A program made the position numbers and the translations under genes. Shown here in pieces: positions 1 through 64,000 of a stretch of 64,000 nt of DNA; within the stretch, counting starts at the first letter, position 1; each line of letters starts with the position of its first letter. The notes beneath the pieces were generated by a model that searched no databases, had not been told where the DNA came from, and saw only the letters and a list, made by a program, of their open reading frames with translations. The DNA is from Clostridiales bacterium (lineage in GTDB: Bacteria; Bacillota; Clostridia; Saccharofermentanales; Saccharofermentanaceae), in contig JAGDCV010000047.1 of assembly GCA_017958365.1 (NCBI GenBank), positions 62,001 through 126,000 on the forward strand, read 5' to 3'.

Positions 1-383
1 GTTCATATCTTCCTCATAACTATGAGCCTAACTGTGTTGCCTATACGGGAACTCACGATAACAATACTTTGCTCGGATGGCTCTGGGAAGCTCCCGAGAA
101 CGAGCGTGCAGAGTGTCTTAAGTATTGTAACTTCGAAGGCGATAACTGGGGTGACGGCGGCGTTATGTCAAAGTCCTGCCGTGCGATCATAAGAACTTTG
201 TGGATGAGCCGTGCCAATACCGTTATCATCCCGATACAGGATATGTTAGGTTACGGCGGAGACACGAGAATGAACATCCCGGGTACCGCTAACGGAAACT
301 GGGTGGTAAGATTCTCAAAGGAGGACTTTGAATCGATCGATAACGATTGGTACAGAGAACTCAACAGACTTTACAGAAGGTAA
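1..383 (+). CDS. malQ: 4-alpha-glucanotransferase, C-terminal end (partial)
   Basis: The gene enters from the left edge; the open frame begins at base 3 and stops at 381-383. The visible 126 residues match the end of GH77 amylomaltase: a YTGTHDNNT block, which in the family follows the catalytic region, then IPIQDMLGYGG and the closing RMNIPGTANGNWVVR signature. The enzyme transfers maltooligosaccharide segments between glucans in the cytoplasm during maltodextrin or glycogen use. The stop is only 5 bases before the glycerol kinase start, so the two are probably cotranscribed. Identity is firm; the start and N-terminus lie outside the window. Confidence 0.93.
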   Translation, partial: SYLPHNYEPNCVAYTGTHDNNTLLGWLWEAPENERAECLKYCNFEGDNWGDGGVMSKSCRAIIRTLWMSRANTVIIPIQDMLGYGGDTRMNIPGTANGNWVVRFSKEDFESIDNDWYRELNRLYRR

Positions 384-388
384 TTAAA

Positions 389-1939
389 TTGGACGAGTAC
401 ATACTGGCTGTAGATCAGGGAACGACTTCAACCAAGGCATTTGCACTTGGTAAGGACGGGACGCTCATAAAGTCCCATCCCGTGAACATCACGCAGCATT
501 ATCCTGCGCCGGGCTTTGTCGAGCACGATGCAAAGGAGATATATGTATCCGTCCTTAAGACGATGGCTGATATCCTTATCTGGAATCCCATCATCAAGAT
601 AGACGGCCTCGCGATAACAAATCAGCGTGAGACCACCATCGCTTTCAACAAAGACACGGGAGAGCCATACTGCAATGCGATAGTCTGGCAGTGCAGAAGA
701 ACTGCCGATATCTGCAGAAGAGAAGAGTTTACTTCGGTTGAATCCGAGATTTCACATACGACAGGATTGAAACTCGATCCTTACTTCTCGGCCACGAAGA
801 TGAGATGGATCCTGGAGAACGCTCCCGGAACCGAGAAGGCGGCACTTTCGGGTGAATTGAGATTCGGTACCGTGGACGGCTACCTCGTCTATATGCTGAC
901 CGGAAAGAAGAATTTCTACAGCGATTACTCGAACTGCTCGAGAACGATGCTGTTCGATATCAATAAGCTCGAGTACTCTGACAGGCTCCTTCAGTTGTTT
1001 GACATACCGAGAACGGCTCTGGCTGAACCCAAACCTTCCTGTTTTGATTATGGACAGATCAACCTCGATCCTTCAGAATTGGCTGCGCTCGGCTTAAGCG
1101 ATGACGAGATCAACGCACTTAAGAAACTGAACGGCGTCCATATCAATGCGGTTGCAGGTGATCAGGCTGCGGCATTGTTCGGTCAGACATGCTTCGAGAA
1201 AGGAACGGCCAAGACCACTTACGGCACAGGCTGCTTTACTCTCATGAACATAGGCCAGGAGCCGCAGTTCTCAGATAACGGACTTCTTACGTCCGCCGCA
1301 TGGTCTTACAAGGGTGAGACGACTTATGCTCTCGAGGGAAGCGTTTTCCAGGGAGGATCGGTCATCACATGGCTTAAGGAAGGTCTTCAGATTATCGATG
1401 ATCCTTCTGAATGCGACAGCATATGCAGATCCATACCCGATAACGGCGGTGTCTATCTTGTTCCCGCATTCTCCGGAATGGGAGCTCCTTACTGGGACCC
1501 TGACCTTCGCGGCACGATCACAGGCCTTACGGGCGGAACGGGAAGAGCTCATGTCGTAAGGGCTTCCGTTGAATCCATCGCATATCAGGTAACTGAACTT
1601 GTTGACCTCATGATGAAGGATACGGGAATAACCTCCACCCACATGAAAGTCGACGGCGGGGTCTGCGCGTGTGAATTCCTCATGCAGCTTCAGGCTGATC
1701 TTCTCGGCATAACGATAACCCGTGCAAGATCGGATGAGATGACTGCGACCGGCGTGGGAATGATGGCTGGATTAACATCAGGTTTCTTCGAATCTTTTGA
1801 AGAGCTTTCAGCCCTTTACAGAGCAAACCGAGTTTATAATCCCGGCAGGTCTTCTAAGGAATCCAATGAACTTTTGAATGAATACAGGAAAGCGGTTAAG
1901 GCTTCAATCGTAGTATCCGGGAGGAAGACCGGAGAATGA
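389..1939 (+). CDS. glpK: Glycerol kinase
   Basis: ATP-dependent phosphorylation of glycerol to sn-glycerol 3-phosphate, FGGY kinase family. Visible: the N-terminal phosphate-binding loop DQGTTS (residues 9-14), TNQRETT, the GxxHP-like VEHD region, TTYGTGCF, and the C-terminal ATPase block PAFSGMGAPYWDPDLRG followed by KVDGGV. I place the start at the TTG at 389 because AGAAGG sits 8 bases upstream and the family N-terminus (xYILAVDQGTTS) begins there; a longer frame from 347 would overlap malQ. That gives 516 residues, the normal length. The stop overlaps the next start (ATGA), so translation is probably coupled. No glpF or glpD is adjacent. Confidence 0.93.
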   Translation: MDEYILAVDQGTTSTKAFALGKDGTLIKSHPVNITQHYPAPGFVEHDAKEIYVSVLKTMADILIWNPIIKIDGLAITNQRETTIAFNKDTGEPYCNAIVWQCRRTADICRREEFTSVESEISHTTGLKLDPYFSATKMRWILENAPGTEKAALSGELRFGTVDGYLVYMLTGKKNFYSDYSNCSRTMLFDINKLEYSDRLLQLFDIPRTALAEPKPSCFDYGQINLDPSELAALGLSDDEINALKKLNGVHINAVAGDQAAALFGQTCFEKGTAKTTYGTGCFTLMNIGQEPQFSDNGLLTSAAWSYKGETTYALEGSVFQGGSVITWLKEGLQIIDDPSECDSICRSIPDNGGVYLVPAFSGMGAPYWDPDLRGTITGLTGGTGRAHVVRASVESIAYQVTELVDLMMKDTGITSTHMKVDGGVCACEFLMQLQADLLGITITRARSDEMTATGVGMMAGLTSGFFESFEELSALYRANRVYNPGRSSKESNELLNEYRKAVKASIVVSGRKTGE

Positions 1940-2868
1940 GTCAGCTTTACATAGTATTCTTCGAGATGGCAGTTGTACTTGCTATCGGTGTTGTTCTCGG
2001 AAAGAAAAAGGTAGTTGATGACAGAGGCCGCAAAGTCCTTAATGACTTGCTTCTTAAGGCGGTCCTGCCTTTTACCATCCTGTCTTCAAGCCAGTATGAC
2101 TATTCTCTCGACATGCTCCGTTCGATTGGAGCCGTTGCGGCAGGAGCAGGTATCTATTATTTTCTTACATTGCTTACACTTCGTCTTATCGTCTGGAAGA
2201 CAAAGATACAGGACAGCGAGAAGAGAGTCTTCATAACGACGTCGGTTTTTGCCAATACGGGTTTTGTCGGAATGCCTCTCATGTATTCACTGTTCGGTGA
2301 TGCGGGTTTGCTTCTTGCCGCCATCTATAATCTCGTTTATAACGTATTTTTCTATACGTACGGCGTTCACTTATTGTCCGGAAAGAAGCCTTCCTTCATG
2401 GAATACATAAATCCGGTCTCCGTGTCATCGGTTGCCGCGATCATCCTGTTTGTCTTGCCGTGGAGAGCACCTGCGGCACTTGTAAATGCGATAGATCTTG
2501 TGGGCGACATGACATTCCCGTTGTCGATGATAATCATGGGTTCGACACTTGCGACCATCGACATGAAGAAACTGTTCTCGGATGCCAAGTCCTACGCAGT
2601 ATGTTTTCTGCGCATGGTATTGTTCCCCGTGCTCATGACCTTGTGTATCATTCTTGCAAGAAGGTTTACCGTTATGCTTCCCGCGACGATAATCACTTTG
2701 ATAATAATGACAGCTCTGCCTTCGGGGGCAATGAGCGTTATCTACTCGGAGCGCTACGATTGTGCTCCGAAGTTTGCTGCAAGAACGGTTACGTTGTCCA
2801 TGGTATTCATGGTGATAACACTGCCTTTGGTGATCGCCGTATGTATCGGCTGGTTCCTTGCGGTATAA
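1936..2868 (+). CDS. AEC family (auxin efflux carrier-type) permease
   Basis: A 310-residue integral membrane protein with about ten hydrophobic segments over its whole length and no signal peptide. The pattern of two five-helix halves, with a Pro-rich helix break (NDLLLKAVLPFTIL near residue 40, MGSTLA near 200), is that of the AEC/BASS fold used to export or import small organic anions. The start overlaps the glpK stop by four bases. The substrate cannot be read from the sequence; linkage to glpK hints at a small carbon metabolite but does not prove it. Confidence 0.85.
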   Translation: MSQLYIVFFEMAVVLAIGVVLGKKKVVDDRGRKVLNDLLLKAVLPFTILSSSQYDYSLDMLRSIGAVAAGAGIYYFLTLLTLRLIVWKTKIQDSEKRVFITTSVFANTGFVGMPLMYSLFGDAGLLLAAIYNLVYNVFFYTYGVHLLSGKKPSFMEYINPVSVSSVAAIILFVLPWRAPAALVNAIDLVGDMTFPLSMIIMGSTLATIDMKKLFSDAKSYAVCFLRMVLFPVLMTLCIILARRFTVMLPATIITLIIMTALPSGAMSVIYSERYDCAPKFAARTVTLSMVFMVITLPLVIAVCIGWFLAV

Positions 2869-2877
2869 GAGGTGGGT

Positions 2878-3615
2878 ATGGAGAAGGATCTGTTCATCAA
2901 TGAAGAGATAAGAAATGATGAGCTTCTTAAGCTCATGCAGCAGATGCGTGCGGAAAAGACTCCTGAGAAGATGCTCGAAGTCCTGAAGCTTGCGGCTGCA
3001 TCAGATTTTATCGTACCCGTTGATGTAACGGCTGACGGCAGATATGCTTTCCATGCCGTAGGCGATAAGAATGCCAGGCGTTTTGCCGTGGCATACTCCG
3101 ATACGGGTTCTTTCGTGACATTGGAGAAGAATGAGGATCAGAAGGGAGTTAAGGCTTCTTTCGAGGACCTGATGGCGCTCGTTCTCGAGTCCGATCTTAA
3201 GTTTGACGGCGTTATCATCAATCCCGGATCATCCGAGGTGATCTTCGGAAGAGAGCTTCTCGAGTCGATAAATAAGCCGATGAAGGCTGAACCTGTTGAC
3301 ATGAAGGTGGTTAAGCCCGCCGAATATCCGCCGAGATTAGAGCAGATGATAAAAGAGTTTTGCAAAGATGAACCCCGAATCGGCAAAGTATATGTTAATC
3401 TTTTAATGACGTCCGATGATAAGGATATGAGATGGCTCTTCGGAATTGAGACTTCGGCTAAGGGCGAAGAGCAGGTATATATCTTTGACACGTTCGCCAG
3501 ATTCATGAAACCATATCTTCAGGGAGTCGAGCCCATCGTGGCCAGTACCCTGGAGGAATATGTAAAACAGGCAATAAAGGAGGGGAAGCTGTTCTATGAA
3601 GACTCGCAGTGTTGA
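2878..3615 (+). CDS. SseB family protein
   Basis: A soluble protein of 245 residues. Residues about 45-130 resemble the SseB N-terminal domain (FIVPVDV..., FAVAYSDTGSF, then an LMALVLESDLKFDGVIINPG block), and a second SseB-like segment follows. The SseB family is named after an E. coli gene linked to serine sensitivity; its molecular role is unclear. The ATG at 2878 is preferred over the in-frame GTG at 2872 because AGAGGTGGG lies immediately upstream of it. The 3' end overlaps the next gene by 20 bases. Confidence 0.75.
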   Translation: MEKDLFINEEIRNDELLKLMQQMRAEKTPEKMLEVLKLAAASDFIVPVDVTADGRYAFHAVGDKNARRFAVAYSDTGSFVTLEKNEDQKGVKASFEDLMALVLESDLKFDGVIINPGSSEVIFGRELLESINKPMKAEPVDMKVVKPAEYPPRLEQMIKEFCKDEPRIGKVYVNLLMTSDDKDMRWLFGIETSAKGEEQVYIFDTFARFMKPYLQGVEPIVASTLEEYVKQAIKEGKLFYEDSQC

Positions 3616-4342
3616 GGTAATGGCTGTTCTTATCCTTATATTCTTTGCCTTCATCCTCTTTATGATGTATCAGTACAGGCAGATCGATGTTGATCTCGGA
3701 GCGCAGAGAACCGAGAAGAGACATGAGGATCTTGTCGCGTCTTTCGATGAACTTGATTATCAGATCTACTGGATAGGAACTGTTCCCGAGCATCTTGAGG
3801 GGATCGCCGATCACATAAGCGTTCTTACCGCAGGTCAGGTGAGTGCCGATACAATGCCCGTAACACAGGGTATCGACGGCTTCACGGTCTATAACGAGGA
3901 CGGCAACATCATCGAGCGCGTCGAGCAAAGAGACTATGCTGACAATATGATCATCGTCATCAATACAGATGAGGACCTTAACGATGATGCCCTTTCAGTC
4001 ATTCAGAACTGTGCCGTAGGCAATCACGTTCCCGTTCTTCTCATAGGACAGAAGAGCATTGATGCCTTCAGACAGTACATGATCCTCGTTCACAAGGAAT
4101 ACACGGAGAATTCTTCCATGCTCTTTACGGTTCCGGCAACGGCAACCGACGATCCCATCGATCCGGAGATCGCTGCACAGGGCGGATATGCTTATGCAAA
4201 TGCCTTGCTTGAATTCTTCAGGACATCATTCAATGCTCCGGTTTATGTCTATGTAACTCCGCCTGCGACGAGCCCGGCAACACAGGAGACTGAGGCGGAA
4301 ACAGAGCCGGCCGAGACTTCGGAGGACGCCCTTGCCTATTGA
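3596..4342 (+). CDS. Membrane-anchored protein of unknown function
   Basis: 248 residues. One hydrophobic helix at residues about 9-26 with a short positively charged N-terminus predicts a signal anchor, with the remainder outside the membrane. The outer part is acidic, with no motif I recognise, and ends in a Thr/Glu/Pro-rich tail (about residues 222-245) typical of disordered linkers. A very strong ribosome binding site (AAGGAGGGG) ends 8 bases before the ATG, inside the end of the SseB-like gene. It also overlaps prfA by 11 bases. I do not assign a function; alternatives are a cell-surface accessory protein or a low-complexity periplasmic factor. Confidence 0.75.
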   Translation: MKTRSVEVMAVLILIFFAFILFMMYQYRQIDVDLGAQRTEKRHEDLVASFDELDYQIYWIGTVPEHLEGIADHISVLTAGQVSADTMPVTQGIDGFTVYNEDGNIIERVEQRDYADNMIIVINTDEDLNDDALSVIQNCAVGNHVPVLLIGQKSIDAFRQYMILVHKEYTENSSMLFTVPATATDDPIDPEIAAQGGYAYANALLEFFRTSFNAPVYVYVTPPATSPATQETEAETEPAETSEDALAY

Positions 4343-5408
4343 TGAATCCAAAGCGGCTTCGTTGATCAGAAGATACAACGAGCTATTAGCGACTGTCTCA
4401 GATCCAACCGTAATCTCAGATCAGAACAGATATCTTAAGCTGTCGAAGGAACTTGCGAAGATAACACCGCAGGCTGATGCCGCGAAGAGTTATTTTGCCG
4501 CGAAGGAAAGCATCGATGAAGCACTCGAGCTCATGAAGGACTCTGATGAGGAGATAAAAAAGCTTGCTTCGGAGCAGCTTAACGACAGCAAGAAAGATCT
4601 CGAGCAGTATGAAGAAGTCCTCATAGAGCTTCTTGCCGATAAGGATCCGCGTGACGAGAGATCCGTAATCATAGAGATAAGAGCAGGTGCGGGAGGAGAA
4701 GAAGCCGCATTATGCGCAGCCACCCTTTTCCGCATGTATCAGGGATATGCTTCCCGCAAGGGCTTTGACTTAAGTACGGTTGATTCGAATGAGACCGAGC
4801 TTGGCGGGTATAAGGAAATTGTCTTCGAGATAAAAGGCGACGGTGCTTTCTCAAGGTTCAAGTTCGAAAGCGGCGTTCACAGGATACAGCGTGTCCCGGT
4901 AACGGAGTCGGGCGGCAGGATACATACGTCTACTGCAACGGTAGCGGTGCTGCCGGAAGCAGATGCAACGGATGTTGTCATCAATCCCGATGATCTGAGG
5001 ATCGATGTATACAGGTCTTCAGGTGCCGGCGGACAGCATATCAACAAGACTTCATCCGCGATCAGGATCACGCACATTCCCACGGGCCTTGTGGTTCAGT
5101 GTCAGGATGAAAGATCCCAGTTCGCGAACAGGGATAAGGCCATGGCAGTCCTGCAAAGCCGACTGTGGGCGATGGCAAAAGCGAGCGACAAGGATGCCGA
5201 GGATCAGAACAGGCGCGAGCAGGTCGGAACGGGAGACAGAGCCGAGAGGATAAGGACATATAATTATCACGACGGCAGAGTCACGGACCACAGGATCGGT
5301 CTGACTTTGTATAAACTTGATGATATCCTCGACGGAGATCTCGATGAGATAGTAAATGCACTCACGGTGGATCTTGCGACGAGAAAGGAACAGGAAAAGG
5401 ATCAATGA
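4332..5408 (+). CDS. prfA: Peptide chain release factor 1
   Basis: Class I release factor that reads UAA and UAG in the ribosomal A site and triggers peptidyl-tRNA hydrolysis. The PVT tripeptide at residues 189-191 matches the RF1 (not RF2) anticodon-like PxT motif, and the catalytic GGQ lies at 233-235 within SSGAGGQHINKT. At 358 residues the length is normal. The start is a TTG at 4332 with GGAGG seven bases upstream; the frame begins inside the previous gene. The prmC/hemK methyltransferase that often adjoins prfA is absent here; the next gene overlaps by four bases and is the Sua5-type protein. Confidence 0.95.
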   Translation: MPIDESKAASLIRRYNELLATVSDPTVISDQNRYLKLSKELAKITPQADAAKSYFAAKESIDEALELMKDSDEEIKKLASEQLNDSKKDLEQYEEVLIELLADKDPRDERSVIIEIRAGAGGEEAALCAATLFRMYQGYASRKGFDLSTVDSNETELGGYKEIVFEIKGDGAFSRFKFESGVHRIQRVPVTESGGRIHTSTATVAVLPEADATDVVINPDDLRIDVYRSSGAGGQHINKTSSAIRITHIPTGLVVQCQDERSQFANRDKAMAVLQSRLWAMAKASDKDAEDQNRREQVGTGDRAERIRTYNYHDGRVTDHRIGLTLYKLDDILDGDLDEIVNALTVDLATRKEQEKDQ

Positions 5409-7162
5409 GCAGGGAGAGGATCTACGATACAAGATTCGTAAAGAAAGGTGACAGGGAAGGCCTTAAGTTCGCGTCTTCGAAGATCGCGGAGGGCGAGGTC
5501 GTTGCTTTCCCGACAGAGACCGTTTACGGATTAGGTGCAGACGCTCTTAACGAGGCTGCCGTCAAGAAGATATTCGAGGCCAAGGGAAGACCCGGAGACA
5601 ACCCCCTTATCGTTCATATCCGGGATAAGTCGCAGATAGATGAGCTCGTGTCAGAAATAACTCCCGTTGCAAGGATACTTATCGATAAGTTCATGCCGGG
5701 ACCCATAACGGTCATCATGCCCAAGAGCGATAAGGTCCCCTACTGCGTAACGGCAGGCCTTGATACCGTCGGTGTCAGGATGCCTTCTCATCCTCTTTGC
5801 AATGAATTTCTCAAGATGTGCGGATGCCCGGTTGCGGCACCTTCTGCAAATCTGTCAGGAAGTCCTTCTCCCACGACGGCTTTGCATGTAATGAATGACA
5901 TGGACGGATACATAAGTGCGATAGTAGACGGCGGCGAGTGCGAAGTCGGTCTTGAATCGACCGTAGTTGATGCTACCGGAGATGTACCCGTGATATTAAG
6001 ACCCGGTGCAGTCACCAAGGAAATGATAGATGAGGCGGTAAAGATGGACAGCGATTACAAAGGACAGCTTGAAAGCGGACAGACTCCCGCTTCTCCCGGA
6101 ATGAAGTACAGGCATTACGCTCCCACGGCTGACGTGGAGATCATTACTCTTCCCGTTACGGATGCTGACATTGATCCCGAGAGTGAGGACCTTGATGATG
6201 ATCAGAAGCAGAAGCTCTTTGACATCGCTTCTCCCTTTATCTTAAGGTCGCAGGCAATCCTTAAGGTCAACCCCGCCGCAAGGATCGGTTTCTTTACCGG
6301 CAGGGAAGTTAAGGTTTTATTCTCAAAGATCGGGGACAAGATCCTTTCAAGTCACGTCAACTTCTATGTTTACGGTGCAAGCGGCGATGTCGAGGCTGCA
6401 TCCCATTGCCTTTTCGACGGTTTGAGGCTTCTTGACAGGCAGGAGGTCGATGTCATTCTCGCGGCAGGATTCAAGGGCGACGGGCTTGAGGTTGCTTACA
6501 TGAACCGTCTTGCGAAGGCAGCGGGGAAGACCGGCGGCGATGTGCCTTCACATGCATATGAGCAGATCAACAAGGGTGTTGCCGAGATATCTTTGGATGA
6601 GTTCGAGAATGTATTTACGGCTTCTTTGCTGTTCGTAAGCGAAGATGACAGGAATCTCGGTGCGATATGCGAAGGTATCCTGACGGATCTTATCAGGAAG
6701 AAAGGCCCTTTCTGTTCAGTCGATGACACGAAGATCGGTGCCGAGCTTTATGTTGAATCGGCAGGCTTATATGCAGAGGACGGAAGAGGTCCTGACGAGT
6801 ATTCATGCGATGCTTTCTTTGAGGTCACGGGAGGAAACATCACGCATCACCTGTCAAAGCGCGCGGACGTGTCCGTGTTTGATGCCAACGATCTGATCCT
6901 GACGGTAAGCGACAGCCAGGCATTTGAAGTTCTTAATTCCTATCCGGAACTTGAGGGGAGAGTGTTCTCGTTAAGTTCATACATGGCTTCCAAGGGCCTT
7001 GTCATGAAGGGCGAGGGCGGACAGATAGCTTCTGTTGCCATCCCTGATCCCGAAGGACAGGAGTATGAGGTCTATAAGCATACGGTTGCTGCGCTTAAGG
7101 CGTGGATAGAGATACTTTTCCCTTACATCATCAAGGATCTGGGCGCTCAGAGATTCGCGTAA
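5405..7162 (+). CDS. L-threonylcarbamoyladenylate synthase (Sua5/TsaC) fused to a degenerate LMW phosphatase domain
   Basis: Residues about 10-215 are a YrdC/Sua5 domain (KGRPGDNPLIVHI, PGPITVIM, VGVRMPSHPL, APSANLSG), which makes threonylcarbamoyl-AMP for the t6A37 tRNA modification. The Sua5 linker PGMKYRHYAP and C-terminal domain follow to about residue 370. Residues about 405-580 align with low-molecular-weight protein phosphatase/YwlE: ESAGLYA, DANDLILTVS, VFSLSSYM and the DPEG loop (Asp548). The P-loop, however, reads FVSEDDRNLG: the nucleophilic Cys is Ser412 and the phosphate-binding Arg is Leu418. The phosphatase half is therefore predicted to be inactive. In many Bacilli ywlC and ywlE are neighbours, which fits a fusion origin. 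The Sua5 half looks intact. Confidence 0.88.
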   Translation: MSRERIYDTRFVKKGDREGLKFASSKIAEGEVVAFPTETVYGLGADALNEAAVKKIFEAKGRPGDNPLIVHIRDKSQIDELVSEITPVARILIDKFMPGPITVIMPKSDKVPYCVTAGLDTVGVRMPSHPLCNEFLKMCGCPVAAPSANLSGSPSPTTALHVMNDMDGYISAIVDGGECEVGLESTVVDATGDVPVILRPGAVTKEMIDEAVKMDSDYKGQLESGQTPASPGMKYRHYAPTADVEIITLPVTDADIDPESEDLDDDQKQKLFDIASPFILRSQAILKVNPAARIGFFTGREVKVLFSKIGDKILSSHVNFYVYGASGDVEAASHCLFDGLRLLDRQEVDVILAAGFKGDGLEVAYMNRLAKAAGKTGGDVPSHAYEQINKGVAEISLDEFENVFTASLLFVSEDDRNLGAICEGILTDLIRKKGPFCSVDDTKIGAELYVESAGLYAEDGRGPDEYSCDAFFEVTGGNITHHLSKRADVSVFDANDLILTVSDSQAFEVLNSYPELEGRVFSLSSYMASKGLVMKGEGGQIASVAIPDPEGQEYEVYKHTVAALKAWIEILFPYIIKDLGAQRFA

Positions 7163-7193
7163 AAAATTGTAATAAACATTTGTTCTACAATTA

Positions 7194-7222
7194 TGGACAC
7201 GGTTCTTACCTCGGGGTATAAT
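7194..7222 (+). promoter_or_regulatory. Promoter of the rpsF-ssb-rpsR operon
   Basis: TGGACA at 7194-7199 and TATAAT at 7217-7222 are separated by exactly 17 bases, a near-consensus sigma-A promoter. Transcription would start near 7229, leaving a leader of about 168 bases before rpsF. A second, weaker possibility is TTGACT at 7281-7286 with TTATTC 17 bases downstream. Confidence 0.7.
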
Positions 7223-7228
7223 CAGACC

Positions 7229-7396
7229 ATAATAGTTTTTTGACGAATTGACGCGAATAATGAAGACGACGCAGAATTACTTGACTTGATTGCTTTTACT
7301 GTGTTATTCTCTCCCTTGCTGTTTTTATATTAATGACAGCGAATCCTTGTTCGGCACAAAGATGCCGGACCAAATGACCATAAGGAGGTGAATAAT
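7229..7396 (+). promoter_or_regulatory. rpsF leader with hairpin, candidate S6:S18 autoregulatory site
   Basis: The leader ends in a hairpin with stem CGGCA (7352-7356) and TGCCG (7363-7367), followed by ACC and then the rpsF ribosome binding site AAGGAGG. In many bacteria the S6:S18 complex binds an rpsF leader stem that carries a CCG element and represses the operon. The position and the CCGGACC sequence are suggestive, but I cannot confirm the full consensus by eye. Confidence 0.35.
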
Positions 7397-7684
7397 ATGG
7401 CAAATCAGTATCAGTTGGTAGCAGTTCTTAATCCTGCATCCGGTGAAGAGGCTGTAAACGCTCTTATCGAGAGCATTCAGGCAAAGATCGCACAGGCCGG
7501 AACTGTTGACTCACTTGACAATCTCGGTACAAAGAAGCTTGCTTACGAGATTGACGATGCTAAGGAAGGAACTTACATCAAGGTTCTTTTCACTGCAGAG
7601 GGTGAGTTCCCGAGAGAGCTTGAGCGTGTTCTCAAGATCACATCCGGTGTTCTTCGTTTCTTGGTTGTCCGCGTCGGTGAGTAA
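7397..7684 (+). CDS. rpsF: 30S ribosomal protein S6
   Basis: 95-residue ribosomal protein that pairs with S18 on the platform of the small subunit. The sequence shows the conserved NLGTKKLAYEIDDAKEGTY segment and the ERVLKITSGVLRFLVVR end. The ATG at 7397 is chosen because AAGGAGG sits eight bases upstream; an in-frame GTG at 7388 falls inside that site. First gene of rpsF-ssb-rpsR. Confidence 0.96.
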   Translation: MANQYQLVAVLNPASGEEAVNALIESIQAKIAQAGTVDSLDNLGTKKLAYEIDDAKEGTYIKVLFTAEGEFPRELERVLKITSGVLRFLVVRVGE

Positions 7685-7707
7685 ATCCCGATCACGGAGG
7701 AGAGAAC

Positions 7708-8253
7708 ATGAACAAAGTAATTTTAATCGGAAGACTTACAAAGGATCCTGAGGTAAAGAATACTGCTTCACAGGTAACTGTTTGCAGATTCTCGATTGCC
7801 GTCGACAGAAGATTCAAAGATCAGAACGGCCAGCGTCAGGCAGATTTCATCAACTGTGTTGCATGGAGACAGACAGCGAACTTCATCAGCTCTTATTTCC
7901 ATAAGGGTTCAAAGATCGCAGTAGTCGGTAGCATCCAGACAAGAACATATGATGATGCCGGCGGTCAGAAGCGCTACGTTACTGAAGTAGTTGTTGATGA
8001 GGCAGAGTTTGCTGATTCATCCAATTCAGGTTCTAACGGTTCCCGTCAGAGCAATGAGGGCTACAATAACAACGCTTCAAGATCATCTTCATACTCTGCA
8101 CCTGCTCCTAACAGTGCAGCTGCAAATGCACCTACGGCTCCTAACAGACAGATCACACCGGACGAGGACCAGGGCAGTTCATTCCCGGGCTCGGATGATG
8201 ACATCAGTCTTCCGTTCCCTATCGATGAAGATACGGGAAATCTAATTTTCTAA
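7708..8253 (+). CDS. ssb: Single-stranded DNA-binding protein
   Basis: Residues 1-105 form the OB fold ([15 protein letters not shown], then [13 protein letters not shown] and [15 protein letters not shown]) that binds ssDNA in replication and repair. A long Ser/Asn/Ala-rich linker follows. The usual SSB ends in an acidic tip, DDDIPF-like, which recruits partner proteins. Here a tip-like DDDISLPF occurs near residues 161-168, but 11 further residues ([11 protein letters not shown]) follow it before the stop. The protein is 181 residues, somewhat long. It lies between rpsF and rpsR, the standard arrangement, with a good ribosome binding site (GGAGGAG). Confidence 0.95.
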
Positions 8254-8266
8254 AAGGAGAGAAAAA

Positions 8267-8545
8267 ATGGCTGAGAACAATGAGAGAGCGCCTAAGGCTG
8301 CTCGTGAATTTGCCGGTGGTCCCATGAGACCCAGAAGAAACAGAAGAAAGACATGTACTTTCTGTGCCGATAAGGTTGAGCAGATCGATTTCCTCGATAC
8401 AGCACGTCTTGGCAAGTACATCTCTGAGAGAGGCAAGATCCTCCCCAGAAGAATGACTGGTACATGTGCAAAGCACCAGAGAGAGCTCACAGTTGCAATC
8501 AAGAGAGCTCGCCAGGTTGCTCTTCTTCCTTACGATGCCGGCTGA
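8267..8545 (+). CDS. rpsR: 30S ribosomal protein S18
   Basis: 92 residues with the family core [21 protein letters not shown] and [32 protein letters not shown]. It carries Cys pairs (CTFC, TGTC) as in Cys-containing S18 forms that can bind zinc. It binds S6 and 16S rRNA. AAGGAGAG lies just upstream of the ATG; the spacing from ssb is 13 bases. Confidence 0.97.
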
Positions 8546-8575
8546 TAGCAAAGTAGGATAGGATAGTATATAATT

Positions 8576-8606
8576 ATCGGGCATCATTTGATGCCCGATT
8601 TTCGTT
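8576..8606 (+). terminator. Intrinsic terminator after rpsR
   Basis: A 10-bp GC-rich stem (ATCGGGCATC paired with GATGCCCGAT, 8576-8599) with a 4-base loop, followed by TTTTCGTTT. It separates the rpsF-ssb-rpsR unit from rplI-dnaB, or partly attenuates read-through. Confidence 0.8.
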
Positions 8607-8610
8607 TAAG

Positions 8611-8631
8611 AAGGCAGGGTGATCCTGCCTT
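8611..8631 (+). promoter_or_regulatory. Hairpin directly before the rplI ribosome binding site
   Basis: AAGGCAGG (8611-8618) pairs perfectly with CCTGCCTT (8624-8631) around a 5-base loop. The ribosome binding site GGGAGG starts one base after the stem. It has no U-run, so it is not a terminator. It may protect the 5' end of a processed rplI mRNA or influence ribosome access; this is inference. Confidence 0.5.
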
Positions 8632-8642
8632 GGGAGGTAAGT

Positions 8643-9086
8643 ATGAAAGTCATTCTTTTACAGGATGTTAAAGGCCTTGGTAAAGAGGGAGATGTTGTTG
8701 AAGTAAGTGACGGATACGGCAGAAATTTCCTTCTTAAGAAGAAGCTTGCCAAGGAATCATCAGTTGCTAATCTTAATGAGGTGAAACTTAAGCAGGGCGC
8801 ACGTGCAGAGCACGAGAAGAGAGCCTATGAGGCTGCCCTTGAACTTAAGGAGAAATTGGACGGCAAGACCTTTACATTGAAGATGAAGAGTGGCGAGGGC
8901 GGAAAGCTCTACGGAGCCGTAACGAACCAGGACGTTGCCGATGAACTTAAGAAGAACGGCTTTGAGATAGAGAAGAAGCAGGTCGTTATCGATTCTGCGA
9001 TCAAGAATATCGGAACATGCGGCGTGAGAGTCAAGCTCCACCCTAAGGTTTCAGCAAGCATCAACGTTAATGTAGAGGCTCTTTAA
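8643..9086 (+). CDS. rplI: 50S ribosomal protein L9
   Basis: 147 residues. The N-terminal L9 domain [21 protein letters not shown] and the GYGRNFLL element are textbook, followed by the long connecting helix and a C-terminal domain with [18 protein letters not shown]. The start is the ATG at 8643 with GGGAGG six bases upstream; an upstream GTG at 8619 is inside the leader hairpin. The stop overlaps the dnaB start (TAATG). Confidence 0.97.
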
Positions 9087-10681
9087 TGTCCGACAAAGAT
9101 CTTGTGGACAATCTTGTTGAGCAGACTACGGGAACTGAAAGTATCCCTTACAGCGTAACGGAGGCGGAATGCTCCGTTCTTGCTCTTTGCATGCGTAATA
9201 AAGAGGCTGTAGGCGTCTGCGTAGGCAGAAGACTTGTACCTGAGGATTTTGCAGATAAGAGGCACGGAGTCATCTTCTCGGCTATCAGAGAGCTTTATGT
9301 AAGTAATGTTGATGTATCGAGAGTCTCCGTCTGTAAGGAACTTCGTACGAAGGAACTTATCGATAAGGCAGGAGGCGACAACTACGTATTTGACGTCGCC
9401 AACAAAGACTCGGTCATGTCTGCCCTTAATGACTATGTCACCGTCGTTACTTCAAACTGCCAGTCGAGGAAACTCATAAGCACACTTGAGAAGAACCTTA
9501 CGGCTGCACGTAAGCAGCAGGGTGATATCAATACTCTGGTAGATACGACCGTAGGACAGCTTAATGCCCTTAAGGTCAATGAGAATGATGAGTCTTCATT
9601 CGAGCAGTTAGCTCCAATTCTTAAAAGAAACCTCGCCGAGATCATCAGGATCTCGAAGGAAGGTTCTGACAGAAAGACGGTCAAGACGGGATTTGCATAT
9701 CTTGATAAGATAACAGGCGGCTTCAGGCCGGGAACGTTAAACATCATTGCTGCAAGACCTGCCATGGGTAAGACGGCTCTTGCACTTAACATCGCCAAGA
9801 ACGTAGCGCAGATCTATTCCAAGAATGTTGCCATCTTCTCATTGGAGATGTCCAAAAGAGAGAATGCAAACAGACTTCTTGTCACCATGTCTCATACGAG
9901 CGCCGATGCGATCGTTAATGCACATACGACGAGGGAAGAGCAGGAAGAACTCGAGAGGACCGTTGAACAGATGGCTGAGCTCGGCATCTGGATCGACGAT
10001 AAGACGGATACCAATCCCGTTGAGATAATGTCTAAGTGTAAGGATCTCCAGACCAAGATGGATCTGTCTTTGGTAATCATCGACCACCTGGGACTTATCA
10101 CATATCCCGGAAGATATGAAGGTTCAAGACAAAATGAGGTTGCAGCGATCGCAAGATCGTTGAAGATCCTTGCGAAGGAACTTAATATTCCGGTCATTGC
10201 GCTGGCACAGCTTAACAGAGGCACGGAGAAGAGAGACCAGAGCGACGAAGACCGTATCCCCGGTCTTGCAGATATCAGAGAATCCGGTGCCATCGAGCAG
10301 GATGCCGACAGCGTAATCTTCATCCACAGACCTGACTACTATGTGAAGGGCAAGAAGGAGAAGAAGAGGATCGAGGATGCACAGCTGATCGTTGCCAAGA
10401 ACAGACACGGCGCCACGGATACCGTATATGTTAAGTGGATGCCGGAGAGGACACTGTTCTTCGAGCTTGACAGGAAGAGCGACCCTGAAGATCCGCAGGC
10501 TTCTTCCTATACAAGAACGACTTCTTCCGATTCGGCTGCTTCTGATTATCACTTTGACGATAGTGATGTTCCGCCCGAAGAGGTGGAGACTGAATCCGTA
10601 TATGATGATTACCCCGATAATCCTGAGAATGAGGATATGTTCGGGTCTGACACTCACGACGGATACCCCGAAGGTTTCTGA
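9086..10681 (+). CDS. dnaB: Replicative DNA helicase DnaB
   Basis: Hexameric 5'-3' helicase of the replication fork. It has an N-terminal DnaB domain (about residues 20-125, starting SVTEAECSVLALCM), a linker, and a RecA-like C-terminal domain with Walker A ARPAMGKTALALN and Walker B SLVIIDHLGL, then HRPDYY and IVAKNRHGAT. Its 531 residues exceed the usual 440-460 because of an acidic Ser/Glu/Asp-rich tail of about 60 residues after ERTLFFEL, which is probably disordered. It follows rplI with overlapping stop and start codons and overlaps tilS by one base. Confidence 0.96.
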   Translation: MSDKDLVDNLVEQTTGTESIPYSVTEAECSVLALCMRNKEAVGVCVGRRLVPEDFADKRHGVIFSAIRELYVSNVDVSRVSVCKELRTKELIDKAGGDNYVFDVANKDSVMSALNDYVTVVTSNCQSRKLISTLEKNLTAARKQQGDINTLVDTTVGQLNALKVNENDESSFEQLAPILKRNLAEIIRISKEGSDRKTVKTGFAYLDKITGGFRPGTLNIIAARPAMGKTALALNIAKNVAQIYSKNVAIFSLEMSKRENANRLLVTMSHTSADAIVNAHTTREEQEELERTVEQMAELGIWIDDKTDTNPVEIMSKCKDLQTKMDLSLVIIDHLGLITYPGRYEGSRQNEVAAIARSLKILAKELNIPVIALAQLNRGTEKRDQSDEDRIPGLADIRESGAIEQDADSVIFIHRPDYYVKGKKEKKRIEDAQLIVAKNRHGATDTVYVKWMPERTLFFELDRKSDPEDPQASSYTRTTSSDSAASDYHFDDSDVPPEEVETESVYDDYPDNPENEDMFGSDTHDGYPEGF

Positions 10682-12210
10682 TGCCGCTTACTGATTTCAC
10701 GGCCAAGATCAAGGAATACTGCACCGGATCAGATCTGCTGTCCGGTGTTTCGTGTATTGTAACGGGTCTTTCGGGCGGTCCTGATTCCGTTGCACTTATC
10801 TGTTCCCTGGCTGAGATGAGGGATGATGCTAACGGATTTCCAAAGATAATGGCCGTGCATGTTAATCACGGATTAAGACCGTCTGCAGGGGAAGATGAAG
10901 CTCTGGCGGAACACCTGTGCGGGAAGCTCGGCGTAGAGTTTGTTTCCTATCACTTTGATGTCAGGGAAGAAGCATCAAAAATGGGAAGAGGCCTTGAAGA
11001 GACGGGCAGGATCCTAAGATATAAGGCATTTACCGAGGTTGCGGATCAGAAAGCCCTGTCACTTGGCGTTGACAGAAGTTCAATAAAGATAGCAACCGCT
11101 CACCACAAGGGAGACCTGACAGAGACATTCCTCATGAACCTGTTCAGAGGTTCAGGTCTTGATGGGCTTACGGCAATGAGTTCGGACAAGGCCCTGATAA
11201 GGCCTCTGATCTGCGTTACGAAGGATGAGATCCTCTCGTACCTTGAAAGCCTTAATGAGCCTTATGCCGTTGATGAGACTAATGAGCATAACGACTTCAC
11301 CCGCAACAAGTGGCGTAACGAGATAATACCTTCCATCTCGGAGGTTTCCGTTAAAGACCCCGCGGAAGCCGTTCTCGATACTTATGGACTATTAAGGCAG
11401 GATGCGGATTATCTTACAAAGGTGTCAGAGGATTCCTACAGGTCCTGTGTCATTACAAAGGGAAAATACAGGTTTTTGAAGGCACAAGATGTATCCGGGC
11501 TTGATCCCGCGATAAGATCCAGGGTAATAAGGCTTTACTGGAAGGATCTGTTCGGGAACCTTACGGATTTTGAGACCAAGCATCTTGATATCGTCACGGA
11601 ACTTATCGCCAATGAAAGCGGTACCAAGTATGCCGATCTTCCGTTCGGAAGGAAGGCGGTCGTGGTCAACGGTCTGCTCGGATTCTACGGTGATGAGGGC
11701 CCGTGTGGGCTGTCCTGTGCGATGGCAACTTACCTCGGATTTCCGGCCGGGGTGATGGACGGTTATGTCCTTATCAGAGCAGGAGAGCTTCAAAGCGGAC
11801 CAAAAACCGTCAAATTAAGCGATTCTGGCGTATTTATTGAGGTTTCTGTCGTTGAGAATAGCGACTCGATAGTATATAATAATTTGTCGTGGATTGGCGC
11901 CTGTGATGAATTGGTTATCGGTGCCTGTCCGTCGGAAGGAATCTTCAGGAAGGCGGGAAGTTCCTGCCCATCCGACCTTAAGAAGATAATGTCGGATATG
12001 AAGGTGCCGAGGGATGCGAGGGGACATCTCATTGCCGTAAGTTCCGGGGACCGGATTCTGTTCATTCCCGGGATCGGTCATTCCGAAGGCTTTATCTCAC
12101 CGAAGTCGCGTGAGATATGGAATAAGGAGAAAGGACATTCTGATATCATGACGCTCATGAAGGTCACGGTATCGGAGAAGGAGCAGGTTTGGACAAGTTC
12201 GAGACTATGA
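10681..12210 (+). CDS. tilS: tRNA(Ile)-lysidine synthase
   Basis: Modifies C34 of the CAU-anticodon tRNA-Ile to lysidine, using ATP and lysine, so that it reads AUA. The PP-loop SGGPDS is at residues 31-36. It is followed by VHVNHGLR, the ATAHHKGDLTETFLMNLFRGSGLDGL block, and VDETN with TRNKWRNEIIP, all conserved in TilS. The C-terminal 200 residues are the less conserved substrate-binding part. At 509 residues it is in the usual 430-520 range. Upstream of hpt and ftsH, the standard Firmicute order. Confidence 0.95.
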   Translation: MPLTDFTAKIKEYCTGSDLLSGVSCIVTGLSGGPDSVALICSLAEMRDDANGFPKIMAVHVNHGLRPSAGEDEALAEHLCGKLGVEFVSYHFDVREEASKMGRGLEETGRILRYKAFTEVADQKALSLGVDRSSIKIATAHHKGDLTETFLMNLFRGSGLDGLTAMSSDKALIRPLICVTKDEILSYLESLNEPYAVDETNEHNDFTRNKWRNEIIPSISEVSVKDPAEAVLDTYGLLRQDADYLTKVSEDSYRSCVITKGKYRFLKAQDVSGLDPAIRSRVIRLYWKDLFGNLTDFETKHLDIVTELIANESGTKYADLPFGRKAVVVNGLLGFYGDEGPCGLSCAMATYLGFPAGVMDGYVLIRAGELQSGPKTVKLSDSGVFIEVSVVENSDSIVYNNLSWIGACDELVIGACPSEGIFRKAGSSCPSDLKKIMSDMKVPRDARGHLIAVSSGDRILFIPGIGHSEGFISPKSREIWNKEKGHSDIMTLMKVTVSEKEQVWTSSRL

Positions 12211-12716
12211 TCTCAGAAGAAGAGATCATTCAGAAGGTTAAGGAATTAGGTGCTAAGATAAGCAGCGATTACGAGGGTGAATCCGTAGTCGTTATAGGCG
12301 TACTTACAGGTGCTTTTATTTTCACGGCGGATCTTGTCCGTGAGATCACCGTTCCTGTCGAGACGATCGACTTTGTTTCCATATCAAGCTACGAGGGAGA
12401 TAAGTCCACGGGAAACTTCGTTTTCAAGAAGGATATCTCCTGTGATATTAAGGGCAAGAATGTCCTCGTTGTTGAGGATATTGTTGATACGGGCAGAACA
12501 CTGAAGAAGCTTAAAGAACTTCTCATGATGAGAGAGCCCAAGACATTAAAGATCTGCACTGCTTTTGATAAGCCGTCAAGAAGAGTCAATGACCTTGTTC
12601 CGGATTATAACTGCATCACGGTTCCGGATGAGTTTATCGTAGGTTACGGTCTCGATTACGACGGTCGTTATCGTCAGTTTAAAGATATAAGGATAGTGAG
12701 GAAAGAGAATGAGTAA
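12189..12716 (+). CDS. hpt: Hypoxanthine phosphoribosyltransferase
   Basis: Purine salvage enzyme converting hypoxanthine (and guanine) plus PRPP to IMP (GMP). The PRPP-binding loop VVEDIVDTGRTL and the base-binding end VPDEFIVGYGLDYDGRYR are present. The start is the TTG at 12189, 5 bases after AAGGAGCAGG; an ATG at 12207 lacks a nearby site. It overlaps the end of tilS by 22 bases and ftsH by 8 bases, so the three are translationally coupled. Confidence 0.94.
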   Translation: MDKFETMISEEEIIQKVKELGAKISSDYEGESVVVIGVLTGAFIFTADLVREITVPVETIDFVSISSYEGDKSTGNFVFKKDISCDIKGKNVLVVEDIVDTGRTLKKLKELLMMREPKTLKICTAFDKPSRRVNDLVPDYNCITVPDEFIVGYGLDYDGRYRQFKDIRIVRKENE

Positions 12717-14811
12717 TAACACAAATAAGCCCGCTTCACCGCAACCGGCTAACAGATCGCCCAGGTTCGGTTCAGCAATGGTATTCTATCTTGTCCTGAT
12801 CGTTCTGCTGGTCGTCTTCTCCGCGATGATGTTCGGTGACAGGACGATGGGCAGAGACCAGACGACACTCTCGGATGTCATGGAGATAATCGAGAACCGT
12901 GATCTTACGGTCAATAAGGTAGATGTTAACGGAACATCGGTTACTATCGAATATAAGGATCTTTCAGGCCTTAATCAGACACTTACTCAGAGAGTTCCTT
13001 ACGAATACGTCGATGACCTTATCGCAAAACTTGATGAATACAAGTCCCAGGGATACATCGATGACTATAACTACACAGAGCCCGTTGACTGGGCGACTAT
13101 CATCAACGGCCTTTCCCTGATCGGTCTTGTTGTGGTTGCTGCGGTCATCTTTATCAACTTCAACCGTCAGACCAAGGACAGCAACAGTGTCTTCTCATTC
13201 GGTTCGAACAGGGCAAGACTTACGAACCCCAATGAGATCAAGGTAAAGTTTACCGATGTCGCAGGTTCGGTCGAGGAGAAGGAGGAACTCTCGGAGGTCG
13301 TTGACTTCCTTAAGAGCCCCAAGAAGTATAAGGAACTCGGTGCGAAGATCCCCAAGGGTGTTCTTCTTTACGGTCTTCCCGGAACAGGTAAGACTTTGCT
13401 TGCAAGAGCTGTTGCAGGTGAGGCCAATGTTCCTTTCTTCTATATCTCAGGTTCCGACTTCGTTGAGATGCTCGTAGGTGTCGGTGCTTCCCGTGTAAGA
13501 AGCCTCTTCAATGATGCCAAGAAGGCTGCTCCCGCAGTTATCTTCATCGATGAGATCGATGCCGTAGGCCGTAAGAGAGGCGCAGGTCTCGGAGGCGGTC
13601 AGGATGAGCGTGAGCAGACATTGAACCAGATCCTCGTTGAGATGGACGGTTTTGATGTTAATACGAATATCATCGTCATCGCGGCTACAAACCGTGTTGA
13701 TGTTTTGGATCCCGCTTTGTTAAGACCCGGAAGATTCGACAGAAGAGTAATGGTAAATCCTCCGGATGCTGACGAGAGAGAAGCAATCCTCAAGATCCAT
13801 GCCGTAGGAAAGCCCCTTGCAAAGGACGTAAGTCTTCGTGAGGTTGCTCTCTCGACAGTAGGATTCACCGGAGCCGATCTTGAGAATCTTCTTAATGAGG
13901 CTGCCTTGCTTGCTGCAAGACGCAACAAGAAGGAGATCACTCCTCTTGAGATCAACGACGCCACGTTCCGTGTAATGATGGGTCCCGAGAAGAATTCAAA
14001 GAAACTTACTGACAAGAACAAGAAGCTTACCGCCTATCACGAAGCAGGTCACGCTGTTGTTCTTCGTGCCACATCCGACTATGAGAAGGTTGACCGTGTT
14101 ACGATCATTCCCTCAGGTCAGGCCGGCGGATTTACTGCGTTTAAGCCCATCGAGGATCTCGACTACTATACAGAGAAGATGCTCCTCGATAACATCAGGA
14201 TGAGCCTTGGCGGACGTGCTGCCGAGGAGATCTTCTTAGGTGAGGTATCGACAGGTGCCGCATCCGACCTTCAGAACTGTAACAGAACGGCTACTGCCAT
14301 GGTAAAGCGTTACGGTCTGTCCCCTAAGTTCAGAAATCTCGTTTTCGGTGACGAGAACGAAGAGATATTCGTAGGTCAGTCATTCGGACAGGTACAGAGC
14401 TACTCCGATGCAACTGCTTACGAGATCGATAAGGAAGTACAGAGGATCATCTCCGAGTGCTACGAGGATACCAAGAGGATCCTTGAGGAGAAGAAGGAGA
14501 TCGTTGAAGGTCTTGCTCAGACTCTTATCGAGAAGTATAAGGTTGACGGACCTGAGTTCGAGGCAATCTACGAAGCTGAGGGTGACCTTGATCTTGCAGC
14601 CAAGATCTTCGAGGAGATGAAGGCTCAGGAACTTAAGGAGCAGCAGGAGAATGAAGCAAGGGAAAAGGCTTCCGAATCTTCTGAGGAGCCCGTTGATGCT
14701 GAGGGTGAAAAGGCTTCTGAAGAGGCAGAGGCAGCAGAGATTCCTGCTTCCGAGTCTGTTCTCGAGACTGCTTCCGAAGATGATGCAAAGGATTCCGAAG
14801 AGGAAAAGTAA
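12709..14811 (+). CDS. ftsH: ATP-dependent zinc metalloprotease FtsH
   Basis: Membrane-bound AAA+ protease for quality control of membrane and short-lived proteins. It has two transmembrane helices (about residues 22-43 and 124-146) flanking an extracytoplasmic domain. The AAA domain has Walker A GLPGTGKT at 222-229, Walker [12 protein letters not shown] and the second region of homology RPGRFDRRV. The zinc site HEAGH lies at 444-448. At 700 residues it is longer than most because of an acidic Glu/Ala/Ser tail of about 65 residues. Coupled to hpt upstream; xpt follows after 11 bases. Confidence 0.97.
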
Positions 14812-14822
14812 AAGGTACTTAT

Positions 14823-15395
14823 ATGATCGAGCTTGAGCAGAAGATCTTAAATGAGGGGGAGATCCTCCCCGGCGGTATCCTTAAGGTAGGGGCCTTTCTT
14901 AATCAGCAGGTCGATACTGACTTTATGACTAAGATGAGTATCGAAGGCGCCAGGCTCTACGAAGGCAGGGGCATCACCAAGGTCCTTACGGTTGAAGCTT
15001 CAGGTATCACTTTGGCTTTTGCCGTAGCTCAGCAGCTCCACGTCCCGATGGTCTTCGCGAAGAAGTACGGGGCATCCAATATCTCCGGTGATCTTTACAA
15101 GGCTTCGGTCTATTCTTTCACACATAAACAGACGTTTGACATCGTCGTAAGCAAGAAATACCTTACGGCTGATGACAACGTTCTTATCTGCGATGACTTC
15201 CTTGCAAAGGGAAATGCACTTAACGGACTTATCCATATCGTAGAGCAGTCGGGAGCAAATCTTGAAGGCGCTCTCATCGCGATAGAGAAGTCATTTGAAG
15301 GCGGCGGAGACCTGTTGCGCGAAGAAGGCGTAAGACTGGAGTCTCTTGCCATCATTGATTCGATGGATGACGACGGCATAGTATTCCGTCATTGA
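14823..15395 (+). CDS. xpt: Xanthine phosphoribosyltransferase
   Basis: 190-residue type I phosphoribosyltransferase salvaging xanthine to XMP. The family pattern is clear: ILPGGILKVGAFLNQQVD near the N-terminus, then KVLTVEASGI, the PRPP loop VLICDDFLAKGNA, and EKSFEGGGDLL near the C-terminus. No purine riboswitch is visible upstream; it sits 11 bases after ftsH and is probably in the same operon as hpt. A BMP-type lipoprotein follows, consistent with purine uptake. Confidence 0.93.
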   Translation: MIELEQKILNEGEILPGGILKVGAFLNQQVDTDFMTKMSIEGARLYEGRGITKVLTVEASGITLAFAVAQQLHVPMVFAKKYGASNISGDLYKASVYSFTHKQTFDIVVSKKYLTADDNVLICDDFLAKGNALNGLIHIVEQSGANLEGALIAIEKSFEGGGDLLREEGVRLESLAIIDSMDDDGIVFRH

Positions 15396-15425
15396 TATCT
15401 CAAGTTTGTTGCAGGGAAGGGGTTT

Positions 15426-16550
15426 ATGAAGAAGGTTTTGTCTTTGATCTTAACGGCTTCAGTCGTATGTGCTGCTGTTCTGACAGGCTGCGCCGTTGAA
15501 CCTGCCGCTTCCGAAGAAACACAAAAGCCACAGGCCCCGGGTACGGACATAGTCGTCGGTGCGATATATGTAGGAAGACGCACTGAGACCGATGGCTATA
15601 CCAATATTCATAATCAGGCCATAACCGGAGTTATGAGAGAACTTGAGATCCCTGAAGATAATCTCATGATCGTCGACAACGTTGAGGAAAATGAGATCAT
15701 AGAAGCTGTTGAGCAGCTCGCGGTCGAGGGATGCAATATCATATTCGGAATAAGCGAAGAGTATGATTTCCCCATGTCCGACGCAGCTGAGATGTTCCCC
15801 GAGATCATGTTCTGCAGCTTGGGCGGATTCTTATCCAATGACAAGAATCTTATCGATTTCTACGGCAGTGTCTACCAGGCTTCATATCTTGCCGGTATCA
15901 ACGCAGGATATGAGTCTCTTGCGATCGGCAACAATGACATCGGTTATGTCTATACATGGGGCGATGAGGATACACAAAGCTATGCCTGTGTTAATGCTTT
16001 CGCATTAGGTGCCATGGCATCAAATCCCGATGCCGTCATTCACCTTGACATGGTTCACGTATGGGAAGACGATGAGCTTCTCGTAAATGCGAGCAATCAT
16101 CTTGCTTCCTGCGGCTGCGGTGTCATCTACAGCCACAGGGATGTCTTCTCGGTAATCAACTGGAGCGTGTTCTACGAGACTGCATTAAAGGCTGCAATGA
16201 ACTGCAGCGCCGCTTCCGATTTCTTTACCGAAATGGGCGGCAACTATTACGGTAATCTTACTGACGGTTTCATCAATACAGAACCCATTACGGCAGGTGC
16301 GTCTGCACAGGCTGTCGAGGCGATCGGCATCACCGAGTCTCTCATCGAATCAGGGCAGTGGGATGTCTTCTCAGGAACTGCGCTTCGCTTTACCGGGAAC
16401 GAAGGATCCGTTACGGTCTCACAGGTCGCAACTGAACTTGAGGACAGTGAAGGAAACACCATCGTTGAAGCGGGCGCTCCGTCACTTACGGAGGCCATAA
16501 TAAGAGTCTATATGAATTACTTCGTAGATGGAGTAATCGACGAGACTTAA
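15426..16550 (+). CDS. BMP family substrate-binding lipoprotein (nucleoside-type)
   Basis: 374 residues with a lipoprotein signal peptide; the lipobox is LTGC with Cys at about residue 22. The body matches the BMP/PnrA family of ABC-transporter binding proteins (VGAIYVG..., HNQAITGVMRELEI, NIIFGISEEYDF, YQASYLAGINAG), which capture purine nucleosides outside the cell. No ABC permease or ATPase follows, so it must use components encoded elsewhere. Location after xpt supports a purine role. It ends two bases before the convergent gene. Confidence 0.85.
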   Translation: MKKVLSLILTASVVCAAVLTGCAVEPAASEETQKPQAPGTDIVVGAIYVGRRTETDGYTNIHNQAITGVMRELEIPEDNLMIVDNVEENEIIEAVEQLAVEGCNIIFGISEEYDFPMSDAAEMFPEIMFCSLGGFLSNDKNLIDFYGSVYQASYLAGINAGYESLAIGNNDIGYVYTWGDEDTQSYACVNAFALGAMASNPDAVIHLDMVHVWEDDELLVNASNHLASCGCGVIYSHRDVFSVINWSVFYETALKAAMNCSAASDFFTEMGGNYYGNLTDGFINTEPITAGASAQAVEAIGITESLIESGQWDVFSGTALRFTGNEGSVTVSQVATELEDSEGNTIVEAGAPSLTEAIIRVYMNYFVDGVIDET

Positions 16551-16551
16551 G

Positions 16552-17310
16552 TCATTCCGCCTGTCTTAACTGCGTTATGTAGAAGATGCAGGCAGTCATT
16601 CTTGATAATTGAAGTATCAGGTGAATAGCAACGCCGATAATGGCCGGTACTTGCATCATCTCGACCAGACCCGATATAAAGACACATATTCCGATGATTA
16701 CGTAACAGAATTTTACTACTTTGGATACGCCCTTCACGGATCCTGAACTTCCGGGATCGCTGTCAAGGGCAACGGAAAGAGCCATGATAACTGAATGAAT
16801 GGCCATGTAATCCATCACATATTCGCTGATGGTGATGTAATCCGCGTAAGAGGTATCGACAAAGACCACTCTTAATATGGAAAGAATGATGCCTATGACG
16901 ATGAACGTTATCGCCTTATTAAACTTCGGCTCATCCTTCGCGGCATTACGGACACCTGCTATGTTTATTATCAAGCCGAAGAAACTGCAAATCGCGATGA
17001 AGATGAGTAGAATAGCCGAGGATTCTATCGCTGTATGGTAAATGTCGGCTTCTGTGTAAACGGCATCGGATATGTAGGTAACTACGATGGTCACGATGGC
17101 AAACAGCGCCGTAGCTATCGCAAGGAACTGCGATATTACTATCTTTGACATGCCTCTTCTTACATTCACGTTTCTCATGGAAATATGATACATCAATAAG
17201 GCAGCCGCTGTCACAGACAGATTAGTCAAATCTGAAAGAAGGAGCGCTTCATTCTGACATATAAGTCCGATTTCTATAATCCATAAACACCTCTCATAAG
17301 TTATAATCAA
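16552..17310 (-). CDS. Polytopic membrane protein, unknown function
   Basis: Up to 252 residues with about six or seven hydrophobic helices; no family recognised. The start is unclear. The frame opens with TTG at 17310, which has no ribosome binding site. A good site (GAGAGG at about 17291-17296) precedes an ATG at 17284 that is in another frame and gives only 11 codons. In-frame alternatives just after that site are an ATT at 17280 or later codons. Either a rare ATT start or a small indel at the 5' end would explain this. Divergent from the VanX-like gene. Confidence 0.6.
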   Translation of the reverse strand: MIITYERCLWIIEIGLICQNEALLLSDLTNLSVTAAALLMYHISMRNVNVRRGMSKIVISQFLAIATALFAIVTIVVTYISDAVYTEADIYHTAIESSAILLIFIAICSFFGLIINIAGVRNAAKDEPKFNKAITFIVIGIILSILRVVFVDTSYADYITISEYVMDYMAIHSVIMALSVALDSDPGSSGSVKGVSKVVKFCYVIIGICVFISGLVEMMQVPAIIGVAIHLILQLSRMTACIFYITQLRQAE

Positions 17311-17325
17311 AAAAGAGGTGTTGGC

Positions 17326-17970
17326 ATGGCAACTGAAAGCAATAATTCTTCAGGCTTTGTCCTGTTATCGGATTATGTTCCGGGTATCATACAGGAGATA
17401 CGCTATTTTTCCACGTTTAATTTCATAGGAGACCGTATTGACGGATACGAGGAACCCGTTGCTCTTCTGACGCTTGAGGCCGCGAGAGCCTTAAGGGAAG
17501 TCAGCAACCAGGCTGCCGTCAGGGGCTACCGCCTCAAGATATTTGACACCTACCGTCCCACGAGAGCCGTGCACAACTTTGTCATGTGGGGCATAGAGGA
17601 CTTAGACCAGCGAATGAAGCCTTTCTTTTACCCCGGCCTTGAGAAGACAGAACTTTTCGAAAAGGGGTATATCGCCAAGATGTCGGGGCACAGCAGGGGA
17701 AGCACGGTAGACCTTACCCTGTTTGACATGACTTCCGGAAAGGATCTTGACATGGGAAGTCCGTTTGACTTCTTCGGCGAGAAGTCTCATCCCGATTATA
17801 AGGGGATAACACAGGAGCAGTACGAGAACAGGATGGAGCTTCAGAACCTCATGGTAAGCAACGGCTTTGAGCCCATCGACTGTGAGTGGTGGCACTTTAC
17901 CTTGAAGAATGAGCCGTACCCTGATACGTACTTTGATTTTCCGGTAGCAGTTAATTCAGTAAAGAAATAA
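17326..17970 (+). CDS. D-alanyl-D-alanine dipeptidase, VanX/DdpX type (M15)
   Basis: 214-residue zinc dipeptidase without signal peptide. The VanX family zinc and catalytic motifs are present: SGHSRGSTVDLTLFD (S-x-H-x3-G-x3-D) at about residues 125-139 and ECEWWHF-like EWWHF near residue 187, plus DTYRPTRAV with the conserved Arg. Such enzymes cleave D-Ala-D-Ala. No vanH or vanA ligase or van regulators are nearby, so a housekeeping peptidoglycan-dipeptide role is more likely than glycopeptide resistance. GAGGTG lies before the ATG; TATAAT at 17302-17307 is a likely -10 box. Confidence 0.88.
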   Translation: MATESNNSSGFVLLSDYVPGIIQEIRYFSTFNFIGDRIDGYEEPVALLTLEAARALREVSNQAAVRGYRLKIFDTYRPTRAVHNFVMWGIEDLDQRMKPFFYPGLEKTELFEKGYIAKMSGHSRGSTVDLTLFDMTSGKDLDMGSPFDFFGEKSHPDYKGITQEQYENRMELQNLMVSNGFEPIDCEWWHFTLKNEPYPDTYFDFPVAVNSVKK

Positions 17971-18009
17971 AAACGCTTTGGGGGGAAGCAAAAAAAGGAG
18001 GACACTCAA

Positions 18010-19140
18010 ATGAGTATTGATCTTACCAAAATGCCGAAGCTTGGTTTTGGACTTATGCGTCTGCCCGAGAATGACGGAGTGATCGACATCGACCGTGTTT
18101 GCACCATGGTGGACAAATACATGGATGCAGGCATGAATTACTTCGATACAGCATATGTATATCACGGCGGTAAGTCCGAGGTCGCGGCTAAGGAAGCTCT
18201 TGTCAAAAGATATCCCCGCGACTCTTTCATGATCGCTACGAAGCTTCCCGCCTGGGAGATAAAGAAGGAGAGTGATATCGACCGCATCTTCAACGAGCAG
18301 TGTGAGCGTGCGGGAGTTGACTACTTTGATTTCTATCTTCTTCACTCGATCGAGGATGGTAATAACTACGATACTTACGTGAAGTACGATTGCTTCAAGT
18401 GGGGCGTTAAGATGAAGGAAGCAGGTAAGATCCGCCACTTCGGTTTCTCTTACCACGGAACACCCGAGCTTCTCGAGGAGATCCTCGATGCCCATCCCGA
18501 GACAGAGTTCGTTCAGATCCAGTACAACTATCTTGACAGAACGAATCCCGTGGTTCAGTCGCAGGCGCTTTACGATATCCTTTTAAGGCGCGATATCCCG
18601 ATCATTATCATGGAGCCCGTAAGAGGCGGAATGCTTGCGAACATGGCGTCTGACATTGAAGCAAAGTTCAAGGCAGTTCAGCCTGATAAGTCCGTTGCCT
18701 CCTGGGCTTTGAGATTCGTAGGATCACTGCCGGGTGTCATGACCATCCTCTCGGGTATGTCCACGGAAGAGCAGATGGACGATAACATCGGAACATTTAC
18801 GAACTTCGAGCAGATGACTGACGATGAGTTTAAACTTGTAAATGAAGTCACGGATGAGATCTTAAAGATACCTCAGATCGGCTGTACTTCATGTAAGTAC
18901 TGTGTCGACGGCTGCCCGATGAACATCAGCATTCCCGATGTATTCAGAACAGTTAATACACTCCGTCGTTATCCGGATGACTGGCGTTCGAAGAATTACT
19001 ATTCAGGTCTTGTCGGAAGATCGGGCAAGGCATCGGACTGTGTCGGCTGCGGTCAGTGTGAGAGTGTATGTCCCCAGCATCTGCCGATAATTGAGCTTCT
19101 TAAGGAAGCATCGGAAATGCTCGATAATTCAGCATCATAA
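18010..19140 (+). CDS. Aldo/keto reductase with C-terminal 4Fe-4S ferredoxin domain
   Basis: Residues 1-285 form an AKR TIM barrel (MPKLGFGLMRLP, NYFDTAYVYHGG with catalytic Asp/Tyr, HFGFSYHG, MEPVRGGMLA). Residues about 295-360 hold two cysteine clusters, CTSCKYCVDGCP and CVGCGQCESVCP, which predict two [4Fe-4S] clusters. Proteins of this architecture are common in anaerobic Clostridia; the substrate is unknown. An excellent ribosome binding site (AAAAGGAGG) precedes the ATG. The SDR gene follows after 17 bases, so the pair probably form a redox operon. Confidence 0.92.
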   Translation: MSIDLTKMPKLGFGLMRLPENDGVIDIDRVCTMVDKYMDAGMNYFDTAYVYHGGKSEVAAKEALVKRYPRDSFMIATKLPAWEIKKESDIDRIFNEQCERAGVDYFDFYLLHSIEDGNNYDTYVKYDCFKWGVKMKEAGKIRHFGFSYHGTPELLEEILDAHPETEFVQIQYNYLDRTNPVVQSQALYDILLRRDIPIIIMEPVRGGMLANMASDIEAKFKAVQPDKSVASWALRFVGSLPGVMTILSGMSTEEQMDDNIGTFTNFEQMTDDEFKLVNEVTDEILKIPQIGCTSCKYCVDGCPMNISIPDVFRTVNTLRRYPDDWRSKNYYSGLVGRSGKASDCVGCGQCESVCPQHLPIIELLKEASEMLDNSAS

Positions 19141-19157
19141 TTAAAGGAGAATCATAA

Positions 19158-19901
19158 ATGGTTGACGTAAGCGGAAGATGGGCACTTGTAACGGGTGCCG
19201 CAAGAGGAATCGGAAGACTTGCAGCTTTGTTCCTCGCAGACAGAGGATGCAACATCATTGCACAGAGCAGAGATAACGAGCACACGAATGAGCTTGTTAA
19301 GGAACTTAATGCAAAGGGTGTTAAGAGTATTCAGGTGGAAGCGGAACTTTCAGATCTTGATTCCGTCGATGCCATGCTCAAGGCCATTGATGCCACCGGC
19401 GTAAAGGTGGACATTGTCCTTAACAATGCAGGCATGCAGATAGCATACCGTAAGGATTATTACACCACTCCCGATGAGGACTATACGGTAAGCTTCCTTA
19501 TCAATACGATAGCTCCCATGAAGATCTGCTATCACTTCCTTCCCAAGATGATCGAGTCAGGTTTTGGAAGGATCGTAAATACCACAAGCGGTATCGCTCT
19601 TGAGCCTGAACAGGCCGGTTATTCCGCAAGTAAGGCTGCTCTTGATAAGGTAACTATCGACATCGGTTCCAAGCTTCAGGGCGGCAATGTCCTCATTAAC
19701 CTCGCCGATCCGGGCTGGTGCAGAACTGACCTTGGAGGACCTGCAGCTCCCAATGCTCCCGAGAGTGCGATCCCGGGCGTAGTGGTAGGTGCTTTCGTTG
19801 ATGACGGAAAGAACGGAAGGACATTCGGAGCCCATCTGTTCTATGATCAGACATTGGAAGAAGCAGTAAAGACAGCCGAAGCGATGGAAAGTCCATACTA
19901 A
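19158..19901 (+). CDS. SDR family oxidoreductase
   Basis: 247-residue classical short-chain dehydrogenase. It has the cofactor motif TGAARGIG at residues about 13-20, the NNAG motif (LNNAGMQ), a catalytic Ser in NTTSGIA and the YSASK Tyr-Lys pair. The substrate is not predictable; FabG-like ketoreductase or sugar/alcohol dehydrogenase are possible. It follows the Fe-S aldo/keto reductase with AAAGGAGA before the ATG. Confidence 0.9.
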   Translation: MVDVSGRWALVTGAARGIGRLAALFLADRGCNIIAQSRDNEHTNELVKELNAKGVKSIQVEAELSDLDSVDAMLKAIDATGVKVDIVLNNAGMQIAYRKDYYTTPDEDYTVSFLINTIAPMKICYHFLPKMIESGFGRIVNTTSGIALEPEQAGYSASKAALDKVTIDIGSKLQGGNVLINLADPGWCRTDLGGPAAPNAPESAIPGVVVGAFVDDGKNGRTFGAHLFYDQTLEEAVKTAEAMESPY

Positions 19902-19937
19902 GACATAAAGAAAAAGTAAAGTTGGTTGATAACTATG

Positions 19938-19979
19938 ATTATTCCGGGGTTGATTATGTTATATTAGCCTCGGAATAAT
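19938..19979. repeat. 12-bp inverted repeat around a promoter
   Basis: ATTATTCCGGGG (19938-19949) and CCTCGGAATAAT (19968-19979) are inverted copies with a single G/T wobble, separated by 18 bases. The spacer holds TATATT (19960-19965), a plausible -10 for the next gene. The symmetry suggests an operator or an mRNA 5' stem; there is no U-run, so it is not a good terminator. Confidence 0.55.
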
Positions 19980-19999
19980 TAATTAAGGAGGGGATAGTT

Positions 20000-21352
20000 A
20001 TGCCACATCATTCAGGCGGTGGTTCACATCACGGCGGCTCTCACGGAGGATCAAGACACGGATCTTCCCGTTCAACCCGTTCTCATCACTACTTCAGAGG
20101 CGCAAGAAGATACAGACGCCGTTACAGGGACGGAAGAGAAGATTATTTCTATTCTAACGTTCCTCCGAGAAAGCAGGGACTTGGCGGCATCATCTTCATG
20201 ATCCTGTTTGGCGGTATCTTCACGTCGTTTATGGGATTCGGATTCTCAAAAGCCGCTAAGGTGGAGAAGCTTGAAGCTTCGTACAGAACACCCTCGTCTT
20301 TTGTATACGACAATATCGATGTTATCGATAACGAGAGTGAACTTGAGGATGCCCTTGAGAGGTTCAATGATGAAACGGGTATCTGTCCGCTTGTATATAC
20401 GGAATACACGCAGACATGTCTGGAACATAATCGCGACATCCCTGATTACACATTTGATCTTTACCTCAGGGAATGCGATGACGAACAGCACTTTGTCATC
20501 GTTTATGCCATCCCCGAGGATCAGGCGGATGCATACAGGGAAGGTCAGATCGACATTCCCGATTATGATTGGGAAGCAGTTCAGGGTGATGACACGGACG
20601 GATTGCTGACCGAGGGTATCTTCGATGTGTTCTCTGACAAGGTACAGAACAATCTTGAGGGTGCGATGGATCCCGGAGAGGCATTTGCAGATGCATTCGA
20701 TCTTCTTACGGACCGGATTGAATCCAGGATCGAGAATCAGTCTTCAAGGCCTGCGGTAGCTTTGATTCCCGTCTTGATCATTGCAGCCTTTTTCCTGTTC
20801 ATGCTGATACCGATGATCAAGAGATATATTGATGACAAGAACACGGTCTATGAGGAAGTGCCTCTTACCGAGGATGACAACAAACTGGCTTCTTCGTCTT
20901 CCGGTTCGGGTATGCCGGAAGTCCCGCCCGTCAGTGGTACGGCTACGGGATTGATATCCGTATTCATGATAATTTTCCTTGTACCGTTCATTGTCGTAGG
21001 TATTACTACATTGTCCCGAGGAATCGCTGCAGTTTCAAAAGGCGAATCGACAGGAATGTTCCTGCTTGCATTCGGAGCAATATGGACTACGGTAGTATGC
21101 GTATTCATTGTCGGAATGGTTAAGAGTATCCGCGGTGCGATGAGAAGAAGAGATACAAACGCGCCCCTTACTGCCGAATATCCTAAGGCGGAATATCCTA
21201 AGGCGGAATACCCTGAGGCTGAGTATCCCGAGCCCAAGGAGGAAGAGACATATAAATCGTCGTTTGGCTCCATGTTCGGTTCAGTAGGCAAAAGCAATGT
21301 CGATTATGACGATGATGACTACGATGACATGAGAAGAAAAGGATACGAGTAA
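20000..21352 (+). CDS. His/Arg-rich membrane protein with TPM-like extracytoplasmic domain
   Basis: 450 residues. The N-terminal 50 residues are unusually rich in His, Gly, Ser and Arg. Helix 1 (about residues 60-80) is followed by an acidic domain (about 100-235) with the pattern of TPM/TLP18.3 domains (DNIDVIDNESELEDALERFNDETG-like start, FVIVYAIPE). Helix 2 lies near 250-272, then two more helices at about 310-365. The tail has four AEYPK/E repeats and an Asp-rich stretch. The role is unknown; TPM proteins act in membrane protein complexes. AAGGAGGGG precedes the ATG. Confidence 0.7.
   Translation: MPHHSGGGSHHGGSHGGSRHGSSRSTRSHHYFRGARRYRRRYRDGREDYFYSNVPPRKQGLGGIIFMILFGGIFTSFMGFGFSKAAKVEKLEASYRTPSSFVYDNIDVIDNESELEDALERFNDETGICPLVYTEYTQTCLEHNRDIPDYTFDLYLRECDDEQHFVIVYAIPEDQADAYREGQIDIPDYDWEAVQGDDTDGLLTEGIFDVFSDKVQNNLEGAMDPGEAFADAFDLLTDRIESRIENQSSRPAVALIPVLIIAAFFLFMLIPMIKRYIDDKNTVYEEVPLTEDDNKLASSSSGSGMPEVPPVSGTATGLISVFMIIFLVPFIVVGITTLSRGIAAVSKGESTGMFLLAFGAIWTTVVCVFIVGMVKSIRGAMRRRDTNAPLTAEYPKAEYPKAEYPEAEYPEPKEEETYKSSFGSMFGSVGKSNVDYDDDDYDDMRRKGYE
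21176..21235 (+). repeat. Four tandem 15-bp repeats within the coding region
   Basis: The unit GAATATCCTAAGGCG is repeated four times (21176-21190, 21191-21205, 21206-21220, 21221-21235). The first two copies are identical and the others drift. Each encodes the pentapeptide EYPKA or a variant. In-frame repeats like this can change copy number by slippage. Confidence 0.9.
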
Positions 21353-21382
21353 TCCGTTTTTACAATTCAATGTGACCTCAAG

Positions 21383-21418
21383 CTGCCTCCTCCCGTCTTA
21401 ATTGATGAGAGGAGGTAG
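21383..21418. repeat. Inverted repeat just upstream of the sigma factor promoter
   Basis: CTGCCTCCTC (21383-21392) and GAGGAGGTAG (21409-21418) pair over 10 bases with one wobble. TATAAT at 21421-21426 follows at once, so the right arm would overlap the -10/-35 spacer. It could be an operator, or a weak terminator for the preceding gene, though no T-run follows. Confidence 0.45.
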
Positions 21419-21460
21419 TGTATAATGTCAGAAAAACTTTAAGGGACCATAATAAGGGGA

Positions 21461-22027
21461 ATGGAAGACCGGATCATAATAGATAAGTATTTCGCGAGGG
21501 ATGAGCAGGCTATAGGCGATACCCGCGATAAGTACGGAAGGCTCCTGAGGAGCATAGCTTACGGTATCCTTAAAAGTCATGAGGATTCCGAGGAGTGCGA
21601 GAACGATACTTATCTTAAGACATGGAACACGATCCCGCCCACGCGTCCTTCTTCTTTACAGGCTTTCCTTGCAAAGATAACGCGTAATCTCTCTCTTGAC
21701 CGCTACGACAAGATGCATGCGGCAAAGAGAGGATCGGGTGAGGTCCCGCTTATGATCGATGAGCTCGAGGAATGTATTCCGGATTCTGCCATGGCGGCTA
21801 CGGATGACGAATCCGACAGCGATGAGCTCAAGAGGATACTTGATAAGTTCCTGGCAGGTCTTTCTCCGGATGCCCGTAAGGTTTTTATGAGACGCTACTT
21901 CTTCGGTGACTCCGTAAACGAGATCGCTGACAGATTCGGGTTCGGAAAGAGCAAGGTCAAGATGACGCTCTCAAGGACCAGGGACAGTCTGAAGGATCTT
22001 CTTCAGAAAGAAGGTTACCATGGATAA
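21461..22027 (+). CDS. ECF-type RNA polymerase sigma factor
   Basis: 188 residues. Sigma region 2 (about 20-90: YGRLLRSIAYGIL, EECENDTYLKTWNTIPP, FLAKITRNLSLDRYDK) and region 4 (about 125-185: LDKFLAGLSPDARKVFMRRYFFGDSVNEIADRFGFGKSKVKMTLSRTR) are clear. It is cotranscribed with the next gene, which it overlaps by eight bases. The partner is a single-pass membrane protein, the usual arrangement for a sigma/anti-sigma pair. AAGGGG precedes the ATG. Confidence 0.9.
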   Translation: MEDRIIIDKYFARDEQAIGDTRDKYGRLLRSIAYGILKSHEDSEECENDTYLKTWNTIPPTRPSSLQAFLAKITRNLSLDRYDKMHAAKRGSGEVPLMIDELEECIPDSAMAATDDESDSDELKRILDKFLAGLSPDARKVFMRRYFFGDSVNEIADRFGFGKSKVKMTLSRTRDSLKDLLQKEGYHG

Positions 22028-22841
22028 GAAAGTAAATGCATCACAGCTTCTTCGCAGCTTGAGCGAGGTTGATGATATCTATATCAACGAAGCGATGACC
22101 GAATTAAACGAGCCCGTAAAGCTCAAATCCGGTATGAACCGCGCTAAAGTCACGAGGATCATGGGTATCGTAGCGGCCGCCGCGGTCGTTCTTGTGACTT
22201 CATATCTGTTGTTAAGGTCATTCGGTAAAAACAGTAATACGATGCAGACGACTGATGCCCCCGTTGCTGAAGCGGAGATGGCGGCAGGTGATTTGAGAGA
22301 AAGAAACGGTTCTGCCTCATTTTCGGCTGAAGCTGCTTCAGGGGCAGAACCGGAAGAAGCTGAAGAAATGACGGACGGATTGACCTATGATGCGACTCCC
22401 GCGGAGAATCTCGAAGTTGATATGGTCGTTCCGTTTGATGTTGATATAACAAATCCCGTAGAGGAATATGACAGTCTTGACGAATTGAGTTCTGCTACCG
22501 GAGTCGATATCAGCGTTCCCGATCAGGTAGGTTCGAGCGTTGAACGAAGGTTCTTCGCATATGATCTTCGTATCATCGAGGTCAGGTATCTTGATGACGA
22601 AGGTAATGTCGTTTGTGCGATAAGGAAGGCTGAGGATCTGTATGTCGATATCTCCGGAGATAACGAGTGCGTAAGCGAGATCCTGAAGCTTGATCTTGAA
22701 GGTCTTGATAATGTAAGAGTCTATGGCGGAACAGACAGATTTACCGCTGCAAGATGGACATCTGACGGGAATTCCTACTCTATCGTATGCGAACCTTTAA
22801 GCGAGGCCGATATTACGGAGCTTATCCTCTCTGTTGATTAA
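22020..22841 (+). CDS. Membrane protein paired with the ECF sigma factor (putative anti-sigma, DUF4367-like)
   Basis: 273 residues. A short cytoplasmic part (1-45) is followed by one hydrophobic helix (about 47-66), a Glu/Ala/Ser-rich linker and an outer domain from about residue 140. The outer domain resembles DUF4367 domains of clostridial anti-sigma factors (VERRFFAYDLRIIEVRY, then TAARWTSDGNSYSI near the end). The short N-terminal part lacks a zinc HxxxCxxC motif. Inference: it holds the sigma factor at the membrane until an external signal arrives. Confidence 0.75.
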   Translation: MDKKVNASQLLRSLSEVDDIYINEAMTELNEPVKLKSGMNRAKVTRIMGIVAAAAVVLVTSYLLLRSFGKNSNTMQTTDAPVAEAEMAAGDLRERNGSASFSAEAASGAEPEEAEEMTDGLTYDATPAENLEVDMVVPFDVDITNPVEEYDSLDELSSATGVDISVPDQVGSSVERRFFAYDLRIIEVRYLDDEGNVVCAIRKAEDLYVDISGDNECVSEILKLDLEGLDNVRVYGGTDRFTAARWTSDGNSYSIVCEPLSEADITELILSVD

Positions 22842-22913
22842 GAAGCATTTAATACGCTAAGGCTTTGTGGTAAAATACGCGAGTGTTATGACTAAAGAAG
22901 AGAGGTATTTCTT

Positions 22914-23708
22914 ATGAAGAAATTACTTACTGTTGCACTCGCAGCTACAATGCTCGCTTTGCCTCTTACGGCTTGTGATGCAGATACCGCCACAGAGGGT
23001 TCTGCTTCTTCGAACGGTAAGTTCGTTGTTGGTTTTGATGCTGAGTTCCCTCCTATGGGTTTCATAGCTGACGATGGCTCATATACAGGCTTTGACCTGG
23101 CTCTTGCGGCTGAGGTCGCTGACAGATTGGGCCTTGAGTTCGTAGCTCAGCCTATCGCATGGGATTCCAAGGACCAGGAACTTAATACGGGTAACATCGA
23201 CTGTATCTGGAACGGATTTACCATCTCCGGCCGTGAGGACTCATATGCATGGACCGAGCCTTATATGGCTAACAACCAGGTAGTAGTGGTTAATGCGGAT
23301 TCTCCCATTTCCTCACTCGCTGATCTTGCAGGTGCGGTAGTTGCAGTTCAGAAGGATTCTTCCGGACTTGCTGCTCTTGAAGACAATACGGAGCTTCTCA
23401 ATTCTTTTGCAGAGCTCGTTCAGGTTGATGATTATCTCAATGCCATGATGGAGCTTGAGTCAGGTGCCGTTGATGCGATCGTTATGGATGAGATCGTAGC
23501 ACGTTATCAGATCCAGGAGGCAGGAAGCAACTTCGTTGTTCTTGATGAGTCCGTTGCATCCGAGGAATACGGTGTCGGCTTTGCTCTTGGTAACGAAGAG
23601 TTAAGAGATCAGGTTCAGGAAGTTCTCGAGCAGATGGCGCAGGACGGAACTCTGGCTGAGATTTCAACCGAGTGGTTCGGTGAGGACATTACGACTATCG
23701 GTAAGTAA
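22914..23708 (+). CDS. Amino acid ABC transporter substrate-binding lipoprotein
   Basis: 264 residues with a lipoprotein signal (LTAC, Cys at about residue 21). Family 3 binding-protein features: FVVGFDAEFPPMGFIADDGSYTGFDLALA-type opening, the WNGFTIS segment and VVVQKDSSG hinge region. It binds a polar amino acid outside the membrane; which one cannot be told. First gene of a complete three-gene importer. AAGAGAGG lies before the ATG. Confidence 0.93.
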   Translation: MKKLLTVALAATMLALPLTACDADTATEGSASSNGKFVVGFDAEFPPMGFIADDGSYTGFDLALAAEVADRLGLEFVAQPIAWDSKDQELNTGNIDCIWNGFTISGREDSYAWTEPYMANNQVVVVNADSPISSLADLAGAVVAVQKDSSGLAALEDNTELLNSFAELVQVDDYLNAMMELESGAVDAIVMDEIVARYQIQEAGSNFVVLDESVASEEYGVGFALGNEELRDQVQEVLEQMAQDGTLAEISTEWFGEDITTIGK

Positions 23709-24379
23709 TGGCTGATATCGCATCGACACTATCTCAACTTGCAGGCGGATTAAGATTCACTCTCGGGATCTTTTTCCTGACATTGCTTTTTTCCATACCC
23801 CTCGGGCTTCTGGTAGCCCGGGGGCGTATGTCTAAGAACAAGATCGTATCGGGGATAATACGCGTCTATATATCGATCATGCGCGGAACCCCGCTCATGC
23901 TCCAGCTTCTTCTTGTATACTTTGGTCCCTATTACATCTTTGCCGTTAAACTCTCGGATCTTGATGTGGGTCCTTTTAAGTACAGATTCGTAGCAACCAT
24001 AATCGGTTTTTCCTTAAACTATGCTGCATACTTCGCAGAGATCTTCAGGGGCGGAATACAGTCCATGCCTGTAGGTCAGTACGAGGCATCGCAGATATTG
24101 GGCTTCACACGCATGCAGACTTACTTCAGGATCATCCTTCCGCAGGTCGTAAAGCGCGTGTTGCCGTCAGTTACCAATGAAGTCATCACACTCGTAAAGG
24201 ATACGTCACTTGCACAGGTGCTTGCCGTAACCGAGATGTTCACAACGGCGAAGAACCTTGCTTCGGCACAGGTGTCCGTTATGCCCTTTATTGTTGCGGG
24301 TGTGTTCTACTATGTCATGAACGGTGTCATCGAGATCGTCATGAACCGTGCCGAGAAATCCATGAGCTACTATTCGTGA
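23708..24379 (+). CDS. Amino acid ABC transporter permease
   Basis: 223 residues of the HisM/GlnP family. The N-terminal TLSQLAGGLRFTLGIFFLTLL helix, MRGTPLMLQL and the EAA loop EASQILGFTRMQTYFRIILPQ that docks the ATPase are all present; about five helices. Start and previous stop overlap (TAATG). It forms a homodimeric channel with the adjoining ATPase. Confidence 0.94.
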   Translation: MADIASTLSQLAGGLRFTLGIFFLTLLFSIPLGLLVARGRMSKNKIVSGIIRVYISIMRGTPLMLQLLLVYFGPYYIFAVKLSDLDVGPFKYRFVATIIGFSLNYAAYFAEIFRGGIQSMPVGQYEASQILGFTRMQTYFRIILPQVVKRVLPSVTNEVITLVKDTSLAQVLAVTEMFTTAKNLASAQVSVMPFIVAGVFYYVMNGVIEIVMNRAEKSMSYYS

Positions 24380-24386
24380 GGTGATT

Positions 24387-25136
24387 ATGAACGTACTTGA
24401 GATGAAGAATATCCATAAATCGTTCGATGACCTTGAAGTGCTCAAGGGTATAGACCTCGAGGTCAAAAAGGGTGAGGTAGTAGGTATCATCGGCCCTTCA
24501 GGCGGCGGTAAGTCGACGCTTCTTCGCTGTGCAACCACGCTTGAGAGGATCGATAAGGGTAACATCTCGATCGCAGGCGAGACTCTCGTTAAGACTTCAA
24601 ACAGCGGACTTACACAGTATACCGATAAGAAGACTATGCAGCAGATAAGAGGAAGGTTCGGACTTGTGTTCCAGAACTTTAATCTGTTTCCTCATTTCTC
24701 CGTAAGAAGAAACATAACCGAAGCTCTCATTCACGTTCACAAGAAGAGCCGTGAAGAGGCGGATTCGATATGTGATGATCTTCTTAAGAAACTCGGCATG
24801 GAAGACAAGGCGGATGCGTACCCGTGCAATCTGTCGGGAGGACAGCAGCAGCGTGTCTCCATAGCAAGGGCTCTTGCGGTCAATCCCGATATCCTTTTCT
24901 TTGATGAGCCGACTTCCGCTTTGGATCCTGAACTTACCTCGGGAATACTTAAGGTAATACGTGAACTTGCCGAGGAGCACATGACCATGGTCATCGTTAC
25001 TCATGAGATGGTTTTCGCAAGGGATGTCGCGGATAAGCTCGTGTTCATGGACGGTGGAGTCATAGTCGAGCAGGGTAAGGATATCATCAGTAATCCCCAG
25101 AAAGAGCGTACCAGGGAGTTCCTCGCAGGATACTGA
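24387..25136 (+). CDS. Amino acid ABC transporter ATPase
   Basis: 249 residues of the GlnQ/HisP family. Walker A GPSGGGKST, signature LSGGQQQRV, Walker B ILFFDEPTSALD and the switch His in VTHEM are all intact. I use the ATG at 24387, preceded by GTGAGGTG; an in-frame GTG at 24381 overlaps that site. Last gene of the transporter operon; the ilv promoter begins five bases after the stop. Confidence 0.95.
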   Translation: MNVLEMKNIHKSFDDLEVLKGIDLEVKKGEVVGIIGPSGGGKSTLLRCATTLERIDKGNISIAGETLVKTSNSGLTQYTDKKTMQQIRGRFGLVFQNFNLFPHFSVRRNITEALIHVHKKSREEADSICDDLLKKLGMEDKADAYPCNLSGGQQQRVSIARALAVNPDILFFDEPTSALDPELTSGILKVIRELAEEHMTMVIVTHEMVFARDVADKLVFMDGGVIVEQGKDIISNPQKERTREFLAGY

Positions 25137-25140
25137 TTTA

Positions 25141-25169
25141 TTGACATAAAGGGAAACAAGTGTTTTAAT
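25141..25169 (+). promoter_or_regulatory. Promoter of the ilv operon
   Basis: TTGACA (25141-25146) and TTTAAT (25164-25169), 17 bases apart: a perfect -35 and a good -10. Transcription would start near 25176 and run through the T-box leader. Confidence 0.75.
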
Positions 25170-25189
25170 AATTCAAAGCGCTGAAGGGA

Positions 25190-25446
25190 AAAAAGATGCG
25201 CGACACCTGTTAAAGAGAGCCGGCGGTTGGTGCGAGACGGTGCAGGAAGCGTAATGATAAGTCATCCCGGAGCTGTAAGGCTTAAAGCTTAGGCGAGTAG
25301 GTCTTATCGGGTTCTCCCGTTACAGAGAGAGGTGTTGATAGACACCGCCGAGTGAGGTCACCGACCTAAGAAGAGTGGTACCGCGGAAATTAAGTCTTTT
25401 CGTCTCTTCTTCGTGCAAGGACAATTGTGCGAAGAGGAGACTTTTT
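25190..25446 (+). promoter_or_regulatory. T-box leader controlling the branched-chain amino acid operon
   Basis: The diagnostic T-box sequence AAGAGTGGTACCGCGG occurs at 25371-25386, preceded by a Stem I region beginning AAAGAGAG and by GAGTAGG with CCGTTA (stem II region). It ends in a terminator at 25402-25446. Uncharged tRNA would pair with the specifier and with the T-box, forming the antiterminator and opening ilvBNCD expression. The specifier lies in a region reading AAGTCATCCCGG; GUC (Val, followed by A) or AUC (Ile) are candidates. This is the only non-coding stretch over 300 bases, and the leader fills most of it. Confidence 0.93.
25402..25446 (+). terminator. T-box regulated terminator
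   Basis: GTCTCTTCTTCG (25402-25413) pairs with CGAAGAGGAGAC (25430-25441) over 12 bases with one G-U pair, followed by TTTTT. Formation of the competing antiterminator through the T-box sequence would suppress it. Confidence 0.88.
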
Positions 25447-25473
25447 ATTTTGTAGAAGAAGGAGAACGACATC

Positions 25474-27137
25474 ATGAAACTGAGCGGAGCAGAAATCGTA
25501 GTTGAGACTCTGATCGAGCAGAAGGTCAAGACGATCTTCGGATACCCGGGCGGAACTGTCCTTGATATCTACGATCAGCTTTACAAGAAGAGCGACCGTA
25601 TCACGCATGTCCTTACTGCCCACGAGCAGGGTGCCGCACATGCTGCTGACGGTTATGCGAGAGCAACGGGTGAGATCGGTGTCGTACTGGCAACGTCCGG
25701 CCCCGGTGCAACGAATCTTGTTACCGGCATAGCAACGGCACATCTTGATTCGGTACCGCTTCTTGCCATCACGGGTAACGTTGCAAATAACATGATAGGA
25801 AGAGATTGCTTCCAGGAGATCGATATCTCCGGTGTGACTTTGCCCATTACAAAGCATAACTTCATCGTTCACGATGTTGAGAGCCTTGCAGATACGTTAA
25901 GGGAAGCTATCAGGATCGCGAAGTCAGGCCGTCCGGGTCCTGTTCTCGTTGATATCCCCAAGGACATACAGCTTGCCAAGTGTGAGTTTACATATAAAGC
26001 ACCGGTTGAGAAGGACGAGCCTGTTCCGACTCCCGATGATGCAGTTAAGGAAGCTGTTAAGATGATCGCCGAGTCGAGCAGACCTTATATCTACTTCGGA
26101 GGCGGAGCCGTAAGAGCAGGTGCGGGTGCCCTGATCTCAGAGCTTGCAGATAAGATCGATGCTGTTATCGGATGTTCTTTGATGGGATTGTCAGAGCTTC
26201 CCACGCAGCTTGACAGATTCCTCGGATTCCAGGGCATGCACGGTCACTACGCTTCATCAAAGGCTATGGCCAAGGCTGACCTTATCATCGCCATCGGAGT
26301 TAGGTTCTCTGACCGTTCAACGGGTGATGCACAGAAGTTCTCGGCAGGAGCACGTAAGATCCACATCGACATCGATGCAGCCGAGATCGATAAGAACGTT
26401 AAGGTTAACCTCGGAGCTTCCTGTGACATCTCTGATTTCCTAAGAAAGCTCATCGACGTTGTTGACTATAAGCGTAATCCCAACTGGATGACTAAGGTAG
26501 CAAAGCTTCGCGAGCAGGAAAGAGATCTTGCGATCGAGAACTTCCTTCCCGAGCAGGCTATCAACGTTATCTCCGACATAGTTGATGAAGACACGGAGAT
26601 CGTCACGGATGTAGGACAGCACCAGATGTGGACGGCACAGTTCTTCGACTTTAAGAAGAAGAGAACGTGGATCTCATCGGGCGGACTCGGAACAATGGGC
26701 TTCGGCATGGGTGCTGCCATCGGAGCATCTTACGGAAGCGGAAAGAGGTCTGTTCTCATAACCGGTGACGGAAGCTTCGGCATGGATCTTACGGAACTTG
26801 CCACGGCCGTTACTTACAACGTACCTCTTACCATAGTTGTCATGAACAACAGCGTTCTCGGCATGGTCCGCCAGCTTCAGAACCTGTTCTATGATAAGGT
26901 TTATTCGAATACGATGCTCGACAGGAAGACTGACTTCGTTAAGCTTGCCGAGGCGTTCGGAGCCAAGGGCTTCAGAGCAGCTGATGCCGAAGAGTTCCGT
27001 GAAGTATTTGAAGAGGCATACAAGACAGAGGGCCCTGCGGTTATCGATCTTCTGATCGATAAGGACGAGATGGTTCTCCCCATGCTCCGCCCGGGCGGAA
27101 CATTCGACCATCTGATTCTCGATAAGGAGGATAGAGC

Positions 27138-27141
<4 letters not shown>
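25474..27141 (+). CDS. ilvB: Acetolactate synthase, large subunit
   Basis: 555-residue thiamine diphosphate enzyme that condenses pyruvate to 2-acetolactate, or pyruvate with 2-ketobutyrate, the first common step to Val, Leu and Ile. It has the catalytic Glu in TAHEQGAAHAADGYARATG, the FAD-associated central domain (GCSLMGLSELPTQ), and the ThDP/Mg motif GDGSFGMDLTELATA...NN near residues 430-465. The length is standard. GAAGGAGAA precedes the ATG. It overlaps ilvN by four bases. Confidence 0.97.
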
Positions 27142-28692
<1,551 letters not shown>

Positions 28693-28716
28693 TATAATAA
28701 GTAGTTAGAGAAGCGA

Positions 28717-28748
28717 TCCTCCCGAGGACTGCCCTCGGGAGGATTTTT
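28717..28748 (+). terminator. Hairpin with T-run between ilvC and ilvD
   Basis: TCCTCCCGAGG (28717-28727) and CCTCGGGAGGA (28733-28743) form a perfect 11-bp stem with a 5-base loop, followed by TTTTT. As ilvD has no obvious promoter of its own in the 20 bases left, this probably acts as a partial terminator that lowers ilvD relative to ilvBNC. Confidence 0.85.
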
Positions 28749-28768
28749 ATAAGAAAGGTTTTTAAGTC

Positions 28769-30430
28769 ATGATCAAGGATACAATAGTAGATGGCTTTTC
28801 GAATGCGCCTCACAGGTCGCTTTATCACGCATTAGGTCTTACCAAGGAGGAGCAGCAGCGTCCTCTTATCGGCATCGTAAGTTCATATAACGAGATAGTT
28901 CCCGGACACATGAATATCGACAAGATCGTTGAAGCGGTCAAGCTCGGTGTTGCAATGGCCGGAGGAACTCCCATCGTTTTCCCGGCAATCGCTGTATGTG
29001 ACGGTATCGCCATGGGTCACACGGGAATGAAGTATTCCCTCGTGACAAGGGATCTCATTGCCGATTCTACGGAGTCCATGGTTATGGCACACGGTTTTGA
29101 CGGACTCGTCATGGTCCCCAACTGCGACAAGAACGTTCCCGGTCTTATCATGGCTGCGGCAAGACTTAATATCCCTACCGTATTCGTAAGCGGCGGCCCC
29201 ATGCTCGCGGGAAGAGTTGAGGGTAAGAAGAGATCCCTGTCTGCCATGTTCGAGGCAACGGGTGCTTATGCTGCAGGTAAGATCGACGAAGCTAAGCTTG
29301 AGGAATTTGCAGAGAAGGTATGTCCCACATGCGGATCGTGCTCCGGTATGTATACGGCTAACTCGATGAACTGCTTAACTGAGGTTCTCGGTCTCGGCCT
29401 TAAGGGCAACGGAACCATTCCTGCCGTTTATTCTTCGAGGATAGAGCTTGCAAAGCACGCAGGCATGCAGGTAATGGAATGCGTTAAGAAAAACATCCGT
29501 CCGAGAGACATCCTCACCAGGGATGCCTTCGAGAATGCGTTGGCAGCAGACATGGCTATCGGATGTTCCACCAACTCCATGCTCCATCTGCCTGCCATCG
29601 CGAACGAGTGCGGAATCAAGATCGACCTTACTCACGTAAACGAGATCTCGGAGAGAACGCCGAATATCTGTCACCTGGCTCCTGCAGGCCCGACTTACAT
29701 GGAGGACTTGAATGAGGCAGGAGGCATCTACGCCGTTCTTAAGGAGCTTCTTGATGCAGGCCTTATCAACGGTGACGTTATGACCGTTACCGGCAAGACC
29801 TTGAAGGAGAATGTTGCTTCAAGCGTTGTTGTTGATCCTGAAGTAATAAGACCTGTTGATGATCCGTTCACTAAGACAGGCGGACTTGCAATCTTAAAGG
29901 GTAATCTTGCTCCAGACGGATGCGTAGTAAAAAGATCTGCCGTTGCACCTGAAATGCTGGTTCACGAAGGACCTGCAAGATGCTTTAACAGTGAAGAGGA
30001 TGCCATCAAGTTCATTTACGACGGCAAGGTTCAGGCCGGCGATGTTATCGTCATAAGATACGAAGGCCCTGCAGGCGGCCCCGGCATGCGCGAAATGCTC
30101 TCGCCCACGTCTGCCATTGCAGGTGCGGGACTTGATAAGGAAGTTGCGCTCATCACCGACGGAAGATTCTCGGGTGCAACGAGGGGAGCTTCCATCGGAC
30201 ACGTAAGTCCTGAGGCTGTATCGGGAGGCACTATCGCTTATGTTAGGGACGGAGACATAATCTCCATCAACATCCCCGAGTACAAGATCGAACTCAAGGT
30301 TTCCGATGAAGAACTTGCGAAGAGGAAAGAGACGATGCCCATCGAGCAGAAGAAGGATCTTACGGGATACCTCAAGCGTTATTCCCGGATGGTATCGTCA
30401 GCTGACAAGGGAGCGATAATCAACTACTGA
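28769..30430 (+). CDS. ilvD: Dihydroxy-acid dehydratase
   Basis: 553 residues; an Fe-S and Mg-dependent dehydratase giving 2-oxoisovalerate, the third common step of branched-chain synthesis. Family motifs: [34 protein letters not shown] (cluster Cys), [19 protein letters not shown] (second cluster segment) and [11 protein letters not shown] near the end. The length is normal. AAAGG lies 11 bases before the ATG. It is followed after one base by an HD-GYP gene. Confidence 0.97.
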
Positions 30431-30431
30431 C

Positions 30432-31637
30432 ATGAAGACTCAGGATAATAAATATGTCAGGATAATGGTCATAACCATCGTGCTGCTTATAGCAGTTACG
30501 GCGGCTTATGTCCTGTACATCAAGAATGCCTCCGATAACGTGAGGGTATTTGATGCAGATTCTGACGAAGTATCCATTGAAGTCTTTAATCCGGAGGGGA
30601 AGATCTGGGAGGATATGTACAGATACCCGGGTCATCCCTGCGGCGCCGAGTATTCGGTCAATGTTTATAACTACAGCAGATTAAGGCTTTCCGACTGGAC
30701 GATAACCATAGTATTCGACGGACCGTTCGAGATCGATTCTTCCTGGAACGGAGTGTTTGAAGCTGATGAGAATACGCTGACCTTTACGCCTGAAGGAGAG
30801 CTCGTCTTCGTTGAGCCCGAGAACAGCAGGTATTTCGGAGCGGTACTGTATTCGAGGTACCTTCTTAATGTCGAGTCATTCGAGATAACAGGAAGGATGC
30901 CTCTTGATCCTTTCGCGATGCCGCTTACTTATATCATTGCTGTTCTCTATGTTCTGTGGATGCTCTACGTGGGTTCCCACATTCTTGCGAATGCGAGGAT
31001 AGAAAGCCTTCTTAAGCAGCGTGCGCATGACCTTCAGATGATCGATCAGTCCATAAGGACCTTTACGTCTTTCATCGATGCTAAGGACAGTTATACGAGA
31101 AACCATTCATTAAGAGTTGCCATCTATGCGAAGGAGATCGGAAGAAGGATAGGTCTTGATGACGATAAGCTTCAGGATCTTTATTACGAGACTTTGCTTC
31201 ACGATGTCGGCAAGATAGGCATTCCCGATGAGATCTTAAGAAACAAGGGAAGCCTTAATGATGAAGAGTATAAGACCATTAAGACTCATACCGGTAAGGG
31301 TAAGGAGATGCTTAAGGACTTTACTGCAGTATCGAACATCTTTGATGCCGCTTATTACCATCACGAGAGATTCGACGGTACAGGATATCCCGAAGGCCTT
31401 AAGGGTGAACAGATCCCGCTTTGTGCGAGGATAGCAAGCATAGCAGACGCTTACGATGCGATGTCTTCTGACCGCCGCTACAGGAAGTCGTTGAGCCGCG
31501 AGAAGACGATCGAAGAGTTTAAGGAGAACTCCGGTACACAGTTTGATCCCGAGCTTGTTCCCGTAATAATCTCGATGATAGAAGACGGATTTACCGACCG
31601 TGTTCTGGACGAGTACGGACAGGACGGCGAAGACTGA
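30432..31637 (+). CDS. HD-GYP domain phosphodiesterase-like protein with extracellular CBM2-like domain
   Basis: 401 residues. Helix 1 (about 10-29) and helix 2 (about 163-187) enclose an outer domain. Within it LSDWTITIVFDG (Trp89) and SSWNG (Trp105) match the core of CBM2 cellulose-binding modules. The cytoplasmic part (about 205-390) is an HD-GYP domain: HD at 257-258 in LLHDVGKIGIPDE, a HHERFDGTGYP stretch with GYP at 318-320, and IADAYDAMSSDR. Such domains degrade cyclic di-GMP or related signals. It starts one base after the ilvD stop, so it is cotranscribed or coupled. Confidence 0.83.
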   Translation: MKTQDNKYVRIMVITIVLLIAVTAAYVLYIKNASDNVRVFDADSDEVSIEVFNPEGKIWEDMYRYPGHPCGAEYSVNVYNYSRLRLSDWTITIVFDGPFEIDSSWNGVFEADENTLTFTPEGELVFVEPENSRYFGAVLYSRYLLNVESFEITGRMPLDPFAMPLTYIIAVLYVLWMLYVGSHILANARIESLLKQRAHDLQMIDQSIRTFTSFIDAKDSYTRNHSLRVAIYAKEIGRRIGLDDDKLQDLYYETLLHDVGKIGIPDEILRNKGSLNDEEYKTIKTHTGKGKEMLKDFTAVSNIFDAAYYHHERFDGTGYPEGLKGEQIPLCARIASIADAYDAMSSDRRYRKSLSREKTIEEFKENSGTQFDPELVPVIISMIEDGFTDRVLDEYGQDGED

Positions 31638-31640
31638 TCT

Positions 31641-32849
31641 TTATATCAGCGAGTAAACGATATCGGGAAGATACGTCGACAGGAAGTCTGATAAGCACAG
31701 GACCACAAATCCCCAGAAGACAGGCGAAGAAGATACCTGAGCCATTATTGCGCCTCGTGAAGGTTCGTCCGGTGCACGGTAGATCTTAAGTCTTTTGTTG
31801 AACACGAAGAACAGGACTATGCCCGTAACTGCGATCAGGCCCAAAAGCATCAGCCATCCCGTGAGAATCAGGAGCAACAGTAAAGTCTGCGCATCGTAAT
31901 TGCCGCTCTCCATGACTTCGCTGTCCATGACCACCGGATATATCTTTGAAAGCAATGACGTGGTGACGATGGAAGACGACATGTTTACAGCCATGTGAAG
32001 GAAGATGGTGTAACGTATCCTTCCCGTCCTTATGTATATGAAAGCGAACATGGCTCCTGCCAAAGCAGCAAAGAAGAACTGCTGGAAATTTCCGTGGAAA
32101 AGACCGAACATCACTCCCGATAACAGGATGCTTATAAACTCGCCGTACTTGATCGTACGGTCGATAAGGATCTTTCTGAACATAAGCTCCTCAAAGATGG
32201 GAGCGAGAACGCCTACTGTAAGAACTCTCTCGAAGAATGATGAGTTGAGCATCATCTCGGTTATTCCGGCGTTAGGATTTCCCTGGAAAGGAAGAGTCAG
32301 GATCATGTGGATAGGTGTTCCGATCAAAGATCCGGTAAGACACATTCCCGCGACTATGCAGACATACATAAGGAAGTTAACAAATCCGAGTTTCCTTTCC
32401 TCTATCTTCATCTTCGGTACCGGTCTAGCACTTAAGGCAAGAGCCGGGAATCCTATGATGTACATAGTGACGATGGTCATTATGAATGAAAAGGTTACGG
32501 AGTGCTCCGTGTACAGATCGAACAGGACCTCGGAACTTACTATCAGTCTTCTGAAGATATAAGGAACGACTGTGGTAAGTACGGCAAGTATGATGAATGC
32601 TCTCTCGATCGAGTTCACGCGTTCAGTCGCCGGGTCGTGCACCTTGTTAACGCATGCCGTTACTATGCCCGTGATAACAAAAACAGCACATATGATGAGA
32701 AAAACCACGGGAAGGTAATTAAGGATACCGCTTTCCGGAGATGTGACGATCATCACGTTATTTACGGTCCTTATCACGGTAAACAGTACCGCGAGTATAA
32801 GCAGAGTCCAGGGCAAGATCCTGTTGTTCTTTACGATTTCATCATTCAT
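31641..32849 (-). CDS. CPBP family intramembrane metalloprotease
   Basis: About 402 residues with some ten hydrophobic helices. The Rce1/CAAX-protease-and-bacteriocin-processing motifs are present in order: EELMFRK (EExxxR), FGLFHGN (FxxxH) and LHMAVNM (HxxxN). These glutamate/histidine residues form the membrane-embedded active site. The substrate is unknown. I choose the ATG at 32849 because GGGGGA lies eight bases before it; longer frames up to 32954 would run through the probable promoter (TATAAT at 32880-32875 on this strand). It converges with the HD-GYP gene, three bases apart. Confidence 0.87.
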   Translation of the reverse strand: MNDEIVKNNRILPWTLLILAVLFTVIRTVNNVMIVTSPESGILNYLPVVFLIICAVFVITGIVTACVNKVHDPATERVNSIERAFIILAVLTTVVPYIFRRLIVSSEVLFDLYTEHSVTFSFIMTIVTMYIIGFPALALSARPVPKMKIEERKLGFVNFLMYVCIVAGMCLTGSLIGTPIHMILTLPFQGNPNAGITEMMLNSSFFERVLTVGVLAPIFEELMFRKILIDRTIKYGEFISILLSGVMFGLFHGNFQQFFFAALAGAMFAFIYIRTGRIRYTIFLHMAVNMSSSIVTTSLLSKIYPVVMDSEVMESGNYDAQTLLLLLILTGWLMLLGLIAVTGIVLFFVFNKRLKIYRAPDEPSRGAIMAQVSSSPVFWGFVVLCLSDFLSTYLPDIVYSLI

Positions 32850-32919
32850 TTTCATATCCCCCATCCGGTTAAGGATTATACCAAAAAGTAAGAAATTCGT
32901 GAAATATGGTAACGTTCGG

Positions 32920-32948
32920 TTGATAGCATATATATCAAATGGGATAAT
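32920..32948 (+). promoter_or_regulatory. Promoter lying directly against the start codon at 32958
   Basis: TTGATA (32920-32925) and GATAAT (32943-32948), 17 bases apart, preceded by TGG at the extended -10 position. Transcription would begin about 32955, two or three bases before the ATG, so the mRNA would be nearly leaderless. No ribosome binding site is seen. Confidence 0.55.
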
Positions 32949-32957
32949 GGACATGTT

Positions 32958-33887
32958 ATGAGTGATGATAATAGCCGGTACAACTTCTACGGTTGGCAGG
33001 ATGCCGATGTGCTTCCCGTTGACCCCAACTATGAGAAAGCAGGTACTCCCCGTGATCTTTATGACATCCTGTCGGGAATATGGCAGGCTGATACCTGCGC
33101 CCCGAGAATGCGTGACGAGTGGTCGGAGGAAAACAGGACTTTAGGTCAGTGTTCCATCACGGCTTTTCTCGTACAGGACATTTACGGCGGAGAGGTATAC
33201 GGAATCTTAAGACCTGCGGGAAACTACCACTGCTATAATGTCGTTGACGGTAAGGTGTTTGACTTGACTTCAGAGCAGTTCGGGGAAGAGGTAAAGCTTT
33301 TATCATATGAGAATAATCCCGTTCAGTTAAGGCAGGATCATTTCTCGAAGCGTGAGAAGAGACTTCGTTATGAGCTTCTCCGTAACAGGCTTCAGGATGC
33401 ATTGGGATCCTGGCGCAGGATGAGAAGATTCGCACAGCAGGTCTCATACGAGAAATGTTATGAGGTCCTTGAGAAGCAGTGGAGAGGCGTGCTGTCACTT
33501 CAGGGCGATAACGGTTATCCCCACGGCATCGTTCTCGATTACTTTTTCGACCCGGTGCTGGGCAGGATGTATTTCCACGGAGCTCGTGAAGGGTATAAGG
33601 TGGATCTTATCAGGAACAACCCGAAGGCATCCTTCTGCGTTTGGGATGAAGGCTTTAAGAAGGAAGGAGACTGGGCTCTTAACATCAACAGCATCATCTG
33701 CTACGGCACGTTAAGGTTCATCGACCCTTCGGAGGAAATCTTTCTAAAATCACTAAGAAATCTCGGGGGCAAGTATTATACTTCTGAGGGCCAGACTGAA
33801 GAAGAGATAAGGAAAGCAGGAAGCCGTGTGCTCATGACGGAGTTTACGATCGAGCGCATGACAGGAAAACTTGTTAATGAGTCGTGA
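32958..33887 (+). CDS. YunG-like domain fused to a pyridoxamine 5'-phosphate oxidase-like (NimA type) domain
   Basis: 309 residues. Residues about 30-115 carry the YunG pattern: LGQCSITAFLVQDIYGGEVYG, then YHCYNVVDGKVFDLTSEQFG. Residues about 155-300 are a PPOX split-barrel flavin-binding domain (MRRFAQQVSYEKCYEVL, GVLSLQGDNGYPHGIVLDY, FHGAREGYKVDLIRNNPKASFCV), the family that contains NimA nitroimidazole-resistance proteins. YunG function is unknown. The FMN-binding half probably reduces a small molecule. Without a visible ribosome binding site, translation may be leaderless. Confidence 0.8.
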   Translation: MSDDNSRYNFYGWQDADVLPVDPNYEKAGTPRDLYDILSGIWQADTCAPRMRDEWSEENRTLGQCSITAFLVQDIYGGEVYGILRPAGNYHCYNVVDGKVFDLTSEQFGEEVKLLSYENNPVQLRQDHFSKREKRLRYELLRNRLQDALGSWRRMRRFAQQVSYEKCYEVLEKQWRGVLSLQGDNGYPHGIVLDYFFDPVLGRMYFHGAREGYKVDLIRNNPKASFCVWDEGFKKEGDWALNINSIICYGTLRFIDPSEEIFLKSLRNLGGKYYTSEGQTEEEIRKAGSRVLMTEFTIERMTGKLVNES

Positions 33888-33893
33888 TCAATT

Positions 33894-35414
33894 ATGAAAC
33901 TTGAAGAACTGTTAAATTATGATGATATCGTGGTACAGTGCCACAACAATCCCGATGCAGATGCGATCGCATCCGGTTATGGTGTTTATTGTTATCTTAA
34001 GTCAAAGGGTAAGGATGTAAGGCTTGTATACGGAGGTTCTCCTCTGATAAGCAAGTCCAATATCTTATATCTGATCAAGGTCTACGATATCCCGATTGAC
34101 CATGTTATGTCTTTTACGAGAAAACCTTCGCTTCTTCTGACATGTGACTGCCAGTACGGCAACGGCAATGTTCAGAAGTTTGAAGCGGAAACTATCGCTA
34201 CGATAGATCACCATCAGATATCGGGAATGATACCCGATCTTTCCGATGTAAGACCCGGCATGGGAAGCTGCTCGACTATCGTTTGGGACCTTTTAAGGAA
34301 GGCTCAGTTCGAGATAGATGAGAAGCTTGCGACCATCCTGTACTACGGTCTTTACATGGATACCAATGCATTCGCGGACATGTCTCATCCTCTTGATAAG
34401 GATATGTATGATCTCCTGTTTGCACAGCAGGACAGGAACATAATGAAGAGACTTGTTAACATGAACATCACACTTGATGAAGCGAGGATCGCAGGTCAGG
34501 CGATCATGGGGATCGACTATGATGATGAGTTTAAATTCGCCATCGTTGAGGTAGCTCCCTGTGATCAGAATCTTCTGGGTCTTATAAGTGATTTCATTTT
34601 GACCGTAGATACTGTTGATGTAAGCGTCGTTTATTCGATAGTAGGAGACGGTGTCAGACTCTCGATACGAAGCTGCGAGAGCGAGGTCAAGGCGAATGAG
34701 CTTGCCAGATTCATCTCGACGAGCATCGGCTCGGGCGGAGGACATATCAATAAAGCGGGCGGATTCCTTGATAACGGGCAGATCGATGATGCGGTAAGAG
34801 AAGATGAGCTTAAAGCCGATAATCTTCGAAGCGATCTTGTAAAGACCATCATCGTCGGAAGACTTACAAAGTACTTCTCCGATACTACAGTCATCTACGC
34901 TGGTAAGTATGCACCGAACTTTGAGAACATGACTCTTTGTGAGAGACTGCCGAGAGTAATGGGATATGTTATTCCTTCACAGCTTGTGCCTGTCGGAACT
35001 TCGATCATCGTAAGAACCATAACGGATGATATCGATACGGTCGTTAATGAGGATACGGTCATCATGATAGGTACCAAGGGAAGGATATTCCTTACAGACC
35101 TTGAGCACTTTAATAAGACTTACATTCCGCAGGATTGCCTTTATACACCCAAGGTCGATTACTTCCCTACGATCCGTGTTAATGCGACAGGTGCGAGCGT
35201 AGGTCTTGAGCCGTTTACGTATTCGTGCATGATGCCGGGCGGAGACCGCGTATATGTCAGGAAGCTTAATAACGTGACCAAGGTCTTCGGCAAGATGACA
35301 ACGACCTATACGAAGGGTGACCCGGGAGATTATCTTGCAATAAAAGAAAATGAGCCTGATGATGTATTCATCATCAACAGGGATAACTTCAAGAAGTTGT
35401 ACCAGGAGATCTGA
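33894..35414 (+). CDS. DHH family phosphoesterase with C-terminal extension
   Basis: 506 residues. Residues 1-305 are a DHH-DHHA1 module: HNNPDADAIASGYG (motif I), TCDCQYG, TIDHHQ (motif III, DHH), DTNAF, and the DHHA1 GGGH loop in GSGGGHINKAGGF. This Mn2+-dependent fold hydrolyses phosphodiesters in short RNAs or cyclic dinucleotides, or pAp. The last 180 residues do not match a domain I know. It sits 6 bases after the YunG-PPOX gene and 14 bases before the DUF815 ATPase. The exact substrate is undetermined. Confidence 0.82.
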   Translation: MKLEELLNYDDIVVQCHNNPDADAIASGYGVYCYLKSKGKDVRLVYGGSPLISKSNILYLIKVYDIPIDHVMSFTRKPSLLLTCDCQYGNGNVQKFEAETIATIDHHQISGMIPDLSDVRPGMGSCSTIVWDLLRKAQFEIDEKLATILYYGLYMDTNAFADMSHPLDKDMYDLLFAQQDRNIMKRLVNMNITLDEARIAGQAIMGIDYDDEFKFAIVEVAPCDQNLLGLISDFILTVDTVDVSVVYSIVGDGVRLSIRSCESEVKANELARFISTSIGSGGGHINKAGGFLDNGQIDDAVREDELKADNLRSDLVKTIIVGRLTKYFSDTTVIYAGKYAPNFENMTLCERLPRVMGYVIPSQLVPVGTSIIVRTITDDIDTVVNEDTVIMIGTKGRIFLTDLEHFNKTYIPQDCLYTPKVDYFPTIRVNATGASVGLEPFTYSCMMPGGDRVYVRKLNNVTKVFGKMTTTYTKGDPGDYLAIKENEPDDVFIINRDNFKKLYQEI

Positions 35415-35428
35415 TATAAGGAGTCATC

Positions 35429-36625
35429 ATGTCTGAGCTTCTAAGAGAGATAGAATCCATAGCTTTGTTCAGAGGGGTCAGAAATAAGGAACCCTTAAGC
35501 AGCCTTTGCGATTTTCTTCTTAAGATGGAGCCTGATTACTCCGTGGAGGAGATGATCGACAGTTACGGGAATTTCTGCTCCAAGCTTTATGAGTTAAGGG
35601 CCGACTGTGATCTGTCGGCAGCCATCTGGGACGCTTTGGTGGATGACATGAATCCGTTCTTAAGATTCAGGATAGACCTTATCAACAATCCCGAATCCGC
35701 AACCAAGATGAGCAGACTGATGGAACTTACCGCACAAAGGGAACTCGACCTTCTTACGAGGATCGGTAATTACACGTCTTATGATTTTAAGAATGAGATG
35801 TACTACGACGGTTATCTTCCGGACTTCAGATCATCTCATATCGATTTTAAGAAGAGATACATGATGATGCTCGACTCGATCGAGACCGAAGGATACGGCG
35901 TCTATAAAAGATGCAATATCTTTAAGGTAAAGGACGGGAAGCTGTGCGTTGTTAAGCATCCTGATCCGATCAGGGCCGAGGACCTGTTTTGTTATGAAAG
36001 GCAAAGAGGGAAGGTAGTCGATAATACGAAGGCATTTTGTGAAGGAAGGCCTTTCGCTGATGTTCTTCTGTATGGCGATGCCGGTACAGGTAAGTCGTCT
36101 GCGGTAAAGTCTTCTGCAAGGATGTTCTTTGGTAAGGGCGTAAGACTCGTTGAACTTCCCAAGCAGGAGATAGAGAAGCTTCCCGATATCATCGAGGAAT
36201 TAACCGAGATCCCGTTGAAGTTCATCATCTTCATAGACGACATCTCCTTTGATGCCGATGACGACAGGATAGGTTCTTTAAAGTCGGTCATTGAAGGCGC
36301 AGCATCGGGAGGCAGAAAGAATATCGTTATCTATGCCACGAGCAACAGGCGCCACATGATCAAGGAGACATTCTCGTCGCGTGCCAATGAGGTTCATGCT
36401 TCTGATACGATTGCGGAGCAGTTAAGTCTTTCCGAGAGATTCGGATTAAGAGTCCTGTTCGATAAACCTGACAAGGCGACGTATCTTGAGATAGTAAGGA
36501 ATCTTCTTAAGCTTCGTAAGATCAAGATGAGTGAAGAGGATATGGCTTTGAAGGCCGAGCAGTTCGCCACAAGGAGCGGCGGCCGTTCTGCAAGGACCGC
36601 AAGACAGTTTGTGGATTCTTTGTGA
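35429..36625 (+). CDS. DUF815 family AAA ATPase
   Basis: 398 residues. The C-terminal half is an AAA domain typical of DUF815: Walker A YGDAGTGKSSAV at about residues 212-223, Walker B FIIFIDDISFD, sensor ATSNRRH and an Arg-finger-like SRANEVH. The N-terminal 190 residues are alpha-helical. The family is widespread in Firmicutes and Proteobacteria without a proven role. AAGGAG precedes the ATG, and it is likely cotranscribed with the DHH gene upstream. Confidence 0.85.
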   Translation: MSELLREIESIALFRGVRNKEPLSSLCDFLLKMEPDYSVEEMIDSYGNFCSKLYELRADCDLSAAIWDALVDDMNPFLRFRIDLINNPESATKMSRLMELTAQRELDLLTRIGNYTSYDFKNEMYYDGYLPDFRSSHIDFKKRYMMMLDSIETEGYGVYKRCNIFKVKDGKLCVVKHPDPIRAEDLFCYERQRGKVVDNTKAFCEGRPFADVLLYGDAGTGKSSAVKSSARMFFGKGVRLVELPKQEIEKLPDIIEELTEIPLKFIIFIDDISFDADDDRIGSLKSVIEGAASGGRKNIVIYATSNRRHMIKETFSSRANEVHASDTIAEQLSLSERFGLRVLFDKPDKATYLEIVRNLLKLRKIKMSEEDMALKAEQFATRSGGRSARTARQFVDSL

Positions 36626-36768
36626 TTAGAACGTTCTTTCAAATGAAAACATTTTCATTTTCGTTTTGCGCACGATGCTTTTTGTTCACTTTTATTTAAC
36701 ACATTACCAAAAGATACTGTGCTAACATAAAACCATAAACAAAAACACTTACGAAAGGGGTGAGGCCG

Positions 36769-36825
36769 ATGTACGAAGAACATTCATTTGCGGGACTAAG
36801 GTCTCGCAAGCAGATTACCTCCTAA
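36769..36825 (+). CDS. Possible 18-residue peptide
   Basis: The frame reads MYEEHSFAGLRSRKQITS. An SD-like AAAGGGGTGAGG lies upstream with about 6 bases of spacing. The 9-bp hairpin at 36788-36809 falls within the frame, and the last codons contain an anti-SD-like ACCTCCT. It may be a true micropeptide, a leader peptide without a downstream gene, or chance inside a small RNA. Confidence 0.3.
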   Translation: MYEEHSFAGLRSRKQITS

Positions 36826-36870
36826 GTATTTGGTTTTATTTCTAACTTATAGGCAATTTCAAATAATAAA

Positions 36871-36898
36871 AAAGGGAACTTCGATCGAAGTTCCCTTT
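36871..36898. terminator. Perfect palindromic bidirectional terminator
   Basis: AAAGGGAACTTCGA and its exact complement form a 28-base palindrome. On the minus strand it is followed by TTTTTTATTATTT, terminating the DUF4190 gene; on the plus strand it is followed by TTTCTTATTT, ending the small transcript. Confidence 0.85.
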
Positions 36899-36919
36899 CT
36901 TATTTGCTTTGTTGTTCTA

Positions 36920-37231
36920 TCAGCTGAACATATCCGTGATGTTGTTAACAGCATCAGGATTAATGCCGAAGTAGATAGCATTACCGATCCAGATAAGGAT
37001 ACCGATGATTCCGAGAACCAATCCTGCTGTTGCCATACCGGACTTGTTACCCTGGCTCTTAGCAATGATTGAAAGGATCAAAGCTGCGATAGCGCAAGGT
37101 CCGCAGCAAACAACACCGATGATACCTGTTACCAATGAAGCGATAGCCTGACCTCTGCCAACGTTGTTGTTAGCAGGCTCATCATTGTTCCATGTGGGTG
37201 CGGGCTGCTGATAGTACTGATTGTTTTCCAT
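36920..37231 (-). CDS. DUF4190-type small membrane protein
   Basis: 103 residues. An Asn/Gln/Pro-rich N-terminal tail (about 1-30) precedes two hydrophobic helices with the DUF4190 pattern: AIASLVTGIIGVVCCGPCAIAALILSI, then GMATAGLVLGIIGI. The real start is the ATG at 37231, with GGGGGAAGAG eight bases upstream; the frame is open for another 200 bases but without support. DUF4190 proteins often adjoin DUF2752 genes, as here. The function is unknown. Confidence 0.85.
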   Translation of the reverse strand: MENNQYYQQPAPTWNNDEPANNNVGRGQAIASLVTGIIGVVCCGPCAIAALILSIIAKSQGNKSGMATAGLVLGIIGILIWIGNAIYFGINPDAVNNITDMFS

Positions 37232-37287
37232 TAATCTCTTCCCCCTTTTTGTGAAGTTCCACATAAATATATCATAAAGAAATGATA

Positions 37288-37659
37288 TTACCAAGAATAC
37301 GCGATTCTTAAGAAACCGAAGGTAATAAGCAGTCCCGCAAATACCGATAAGGCGATGACATTCCATCTGGGAAGATCTTTCTTTGCCTCTATATTGTAGA
37401 TAACGAAGAGGATCTCGGATGCAAGCAGAGGCCATGTAACGAATAGAAACTGGTTATCCTTGAATGCGCTTTTGAAATCGAGTGCGATGAGGTCTATCGC
37501 CATGTGCGTGATCCCGCAAGAAGGGCAGGGGTATCCCGTAAACTGTTTAACGGGGCACGTGAATCCGAAGCCTGTCAGCCTGTTTACGATGTAATATACA
37601 AATCCTGCCGCCAGGATAATGAATACATCCCTGATAGTTTTTTTCCATACCGTACTCAT
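37288..37659 (-). CDS. DUF2752 family membrane protein
   Basis: 123 residues with three or four helices. The DUF2752 signature is CPVKQFTGYPCPSCGITHM, with a Cys-Pro-x-Cys-Gly core. The function is unknown. The ATG has no ribosome binding site. On this strand TATACTATAATCGGTTC lies directly before it, so a -10 box ends only 6 to 11 bases from the start codon and the mRNA may be leaderless. It is divergent from yfcE and upstream of the DUF4190 gene. Confidence 0.85.
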   Translation of the reverse strand: MSTVWKKTIRDVFIILAAGFVYYIVNRLTGFGFTCPVKQFTGYPCPSCGITHMAIDLIALDFKSAFKDNQFLFVTWPLLASEILFVIYNIEAKKDLPRWNVIALSVFAGLLITFGFLRIAYSW

Positions 37660-37707
37660 GAACCGATTATAGTATAATCAATTGATCAATACACGGAGAA
37701 TTGAAAG

Positions 37708-38226
37708 ATGAAGTTTCTTGTAGTATCTGATATCCATGGTGACAGCTATTGGGCTGAACGTGTTATCAGGCTTATGCAAAGTGAGTGCGCCGACAGGCTT
37801 GTCATGTTGGGAGACATCCTTTACCACGGTCCGAGGAATGATCTTCCTGCTCATTACGAACCCAAGAGAGTAATTGAGATACTTAATGAATACAAAGATA
37901 AGATACTGGCAGTAAGAGGTAACTGTGAGGCCGAGGTCGATCAGATGGTCCTCGGATTTCCCGTTATGGCAGATTATATCTATGTCGTATCGGGAACGAC
38001 ACCGTTCTTCTTAACGCACGGCCATACTTATAATGAGGACAATCTTCCTGCACTTATCTCGGAAGGTACTGTCTTCATAAGCGGCCACACCCATATGACA
38101 AAAGACATTGTAAAAAACGGAATCAGATTCATGAATCCGGGTTCGCCTTCGATTCCCAAGGACGGCAGTAAGCCTTCCTACATCATTATCGAAGACGGAC
38201 AGGCAACACTTAAGGAATTCAACTGA
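37708..38226 (+). CDS. yfcE: YfcE/MJ0936 family metallophosphoesterase
   Basis: 172 residues with the calcineurin-like metal motifs: DIHGD (residues 8-12), GDILYHGPRND, GNCEAE (GNC-D-type motif), THGH and SGHTHM. E. coli YfcE is a Mn2+-dependent phosphodiesterase on artificial substrates; the in vivo substrate is unclear. TATAAT at 37673-37678 is a likely -10; CGGAG precedes the ATG by about 11 bases. Confidence 0.9.
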   Translation: MKFLVVSDIHGDSYWAERVIRLMQSECADRLVMLGDILYHGPRNDLPAHYEPKRVIEILNEYKDKILAVRGNCEAEVDQMVLGFPVMADYIYVVSGTTPFFLTHGHTYNEDNLPALISEGTVFISGHTHMTKDIVKNGIRFMNPGSPSIPKDGSKPSYIIIEDGQATLKEFN

Positions 38227-38240
38227 TAGCGGAGGGAGCT

Positions 38241-39719
38241 ATGGTAAAGAACGACGAGGGCATAGTAAGACTTAATCACCACATCCTTGAGCAGGTATGC
38301 AGACTTGCATGGGACGGCAATCTTGATCCCGAACATGAAGAGGAACTCGTATATAAGATCAGTCCCGGACCCAAGCCCGAATACCGCTGCTGCGTTTATA
38401 AGGAGCGTGAGATCAACCGTCAGAGGATACGTCTTGCCAAAGGTCTTTGTCCTACGGCTGAACCTGATAAGCAGCACCACAATGTAGTTCAGGTCATTAA
38501 CCCTGCATGCGACTCCTGTCCTTTGCAGTCTTATGTAGTTACCGATAACTGCAGATTCTGTCTTGGAAAGGCCTGTCTTAATTCGTGTAAGTTTGATGCG
38601 ATCTCCAAGGGTGAGCTCCGCATGAGGATCGATCCTTTCAAGTGTAAGGAGTGCGGTAAGTGCGCAAGTGCCTGCCCGTACGAAGCGATCATCCATCAGA
38701 TACGCCCGTGCAAGAGAGCGTGTCCCGTCGGTGCCATTACATACGATGAATACGGCCTTTGCCTTATCGATGAGGAGAAGTGCATACACTGCGGCCACTG
38801 CATCCACAGCTGTCCGTTCGGCGCCATCGCTTCCAAGACATATCTTGTCGACATCATCAATGCGATCCGCGACGGCAAGGAAGTATACGCCATGGCGGCT
38901 CCTGCCACTGAAGGTCAGTTTGGCGCCGACATCACAATGGGTTCCATCAGAAAGACTCTCATGGACATGGGATTCAAGGACATGGTCGAAGTCGGCTTGG
39001 GCGGTGACATGACAGCTGCTTATGAAGCTCTTGAGTGGGCTGAAGCTCTCGCCGAAGGACGCAAGATGACGACATCGTGCTGCCCTGCATTTAAGTCCAT
39101 GTTAAAAAAGCATTTCCCTGACCAGTATAAGGAGAACATGTCTCAGACCGTATCTCCCATGGTTGCCATAAGCCGCTACCTGAAGCTTTTGCATCCTGAT
39201 TGCGTAACTGTCTTCGTAGGTCCCTGCATCGCTAAGAAAGCAGAAGCAAACGATAAGTCCGTTCCCGGCACGGCTGACTATGCTATAACATACGGCGAGC
39301 TTCGTGCTCTTGTCCGTTCGAAGGACATGGAGATCAAGCCTGTTTCCGACGAGTATCAGGAAGCATCTTCCTGGGGTAAGCGATTCGCTACGAGCGGCGG
39401 CGTTGCAAATGCAGTAATGGAGGTCATGCAGGAAAGAGGCATCGACACTTCCTCCATCAAGCTCGAACGCTGCGCAGGCGGTGACGAATGTCGAAAAGCT
39501 CTGCTTCTTCTCAAGGCAGGCCGCATCGATGCTGACTTCATCGAGGGCATGATCTGTCCCGGAGGCTGCGTCGGAGGTCCGTCAAAGCATAAGACCGAAG
39601 CGGAGATCACCAAGGCCCGTAACGAGCTTCTCGATAAGGCCGATGACAGGAGAGTCCTTAATAATCTCGAGAATTATCCCATGGATAAGTTCTCCATGTT
39701 CAGGGACGGTCACATGTGA
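38241..39719 (+). CDS. [FeFe] hydrogenase-like protein (probable group B)
   Basis: 492 residues. The N-terminal half (about 90-200) carries several ferredoxin-type cysteine sets, among them CKECGKCASACPYEA and CIHCGHCIHSCPFGA, plus an unusual CRFCLGKACLNSC set. The C-terminal half has the H-cluster motifs in order: TSCCPAF (278-284), GPCIAKK (327-333) and EGMICPGGCVGGP (435-447). The GPC in place of the usual MPC, and TSCCPAF for TSCCPGW, match what I recall for the little-studied group B clade. All cluster Cys are kept. It could evolve or oxidise H2, or act as a sensor. No hydEFG maturation genes are in the window. Confidence 0.85.
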   Translation: MVKNDEGIVRLNHHILEQVCRLAWDGNLDPEHEEELVYKISPGPKPEYRCCVYKEREINRQRIRLAKGLCPTAEPDKQHHNVVQVINPACDSCPLQSYVVTDNCRFCLGKACLNSCKFDAISKGELRMRIDPFKCKECGKCASACPYEAIIHQIRPCKRACPVGAITYDEYGLCLIDEEKCIHCGHCIHSCPFGAIASKTYLVDIINAIRDGKEVYAMAAPATEGQFGADITMGSIRKTLMDMGFKDMVEVGLGGDMTAAYEALEWAEALAEGRKMTTSCCPAFKSMLKKHFPDQYKENMSQTVSPMVAISRYLKLLHPDCVTVFVGPCIAKKAEANDKSVPGTADYAITYGELRALVRSKDMEIKPVSDEYQEASSWGKRFATSGGVANAVMEVMQERGIDTSSIKLERCAGGDECRKALLLLKAGRIDADFIEGMICPGGCVGGPSKHKTEAEITKARNELLDKADDRRVLNNLENYPMDKFSMFRDGHM

Positions 39720-40489
39720 TGATAGACCGCGAACTTGTAAAAAGAGAATTCAAGGCATATGTGTCTGACTATGACATCAATGATGAGAAGATCAGACTCA
39801 AAGTCGTTCATACGTACAAGGTAGCTGAGAACTGCGAGCGCATTGCGTTAAGTATCGGTCTTCCTTCTGATGATGTTGATCTTGCATGGGTAATAGGCAT
39901 GCTTCACGACATCGGAAGATTCGAGCAGTTAAGAAGGTTCCATACTTTCATCGATCAGGACTCGATAGACCATGCAAAGTTCGGAGCAGACCTTCTGTTT
40001 AATGAGGATCTGATCTCGCGTTTTGTAACAGACACATCCTGCTATCCCGTGATCGAGAGTGCCATCCGTTTTCATAACTATTTTATCCTGCCGGATGACA
40101 TGGATGAAAGAACGCTGCTGTTTTCCAAGATAATAAGAGATGCGGATAAGACAGACATATTCAGAGTTGCAGTGGAGTTTTCCCCCGCGGTCGTTTACGA
40201 TACTACCGATGAGGAGTTAAAGGATGCTGCCATTTCGGACGAGGTGCTTAAAGCAAGTCTTGATCACATAACAGTCAACAAGGATATACGTAAGTCGCCC
40301 GTCGATTACATAGTCAGCCACATAAGTCTCGTGTACGGTCTGTACTTTCCCGTAAGCCTTAAGATCGTTAAGGAGCAGGGGTATCTTCAGCAGGCGATGA
40401 GCTACAGGAATGATAATCCCGAGACGAATGCAAGATTTAAGTTGATTTCAGATGAAGTAAACAGGTATATTGATGAGTATGGAAGTTAA
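39719..40489 (+). CDS. HD domain phosphohydrolase
   Basis: 256 residues. HD-superfamily metal ligands are visible: H in VVHTYKVAENCERI, the HD pair in GMLHDIGRFEQ, a later His in SAIRFHNYF and Asp in IRDADKTD. The substrate is probably a nucleotide. The ATG at 39719 (or GTG at 39716) overlaps the hydrogenase stop. It overlaps the following GH3 gene by 17 to 20 bases. Confidence 0.85.
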   Translation: MIDRELVKREFKAYVSDYDINDEKIRLKVVHTYKVAENCERIALSIGLPSDDVDLAWVIGMLHDIGRFEQLRRFHTFIDQDSIDHAKFGADLLFNEDLISRFVTDTSCYPVIESAIRFHNYFILPDDMDERTLLFSKIIRDADKTDIFRVAVEFSPAVVYDTTDEELKDAAISDEVLKASLDHITVNKDIRKSPVDYIVSHISLVYGLYFPVSLKIVKEQGYLQQAMSYRNDNPETNARFKLISDEVNRYIDEYGS

Positions 40490-42686
40490 GAAGAAGGTTG
40501 AAGAAATAATCTCACAGATGACCCTCGAGGAGAAGGCCGCTCAGATGATCCAGGTTCCCGTCGCAATGGTGGGCATGGAGCAGGCAAAGGAGTGGGCGAG
40601 AAGAGGAGTCGGTTCCTTCCTTCATGCTTTGGGAGATGACGCGAGAGAACTTCAGAAAGTTGCAGTTAACGAGTCGCGTCTTAAGATCCCCGTTGTATTC
40701 GGAATAGATGCGATTCACGGTCACGGTCTTAACCGTAATGCAACCATCTTTCCTTCGCAGCTTTCAATGGCATCGACCTGGGACAGAGACCTCGTTGAGA
40801 AGATAGGTCACGCGACTGCAACCGAGGTTGCGACCGACGGACTTCACTGGACATTCTCTCCTGTGCTTTGTCTGGGAAGAGATCCCAGGTGGGGAAGGAT
40901 AAGCGAGACTTTCGGTGAGGATAAATACCTTTCAGGCGAACTCGGTGCTTCGATGATAAAGGGGTATCAGGGAGATGATCTCTCGGCTGATGATTCCATA
41001 CTTGCCTGTGCCAAGCATTTCATTGCATATGGCGAGGCGACCGGTGCACGTGATGCATACGATACACAGATTACATACCGTAAGATTAAGGATGAATTCC
41101 TGCCGCCATTTAAGAAGGCGGTGGAAGCAGGATGCGCTACATTCATGACGGCTTACGGTTCCGTTGACGGTACCCCCCTTACGGCTGACCGTAAGGCATT
41201 ACATGACATATTAAGAGATGAACTCAAGTTTGACGGCTTCCTCATTACTGACTGGGATAATGTCAATGCTCTCATAAGAAGACAGAAGGTATGTGACAAC
41301 ATAGGTGATGCGTCCGCTCTTGCTGCAAAAGCGGGTAACGACATGATCATGTGTTCGACGGAATTCTATGAGGGCATCATAGAGCAGGTTAAGTCGGGTA
41401 AGGTCGATGAGGCTCAGCTTGATGAAGCCGTAAGGCATATTCTTACGATTAAGTTTAGAATGGGGCTTTTCGCAAAGCCTGATAAGAAAGGTGTGCCCGG
41501 AAGCATCGGATGCGAGGCCCACAGGGAACTGGCGCTTAAGGCTGCCCGTGAGAGCGTGACCGTACTTACCAATGACGGCGTGCTTCCCGTGCGTAAGAAG
41601 AAACTTCGCAAGGTTGTAGTCATAGGACCCAATGCTGACGACATCCGTGCCCAGTACGGAGACTGGACTTACTTTACTCACCCTGTTCCCGGAAAGTACA
41701 CAGAGCCTCAGAGGCCGTATGTGACACTTCTTGAGGGAGTCAGAAATTCGCTGGAAGGAAGCGGCATCGATGTCGAGTACTCATACGGATGCAGTGTTAA
41801 CGGAAGAAGCTACTACAAGGGGGATTACCCTGATACCGAAGCGTTCATGAAGCAGGTCTATGAGGACAACCGTCTTGATAATGACGGAACCAAGGAGATG
41901 CCTTACATCAATGAAGCTGCTTCGATCGCAAGAGGGGCTGATCTCATTATCCTTGCATTAGGTGATAACTATAACCAGATGGGTGAATATAACGACAGGG
42001 CGGAACTCAGGCTCTCAGGTATGCAGGAGGCACTCATCAGGATATTAAGCACGATGAAGATCCCGCTTATAACTGTCCTCATAACTTCGAAGCCTCTGGC
42101 TGTTCCCGAAGTTGTCAGGGACTCTGATGCCGTCATCTGCGCGTTTAACGGCGGTATGTACGGAGGCCAGGCCGTATCTGAGGTGATATTCGGTGATTTT
42201 AATCCCGAAGGAAGATTGCCGATCTCATTCCCCGTCGTTACAGGTCAGGTACCAGTTTACTATAACCAGTTACCGGGATGGCACGAGGGAAGATATGTGG
42301 ATTGCCCTGCCGAGCCTTTATTCGCATTCGGCGAAGGCCTTTCTTATACATGGTATGAATATTCTGATATTAAGTTTGATGCTGATACGAAGACTGTATC
42401 CGTTAAGGTTACCAACACCGGTAAGGTTAAGGGAGTCGAGACGGTGCAGATCTACATAGACGATGTAGTAAGTTCCGTTATGACGGCTAATAAGAATCTT
42501 GCAGGGTTTGCCAAGGTGGAACTTGCGTCAGGGGAAAGTAAAACGGTATCGATAAAACTTGATGACGATGCTTTCTCCGTTGTTTTGCCTGATGAGACAA
42601 GAGTCATTGAGCCCGGTAAGTTCATTATCATGGCAGGTCACAGTTCGAAGGATGAGGACCTCATAAGGCTTGCTGTTGAACTTTAA
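40473..42686 (+). CDS. Glycoside hydrolase family 3 beta-glucosidase-like enzyme
   Basis: 737 residues without signal peptide, so intracellular. The GH3 N-terminal barrel runs from about residue 10 to 320 (FGIDAIHGHG, FSPVLCLGRDPRWGR, CAKHFIAYG). The catalytic Asp is in GFLITDWDNV. The C-terminal sandwich follows (VVIGPNADD, DRAELRLSGMQ), and a fibronectin III-like domain closes it (VTNTGKVKGVETVQIYI). It hydrolyses beta-linked oligosaccharides imported into the cell. ATG at 40473; a TTG at 40470 is an alternative. No ABC or PTS gene is directly adjacent. Confidence 0.92.
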   Translation: MSMEVKKKVEEIISQMTLEEKAAQMIQVPVAMVGMEQAKEWARRGVGSFLHALGDDARELQKVAVNESRLKIPVVFGIDAIHGHGLNRNATIFPSQLSMASTWDRDLVEKIGHATATEVATDGLHWTFSPVLCLGRDPRWGRISETFGEDKYLSGELGASMIKGYQGDDLSADDSILACAKHFIAYGEATGARDAYDTQITYRKIKDEFLPPFKKAVEAGCATFMTAYGSVDGTPLTADRKALHDILRDELKFDGFLITDWDNVNALIRRQKVCDNIGDASALAAKAGNDMIMCSTEFYEGIIEQVKSGKVDEAQLDEAVRHILTIKFRMGLFAKPDKKGVPGSIGCEAHRELALKAARESVTVLTNDGVLPVRKKKLRKVVVIGPNADDIRAQYGDWTYFTHPVPGKYTEPQRPYVTLLEGVRNSLEGSGIDVEYSYGCSVNGRSYYKGDYPDTEAFMKQVYEDNRLDNDGTKEMPYINEAASIARGADLIILALGDNYNQMGEYNDRAELRLSGMQEALIRILSTMKIPLITVLITSKPLAVPEVVRDSDAVICAFNGGMYGGQAVSEVIFGDFNPEGRLPISFPVVTGQVPVYYNQLPGWHEGRYVDCPAEPLFAFGEGLSYTWYEYSDIKFDADTKTVSVKVTNTGKVKGVETVQIYIDDVVSSVMTANKNLAGFAKVELASGESKTVSIKLDDDAFSVVLPDETRVIEPGKFIIMAGHSSKDEDLIRLAVEL

Positions 42687-42771
42687 TAAGTCTTAATCTA
42701 TTTTTCTTTACTTTCACTATCCGTTTGGGTATATTAAATTTGCTTTATACTTATGTAGGAGGATAGAAGTT

Positions 42772-43647
42772 ATGAAGTTAAAGAGAGTTATGGCTTTGGC
42801 TCTTGCTACAGCTATGGTTGCTTCAGTAGCAGGATGTGCAAAGGTTAAGTCCATTTCAAACGACGATTTTAATTCTGCTTGCGATAAGCAGGGGGCAGAA
42901 GAGGTCGACTACGATGAAGTTGGAGATGATGAGGATCTGCTCGAGGACGGCTATTACACAGTTGTTGATGCAGATCAGATCGAAGAGATCATGAGCGATC
43001 CTTATGCATCCATGTACATGTCTCAGATTGATGTTCCGTTGGATTATGATGATATCGAGATCATGAGCCTTTTTGTCAAGGCTGAGGGTTTTGATGATCT
43101 TAGCGATATCGAAGATCCTGAGGATCTTGCTGATGCACAGTGCAATGTTGTTATCGGCATGCAGATCACACTGACAGAAGAAGATATGGTTTCTGATCTG
43201 TTTGACGGTATCGCAGATGCCCTGGACGATAACCTTGATTACGATGTAGCTGACTTCAGTAATTCTGAGTACTACACAGGCAAGAACGAGGGCTTCATTA
43301 AGATCAATGTTTCAGCACAGGATCTCGTAGCTGCTTTCCGTGAGTCTGACATTTACGGTTATCTGTCTGATATGGGTGAGGACATGGATGACCTCGAGGA
43401 CGTTCTTGATAACCTGAACGGAAGCATCTGCATTGCCATATATGCTAAGGACAATAATGTTGTAATCGTTGCAGGTTTCTGCCTCGGAGAGGAACTGTCA
43501 TTGCTCGATTCTTTCTGTTCCGATCTCGGCGTACAGAGCCCTTCAAAGGTTCCTTCAAATGCTGAGTTCTCTCAGGCTATCATTGATGCAGTTGATGATT
43601 CGCTTGGTTCTCTTATGGCTCTCAGCGCAGCATACACTGATAATTAA
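42772..43647 (+). CDS. Acidic lipoprotein, unknown function
   Basis: 291 residues with a lipoprotein signal peptide, VAGC lipobox at about residue 22. The mature part is strongly acidic (many Asp/Glu runs such as EEVDYDEVGDDEDLLEDGYY) and matches no family I know. GTAGGAGGATAG precedes the ATG, TATATT upstream may be the -10, and a terminator follows at 43671. It is a monocistronic, probably well-expressed surface protein. Confidence 0.8.
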   Translation: MKLKRVMALALATAMVASVAGCAKVKSISNDDFNSACDKQGAEEVDYDEVGDDEDLLEDGYYTVVDADQIEEIMSDPYASMYMSQIDVPLDYDDIEIMSLFVKAEGFDDLSDIEDPEDLADAQCNVVIGMQITLTEEDMVSDLFDGIADALDDNLDYDVADFSNSEYYTGKNEGFIKINVSAQDLVAAFRESDIYGYLSDMGEDMDDLEDVLDNLNGSICIAIYAKDNNVVIVAGFCLGEELSLLDSFCSDLGVQSPSKVPSNAEFSQAIIDAVDDSLGSLMALSAAYTDN

Positions 43648-43670
43648 TAACTTAAGACTATGAAGTTATG

Positions 43671-43698
43671 AAGCGGGTGAGAAATCACCCGCTTTTAT
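43671..43698 (+). terminator. Terminator after the acidic lipoprotein
   Basis: AAGCGGGTGA (43671-43680), loop GAAA, TCACCCGCTT (43685-43694), then TTATTTTG. A perfect 10-bp stem closed by a stable GAAA tetraloop. Confidence 0.92.
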
Positions 43699-43799
43699 TT
43701 TGCCTTTAATCGAAAATCTTTATAAAATGCCACACATTCAAATGATATAATGAGTAATATCAATCTTTAGAATTAACCTATATGAACGGGGGCTGTTAG

Positions 43800-45140
43800 A
43801 TGCTTAGAAGATATTTAATGAAGTTGGTTGCTTCCTTTTTGGTAGCTGCAATCGTACCGACGGCACTTCTTTTTAATCCCACAGTACGCGCTGATGAAGG
43901 CGCAGATGCTGCTGCCATCATCAATTCTGCCATCGCTTCCGGTGCTCACAGATGTAATGTTGATGCTCCGAGAACAGGTAATGTATTTATCCAGTTGATG
44001 GGTTCGTTCGATGCTACAGGCAAGCAGACCATCATTGATCAGATAAACAGCTTCAGACTTGAAGCCTGCCAGAACGGTTACCCCGATCCGAGAAACAGAG
44101 GACGCGGTCTTACCATGGCTGATTATGTCCCGATCAGGTGGTCAAGCGGTCTTGAAGAGATGGCTATGCTTCGTGCAGCAGAGGCTTCCTATACTTTGCA
44201 TCATATTAAGATCACTGGTGAGGATTGGGTAAATTCAAGTTACAGCGTGGCTTCCTTCGGTGAAGTTATCGCATGGGGCGGCGGAATCAATGCCGGTCTT
44301 TCAATGTGGTACAGCGAGAAGACTGCATGGGTAAGCGGTTCAGGTACAAATGAACACTACCAGCAGCTTATCAACCCCTCATATGCTTATTGCGCAGTAT
44401 CAGCTTTCAATAATACGGCAGTCGGTGAGTTTACATCACAGGGCGGCCTTGATGAGTCTAAGGTCAATGTTGCCCAGTACAACTCACAGCTTGCTGAGAT
44501 ACAGGCATCATTTGTTACTAACGTAGTAGTTACAAGCCCCAGCGGTTCGTTCTATATCAATCAGCCGAGCCGTGCTATCGCAGTCGGAACAATAAGCGCT
44601 GCCGGCTACAGAAAGAGACATGACTACAGCAATGTCAGGATCATTCCTTCCACATTCTGGGGTAACGACGGTAATATCCTTACCATCGACGGAGCCGGTA
44701 ATGCAACCGGTAAGGCTCCCGGAATGGTTGGCGTAAGCTGCAAGATCGGCGGAGTTACATATACTTCAAGTATCCGTGTAGTTGAAGGATCCGGAATAAG
44801 AGGATTTGCCGAGAGACTTTACTCTGTTGCGTTGAACAGAAGTCCTGATCAGGCTGGTCTTGATTACTGGTCACAGCGTCTTGCGGACAGAAATGTTACC
44901 GGAACACAGGCTGCATACGGATTCTTCTTCAGTGCAGAGTTCCAGAATGCAAATCTGTCTAACGAAGAGTTTATCCTGAGACTTTACAGGACATTCCTTA
45001 ACAGAGATCCCGATAACGGCGGTTATGCTTACTGGCTCCAGAGAATGGCAGACGGTGACTCCAGATCTGATGTATTCTACGGATTCTCAGGTTCCGCTGA
45101 GTTTGCAAGTCTGTGTGCAGCTGCAGGCATCACACCCTAA
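43800..45140 (+). CDS. Secreted CAP-like protein with Ig-like and DUF4214 domains
   Basis: 446 residues. A signal peptide (1-31, cleavage after VRA) precedes a CAP/SCP-like domain (about 75-215: QINSFRLEA, WSSGLEEMAMLRAAEASYTLHH, FGEVIAWG, WYSEKTAW, HYQQLINPSY). A bacterial Ig-like domain follows (about 240-320: PSRAIAVGTISA, GAGNATGKAPGMVGV). The C-terminus (about 335-440) has two DUF4214 repeats: FAERLYSVALNRSPDQAGLDYW and FILRLYRTFLNRDPDNGGYAYW. It is probably a cell-surface or exported adhesin. TATAAT at 43747-43752 is a likely -10. Confidence 0.83.
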   Translation: MLRRYLMKLVASFLVAAIVPTALLFNPTVRADEGADAAAIINSAIASGAHRCNVDAPRTGNVFIQLMGSFDATGKQTIIDQINSFRLEACQNGYPDPRNRGRGLTMADYVPIRWSSGLEEMAMLRAAEASYTLHHIKITGEDWVNSSYSVASFGEVIAWGGGINAGLSMWYSEKTAWVSGSGTNEHYQQLINPSYAYCAVSAFNNTAVGEFTSQGGLDESKVNVAQYNSQLAEIQASFVTNVVVTSPSGSFYINQPSRAIAVGTISAAGYRKRHDYSNVRIIPSTFWGNDGNILTIDGAGNATGKAPGMVGVSCKIGGVTYTSSIRVVEGSGIRGFAERLYSVALNRSPDQAGLDYWSQRLADRNVTGTQAAYGFFFSAEFQNANLSNEEFILRLYRTFLNRDPDNGGYAYWLQRMADGDSRSDVFYGFSGSAEFASLCAAAGITP

Positions 45141-45145
45141 GGTAA

Positions 45146-46120
45146 ATGCCGCTTCTAATAATTCAGGATGATATAACCAGGCTCGAAGTCGATGCCATCG
45201 TTAACGCCGCCAACAGTTCACTGTTAGGCGGCGGTGGCGTTGATGGCGCCATTCACCGCGCAGCAGGTCCGAAGCTTCTTGAGGAGTGCAGGACTTTAAA
45301 CGGATGCGACACGGGAGATGCCAAGATAACTTCGGGTTATGATCTTAAGGCCAAATATGTAATACATACCGTTGGACCCGTCTGGCACGGCGGTTCCATG
45401 GGGGAGAAGGAGCTTCTTACTTCCTGCTATGTGAGAAGCCTTTCCATAGCGAAGGAACGCGGATTAAGTTCAATCGCTTTCCCGATGATATCTGCGGGTG
45501 TTTACGGATATCCGTTTGATCAGGCTCTGGATGTGGCCGTAGACAGCATCGCGAACTTCCTTGATTCCTGTGAGGATGACATGACGGTATATCTTGTTAT
45601 CTTCAGCAGAAGAGACTACAGGGTAGACGGGTCTTTAATGACAGGCGTTCTTGACTATATGAAGTCAAGGTACCCTGATAACCGTGAACGTGTTATGCTT
45701 GCTACTGGCTTCAAGGCCATGAACATGTGCTTGGAATCCGATTCCGCACCTGTTGAGGATTATGTCGATTCCCGTATCGATGAGAGTTTCACGCAGATGC
45801 TCCTTCGCAAGATAGATGAGAAGGGAATGACGGATGTCGAGTGTTATAAGAAAGCTAATGTCGACAGAAAACTGTTCTCGAAGATCAGAAGCAACGTCAA
45901 TTATCATCCAAGGAAACGTACGGCGCTCGGGTTTGCAGTTGCGTTAAAGCTTTCTTTGGAAGAGACGGAAGCTTTGCTCATGAAAGCGGGATATGCGCTT
46001 TCAGATTCTAATAAGGGCGACCTTGTTGTAGAATACTTTATTACGAACGGTATCTGGGATATCAATAAGATAAACGAGGTCCTTTTCGCGATGGACCAGG
46101 AAATAATAGGAGAATACTAG
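45146..46120 (+). CDS. Macro-domain protein with C-terminal helical domain
   Basis: 324 residues. The N-terminal macro domain (about 1-170) is typical: [26 protein letters not shown], then [10 protein letters not shown] and [13 protein letters not shown]. Such domains bind ADP-ribose or hydrolyse O-acetyl-ADP-ribose or ADP-ribosyl-protein. The C-terminal 130 residues are helical and include [20 protein letters not shown] and [21 protein letters not shown], an arrangement like XRE-type helix-turn-helix proteins. It could link ADP-ribose signals to DNA or RNA binding; that is inference. It begins five bases after the CAP-like gene. Confidence 0.87.
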
Positions 46121-46130
46121 GAGAGAACTT

Positions 46131-47225
46131 ATGTCAAGAAGAATCAGGTTTATGGCACTAATGATGGCCTGCTCTTTCATGCTTTCTGCTTCTGCGTGTG
46201 ATAATGGCAACACAAGAACGCGCGATACAGATGACGAACAGGAAGAGACAGTCGAAGAGACCGTCGTGGAGACCTCAGCGGAAGCATCTGAAACAACAGC
46301 AGAAGAAACAAGTGATGAAGATGCTCCTTCCGCTTCTTCGGATAACGATGAGGCGTTTGAGGCTTACATGAACTTCGTTGATTCGTTCGTGGAACAGTAC
46401 GAGGGTGACGTGTATTTCAGATTCGAAAGAAACCATTCCGATGACGGTGACCGCTGGAATCTTCATGTATCGTATCCCTCTTCCGATATGACTGAAATAT
46501 ATGAATACCTTAACGGTGACATGAACTACATCGGAACACTTGACTATTATGATTCTCATGCGATGTCATACGGTTTGTTCCATGAGCTTCCCTGCATGAT
46601 CGATTTCTTTGGTGATCAGTATGGTGATTCAATCGAAGATGCTGCTGATGGAAGGTACTTCGGTAACATGGAAGCAGCTTCCGCTGACGGAACTCAGATC
46701 CTGCTTGCCATCGGTGATCCGTTCATCTTGACGGAAGAAGAGTACAATGCGTTGCAAGTCGGTGATGTTCTTGATGTTCCGGCTCTGTATACCGGTGATG
46801 AACCCGGAATAACCGTAACGGATATCGTGGAGGAGAACGGTTCCAGAAATGTAATACTCGATGAAGATGGTGAGTACTATTTCATGCATGACTCTTACAC
46901 CGGGGATTCTTCAGACTACATACTCATGACGGTAAGTGACAATCCTCTTTGGTTCAATCCCCGCATGATTATCGTTGATCTTGCAGATAACTGTGCCGTT
47001 ACTGATATCTATGAGTATCTGTTCGATGACGATGATCTCATGGATTTCAGTGTCTGGTCACCTGAACCCGGTACAAGTCCTCTTGCTTCTTCTGCTTTCT
47101 GGTTCTACGAGAATAGACATTCCGATCCTGAGGAAGTGAACGGCTGGGTGCCTATCGGAGGTCTTGTATATCCGGTTGTCATCGAGAATGGTGAAGTTAC
47201 AAGTATCAATATCGAGTGGAGATAA
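46131..47225 (+). CDS. Putative lipoprotein, unknown function
   Basis: 364 residues. The N-terminal signal ends in SASAC, a lipobox-like site with Cys at about residue 23, followed by a Glu/Thr/Ser-rich acidic linker (about 30-70). The rest is acidic and aromatic-rich, with no family recognised. AGGAGAG precedes the ATG, and the macro-domain stop is 10 bases upstream, so it may be cotranscribed. A terminator follows. Confidence 0.75.
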   Translation: MSRRIRFMALMMACSFMLSASACDNGNTRTRDTDDEQEETVEETVVETSAEASETTAEETSDEDAPSASSDNDEAFEAYMNFVDSFVEQYEGDVYFRFERNHSDDGDRWNLHVSYPSSDMTEIYEYLNGDMNYIGTLDYYDSHAMSYGLFHELPCMIDFFGDQYGDSIEDAADGRYFGNMEAASADGTQILLAIGDPFILTEEEYNALQVGDVLDVPALYTGDEPGITVTDIVEENGSRNVILDEDGEYYFMHDSYTGDSSDYILMTVSDNPLWFNPRMIIVDLADNCAVTDIYEYLFDDDDLMDFSVWSPEPGTSPLASSAFWFYENRHSDPEEVNGWVPIGGLVYPVVIENGEVTSINIEWR

Positions 47226-47232
47226 GAATTTA

Positions 47233-47265
47233 CGGGGTCCTGATTCAGGACCCCGCATCTTTTTC
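47233..47265 (+). terminator. Terminator after the lipoprotein
   Basis: CGGGGTCCTG (47233-47242) and CAGGACCCCG (47246-47255) form a 10-bp stem followed by CATCTTTTT. The minus-strand remnant described next runs into this hairpin. Confidence 0.9.
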
Positions 47266-47284
47266 CAATTGTTCGAAGCAACCG

Positions 47285-47383
47285 TCAGGTATCTTCATTT
47301 CGCATCCTAATGCATCGATAAGTGCCGTGCATGCTTCCGCTTTTATCAAGGATGAATACCATCTCTGTAAGATTCTTTCTCAT
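47285..47383 (-). pseudogene. Remnant of a VWA-domain protein gene
   Basis: A minus-strand frame begins at an ATG (47383) eight bases after GGGAGG and reads MRKNLTEMVFILDKSGSM. This is the start of a VWA domain with the MIDAS D-x-S-x-S motif. It then stops after 32 residues. In the next frame a coding-like tail (EACTALIDALGCEMK..., ending at 47245) follows. A full VWA gene would be several hundred bases, so a large internal deletion has joined the two ends. It may still be translated but cannot form a VWA fold. Confidence 0.6.
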
Positions 47384-47440
47384 TGTTTTGTCCTCCCTTA
47401 TGTTTGTTGGCTTATGTATAGGAAATGAAGATGTGCCCGT

Positions 47441-47458
47441 GGTCGCCTTTGAGGCGAC
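47441..47458. repeat. Short hairpin upstream of the MntP-ZIP gene
   Basis: GTCGCC (47442-47447) and GGCGAC (47453-47458) around a 5-base loop, followed by ATTTTAT. It may be a weak terminator on the plus strand or a structural element between divergent units. No yybP-ykoY manganese riboswitch pattern is visible. Confidence 0.5.
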
Positions 47459-47492
47459 ATTTTATCTTCCTTCGGGTGTATAATTAACGGAT

Positions 47493-48854
47493 ATGGGAAT
47501 AGTTGAGTTGGTTTTGCTTGCGATAGGCATGTCCATGGATGTTTTTGCAGTATCTATCTGCAAGGGCATCGAGACAAAGAAGGCCACACTGAAGCAAGTG
47601 ATGATTTGCGGCGTATGGTTTGGGTGTTTCCATTTCATAATGCCGATGACGGGTTATTTCCTGAGTTCTTTCTTCACAGTATTCATCAATAAGGTAGCGC
47701 CGTGGCTGGCATTCGGCCTTCTGGCTTTCTTAGGCGTCAAGATGATAAAGGAAGCTTTCTCTGGGGAAGAGGATGAGACTAAGCCCGGCTTTAACTTCAA
47801 GACTATGTTCCCTCTGGCGGTTGCCACATCCATAGATGCTCTGGCTGTCGGAGTTACGCTCGTTGCTGTTCCCGTACAGGTGATAGATGCCACAAACATA
47901 GTAAATACGGTATTTGGCTGTTTGCTGATCGCGCTGATCACATTCGTATTTGCCTGCATGGGTGTGCGTATCGGCAATTCGTTCGGAACAAGATACCAGG
48001 CCGGTGCCGAGGCTGCCGGCGGTTTTATCCTCATATTCATCGGACTTAAGGTCCTTCTCGAGCATCTCGGCGTCATCGACTTCATGAATAACAGCGATGT
48101 TCTGTTCGGACTTCTCGTGCCGTTTGCGGGATCGATCATCGGCTCCGCACTCGTATTCGTCGTAAAGAAGGAACTTCACGAGAGTATCAAACTTATCTTC
48201 ACGGGCATGGCGGGAGGCATCATGATGGCCTGCTCCATGTGGACTCTTCTGTATCCTGCGATCCTTCAGGGGAAGGTATATACGGCTTCAATAGGCTTTA
48301 TCATCGGTATCGGTTTCCAGTACATTCTTGATAAGGCTATACCACATACACATGTCTTTACCAAGGTCGATGAAGGCCCTGCAAGCAAGATCGGTCATTC
48401 GGGCAGGGTTATGCTCTCTGAGATGATCCACCATGTTCCTGAGGGAATGGCTGTAGGTGTTATTTTCGCCGGGGTGCTTAACGGATCGGGTGATGTTAAG
48501 GTGGCGGCTGCGGCTGCGGTTACGCTCGGCATCGCCATCCAGAATATCCCTGAGGGTGCTTTTGTTTCCTCTCCTTTGTGGTCAGGCGGAGAGGAGAAGG
48601 GCAAGTCCTTCCTCATGGGTGTCATCTCGGGTGTAGTTGAGCCTTTGCTCGGTATCGCGACCATCATCTTCGTTAACGCGCTTCCTGGGACACATTTGTT
48701 TATAATGGCTTTGACGGGTGGCGCCATCACATTCCTGGTGCTTGAGGAAACGATTCCCTCAATGCACACGGGAGACCATTCGGATAAGGGAACGATATCG
48801 TTCGCGGTATTCTTCTGTCTTATGATGATATTAACTTTCGCGGTGGGGGTATGA
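47493..48854 (+). CDS. Fusion of MntP-type manganese exporter and ZIP-type metal transporter
   Basis: 453 residues in a single frame. Residues 1-190 are a complete MntP: SMDVFAVSICKG in helix 1, SIDALAVGVTLV in the second half, about six helices. Residues about 200-453 are a complete GufA-like ZIP: LFGLLVPFAGSIIGSALVF, FTGMAGGIMMACSMWTLLYPAI, HHVPEGMAVGV with the metal-binding His/Glu, and IQNIPEGAF. MntP exports Mn2+; ZIP proteins generally bring divalent metals into the cytoplasm. No ribosome binding site is visible; TATAAT at 47479-47484 ends eight bases before the ATG. Confidence 0.9.
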   Translation: MGIVELVLLAIGMSMDVFAVSICKGIETKKATLKQVMICGVWFGCFHFIMPMTGYFLSSFFTVFINKVAPWLAFGLLAFLGVKMIKEAFSGEEDETKPGFNFKTMFPLAVATSIDALAVGVTLVAVPVQVIDATNIVNTVFGCLLIALITFVFACMGVRIGNSFGTRYQAGAEAAGGFILIFIGLKVLLEHLGVIDFMNNSDVLFGLLVPFAGSIIGSALVFVVKKELHESIKLIFTGMAGGIMMACSMWTLLYPAILQGKVYTASIGFIIGIGFQYILDKAIPHTHVFTKVDEGPASKIGHSGRVMLSEMIHHVPEGMAVGVIFAGVLNGSGDVKVAAAAAVTLGIAIQNIPEGAFVSSPLWSGGEEKGKSFLMGVISGVVEPLLGIATIIFVNALPGTHLFIMALTGGAITFLVLEETIPSMHTGDHSDKGTISFAVFFCLMMILTFAVGV

Positions 48855-48855
48855 C

Positions 48856-50004
48856 ATGACTAACGTTTGCTGCAGTAACTGCTTTAATCCCAAGCGTGAC
48901 ACGTTCCACCGCTATATAAAGCAGAACGGCTATGTTTCCGACGATATGTGTCCTTACTGCAAGAGTACGGACGGCATCAAGATAGAGGCGAAATTGCTCG
49001 GGAAGTTCATAAAGACCGGTATCGACCGCGCCTACGATGTCTGTGATGATGAAGGCGGGGATAAGCTCTCGGTATTCGAGATCCTTAACGACCGGGTTAT
49101 CCTCTTTGAATGGGAGAACCACAAGGAGCGCGAGCTCACTAAGGCTCTGTTTGAAGGGACTTCGGATGAGGACATCGATGCGGGAAGGTACCGCCTTAAG
49201 CTCGAGTCCAAAGGCGACGACGAGGAGCAGTACAGGATATGGCAGAACTTCGAGCACGACTGCAAGTACTTTAACCGCTTCTTTGACCTGACACCGAGAG
49301 GCGAGGGCAACAGCAACAAGCGTACCGAGATGCTCGAAAAGATATACGAGTCCTGCCTTAAGAACCTTAAGGAGGAGATCGAGCCCGGCACTGAGCTTTT
49401 CAGGGCGCGTGTCATTGATTCCAAACTCAAAAGAGGTAGGGACTACAACCTCGACGAGGTCTCGATAGGACCTGCGGACAAGATGAATTCCCAGGCGGGC
49501 CGAATGAATCCCGAGGGCATCAACTACTTCTACGTCGCGGAAGACGAGGCTACGGCCCTTAAAGAGGGACGGCTGAGGGCTAACGAGCGCGTTCTTATAG
49601 GAAGATTCAATACCATAAAGAAGCTAACGGTCATCGACTGGACCAAGGCAAACATATATGAGAAGGCGGTCGATATCTTCTCGCCCAAGTATTCTCCGTC
49701 GATGGCGGTCTACCAGGACTTCCTGAGGCGATTTGCCATTGAGGTCGGAAAGCCCAATGAAACTGCGAAGAATATCGAGTATGTTGCCACGCAGCTTGTT
49801 GCCGAATATGTTAGGGGACACGGCTTTGATGGTATAAAATACGACAGTGCGGTAGGTAACGGGTTTGATGTAGTATTCTTCTACGGCCCGGAAATCGAGA
49901 AAGAAAACAAGGATTTTAATACAATTCCCGATTATACTGATATCGCAAAGCTCACAGATGTGAGAGAATTTAAGATAAAGATCGAGTACTTCCTCGAACC
50001 ATAA
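48856..50004 (+). CDS. RES-domain protein with N-terminal zinc-binding (HEPN/RES-N-like) region
   Basis: 382 residues. Cys5, Cys6 and Cys9 with a later CPYC pair (about residues 32-35) suggest a zinc knuckle. The C-terminal half (about 180-350) has the RES toxin-family landmarks: Arg in TELFRARV, GRMNPEGINYFYVAEDEATALKE-type region with a Glu, and Ser in DGIKYDSA. RES toxins degrade NAD+. Here no Xre/COG5642 antitoxin adjoins it, so it may be controlled within the chain or serve another role. It begins one base after the MntP-ZIP stop, likely the same transcript. Confidence 0.82.
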   Translation: MTNVCCSNCFNPKRDTFHRYIKQNGYVSDDMCPYCKSTDGIKIEAKLLGKFIKTGIDRAYDVCDDEGGDKLSVFEILNDRVILFEWENHKERELTKALFEGTSDEDIDAGRYRLKLESKGDDEEQYRIWQNFEHDCKYFNRFFDLTPRGEGNSNKRTEMLEKIYESCLKNLKEEIEPGTELFRARVIDSKLKRGRDYNLDEVSIGPADKMNSQAGRMNPEGINYFYVAEDEATALKEGRLRANERVLIGRFNTIKKLTVIDWTKANIYEKAVDIFSPKYSPSMAVYQDFLRRFAIEVGKPNETAKNIEYVATQLVAEYVRGHGFDGIKYDSAVGNGFDVVFFYGPEIEKENKDFNTIPDYTDIAKLTDVREFKIKIEYFLEP

Positions 50005-50022
50005 ACCGGAGGACGGATATAT

Positions 50023-51117
50023 ATGAACGTAAAGTTAGAAGGCATAACGAAGGTTTTCCCGAACCGCGACAGGAAGGATAAGACCGGAGTCGTAGCAGTC
50101 AGAGATTTCAGCATCGATATCCCTGACGGAGAACTTGTATGTCTGTTGGGCCCCTCCGGCTGCGGAAAAAGTACGCTTCTTTACATGATCTGCGGACTCG
50201 AGAGCCCCACTGAAGGAAAGGTCTTCTTCGGTGAGACTGATGTTACGGATATCCCGTCCGAGAAGAGGGGAGTAGGTCTTGTTTTCCAAAACTATGCTTT
50301 GTATCCGCATCTTACGGTAAGACAGAACATAAGATTCCCGCTTGAGAATCTTAAGGGCTCGGACAAGCTTACCAGGGAAGACATGGAGGACAAGGTCCTT
50401 GAGGCTGCCAAGATAGTCCAGATCGACGGGCTTCTGGACAGAAAGCCCGGACAGTTAAGCGGCGGCCAGCAGCAAAGAGTTGCCATAGCAAGAGCTCTCG
50501 TTAAGATGCCGAAGGTCCTTCTGATGGATGAGCCTTTGTCCAACCTTGATGCAAGATTAAGGCTTCAGACGAGGGAAGAGATAAGAAGGATCCAGAGGCA
50601 GACGGGCATCACGACAATATTCGTAACTCACGATCAGGAAGAGGCAATGAGTATCTCTGACCGTATCGTCGTTATGAGGGATGGTGTTTTGCATCAGATC
50701 GGCCACCCCCAGGATGTCTATAATGATCCTGCAAACATGTTCGTGGCATGCTTCCTTGGAACTCCTGCGGTTAATGTATTCAACGGAGAGATTAAGCGTG
50801 GCGGGCTTTACATAGGCAATGAGAGGGTCATGGATGTTAACGGGGTTAAGGAAATGCCTGTCTGGGTCGGTGTAAGACCTGAAGGTTTCATTCCGGATCC
50901 TGAAGGAGCTTTTACCTGCGATCTTAACGGCGTCGATGTTCTCGGACGCGACATCAGCGTCGTATGTTCCCATAAGTCATGCGAGAGCGTTATCCGTACG
51001 ATAGTAAGCGCGGAGAGCGAAGTTGACTGCGAGAGCAAAACGGTCAAGTTCAACCTCAAGCCGAACAAGACATACATCTTCGATAAAGAGTCGGAAGAGA
51101 GGATTCGTTTCTCATGA
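50023..51117 (+). CDS. Carbohydrate ABC transporter ATPase (MalK/UgpC type)
   Basis: 364 residues. Walker A GPSGCGKST at about 42-50, signature LSGGQQQRV, Walker B VLLMDEPLSNLD and the switch His in VTHDQEEAM. The C-terminal 120 residues form the TOBE/OB regulatory region typical of sugar importers. CGGAGGACGG precedes the ATG. The first gene of a four-gene operon: ATPase, two permeases, binding protein. It overlaps the next gene by four bases. Confidence 0.94.
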   Translation: MNVKLEGITKVFPNRDRKDKTGVVAVRDFSIDIPDGELVCLLGPSGCGKSTLLYMICGLESPTEGKVFFGETDVTDIPSEKRGVGLVFQNYALYPHLTVRQNIRFPLENLKGSDKLTREDMEDKVLEAAKIVQIDGLLDRKPGQLSGGQQQRVAIARALVKMPKVLLMDEPLSNLDARLRLQTREEIRRIQRQTGITTIFVTHDQEEAMSISDRIVVMRDGVLHQIGHPQDVYNDPANMFVACFLGTPAVNVFNGEIKRGGLYIGNERVMDVNGVKEMPVWVGVRPEGFIPDPEGAFTCDLNGVDVLGRDISVVCSHKSCESVIRTIVSAESEVDCESKTVKFNLKPNKTYIFDKESEERIRFS

Positions 51118-52040
51118 GTTCCAGGAAACAGTTAAGCGGCGTCAACAACGTCATGACGCAGGTAAGAGGCTGGCTTTATCTGTTGCCGGCACTCCTTTTC
51201 CTCATCGCGTTCATGGTCTATCCGTTGATAGATGTATTCGTTTATTCATATCAGGAAGGGTTTAACTCTGCCTCCCAGACTTCATTCGGAATCGGACTTT
51301 ATAACTACAAGTACATCTTAAGAGACCCTTACTTCCTTAAGGCTGTTAAGAACACATTCATTCTCGTTATCATCACGGTTCCGGTATCAACGGGACTGTC
51401 ACTTCTCATATCATTGGGATTAAGCTCGATACAGAAACTTAAGAACATGTTCCAGACGATATTCTTCCTGCCTTACGTAACCAATACGCTTGCGGTAGGT
51501 CTCGTCTTCATGATCCTGTTCAGAAAGACTCCTTATACCGACGGCCTCGTAAATCTTCTCATCGGCAAGTTCGGCATAAGCCCCATCGACTTTATAGACG
51601 GCCCTTACTGGGCGAAGATGTTGGTCTTAAGCATCTACGTTATCTGGATAGTCATGCCGTTTAAGATACTCATCCTTACATCGGCTCTGGCTTCGGTGCC
51701 CGAGGTTTACTATCAGTCGGCAAAGATCGACGGAACGTCATCATGGAGAGTGTTCTGGCGCATTACATTGCCAATGATATCTCCCATGATCTTCTATCTT
51801 GTCATCACGGGCTTCATCGGAGCTTTCAAGGCTTACTCTGATGCCGTTGCCATCTTCGGCGTCAACCTTAATGCAGCAGACATGAACACCATCGTAGGTT
51901 ACGTATACGACATGCTCTACGGAGACGGCGGAGGGTATCCTTCGTACGCATCCGCCGCAGCCATCGTACTGTTCGCGATAGTTCTTACCATAACAGTCAT
52001 CAACCTGATCGTCAGCCGCAAGGCAACGGACAATACTTAA
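51114..52040 (+). CDS. Sugar ABC transporter permease, MalF/UgpA type
   Basis: 308 residues with six helices. The cytoplasmic EAA loop that contacts the ATPase is at YYQSAKIDGTSSWRVFWRITLP. An N-terminal helix LLPALLFLIAFMVYPLIDVF is typical of UgpA-like subunits. Pairs with the next permease. Start overlaps the ATPase stop. Confidence 0.94.
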   Translation: MSSRKQLSGVNNVMTQVRGWLYLLPALLFLIAFMVYPLIDVFVYSYQEGFNSASQTSFGIGLYNYKYILRDPYFLKAVKNTFILVIITVPVSTGLSLLISLGLSSIQKLKNMFQTIFFLPYVTNTLAVGLVFMILFRKTPYTDGLVNLLIGKFGISPIDFIDGPYWAKMLVLSIYVIWIVMPFKILILTSALASVPEVYYQSAKIDGTSSWRVFWRITLPMISPMIFYLVITGFIGAFKAYSDAVAIFGVNLNAADMNTIVGYVYDMLYGDGGGYPSYASAAAIVLFAIVLTITVINLIVSRKATDNT

Positions 52041-52049
52041 GGAGGGAAT

Positions 52050-52874
52050 ATGAGATTTAAAAGACCTATCATATATTTCTTCCTGAGCATCTGGGCGATA
52101 ATCGTTCTGTTCCCGTTCTATTGGATGGTCCTTACGAGTTTCAAGAGCTATGCATCCTATGCGGGTGAGAGGATACCTAAGTTCATCGCGACCAATCCGA
52201 CGCTCGAGAACTACACTTCCGCGTTCACGGCGGTGCCTCTTGCGAAGTATTTCGCGAATACGCTTATCTTCACTCTCGTTACCACGGGACTTATGGTTGC
52301 GGTAATCATCTTTGCCGCATACGCTTTCGCGAGGATCAACTTCAGGGGAAGACACCTTATGTTTGTCATGTTCCTTGCCCTCATGATGATCCCGAACGAG
52401 CTTGTCATCATCACGAACTTCGTAACCATCACGGATCTCGGGATGCGCAACTCCTTTGCAGGTCTCATACTTCCTTCGGTAACGTCGGTATTCTACATCT
52501 ACCTTCTCAAGGAGAACTTCGAGCAGGTACCGGATGAGCTTTACTACGCGGCGAAGGTCGACGGAACGTCTGACATCAAGTACCTGTTCAAGGTCATGGT
52601 GCCCATGTGCCGTCCCACGATAATTACCGTCATCATACTTAAAGTCATCGAGTGCTGGAATTCGTACGTCTGGCCCAGGCTCATCACGGATGACCCCAAC
52701 TTCTTCCTCGTCAGCAACGGCATACAGGAAATACGCGAAAACGGCTTTGGACGTGATAACATCCCTGCGATGATGGCGGCAGTAGTTGCGGTATCGGTTC
52801 CGCTTATAGTTCTCTTCCTTATCTTCAGAAAGAAGATCATGGCAGGAGTCTCAAGGGAGGGTATAAAGGGATGA
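52050..52874 (+). CDS. Sugar ABC transporter permease, MalG/UgpE type
   Basis: 274 residues. FPFYWMVLTSFKS near the N-terminus and the EAA loop ELYYAAKVDGTSDIKYLFKVMVP are family hallmarks; six helices. TTAAGGAGGG precedes the ATG. It overlaps the binding-protein gene by four bases. Confidence 0.94.
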   Translation: MRFKRPIIYFFLSIWAIIVLFPFYWMVLTSFKSYASYAGERIPKFIATNPTLENYTSAFTAVPLAKYFANTLIFTLVTTGLMVAVIIFAAYAFARINFRGRHLMFVMFLALMMIPNELVIITNFVTITDLGMRNSFAGLILPSVTSVFYIYLLKENFEQVPDELYYAAKVDGTSDIKYLFKVMVPMCRPTIITVIILKVIECWNSYVWPRLITDDPNFFLVSNGIQEIRENGFGRDNIPAMMAAVVAVSVPLIVLFLIFRKKIMAGVSREGIKG

Positions 52875-54460
52875 TAAGATCACGCAAGGCTTTATCTTTG
52901 ATGCTTTCCGCTTCGGTTCTCGTATCGTCTTTGTTCCTGAGTGCATGTCACGGACAGGTTCAGAGGGCGCAGTTCGAGGTCCCTGATGCATTCGATTCGA
53001 TGCGTCAGTATGAGATCACGTTCTGGGCAAAGAATGATACCAATATTAACCAGACAAATATCTATAACCAGGCTATCGAGAACTTCGAGGCTTTGTATCC
53101 GAATATCCACGTCAATATCAGGCTTTATACGGACTACAACAAGATCTATAACGACGTGATCACGAATATCGCGACGGATACGACGCCGAATGTCTGTATC
53201 ACGTATCCTGATCACATAGCAACTTATCTTACGGGTGAGAATACGGTGGTCCCCTTAGATTCACTGTTCGAAGATCCCAACTACGGCCTGGGAGGATCTT
53301 TGGTAAGATTTGATTCTCCTTCCCTGGATGAGATCGTTCCCGAGTTCCTTCAGGAGTGCGTCATAAACAACAATCACTACTGCATTCCTTACATGAGGTC
53401 CACGGAGGCTTTGTACATCAATAAGACTTACGTGGAAGCATTGGGATATGAGATCCCTGATATTGTTACATGGGATTTCATATGGGAAGTGAGCGAAGCT
53501 GCCATGGCCCGTAACAACGACGGTACTTATGCCATAAACGGACAGTCGATCATGATCCCTTTCATCTACAAGTCTTCGGATAACATGATGATCACGATGC
53601 TGCGTCAGCTCGATGCGGGCTATACCGACAGCATGGGCAATATCAGTCTGTTTAACAACACGACGACATCGCTCCTGCGCACCATCGCTGATGAGGTTGC
53701 ACTCGGTACGTTCTCGACGTTTACAGTATCGGGTTACCCCGGTAACTTCCTTAATGCGGGCCAGTGCATATTTGCCGTTGATTCAACCGCCGGTGCCACA
53801 TGGATGGGTTCCGATGCGCCTTTGATGGATATACATGAGAGTGAGGTCGTGGACTTCGAGACAGTCGTACGACCGGTTCCCCAGTTTGATACCAATAACC
53901 CTCAGATGATCTCACAGGGTCCTTCCATCTGTATCTTCAACAAGGAAGATCCGCAGGAGGTTCTGGCTTCATGGATGTTTGCCCAGTATCTTATCTCGAA
54001 TGAAGTGCAGATAGCCTATGCCGGTACCGAAGGGTACGTTCCCGTAACCACGTGTGCACAGCAGTCTCAGGAGTATCAGGATTACCTTAATGATCCTTCA
54101 CAGTATGACGTCAAGATAGCGGCAACGAACATGCTCCTTGATAATATCGACAATACTTTCGTGACAGCCGTATTTAACGGTTCAACTTCAGTCCGTAATG
54201 CCGCCGCCCAGCTCATTGACAGCACTGTCAAATCTGTAAGGCGACGCGAGACCATAGACAGCGACTACTTTGATGACCTCTATGCGGAAGTCACGGCGCT
54301 TTACCGCTTAGATCAGCTGTCAGGTGCCAAGGACAGCAAGACCGACTTAGGTCCGCTTCCTTCTGAGTCAAAGTTCCTTCTTATCCTGCTTGGTGTAGTT
54401 TGGATAGGAATAGGAGCGTATTTCGCGGCTGATTTGGTAAAAAAGCGGAAAAAGGCTTAA
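52871..54460 (+). CDS. Extracellular sugar-binding lipoprotein with C-terminal transmembrane helix
   Basis: 529 residues. Lipoprotein signal with LSAC lipobox (Cys about residue 25), then a family 1 solute-binding fold: YEITFWAKNDT, FEALYPNIHVNI, PNVCITYPDHIATYL, CIPYMRSTEALYINKTYVE. At the end a hydrophobic helix (about 502-523, LLILLGVVWIGIGAYFAADL) and a basic tail KKRKKA form a second membrane anchor, unusual for such binding proteins. It belongs to the carbohydrate importer upstream; the exact sugar is unknown. Confidence 0.9.
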   Translation: MIRSRKALSLMLSASVLVSSLFLSACHGQVQRAQFEVPDAFDSMRQYEITFWAKNDTNINQTNIYNQAIENFEALYPNIHVNIRLYTDYNKIYNDVITNIATDTTPNVCITYPDHIATYLTGENTVVPLDSLFEDPNYGLGGSLVRFDSPSLDEIVPEFLQECVINNNHYCIPYMRSTEALYINKTYVEALGYEIPDIVTWDFIWEVSEAAMARNNDGTYAINGQSIMIPFIYKSSDNMMITMLRQLDAGYTDSMGNISLFNNTTTSLLRTIADEVALGTFSTFTVSGYPGNFLNAGQCIFAVDSTAGATWMGSDAPLMDIHESEVVDFETVVRPVPQFDTNNPQMISQGPSICIFNKEDPQEVLASWMFAQYLISNEVQIAYAGTEGYVPVTTCAQQSQEYQDYLNDPSQYDVKIAATNMLLDNIDNTFVTAVFNGSTSVRNAAAQLIDSTVKSVRRRETIDSDYFDDLYAEVTALYRLDQLSGAKDSKTDLGPLPSESKFLLILLGVVWIGIGAYFAADLVKKRKKA

Positions 54461-54553
54461 AAGTTGTTCCATACTACTTCAAATCAGATATAATTACCCT
54501 GAGGTTGCCGGAACGCATAACTATATCCGCGTCCGGTAAGAAAGAAGGGTAAT

Positions 54554-55315
54554 ATGAAGACATTTAAGAAGGTTTTGTCTCTTGCAGTTGTAGCTGCAAT
54601 GGCACTTTCTGTTTTTGGCTGCGCTTCAAACGAGGCAGCTGAGACAGAAGCTAACGAGACTGAAGTGGCTGTTGATGCTGAGTACCTCTCATATGCTGAG
54701 TACGAGGCTGCAGCTCTCGACACAGAGGTTACTGTTCTTTGTACGGTAATGGCTACACAGTCCTGGTGGGAGGACAAGATCACAGTTTATGCTGCTGATC
54801 AGGATGGTGCTTATTTCATCTATGAGATGGCTTGCTCCGAAGAGGATGCAGCTAATCTTACTCCCGGAACTACTATCCTTGTAACAGGTTACAAGACAGA
54901 GTGGGAAGGCGAAGTTGAGATCTCTGATGCTACGTTTGAGTTCACAGAGACAGACGGCGTTGCAATCGCTGCGGTTGATCTTACAGCTGACTTTGCTGAT
55001 GACGACGCATTGCTTGCTCATCAGAACCAGTACTTCTCTATGACTGGTCTTACAGTTGAGGCTATCGGTGATAACGGAGAGGCTTTCTTCTATAAGTGGG
55101 ATAACTCCGGTACACAGGGTGATGACCTCTACTTTACAGTATCTGACGGTACGACAACACGTACATTCACAGTTGAGTCTTATCTTACAGGTTCTGACAC
55201 AGATGTTTATCAGGCAGTTGAGGCTTTGAACGTTGGTGATACTATCAATGTTGAAGGTTACATGTACTGGTATCAGGGACCTAACCCTCACATCACATCA
55301 GTATCCGTCGGATAA
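54554..55315 (+). CDS. Lipoprotein with OB-fold-like repeats
   Basis: 253 residues. Lipobox VFGC (Cys about residue 23). The mature part contains two similar segments with the strand pattern of OB-fold (tRNA_anti-like) lipoproteins: TEVTVLCTVMATQSWWEDKITVY ... TTILVTGYKTEW, then FSMTGLTVEAI ... DTINVEGYMYWY. No known function. The leader has TATAAT at 54489-54494 and a bulged hairpin (54508-54516 with 54529-54536). AAGGG precedes the ATG. Confidence 0.78.
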   Translation: MKTFKKVLSLAVVAAMALSVFGCASNEAAETEANETEVAVDAEYLSYAEYEAAALDTEVTVLCTVMATQSWWEDKITVYAADQDGAYFIYEMACSEEDAANLTPGTTILVTGYKTEWEGEVEISDATFEFTETDGVAIAAVDLTADFADDDALLAHQNQYFSMTGLTVEAIGDNGEAFFYKWDNSGTQGDDLYFTVSDGTTTRTFTVESYLTGSDTDVYQAVEALNVGDTINVEGYMYWYQGPNPHITSVSVG

Positions 55316-55345
55316 TAAAAGCTTAAGAGTATAAAGAAGACAATG

Positions 55346-55373
55346 AGACCGTCTCTTCGGAGGCGGTCTTTTT
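55346..55373 (+). terminator. Terminator after the OB-fold lipoprotein
   Basis: AGACCGTCTC, TTCG tetraloop, GAGGCGGTCT then TTTTG. The 10-bp stem with one wobble and a UUCG loop is a strong intrinsic terminator. Confidence 0.9.
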
Positions 55374-55462
55374 GTATCATTTAAAACACCGTGATGACCC
55401 TTCTTTGTAACATTGTTAACTTAAAATGAGATTAATTAAGTGAAAGCGAGGAAGTGTCAGCA

Positions 55463-56089
55463 ATGGAAGAACAGTTAATCTCCAAGATTGAACTTCTTAA
55501 GGTTACAAAGATATCCTACGGAACCCTTTACAGATGGAAAAGACTGGGCCTCATTCCCGAGAGCTGGTTTATTCACAAGGCTACCGATATCGGACAGGCT
55601 ACATACCTTCCCCGTGAGAAGGTCCTTACAAGGATCGCGAGGATCCAGGAGCTTAAGAGCGAGCTTACGGTAGAGCAGATGCAGGAGCTTTTCTCTGCTA
55701 ACGTTAAGAGCTTCAAGATCCCTCTTAAGGATTTCTCTGACCTTAATATCGTATCCAAGCTTGCATTGACGGCATTCACGAGCATCTTCCCCATGAAGGA
55801 GAAGCTTGACTTCAACGATGTATTCTCAATGTATGTCGTAGATCACCTGATGAAGCTCTCTGGCTTCTATCTTGAGGATGCAAAGCAGGTATTAAGACTT
55901 CTGTGCAAGTACCTTTCGCGCGAGACATCCAAGGACTATCAGCTCCTTCTTCTGCGTAAGATGGGCGTGCCCATGACGGTTCTCGTTAAGGGCGACGAGG
56001 AGATCTTACTTGAGGACAACACCGAGATCATCGCATGTGCGAACCTCGTTGAGTTCGAGTCAGCACTCAAGAACAGACTCATAGCATAA
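55463..56089 (+). CDS. YhbD family (DUF4004) putative regulator
   Basis: 208 residues. The N-terminus has a MerR-like helix-turn-helix pattern (LISKIELLKVTKISYGTLYRWKRLGLIP) and then ATYLPREKVLTRI, the hallmark of DUF4004/YhbD proteins of Firmicutes. The ATG at 55463 is chosen over an in-frame GTG at 55454, because GAGGAAG sits 8 bases upstream. It overlaps the ArsR-type gene by one base (TAATG), so both are made together. YhbD's target is unknown. Confidence 0.85.
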   Translation: MEEQLISKIELLKVTKISYGTLYRWKRLGLIPESWFIHKATDIGQATYLPREKVLTRIARIQELKSELTVEQMQELFSANVKSFKIPLKDFSDLNIVSKLALTAFTSIFPMKEKLDFNDVFSMYVVDHLMKLSGFYLEDAKQVLRLLCKYLSRETSKDYQLLLLRKMGVPMTVLVKGDEEILLEDNTEIIACANLVEFESALKNRLIA

Positions 56090-56475
56090 TGGCAAGCGGG
56101 TTCGAGAAGTTAATGCACCGTTTATCAGTCCTCGCGGAACCGATGAGGCTTGATATCCTTACGGTAATAAGTGCTTCGGGAACCTGCTGTGCTTCTGATA
56201 TTCTTTCGCACTTCGATATCACGCAGCCGACTTTGTCCCATCACATGAGCGTTCTTATCGAGAACGAGATCGTAAGCGCCACCAAGAACGGCAGGTTCAT
56301 GCAGTACAGCATCAACAAAAGCGCCGTGGAGGAACTTAAGACCGTGCTTGACGCCTTGTGTGAGGAGAAGAAGGCCGAACCCGTAGCGGTGCCCAAGCTT
56401 CAGGATGAAGACAAGACACGCAAGAAGAAAAAGAAGAGCGAAAAGAAGAAGAAAGACAAGAAAAAGAAGAAATAA
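56089..56475 (+). CDS. ArsR-type transcriptional regulator with poly-lysine tail
   Basis: 128 residues. Residues about 5-90 are a winged helix of the ArsR/SmtB family (LAEPMRLDILTVISA, CASDILSHFDITQPTLSHHMSVLIENEIVSATKNGRFMQYSIN). The usual metal-binding motif ELCVCD is replaced by CCASDI, so two Cys remain. The last 23 residues are almost all Lys with a few Arg, Glu, Asp and Ser. Such a tail would add non-specific DNA or membrane binding. A terminator follows. Confidence 0.87.
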   Translation: MASGFEKLMHRLSVLAEPMRLDILTVISASGTCCASDILSHFDITQPTLSHHMSVLIENEIVSATKNGRFMQYSINKSAVEELKTVLDALCEEKKAEPVAVPKLQDEDKTRKKKKKSEKKKKDKKKKK

Positions 56476-56481
56476 GCGAAC

Positions 56482-56507
56482 AATGCCCCGTATCTGGGGC
56501 ATTTTAT
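56482..56507 (+). terminator. Terminator after the ArsR-type gene
   Basis: AATGCCCC (56482-56489) and GGGGCATT (56496-56503) with a 6-base loop, followed by TTATAATT. Confidence 0.85.
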
Positions 56508-56620
56508 AATTATTAGCATAATATTTACTTTTATCTATTCAAAAAACTGTGCAATTAATCTAAAATATATTTATCCGGATGAGATTCGGAAAAAGAACAC
56601 AACTGAAGGAGATCTTCTAT

Positions 56621-57028
56621 ATGATTAAGATTATCGCAGGTGAAAAGGGAACAGGTAAGACAGCTAAGCTTGTTGATGAGATCAACACAGCTTCAAGACA
56701 GGACAACAATATCGTCTGCATTGAGCGCGGCAACAGACTGGACCAGCTTCTTAAGCCCAATGTCAGACTCATAAATATGAAGGAATACCCCGTAGACGGA
56801 TTTGATCAGCTTTTGGCATTTATCGGCGGTATCTGCTCTAAGGACTATGACCTTACTCACATCTACATCGACAGCATCTACAAGGTAGCTAATGATACAA
56901 GTGCTGAGGGCCTTGAGAACTTCATCACAAAGCTCGACGCATTCCTTAAGGACACACCGGTTACGGCAATGATCATCTTAAGCGGCAAGATCGATGAACT
57001 TCCCGCAGCAGTTAAGGCTTACGTCTGA
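56621..57028 (+). CDS. Small P-loop ATPase-like protein
   Basis: 135 residues with the ATG at 56621 (AAGGAGA upstream); the frame is open for 42 further bases but without support. Walker A is GEKGTGKT (about residues 6-13) and a Walker B-like strand THIYIDSI lies near 82-89. It is much too small for a full AAA or ABC domain. No family is recognised with certainty. It is monocistronic, with its own terminator shared with the next convergent gene. Confidence 0.78.
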   Translation: MIKIIAGEKGTGKTAKLVDEINTASRQDNNIVCIERGNRLDQLLKPNVRLINMKEYPVDGFDQLLAFIGGICSKDYDLTHIYIDSIYKVANDTSAEGLENFITKLDAFLKDTPVTAMIILSGKIDELPAAVKAYV

Positions 57029-57050
57029 TTCCTGTAAAATTGAATAAACA

Positions 57051-57077
57051 GGCGGGTCCCGAGGGACCCGCTTTTAT
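57051..57077. terminator. Bidirectional terminator between convergent genes
   Basis: GCGGGTCCC (57052-57060), GA, GGGACCCGC (57063-57071), then TTTTATTTT on the plus strand. On the minus strand the stem is followed by a weaker TGTTTATTC. Confidence 0.88.
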
Positions 57078-57637
57078 TTTGCCGTTATCTTGTTCTTGAT
57101 AAACAGTTCGGTGTAACCGACAGCTATCGCAGGTATCAAAGCCATAAGGTAATAGTTGTGTATGAAATATATATGTCCCCATGAAAGAGCGATGGCTGCG
57201 ATGTTATACAAAACAAGGCTTACATACATCTTTCTTCTTCCGTAGTACATGAAAAAGAATACATTATATACGGCGACCATGAGTATGACACCGATGCCTG
57301 AGAGGATGTTCAAGAATTTAAACGCGGGACTAAACGAATTGACTCCGTTTACAAGAAGTGCCGTACCGATGGCGATCACGACAGGTCCTATGGCCCATGT
57401 CATCCTGACGGTCTTCTCTTCGGTTTTATTCAAGAAGACCTTGACAGTTCTGGTTATGTAAACTGCAAGATAGAAAACGGCACTCGCGATCATCGCCATG
57501 ATGGAGATGATCTCAAAAGGATTTGTTTCCCCGGTACCGAACAGGTCCAGGTTCTTCATCAAAACGAACATTGCCATAATAAAGCTCAGGATCAATATGA
57601 TGCATGAGATCCATTCAATTTTCTGAATTCTTGACAT
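57074..57637 (-). CDS. Six-helix membrane protein, unknown function
   Basis: 187 residues with six hydrophobic segments, evenly spaced, and short loops. No family recognised. The ATG at 57637 has AAGGAGGTG nine bases upstream; in-frame GTG at 57646 overlaps that site. The C-terminus is short and basic (LFIKNKITAK). Divergent from the rimP operon. Confidence 0.75.
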   Translation of the reverse strand: MSRIQKIEWISCIILILSFIMAMFVLMKNLDLFGTGETNPFEIISIMAMIASAVFYLAVYITRTVKVFLNKTEEKTVRMTWAIGPVVIAIGTALLVNGVNSFSPAFKFLNILSGIGVILMVAVYNVFFFMYYGRRKMYVSLVLYNIAAIALSWGHIYFIHNYYLMALIPAIAVGYTELFIKNKITAK

Positions 57638-57766
57638 GATGATCACCTCCTTGTAAAAGATATTTTACCAAACGATACGTTGATAATCAAACAAAATTTC
57701 ATTTTGATATTTGCCTGAAGGTGCTCCATGTGCTAATATATACGCGTTCAGATTACTTTTATTAGT

Positions 57767-57796
57767 AAACGAGCTTCTTGGAGCTCGTTTTTCTTT
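57767..57796 (+). terminator. Attenuator-like hairpin in the rimP-nusA leader
   Basis: AAACGAGCT (57767-57775) and AGCTCGTTT (57782-57790), loop TCTTGG, followed by TTCTTTT. It has the form of an intrinsic terminator, but lies in the leader 26 bases before rimP. It could attenuate the operon, possibly with NusA feedback, which is a known theme for nusA operons. Confidence 0.7.
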
Positions 57797-57821
57797 TAGG
57801 AAAAACAGAACAGGAGTGAAT

Positions 57822-58289
57822 ATGGCAAAAAGGTCTAAGATCGCTCAGGAAGCTTACGACATAGCCAAGCCTGAGGCGGAAAAGATGGGGTTTGATCTTG
57901 TTGATGCCGAGTACAAGAAGGAAGGGCAGGGAATGTTCCTGAGGCTCTTCATCGACAGGAAAGGCGGCATATCGATCGACGATTGTGAAGCGTTCAGCAA
58001 AGTGATAGATCCTATCTTCGATGAGAAACTTAAATGCGATGCCGATTTCTTTGAGGTCAGCTCCCCCGGTCTTACAAGACCTTTGGAGGAGATCTCTGAC
58101 TACGTAAGGTATGAAGGTGAGCTTATCGACGTTAAACTGTTTACGGCAGAGAAGCTTGGCACCAAGAGCTTTACGGGAAAGATACTCGAGGCAAAGGACG
58201 ACAAGGTCGTATTCGAGAAGGAAGACGGATCACAGGCGGAGCTTCTGCTTACTGACATTAGCAAAGCCGTAAGACACATAGTTTTTTAA
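57822..58289 (+). CDS. rimP: Ribosome maturation factor RimP
   Basis: 155 residues. Conserved LRLFIDRKGGISIDDCEAFSK, then FEVSSPGLTRPL, are signatures of this 30S assembly factor. The ATG at 57822 follows ACAGGAG; an earlier in-frame ATG at 57711 lies upstream of the leader hairpin and is rejected. First gene of rimP-nusA-rnpM-ylxQ-infB-rbfA. Confidence 0.94.
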   Translation: MAKRSKIAQEAYDIAKPEAEKMGFDLVDAEYKKEGQGMFLRLFIDRKGGISIDDCEAFSKVIDPIFDEKLKCDADFFEVSSPGLTRPLEEISDYVRYEGELIDVKLFTAEKLGTKSFTGKILEAKDDKVVFEKEDGSQAELLLTDISKAVRHIVF

Positions 58290-58307
58290 TATTTGGAGGT
58301 ATATAAA

Positions 58308-59480
58308 ATGGCAAAGAAAAAGGAGTCTGCACAGGAGCCCAGAGATAACGTGCTTGATGTTATCAAGCTTCTTGCAAGAGAGAGAGGAATTGACGAGGAA
58401 GAGCTCATCAAGGCTGTTGAAGACGGTATGGTCACAGCTTATAAGAGAGAGTTCTCCAGTGCCGGTATCATCGAGACAGTTGAGGCTGAGATCGATCGCG
58501 AGACCGGTGAGATCTATGTATACCAGTTGAAGGAAGTAGTTGACGAGGTTGAAGATCCCGTTAACGAGGTTTCCATCGAAGAGGCTAAGGCAGCCGATCC
58601 CGACGTTGAGCTCGGTGACTTCCTTGAGTACGGTCTTGATGCCGATAAGCTCGGAAGACTTGCTGCTACAGCTGCAAAGAGCGCAATCTCACAGAAGGTA
58701 AGAAGCGCTGAATATAAGAGGATCAACGATGAGTTCTCCGGCAAGATCGGTGAGCTTGCTTCAGGAATCATCGTAAGAAAGGACGCAAGAAACGTCTATG
58801 TTGATATCGATCACGCTGAGGCTGTTCTTCCCAGAAACGGCCAGATCAGAGGCGAGAGCTATGAGGTCAACAGGACAATGAAGTTCCTCGTATTAAGAGT
58901 TGAGGAGCACAACGACCGTCCTTCCATCACAGTTTCAAGAACGGCACCTGAGCTTGTTAAGAAGCTCTTTGAGCTTGAGATCCCCGAGGTTAAGTCCGGT
59001 GAGGTCATCATCCAGGGCGTTACAAGAGAGCCCGGTTCAAGATCCAAGGTTGCTGTTTACTCAAGAGATGAGAACATCGATGCTAAGGGTTCCTGCGTAG
59101 GACCCAGAGGTCAGAGAGTACAGACCATCATGAACGAGTTGGGCGGAGAGAAGATCGACATCATCGATTGGAACGAAGATCCCGCACTGTTCATCAGCGA
59201 AGCTTTGCAGCCTGCAAAGGCCATCAGAGTTGATACTGAGGTAACGACCAAGGAAGACGGTCATGTTGAGCGTTATGCCAAGGTTATCGTACCCGATCAG
59301 CAGTTCAATCTTGCTATCGGAAGAGCAGGTCAGAACGTAAGACTTGCTGCTCACCTCACAGGCTATAAGATCGACATTAAAAGAGAGTCTGATGACGCTA
59401 CTGAGGCAACTCAGTCCGTTATCGATAAGTTCACTGTAGCTGAAGAAGAAAGCACAGACGGAGAACAGACTGAAGAATGA
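58308..59480 (+). CDS. nusA: Transcription termination/antitermination factor NusA
   Basis: 390 residues: N-terminal RNA polymerase-binding domain (about 10-125), S1 domain (about 135-200, VRKDARNVYVDIDHAEAVLP), and KH1/KH2 domains (VKSGEVIIQGVTREPGSRSKVAV; CVGPRGQRV; VPDQQFNLAIGRAGQNVRLAAHLTGYKIDI). The C-terminal acidic repeats of E. coli NusA are absent, normal for Firmicutes. TTTGGAGG precedes the ATG at 58308. Confidence 0.96.
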   Translation: MAKKKESAQEPRDNVLDVIKLLARERGIDEEELIKAVEDGMVTAYKREFSSAGIIETVEAEIDRETGEIYVYQLKEVVDEVEDPVNEVSIEEAKAADPDVELGDFLEYGLDADKLGRLAATAAKSAISQKVRSAEYKRINDEFSGKIGELASGIIVRKDARNVYVDIDHAEAVLPRNGQIRGESYEVNRTMKFLVLRVEEHNDRPSITVSRTAPELVKKLFELEIPEVKSGEVIIQGVTREPGSRSKVAVYSRDENIDAKGSCVGPRGQRVQTIMNELGGEKIDIIDWNEDPALFISEALQPAKAIRVDTEVTTKEDGHVERYAKVIVPDQQFNLAIGRAGQNVRLAAHLTGYKIDIKRESDDATEATQSVIDKFTVAEEESTDGEQTEE

Positions 59481-59758
59481 CGACGGCCAGACCGAAGAAG
59501 CAGCCCCAGAGAATGTGTGTCAGCTGCAGGACCAGACGCGATAAGAGAGATCTTGTCCGTGTGACTCTCAAGGATGACGGCACATTGGTTGTAGATCCGA
59601 CAGGTAAGATGCCCGGAAGAGGAGCCTATCTTTGCAAGGATGAGAACTGCATTAAGATGGAACTCAAGGCGCACCGTATCTCGAAGGGTCTGAAAGCAGA
59701 AGTCAATGCCGAGGAACTGAGTAAACTTGCCGGGGAGATTGCAAAACTTGACGGATGA
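59477..59758 (+). CDS. ylxR: YlxR/RnpM family RNA-binding protein
   Basis: 93 residues of DUF448: RMCVSCRTRRDKRDLVRV near the N-terminus and the PGRGAYLCKDENCI core. The family binds RNA; in B. subtilis (RnpM) it interacts with RNase P RNA. Start overlaps the nusA stop by four bases. The invariant Cys residues, CVSC, are present. Confidence 0.93.
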   Translation: MTTARPKKQPQRMCVSCRTRRDKRDLVRVTLKDDGTLVVDPTGKMPGRGAYLCKDENCIKMELKAHRISKGLKAEVNAEELSKLAGEIAKLDG

Positions 59759-60089
59759 GCTTAACACATTAAAGTTCCTGGGACTTGCGGCCAGAGCAGG
59801 AAAAGTGGTTTCCGGATTCGACCAGGTGACATCCTGTGTCAGAAGAGGGCAGGCACAGCTCCTGATAATAGCCACAGACATATCAAGGAATACGTTATCG
59901 AAGCTCCTTGATGTAGGACAGAAGGACAATGTTCAACTGCCCGATGCGTTCAGCTTCGGAACACAGTATGAACTCGGCAGGGCAATCGGCAAGCCTGACA
60001 GGGCGCTCATTGCCATAACGGACAAGGGGTTCGCGGATAAGCTTTCCGCAATGCTTCAATCGATGATTAACAAGGAGGATATTCATTAA
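59748..60089 (+). CDS. ylxQ: L7Ae-type RNA-binding protein YlxQ
   Basis: 113 residues of the L7Ae/L30e/S12e family, which bind kink-turn [17 protein letters not shown] opens the chain and [13 protein letters not shown] marks the RNA-binding loop. The start is taken at TTG 59748, about 11 bases after GGGGAG; TTGs at 59727 and 59739 are alternatives. It overlaps ylxR by 11 bases and infB by one. Confidence 0.9.
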
Positions 60090-62884
60090 TGAGTGAGAAT
60101 TCCGATAAGGATAATAAGTCACAGGTAAGCAAAGGAGTCTCCGGTACAAAGGAGCTCCGTGTAAGGCGTGTTCATAAGAAGAAGGCAGCTGAGCCTTCAG
60201 AGACACCCGTTGCCGAGACTTCGAAGGCTGCTGAAGTTGTAGCAGCTCCTGTTGAGGCTGCCGCCGAGACTAAGGAACCGGCTAAGGCTTCTAAGACAAC
60301 CAAGACAACAAAAACTACTAAGGCCAAGGCAGAGCCCAAGGTTGAAGAGAAGAAGGAAGAGCCTAAGACGGAAGAGGCTAAGCCTGCTGCCAAGAAGAGA
60401 ACTACAAAGAAGGCTGCTGAGCCCGCTTCAGAGGAAACGGCAGTTGAGGAGAAGCCCAAGGCAGCGAAAACAACCAAGTCCAATGCTGCGGCTAAGACTG
60501 AGGAAGAGCCTGAAGTAAAGCCTGAGCCTAAGGTGGAGGAAGAGCCCAAGAAGGAGCAGGAGCCTCCCAAGGCTGCCGAGCCCGCTGAGCCTTCCATCGA
60601 CAGAACGAAGATATCTTCCGCTGTTGTTGCCATGCCTGAGACGGTAAGAACGTCAACTGTAATTCCCGAGAGAAGATACGGCAACAGAACAGGCGGCTAT
60701 CAGGGCGGCGGCTACAGAGGCGGCGCTCAGGGCAGAGGTCCCAGGCCCCAGGGTCAGGGCGGCGGATTCAGATCCGGCGGTCCCGGAAGAGGTCCTGCAG
60801 GCGGATTTGCCAAGGATAAGGATGAAGAGGGCGGCAATGCACATCCCGCAGCAAGAAGACCCGCAAAGCCCAAGTCCGATGCACCCATGGAAGACATCAA
60901 GAAGAGCAGGACTTCCTATGCAGAGAAGTCTGCTTTCGACAAGAAGCACGACGACAGAGATCGTGAGAGACAGAACGGCAACGGTGACAGACGTCTTAAG
61001 AACAGAGGCGGACAGTATAACAACGGCCGTATTCAGGGTGACGAAGAGTATGATGATTATTCATACGGCAGAAAGAAAAAGAAGAAGAATTCTTATGAGG
61101 AAGCAAACATAGTCGAGCAGACTATAACTGATATCCAGATTCCTCCTTTCATCACTGTTAAGGAGTTTGCCGAGGGTATCGGCAAGAAGTCTTCCGAGGT
61201 CATCAAGGAGCTCATGGTAAAGCTCGGCGTAATGGCTACTATCAACCAGGAACTCGACTTCGATACTGCATGTCTGCTTGCTGACGGATTCGGCATCAAT
61301 GCTACTTTGCTTGAAGAGAAGACAGAAGAGGATATCCTCTTTGATGACGATGACGATAAGATCACGGAGAACATGGAGACAAGACCTCCGGTAGTTGTTG
61401 TCATGGGTCACGTTGACCACGGTAAGACATCGTTGCTCGATAAGATCCGTGCATCTTCAGTTGCTGCAGGCGAGGCCGGCGGTATCACACAGAAGATCGG
61501 TGCTTATACGGTAAGAGTTAAGGGAAGACAGATCACTTTACTTGATACGCCCGGTCACGAAGCGTTCACGACGATGAGAGCACGTGGTGCCCAGGTAACG
61601 GATATCGCTATCCTTGTAGTTGCCGCAGACGATGGTGTCATGCCCCAGACGATCGAGGCTATCAACCATGCCAAGGCAGCTAACACGGAGATCGTTGTTG
61701 CCATCAACAAGATCGATAAGCCCGGTGCTAATCCCGATAAGGTTAAGCAGGAGCTTTCCAACTACGAATTGATCCCCGAGGAGTGGGGCGGATCCACTAT
61801 CATGGTTCCCGTTTCCGCTAAGCAGGGTATCGGTATCGACGAGCTTCTCGAGAACGTTCTTCTCGTGGCTGACGTTAAGGAACTTAAGGCTGATCCCAAG
61901 AGACAGATGAAGGGAACGGTCATAGAGGCACAGCTTGATAAGAACAGAGGTCCTGTTGCTACCATCCTCGTACAGAGAGGTACATTGAAGCAGGGTGATG
62001 CAGTTGTCTGCGGAGCCATGATCGGTAACATCAGAGCCATGTACGACGATAAGGGTGAGCCCATCAAGAAGGCAGGCCCTTCCATCCCTGTTGAGATCTT
62101 AGGTCTTCCTGAAGTACCTGATGCAGGTGAGTCCATCTATGCCGTTAAGGATGAGAAGATGGCAAGACAGCTTGTTGAGAAGAGAAAGATCAAGCAGCGT
62201 GAGGAGCACATCAGAAAGAGCTCGAGAATGAGCCTTGAGACTCTCGCCGTTCAGATGGCTGAGGGTAACATCAAGGATCTTAACATCATCGTTAAGGCTG
62301 ATATCCAGGGTTCCGTCGAGGCTGTTACACAGTCCTTCGAGAAGCTCTCCAACGATGAAGTACGTGTTAAGGTTATCCACGGTGCCGTTGGTGCGATCAA
62401 CGAGTCCGATATCGTTCTTGCTGACGTAAGTAACGCAGTAATCATCGGATTTAACGTCCGTCCTAATGCCATCATCACTGAGAAGGCTAAGGAGGCAGGC
62501 GTTGAGATCAAGCTTTACGACGTCATCTACAAGGCTACGGAGGATATCGAGAAGGCCATGAAGGGTATGCTCGAGCCTACATTCGAAGAGGTCGTATTGG
62601 GCCACGCCGAGATCCGCGAACTGTTCAAGGTTTCAGGTGTCGGTACGATCGGAGGCTGCTATGTTACTGACGGTAAGATCATCAGAAACTGCGGCGTAAG
62701 GATCTTAAGAAACGATATCGTTATCCATACGGGTGAGCTTGCATCACTCCAGAGACTTAAGGATTCCGTTAAGGAAGTCGTCTCCGGTTTCGAGTGCGGT
62801 CTTTCCGTTGCAAACTACAATGACATTAAGGTAGGAGACGTCGTTGAGGCGTTCACCAGCCAAGAGGTAGAAAGAGATGCGTAG
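60089..62884 (+). CDS. infB: Translation initiation factor IF-2
   Basis: 931 residues. The first 330 are low-complexity Lys/Ala/Glu/Pro and Gly/Arg-rich (a G/R box near 195-230), then an IF2 N-domain (about 345-415). The GTPase has G1 GHVDHGKT, G3 DTPGHE and G4 NKID, followed by domains II-IV. The long N-terminus is variable across the family. It brings fMet-tRNA to the 30S subunit. Starts at TAATG overlapping ylxQ; overlaps rbfA by eight bases. Confidence 0.97.
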
Positions 62885-63281
62885 AAATAGAGCTGAGATC
62901 GTTGGCGATGAGATGAGGAAGGTGATGCAGGACATCATCAGCAACGAGGTAAAAGATCCCCGTGTTCCTCTGCTTACGTCGGTCACGCAGGTCAAGATGA
63001 CCCGTGACCTGTCTCATGCCACAGTCTTTATCTCTGTGTTCGGTAACGATCACGATAAGAAGGAAGCACTCGATGCCATCGACGGCGCGAAAGGTTTCAT
63101 CCGCTATGAGATGTGTAAGAGGATCAACCTGAGACTTGCACCCGAGCTTCACTTCAAGCTTGATAACACACTTGAGGAAGCCGCAAGAATGGATGCATTG
63201 ATCGATAAGACCCTTGCTGATGATAAGGCTATCAGAGAAGAACTCGGCATAGCCGATGAGGATCCTTCCGACGGGGAGTAA
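62877..63281 (+). CDS. rbfA: 30S ribosome-binding factor A
   Basis: 134 residues with the KH-like fold signature: [45 protein letters not shown] and [24 protein letters not shown] late 30S maturation factor. GAGGT lies before the ATG, inside the infB end. Confidence 0.95.
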
Positions 63282-63285
63282 CCTA

Positions 63286-64000
63286 ATGAAAGACTTGTAT
63301 TTTGAAGGTTCGCTCAAGATCGCAAAGCTGATTACGGACAGGGCCGCTGCTCTTAAGAAGAGCGGCGGTGCTGTTCTTGTTTTTCCGCACAAAAGCGTTG
63401 ACGGAGACTGCGTAGGTTCTTCGTGCGCGGTTGCGAGCATCTTCAGAAACTTAGGTGCGAATGCATGGGTTGCAATGCCCGAGGAGATTCCCGATAACAT
63501 GGGTTTTCTCGGCGTCGACGATCTTCTTTTCTACCCGGAAGAGAATTTCCTTGAAGGTGACCTTCTTATAAACGGCAGCCGTTATGAGACGGCTTTCTCT
63601 ACGGACTGCACCGAGGGAAGAAGGATGGGAACTAACGAGAAGATCTTCGAGTACTATCCCGATTCTCTTGATATCGATCACCACGAGGTGACACATCTTC
63701 AGAATGATCTTAAGTGGATCGAACCCGGTGCATCTTCTGCATGTGAGATGGTCTACTATGTTGCATGCCAGGTCGCATCACTTACGGGAAAGGATATCAA
63801 AGACATAATCGACCTTCGTGCCGCCAAGTGCCTTATGGCTGGTATAGTTACGGATACCGGAAGGTTTACTTATACGAATACCAAGCCTGAGACTCTTGAA
63901 GCAGCAGGAACTTTAATGGAGTTAGGCGGAAACATCACTGAGGTTTGTTATCAGCTGTTCGATCTGAAGACTCCGCAGGAGTTCTCGATATCAACGGCAG
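63286..64000 (+). CDS. nrnA: NrnA-type DHH phosphoesterase (partial)
   Basis: 238 residues are visible before the window ends. The N-terminal HKSVDGDCVGS is a variant of the DHH motif I (HxxPDxDxxGS), with Val where Pro is usual. DIDHHEV is the DHH motif III, and AGIVTDTGRFTYTNT is motif IV. In Firmicutes this gene follows rbfA and encodes NrnA, which degrades nanoRNA and pAp. Four bases separate it from rbfA. No strong ribosome binding site is seen except GGGGAG at 63273-63278. Confidence 0.9.
   Translation, partial: MKDLYFEGSLKIAKLITDRAAALKKSGGAVLVFPHKSVDGDCVGSSCAVASIFRNLGANAWVAMPEEIPDNMGFLGVDDLLFYPEENFLEGDLLINGSRYETAFSTDCTEGRRMGTNEKIFEYYPDSLDIDHHEVTHLQNDLKWIEPGASSACEMVYYVACQVASLTGKDIKDIIDLRAAKCLMAGIVTDTGRFTYTNTKPETLEAAGTLMELGGNITEVCYQLFDLKTPQEFSISTA

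Follow-up and report, generated by a model that had tools for sequence, protein, structure and literature searches.

A conserved MntP–ZIP fusion protein with a predicted rewired second metal site in its ZIP half

Results

A single frame encodes an MntP-family domain followed by a ZIP-fold domain

The window, by which we mean the whole 64,000-nucleotide stretch of Clostridiales DNA analyzed here, contains a gene that reads from ATG to TGA with no internal stops and joins an MntP-family domain to a ZIP-fold domain (Table 1). The original prediction, made from the sequence, held that exporter-family and importer-family domains share one uninterrupted frame, and database matches bear this out. Specifically, the MntP half scored 141.6 bits against Pfam PF02659 (cut-off, 24.4; E 2.3e-41), and the ZIP half matched the NCBIfam ZupT model (E 1.3e-21) and, over residues 173 to 452, BbZIP in the PDB (E 1.3e-19). 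The motifs cited in that prediction, SMDVFAVSI, SIDALAVGV, HHVPEG and IQNIPEG, are all present in the product. Against the NCBIfam MntP equivalog NF008546, the MntP half reached 94.7 bits, below the curated cut-off of 214, and it is therefore filed here as an MntP-family domain rather than as MntP proper. The ZIP half scored 17 bits against Pfam Zip PF02535, under the gathering score of 35.1. Three solo ZIPs from relatives exceeded that score with 73 to 88 bits, as did two fused ZIP halves of clade 2 (described below; 44.8 bits for L093 and 39.5 bits for L010). Because the window's ZIP half escapes the Pfam Zip model, such fusions may carry annotation as plain MntP. HHVPEG, which that prediction cited without remark, departs from the usual ZIP motif, HNxPEG. 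The description of this half as a full GufA-like ZIP goes too far, as HNxPEG is lost and the Pfam Zip cut-off that solo relatives pass is missed.

Upstream of the fusion are genes for a CAP/DUF4214 protein and a macro-domain protein and a lipoprotein-like ORF, and a RES-domain gene begins one base past the fusion stop, so that the macro- and RES-domain genes flank the fusion. This neighbor block is common only to close relatives. Since the macro, RES and ZIP coding regions are all missing from the gene list of L161, a locus with a stand-alone MntP, the macro and RES genes may form a unit. The start of a VWA-like gene (MRKNLTEMVFILDKSGSMHG...) breaks off upstream of the fusion on the opposite strand, and at L031, L032 and L035 an uninterrupted 212-residue frame occupies the place where it does so. 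Metal genes adjoin the fusion at 4 of the 38 loci inspected (family scans of neighbors covered few others), and they differ among these loci: feoAB with a FeoC-like gene at L149; FeoB, a DtxR-type regulator and an HMA protein at L038; a P-type ATPase for heavy metals that contains an HMA domain at L156; and a FeoB-associated protein at L150.

A palindrome, GTCGCCTNNNAGGCGAC, overlaps the expected −35 region of the fusion gene and is a possible operator. No Shine-Dalgarno sequence was seen before the fusion ATG in the window's group, and there the mRNA is probably leaderless, as judged from the position of the TATAAT box. A search of Rfam near the fusion and at 16 related loci returned no match over the gathering score, and hence no Mn riboswitch, and none that was believable at a relaxed threshold. 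Riboswitch control was rejected on this result and because, in the window's group, the TATAAT box lies too close to the ATG for a leader to fit. The window also contains a T-box leader at a distance from the fusion gene (Table 1).

Table 1. Positions of the fusion gene, its parts and nearby features in the window
Feature	Coordinates	Strand	Remarks
T-box leader RF00230	25172–25410		106 bits; unrelated to the fusion gene
Macro-domain protein	45146–46120		
Start of VWA-like gene	47290–47400	−	Read from sequence
Palindrome GTCGCCTTTGAGGCGAC, 17 bases	47442–47458	+	Single copy in own genome assembly; recurs upstream of the fusion in relatives
TATAAT box	47479–47484	+	Ends 8 bases before ATG; read from sequence
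MntP–ZIP fusion gene	47493–48854	+	453 aa; 14 predicted transmembrane helices (6+8), N-out/C-out
MntP domain, residues 1–197, six helices	47493–48083	+	PF02659 E 2.3e-41
Asp16 (E. coli MntP D16)	47538–47540	+	Invariant in 40 fused and 32 solo MntPs
Asp115 (E. coli MntP D118)	47835–47837	+	Invariant in 40 fused and 32 solo MntPs
Short junction, residues 192–200	48066–48092	+	Predicted outside the membrane; extra helix absent
ZIP-fold domain, residues 201–453, eight helices	48093–48851	+	BbZIP match E 1.3e-19 and structural match
ZIP TM4 motif E310-M-I-H313-H314-V-P-E317-G318	48420–48446	+	Alignment to BbZIP
ZIP TM5 motif Q350-N351-I-P-E354-G355	48540–48557	+	BbZIP Q207, D208, E211
Glu383 (BbZIP E240, second metal site)	48639–48641	+	Kept here, lost in fusion clade 2
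RES-domain protein	48856–50004		

Both halves are predicted to adopt their usual membrane orientation

An AlphaFold2 model built from 19 fusions was of moderate confidence (mean pLDDT of 76.5 and pTM of 0.80). In the MntP half the model contains helices at residues 3 to 27, 33 to 57, 69 to 88 and 102 to 125, plus a stretch from 135 to 191 that we read as two. Thus, six MntP helices (residues 1 to 197) fit the model and the loop charges, with helices 5 and 6 forming one long stretch in the model. Residues 195 to 452 superimpose on BbZIP (PDB 8ght) with a Z score of 28.6 and an rmsd of 2.1 Å over 245 residues. Overall, the modeled helices are consistent with six plus eight transmembrane segments. 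When compared with known folds, the MntP half aligned only weakly, with half-molecules of MFS proteins (Z of 8 to 10), and the comparison was uninformative.

Lys and Arg residues number 19 in the loops predicted to lie inside and 3 in those predicted to lie outside, and both halves are predicted to be N-out/C-out. ZIPs are N-out/C-out, and the loop pattern of E. coli MntP fits the same arrangement. The two halves could therefore be joined without an extra helix, and neither needs flipping. Indeed, the suggestion in the original prediction that one half changed direction is disfavored as far as flipping is concerned, since membrane flipping of one half was rejected from the charge distribution and the predicted orientation is that of the stand-alone families.

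The fusion is conserved in two bacterial groups and is under purifying selection

The host of the window's fusion is a gut and rumen bacterium. The original prediction proposed a search for the architecture in other genomes and allowed that it might be absent from all relatives; 40 distinct fusions were collected, the window's own included, one of which (L114) stops ∼25 residues early. Of 85 genomes of the window's own genus (presumably Saccharofermentans, the name attached to the relative L048), 21 encode a full-length fusion, as do 11 of the 397 genomes sampled from the family to which Lachnospiraceae bacterium G11 belongs. Contigs of the named strains Lachnospiraceae G11 and AC2028 and Butyrivibrio NC3005 carry the fusion, and material for experiments may thus exist. 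No further fusions were detected in a thin sample of 398 genomes of the phylum, none outside the genus in a similarly thin class-level search of 391 genomes, and no plasmid record contained a full-length fusion. In ten pairs, dN/dS was 0.03 to 0.10 in both halves. Strong purifying selection acts on both halves, and a decaying ZIP half is ruled out by these values.

In the ZIP tree, every fused ZIP falls in a single clade (support 100/99), and none of the solo ZIPs included there is of the fused type. The fused MntPs group into one clade of the MntP tree (100/93), together with the stand-alone proteins L112 and L122; L112 shares the chromosomal position of the window gene. From this placement, L112 and L122 could have lost the ZIP half or could be prefusion relics, support within the clade being weak; they suggest that the MntP half does not depend on its ZIP partner. 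The fusions form two deep clades, which are ∼62 to 84% (clade 1) and 44 to 49% (clade 2) identical to the window's fusion. Because each clade contains members from the window's genus and from the Lachnospiraceae family, the distribution fits horizontal transfer, and the trees fit one old fusion event with transfer between the two groups. Between clades 1 and 2 the ZIP half diverges ∼1.4 times as much as the MntP half. At L009, L011 and L116, the MntP halves are 92 to 100% identical per 60 bases and identity in the ZIP half falls to 63%; these genes have probably undergone within-gene recombination, to judge from this pattern.

The fused ZIP keeps its transport site and has an altered second metal site

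In the MntP half, D16, E87, S116 and D118 (E. coli numbering) are invariant in 40/40 fused and 32/32 solo MntPs. The residues of the ZIP half are considered in BbZIP numbering. In BbZIP, M1 is the transport site and M2 an auxiliary site (PMC11549095, PMC7949119). The M1 residues M99, H177, E181, Q207 and E211, the release residues D144 and E276 and the cytosolic loop histidines H149 and H151 are all kept in 40/40 fused ZIPs; in BbZIP the loop histidines have been proposed to form a built-in cytosolic zinc sensor (PMC10256678).

The second metal site differs. In the window's TM4, E310, H313, H314 and E317 correspond to BbZIP residues 174 (Ile), H177, N178 and E181, respectively. Residue 178 is His in all 40 fused ZIPs and in none of 49 stand-alone ZIPs, such that TM4 reads HHxPEG in 40/40 fusions (HHASEG in L013) and HN in 49/49 solo ZIPs. 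Position 174, at which Ile together with Val215 forms a hydrophobic plug that blocks M2 from the cytosol in BbZIP (PMC11549095), is Glu in 38 of the 40 fusions and lies a single helical turn away from His178. The deepest fused branch of the ZIP tree, L013, has His178 but lacks Glu174, and the His may therefore have come first, although L013 is a long branch of unsure placement. In TM5, IQNxPEG (Q207, N208 and E211) is present in 40/40 fusions, with Gly replaced by Ala in clade 2. All 13 clade-2 fusions have lost E240. Thus, on the evidence of these alignments, the second metal site of the fused ZIP is rewired.

Residues at the outer entry are changed as well. In BbZIP, S106 is a critical residue of this entry (PMC9278863). 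All 49 solo ZIPs have Ser at this position, whereas clade 1 has mostly Thr and sometimes Ala, and clade 2 has Gly (13/13). The entry residue D305 is lost in fused ZIPs. Over 103 positions that are near-invariant in solo ZIPs, an outward bias in the loss of conserved positions was not significant (p of 0.68 and 0.24).

The fusion is the only MntP in most genomes that carry it

A second MntP was absent from all 21 own-genus genomes with the fusion, whereas 47 of the 64 without it encode a stand-alone MntP (Fisher p of 6.6e-10, with genomes treated as unrelated). Among the other fusion genomes, 10 of 13 had no second MntP over the cut-off. A separate ordinary ZIP was found in 10/13 own-genus fusion genomes (the 13-genome subset) and was not found in the window's own genome, the assembly of which is 80% complete. 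Since the fusion is the sole MntP and an ordinary ZIP is usually retained, it stands in for MntP and not for ZIP, and it seems from this gene complement to replace the cell's ordinary Mn exporter.

Discussion

Our analyses point tentatively to a permease with two functions, in which the MntP half would export Mn(II) and the ZIP half would admit another divalent metal with altered selectivity. The MntP half would act as the cell's MntP-type exporter, pushing Mn(II) out. The ZIP half, keeping its ancestral import orientation, would bind and move a divalent metal by way of M1, and its rebuilt second site (His178 with Glu174) would change its metal preference or the release of metal. The metal so admitted alongside Mn(II) export may be Fe(II) or Zn(II), and in this way one polypeptide would shift the ratio between Mn and the other metal. 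This two-function reading draws on the retention of the invariant MntP residues and of the M1, release and sensor residues of the ZIP half, the BbZIP fold, the predicted N-out/C-out orientation of both halves, the low dN/dS, the change of N178 to His, the status of the fusion as sole MntP and the usual presence of a separate ordinary ZIP, and the link to iron on the metal genes (feoAB, FeoB, the P-type ATPase and the FeoB-associated protein) at 4 of 38 fusion loci. Altered S106, with the loss of E240 in clade 2, means that import from outside could be weakened or lost. The stand-alone MntPs L112 and L122 likewise count against this reading, as does the small number and diversity of the loci with metal genes. 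Of the activities first proposed, a differently selective exchanger gains indirect backing from the universal change at the second metal site of the fused ZIP, and a two-way exchanger of one metal found no specific support.

Next in likelihood, though less likely than not, is a regulatory role of the kind raised in the original prediction, in which the ZIP half no longer imports and, as a cytosol-facing metal-binding domain, detects metal or passes it along and gates the adjacent MntP exporter. In favor of such a role, H149, H151 and the M1 residues are invariant in all 40 fusions whereas S106 and D305 at the entry are altered; the replacement of MntP rather than the ordinary ZIP, the greater divergence of the ZIP half between clades, the Glu at plug position 174 near His178 and the cytosolic zinc sensor proposed for the BbZIP loop point the same way. 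This role might take the form of a built-in sensor and gate or a loading dock, in which Glu174 and His178 would open the second site to the cytosol and bound metal would open or feed MntP. We consider that specific form somewhat less likely still. Against a sensing role, the cytosolic release residues D144 and E276 are also kept, as expected of a transporter, and S106 to Thr is a conservative change in most of clade 1. Moreover, as the test for outward loss was negative, it is the metal-site residues only that carry the sensing interpretation.

An improbable alternative is that two independent transporters share one chain and are linked only by being made in equal amounts, the fusion being neutral or driven by expression. 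The matching N-out/C-out topologies, which fit together without an extra helix, and the recombination of the halves as modules in L009, L011 and L116 agree with such a pairing, but the fused ZIPs form one clade with a shared altered metal site and without a free-standing member among the sampled solo ZIPs, which goes beyond what chance linkage would require. Finally, a missed stop or an indel that merged two neighboring genes, which the original prediction had raised and which a fragmented assembly (134 contigs, 80% complete) might invite, is ruled out for all practical purposes by the 40 distinct fusions across many independent genomes, named strains among them, and by dN/dS far under 1 on either side of the junction.

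Transition metals normally enter and leave cells through separate, oppositely regulated proteins. No description of an MntP–ZIP (or DUF204–ZIP) fusion was found in the literature searched, a search that reached few subscription journals, in agreement with the initial impression that no member had been described. The altered ZIP site, present in every fused copy and in no sampled solo copy, constitutes a natural experiment on the role of the second metal site, and a conserved chain with two folds also bears on the way in which cells adjust the ratio between Mn and other metals.

The MntP half resembles MntP (YebN; LysE superfamily, TC 2.A.107, PF02659) in its six-helix 3+3 layout, its conserved D16, E87 and D118, its passing of the Pfam cut-off and its occurrence as one copy per genome in most of the genus. 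Unlike MntP, the known members of which have ∼188 residues (PMC4608589), the window protein is joined to a second transporter fold. The closest solo MntP to the window's, at 62% identity, is that of genome G1271 (L112/L161), which shares the CAP/DUF4214-like and VWA-like genes upstream and sugar ABC genes downstream but lacks the ZIP half, and at which the RES and macro-domain neighbors were not seen. The ZIP half is like GufA/ZupT/ZIP11-type ZIPs and BbZIP (PDB 5tsa and 8ght) in its eight-helix fold, M1, IQNxPEG, the cytosolic His pair, D144 and E276. It differs from them in having HHxPEG in place of HNxPEG and Glu in place of Ile or Val at position 174, in its altered S106 and D305, in the absence of E240 from clade 2 and in its placement behind MntP.
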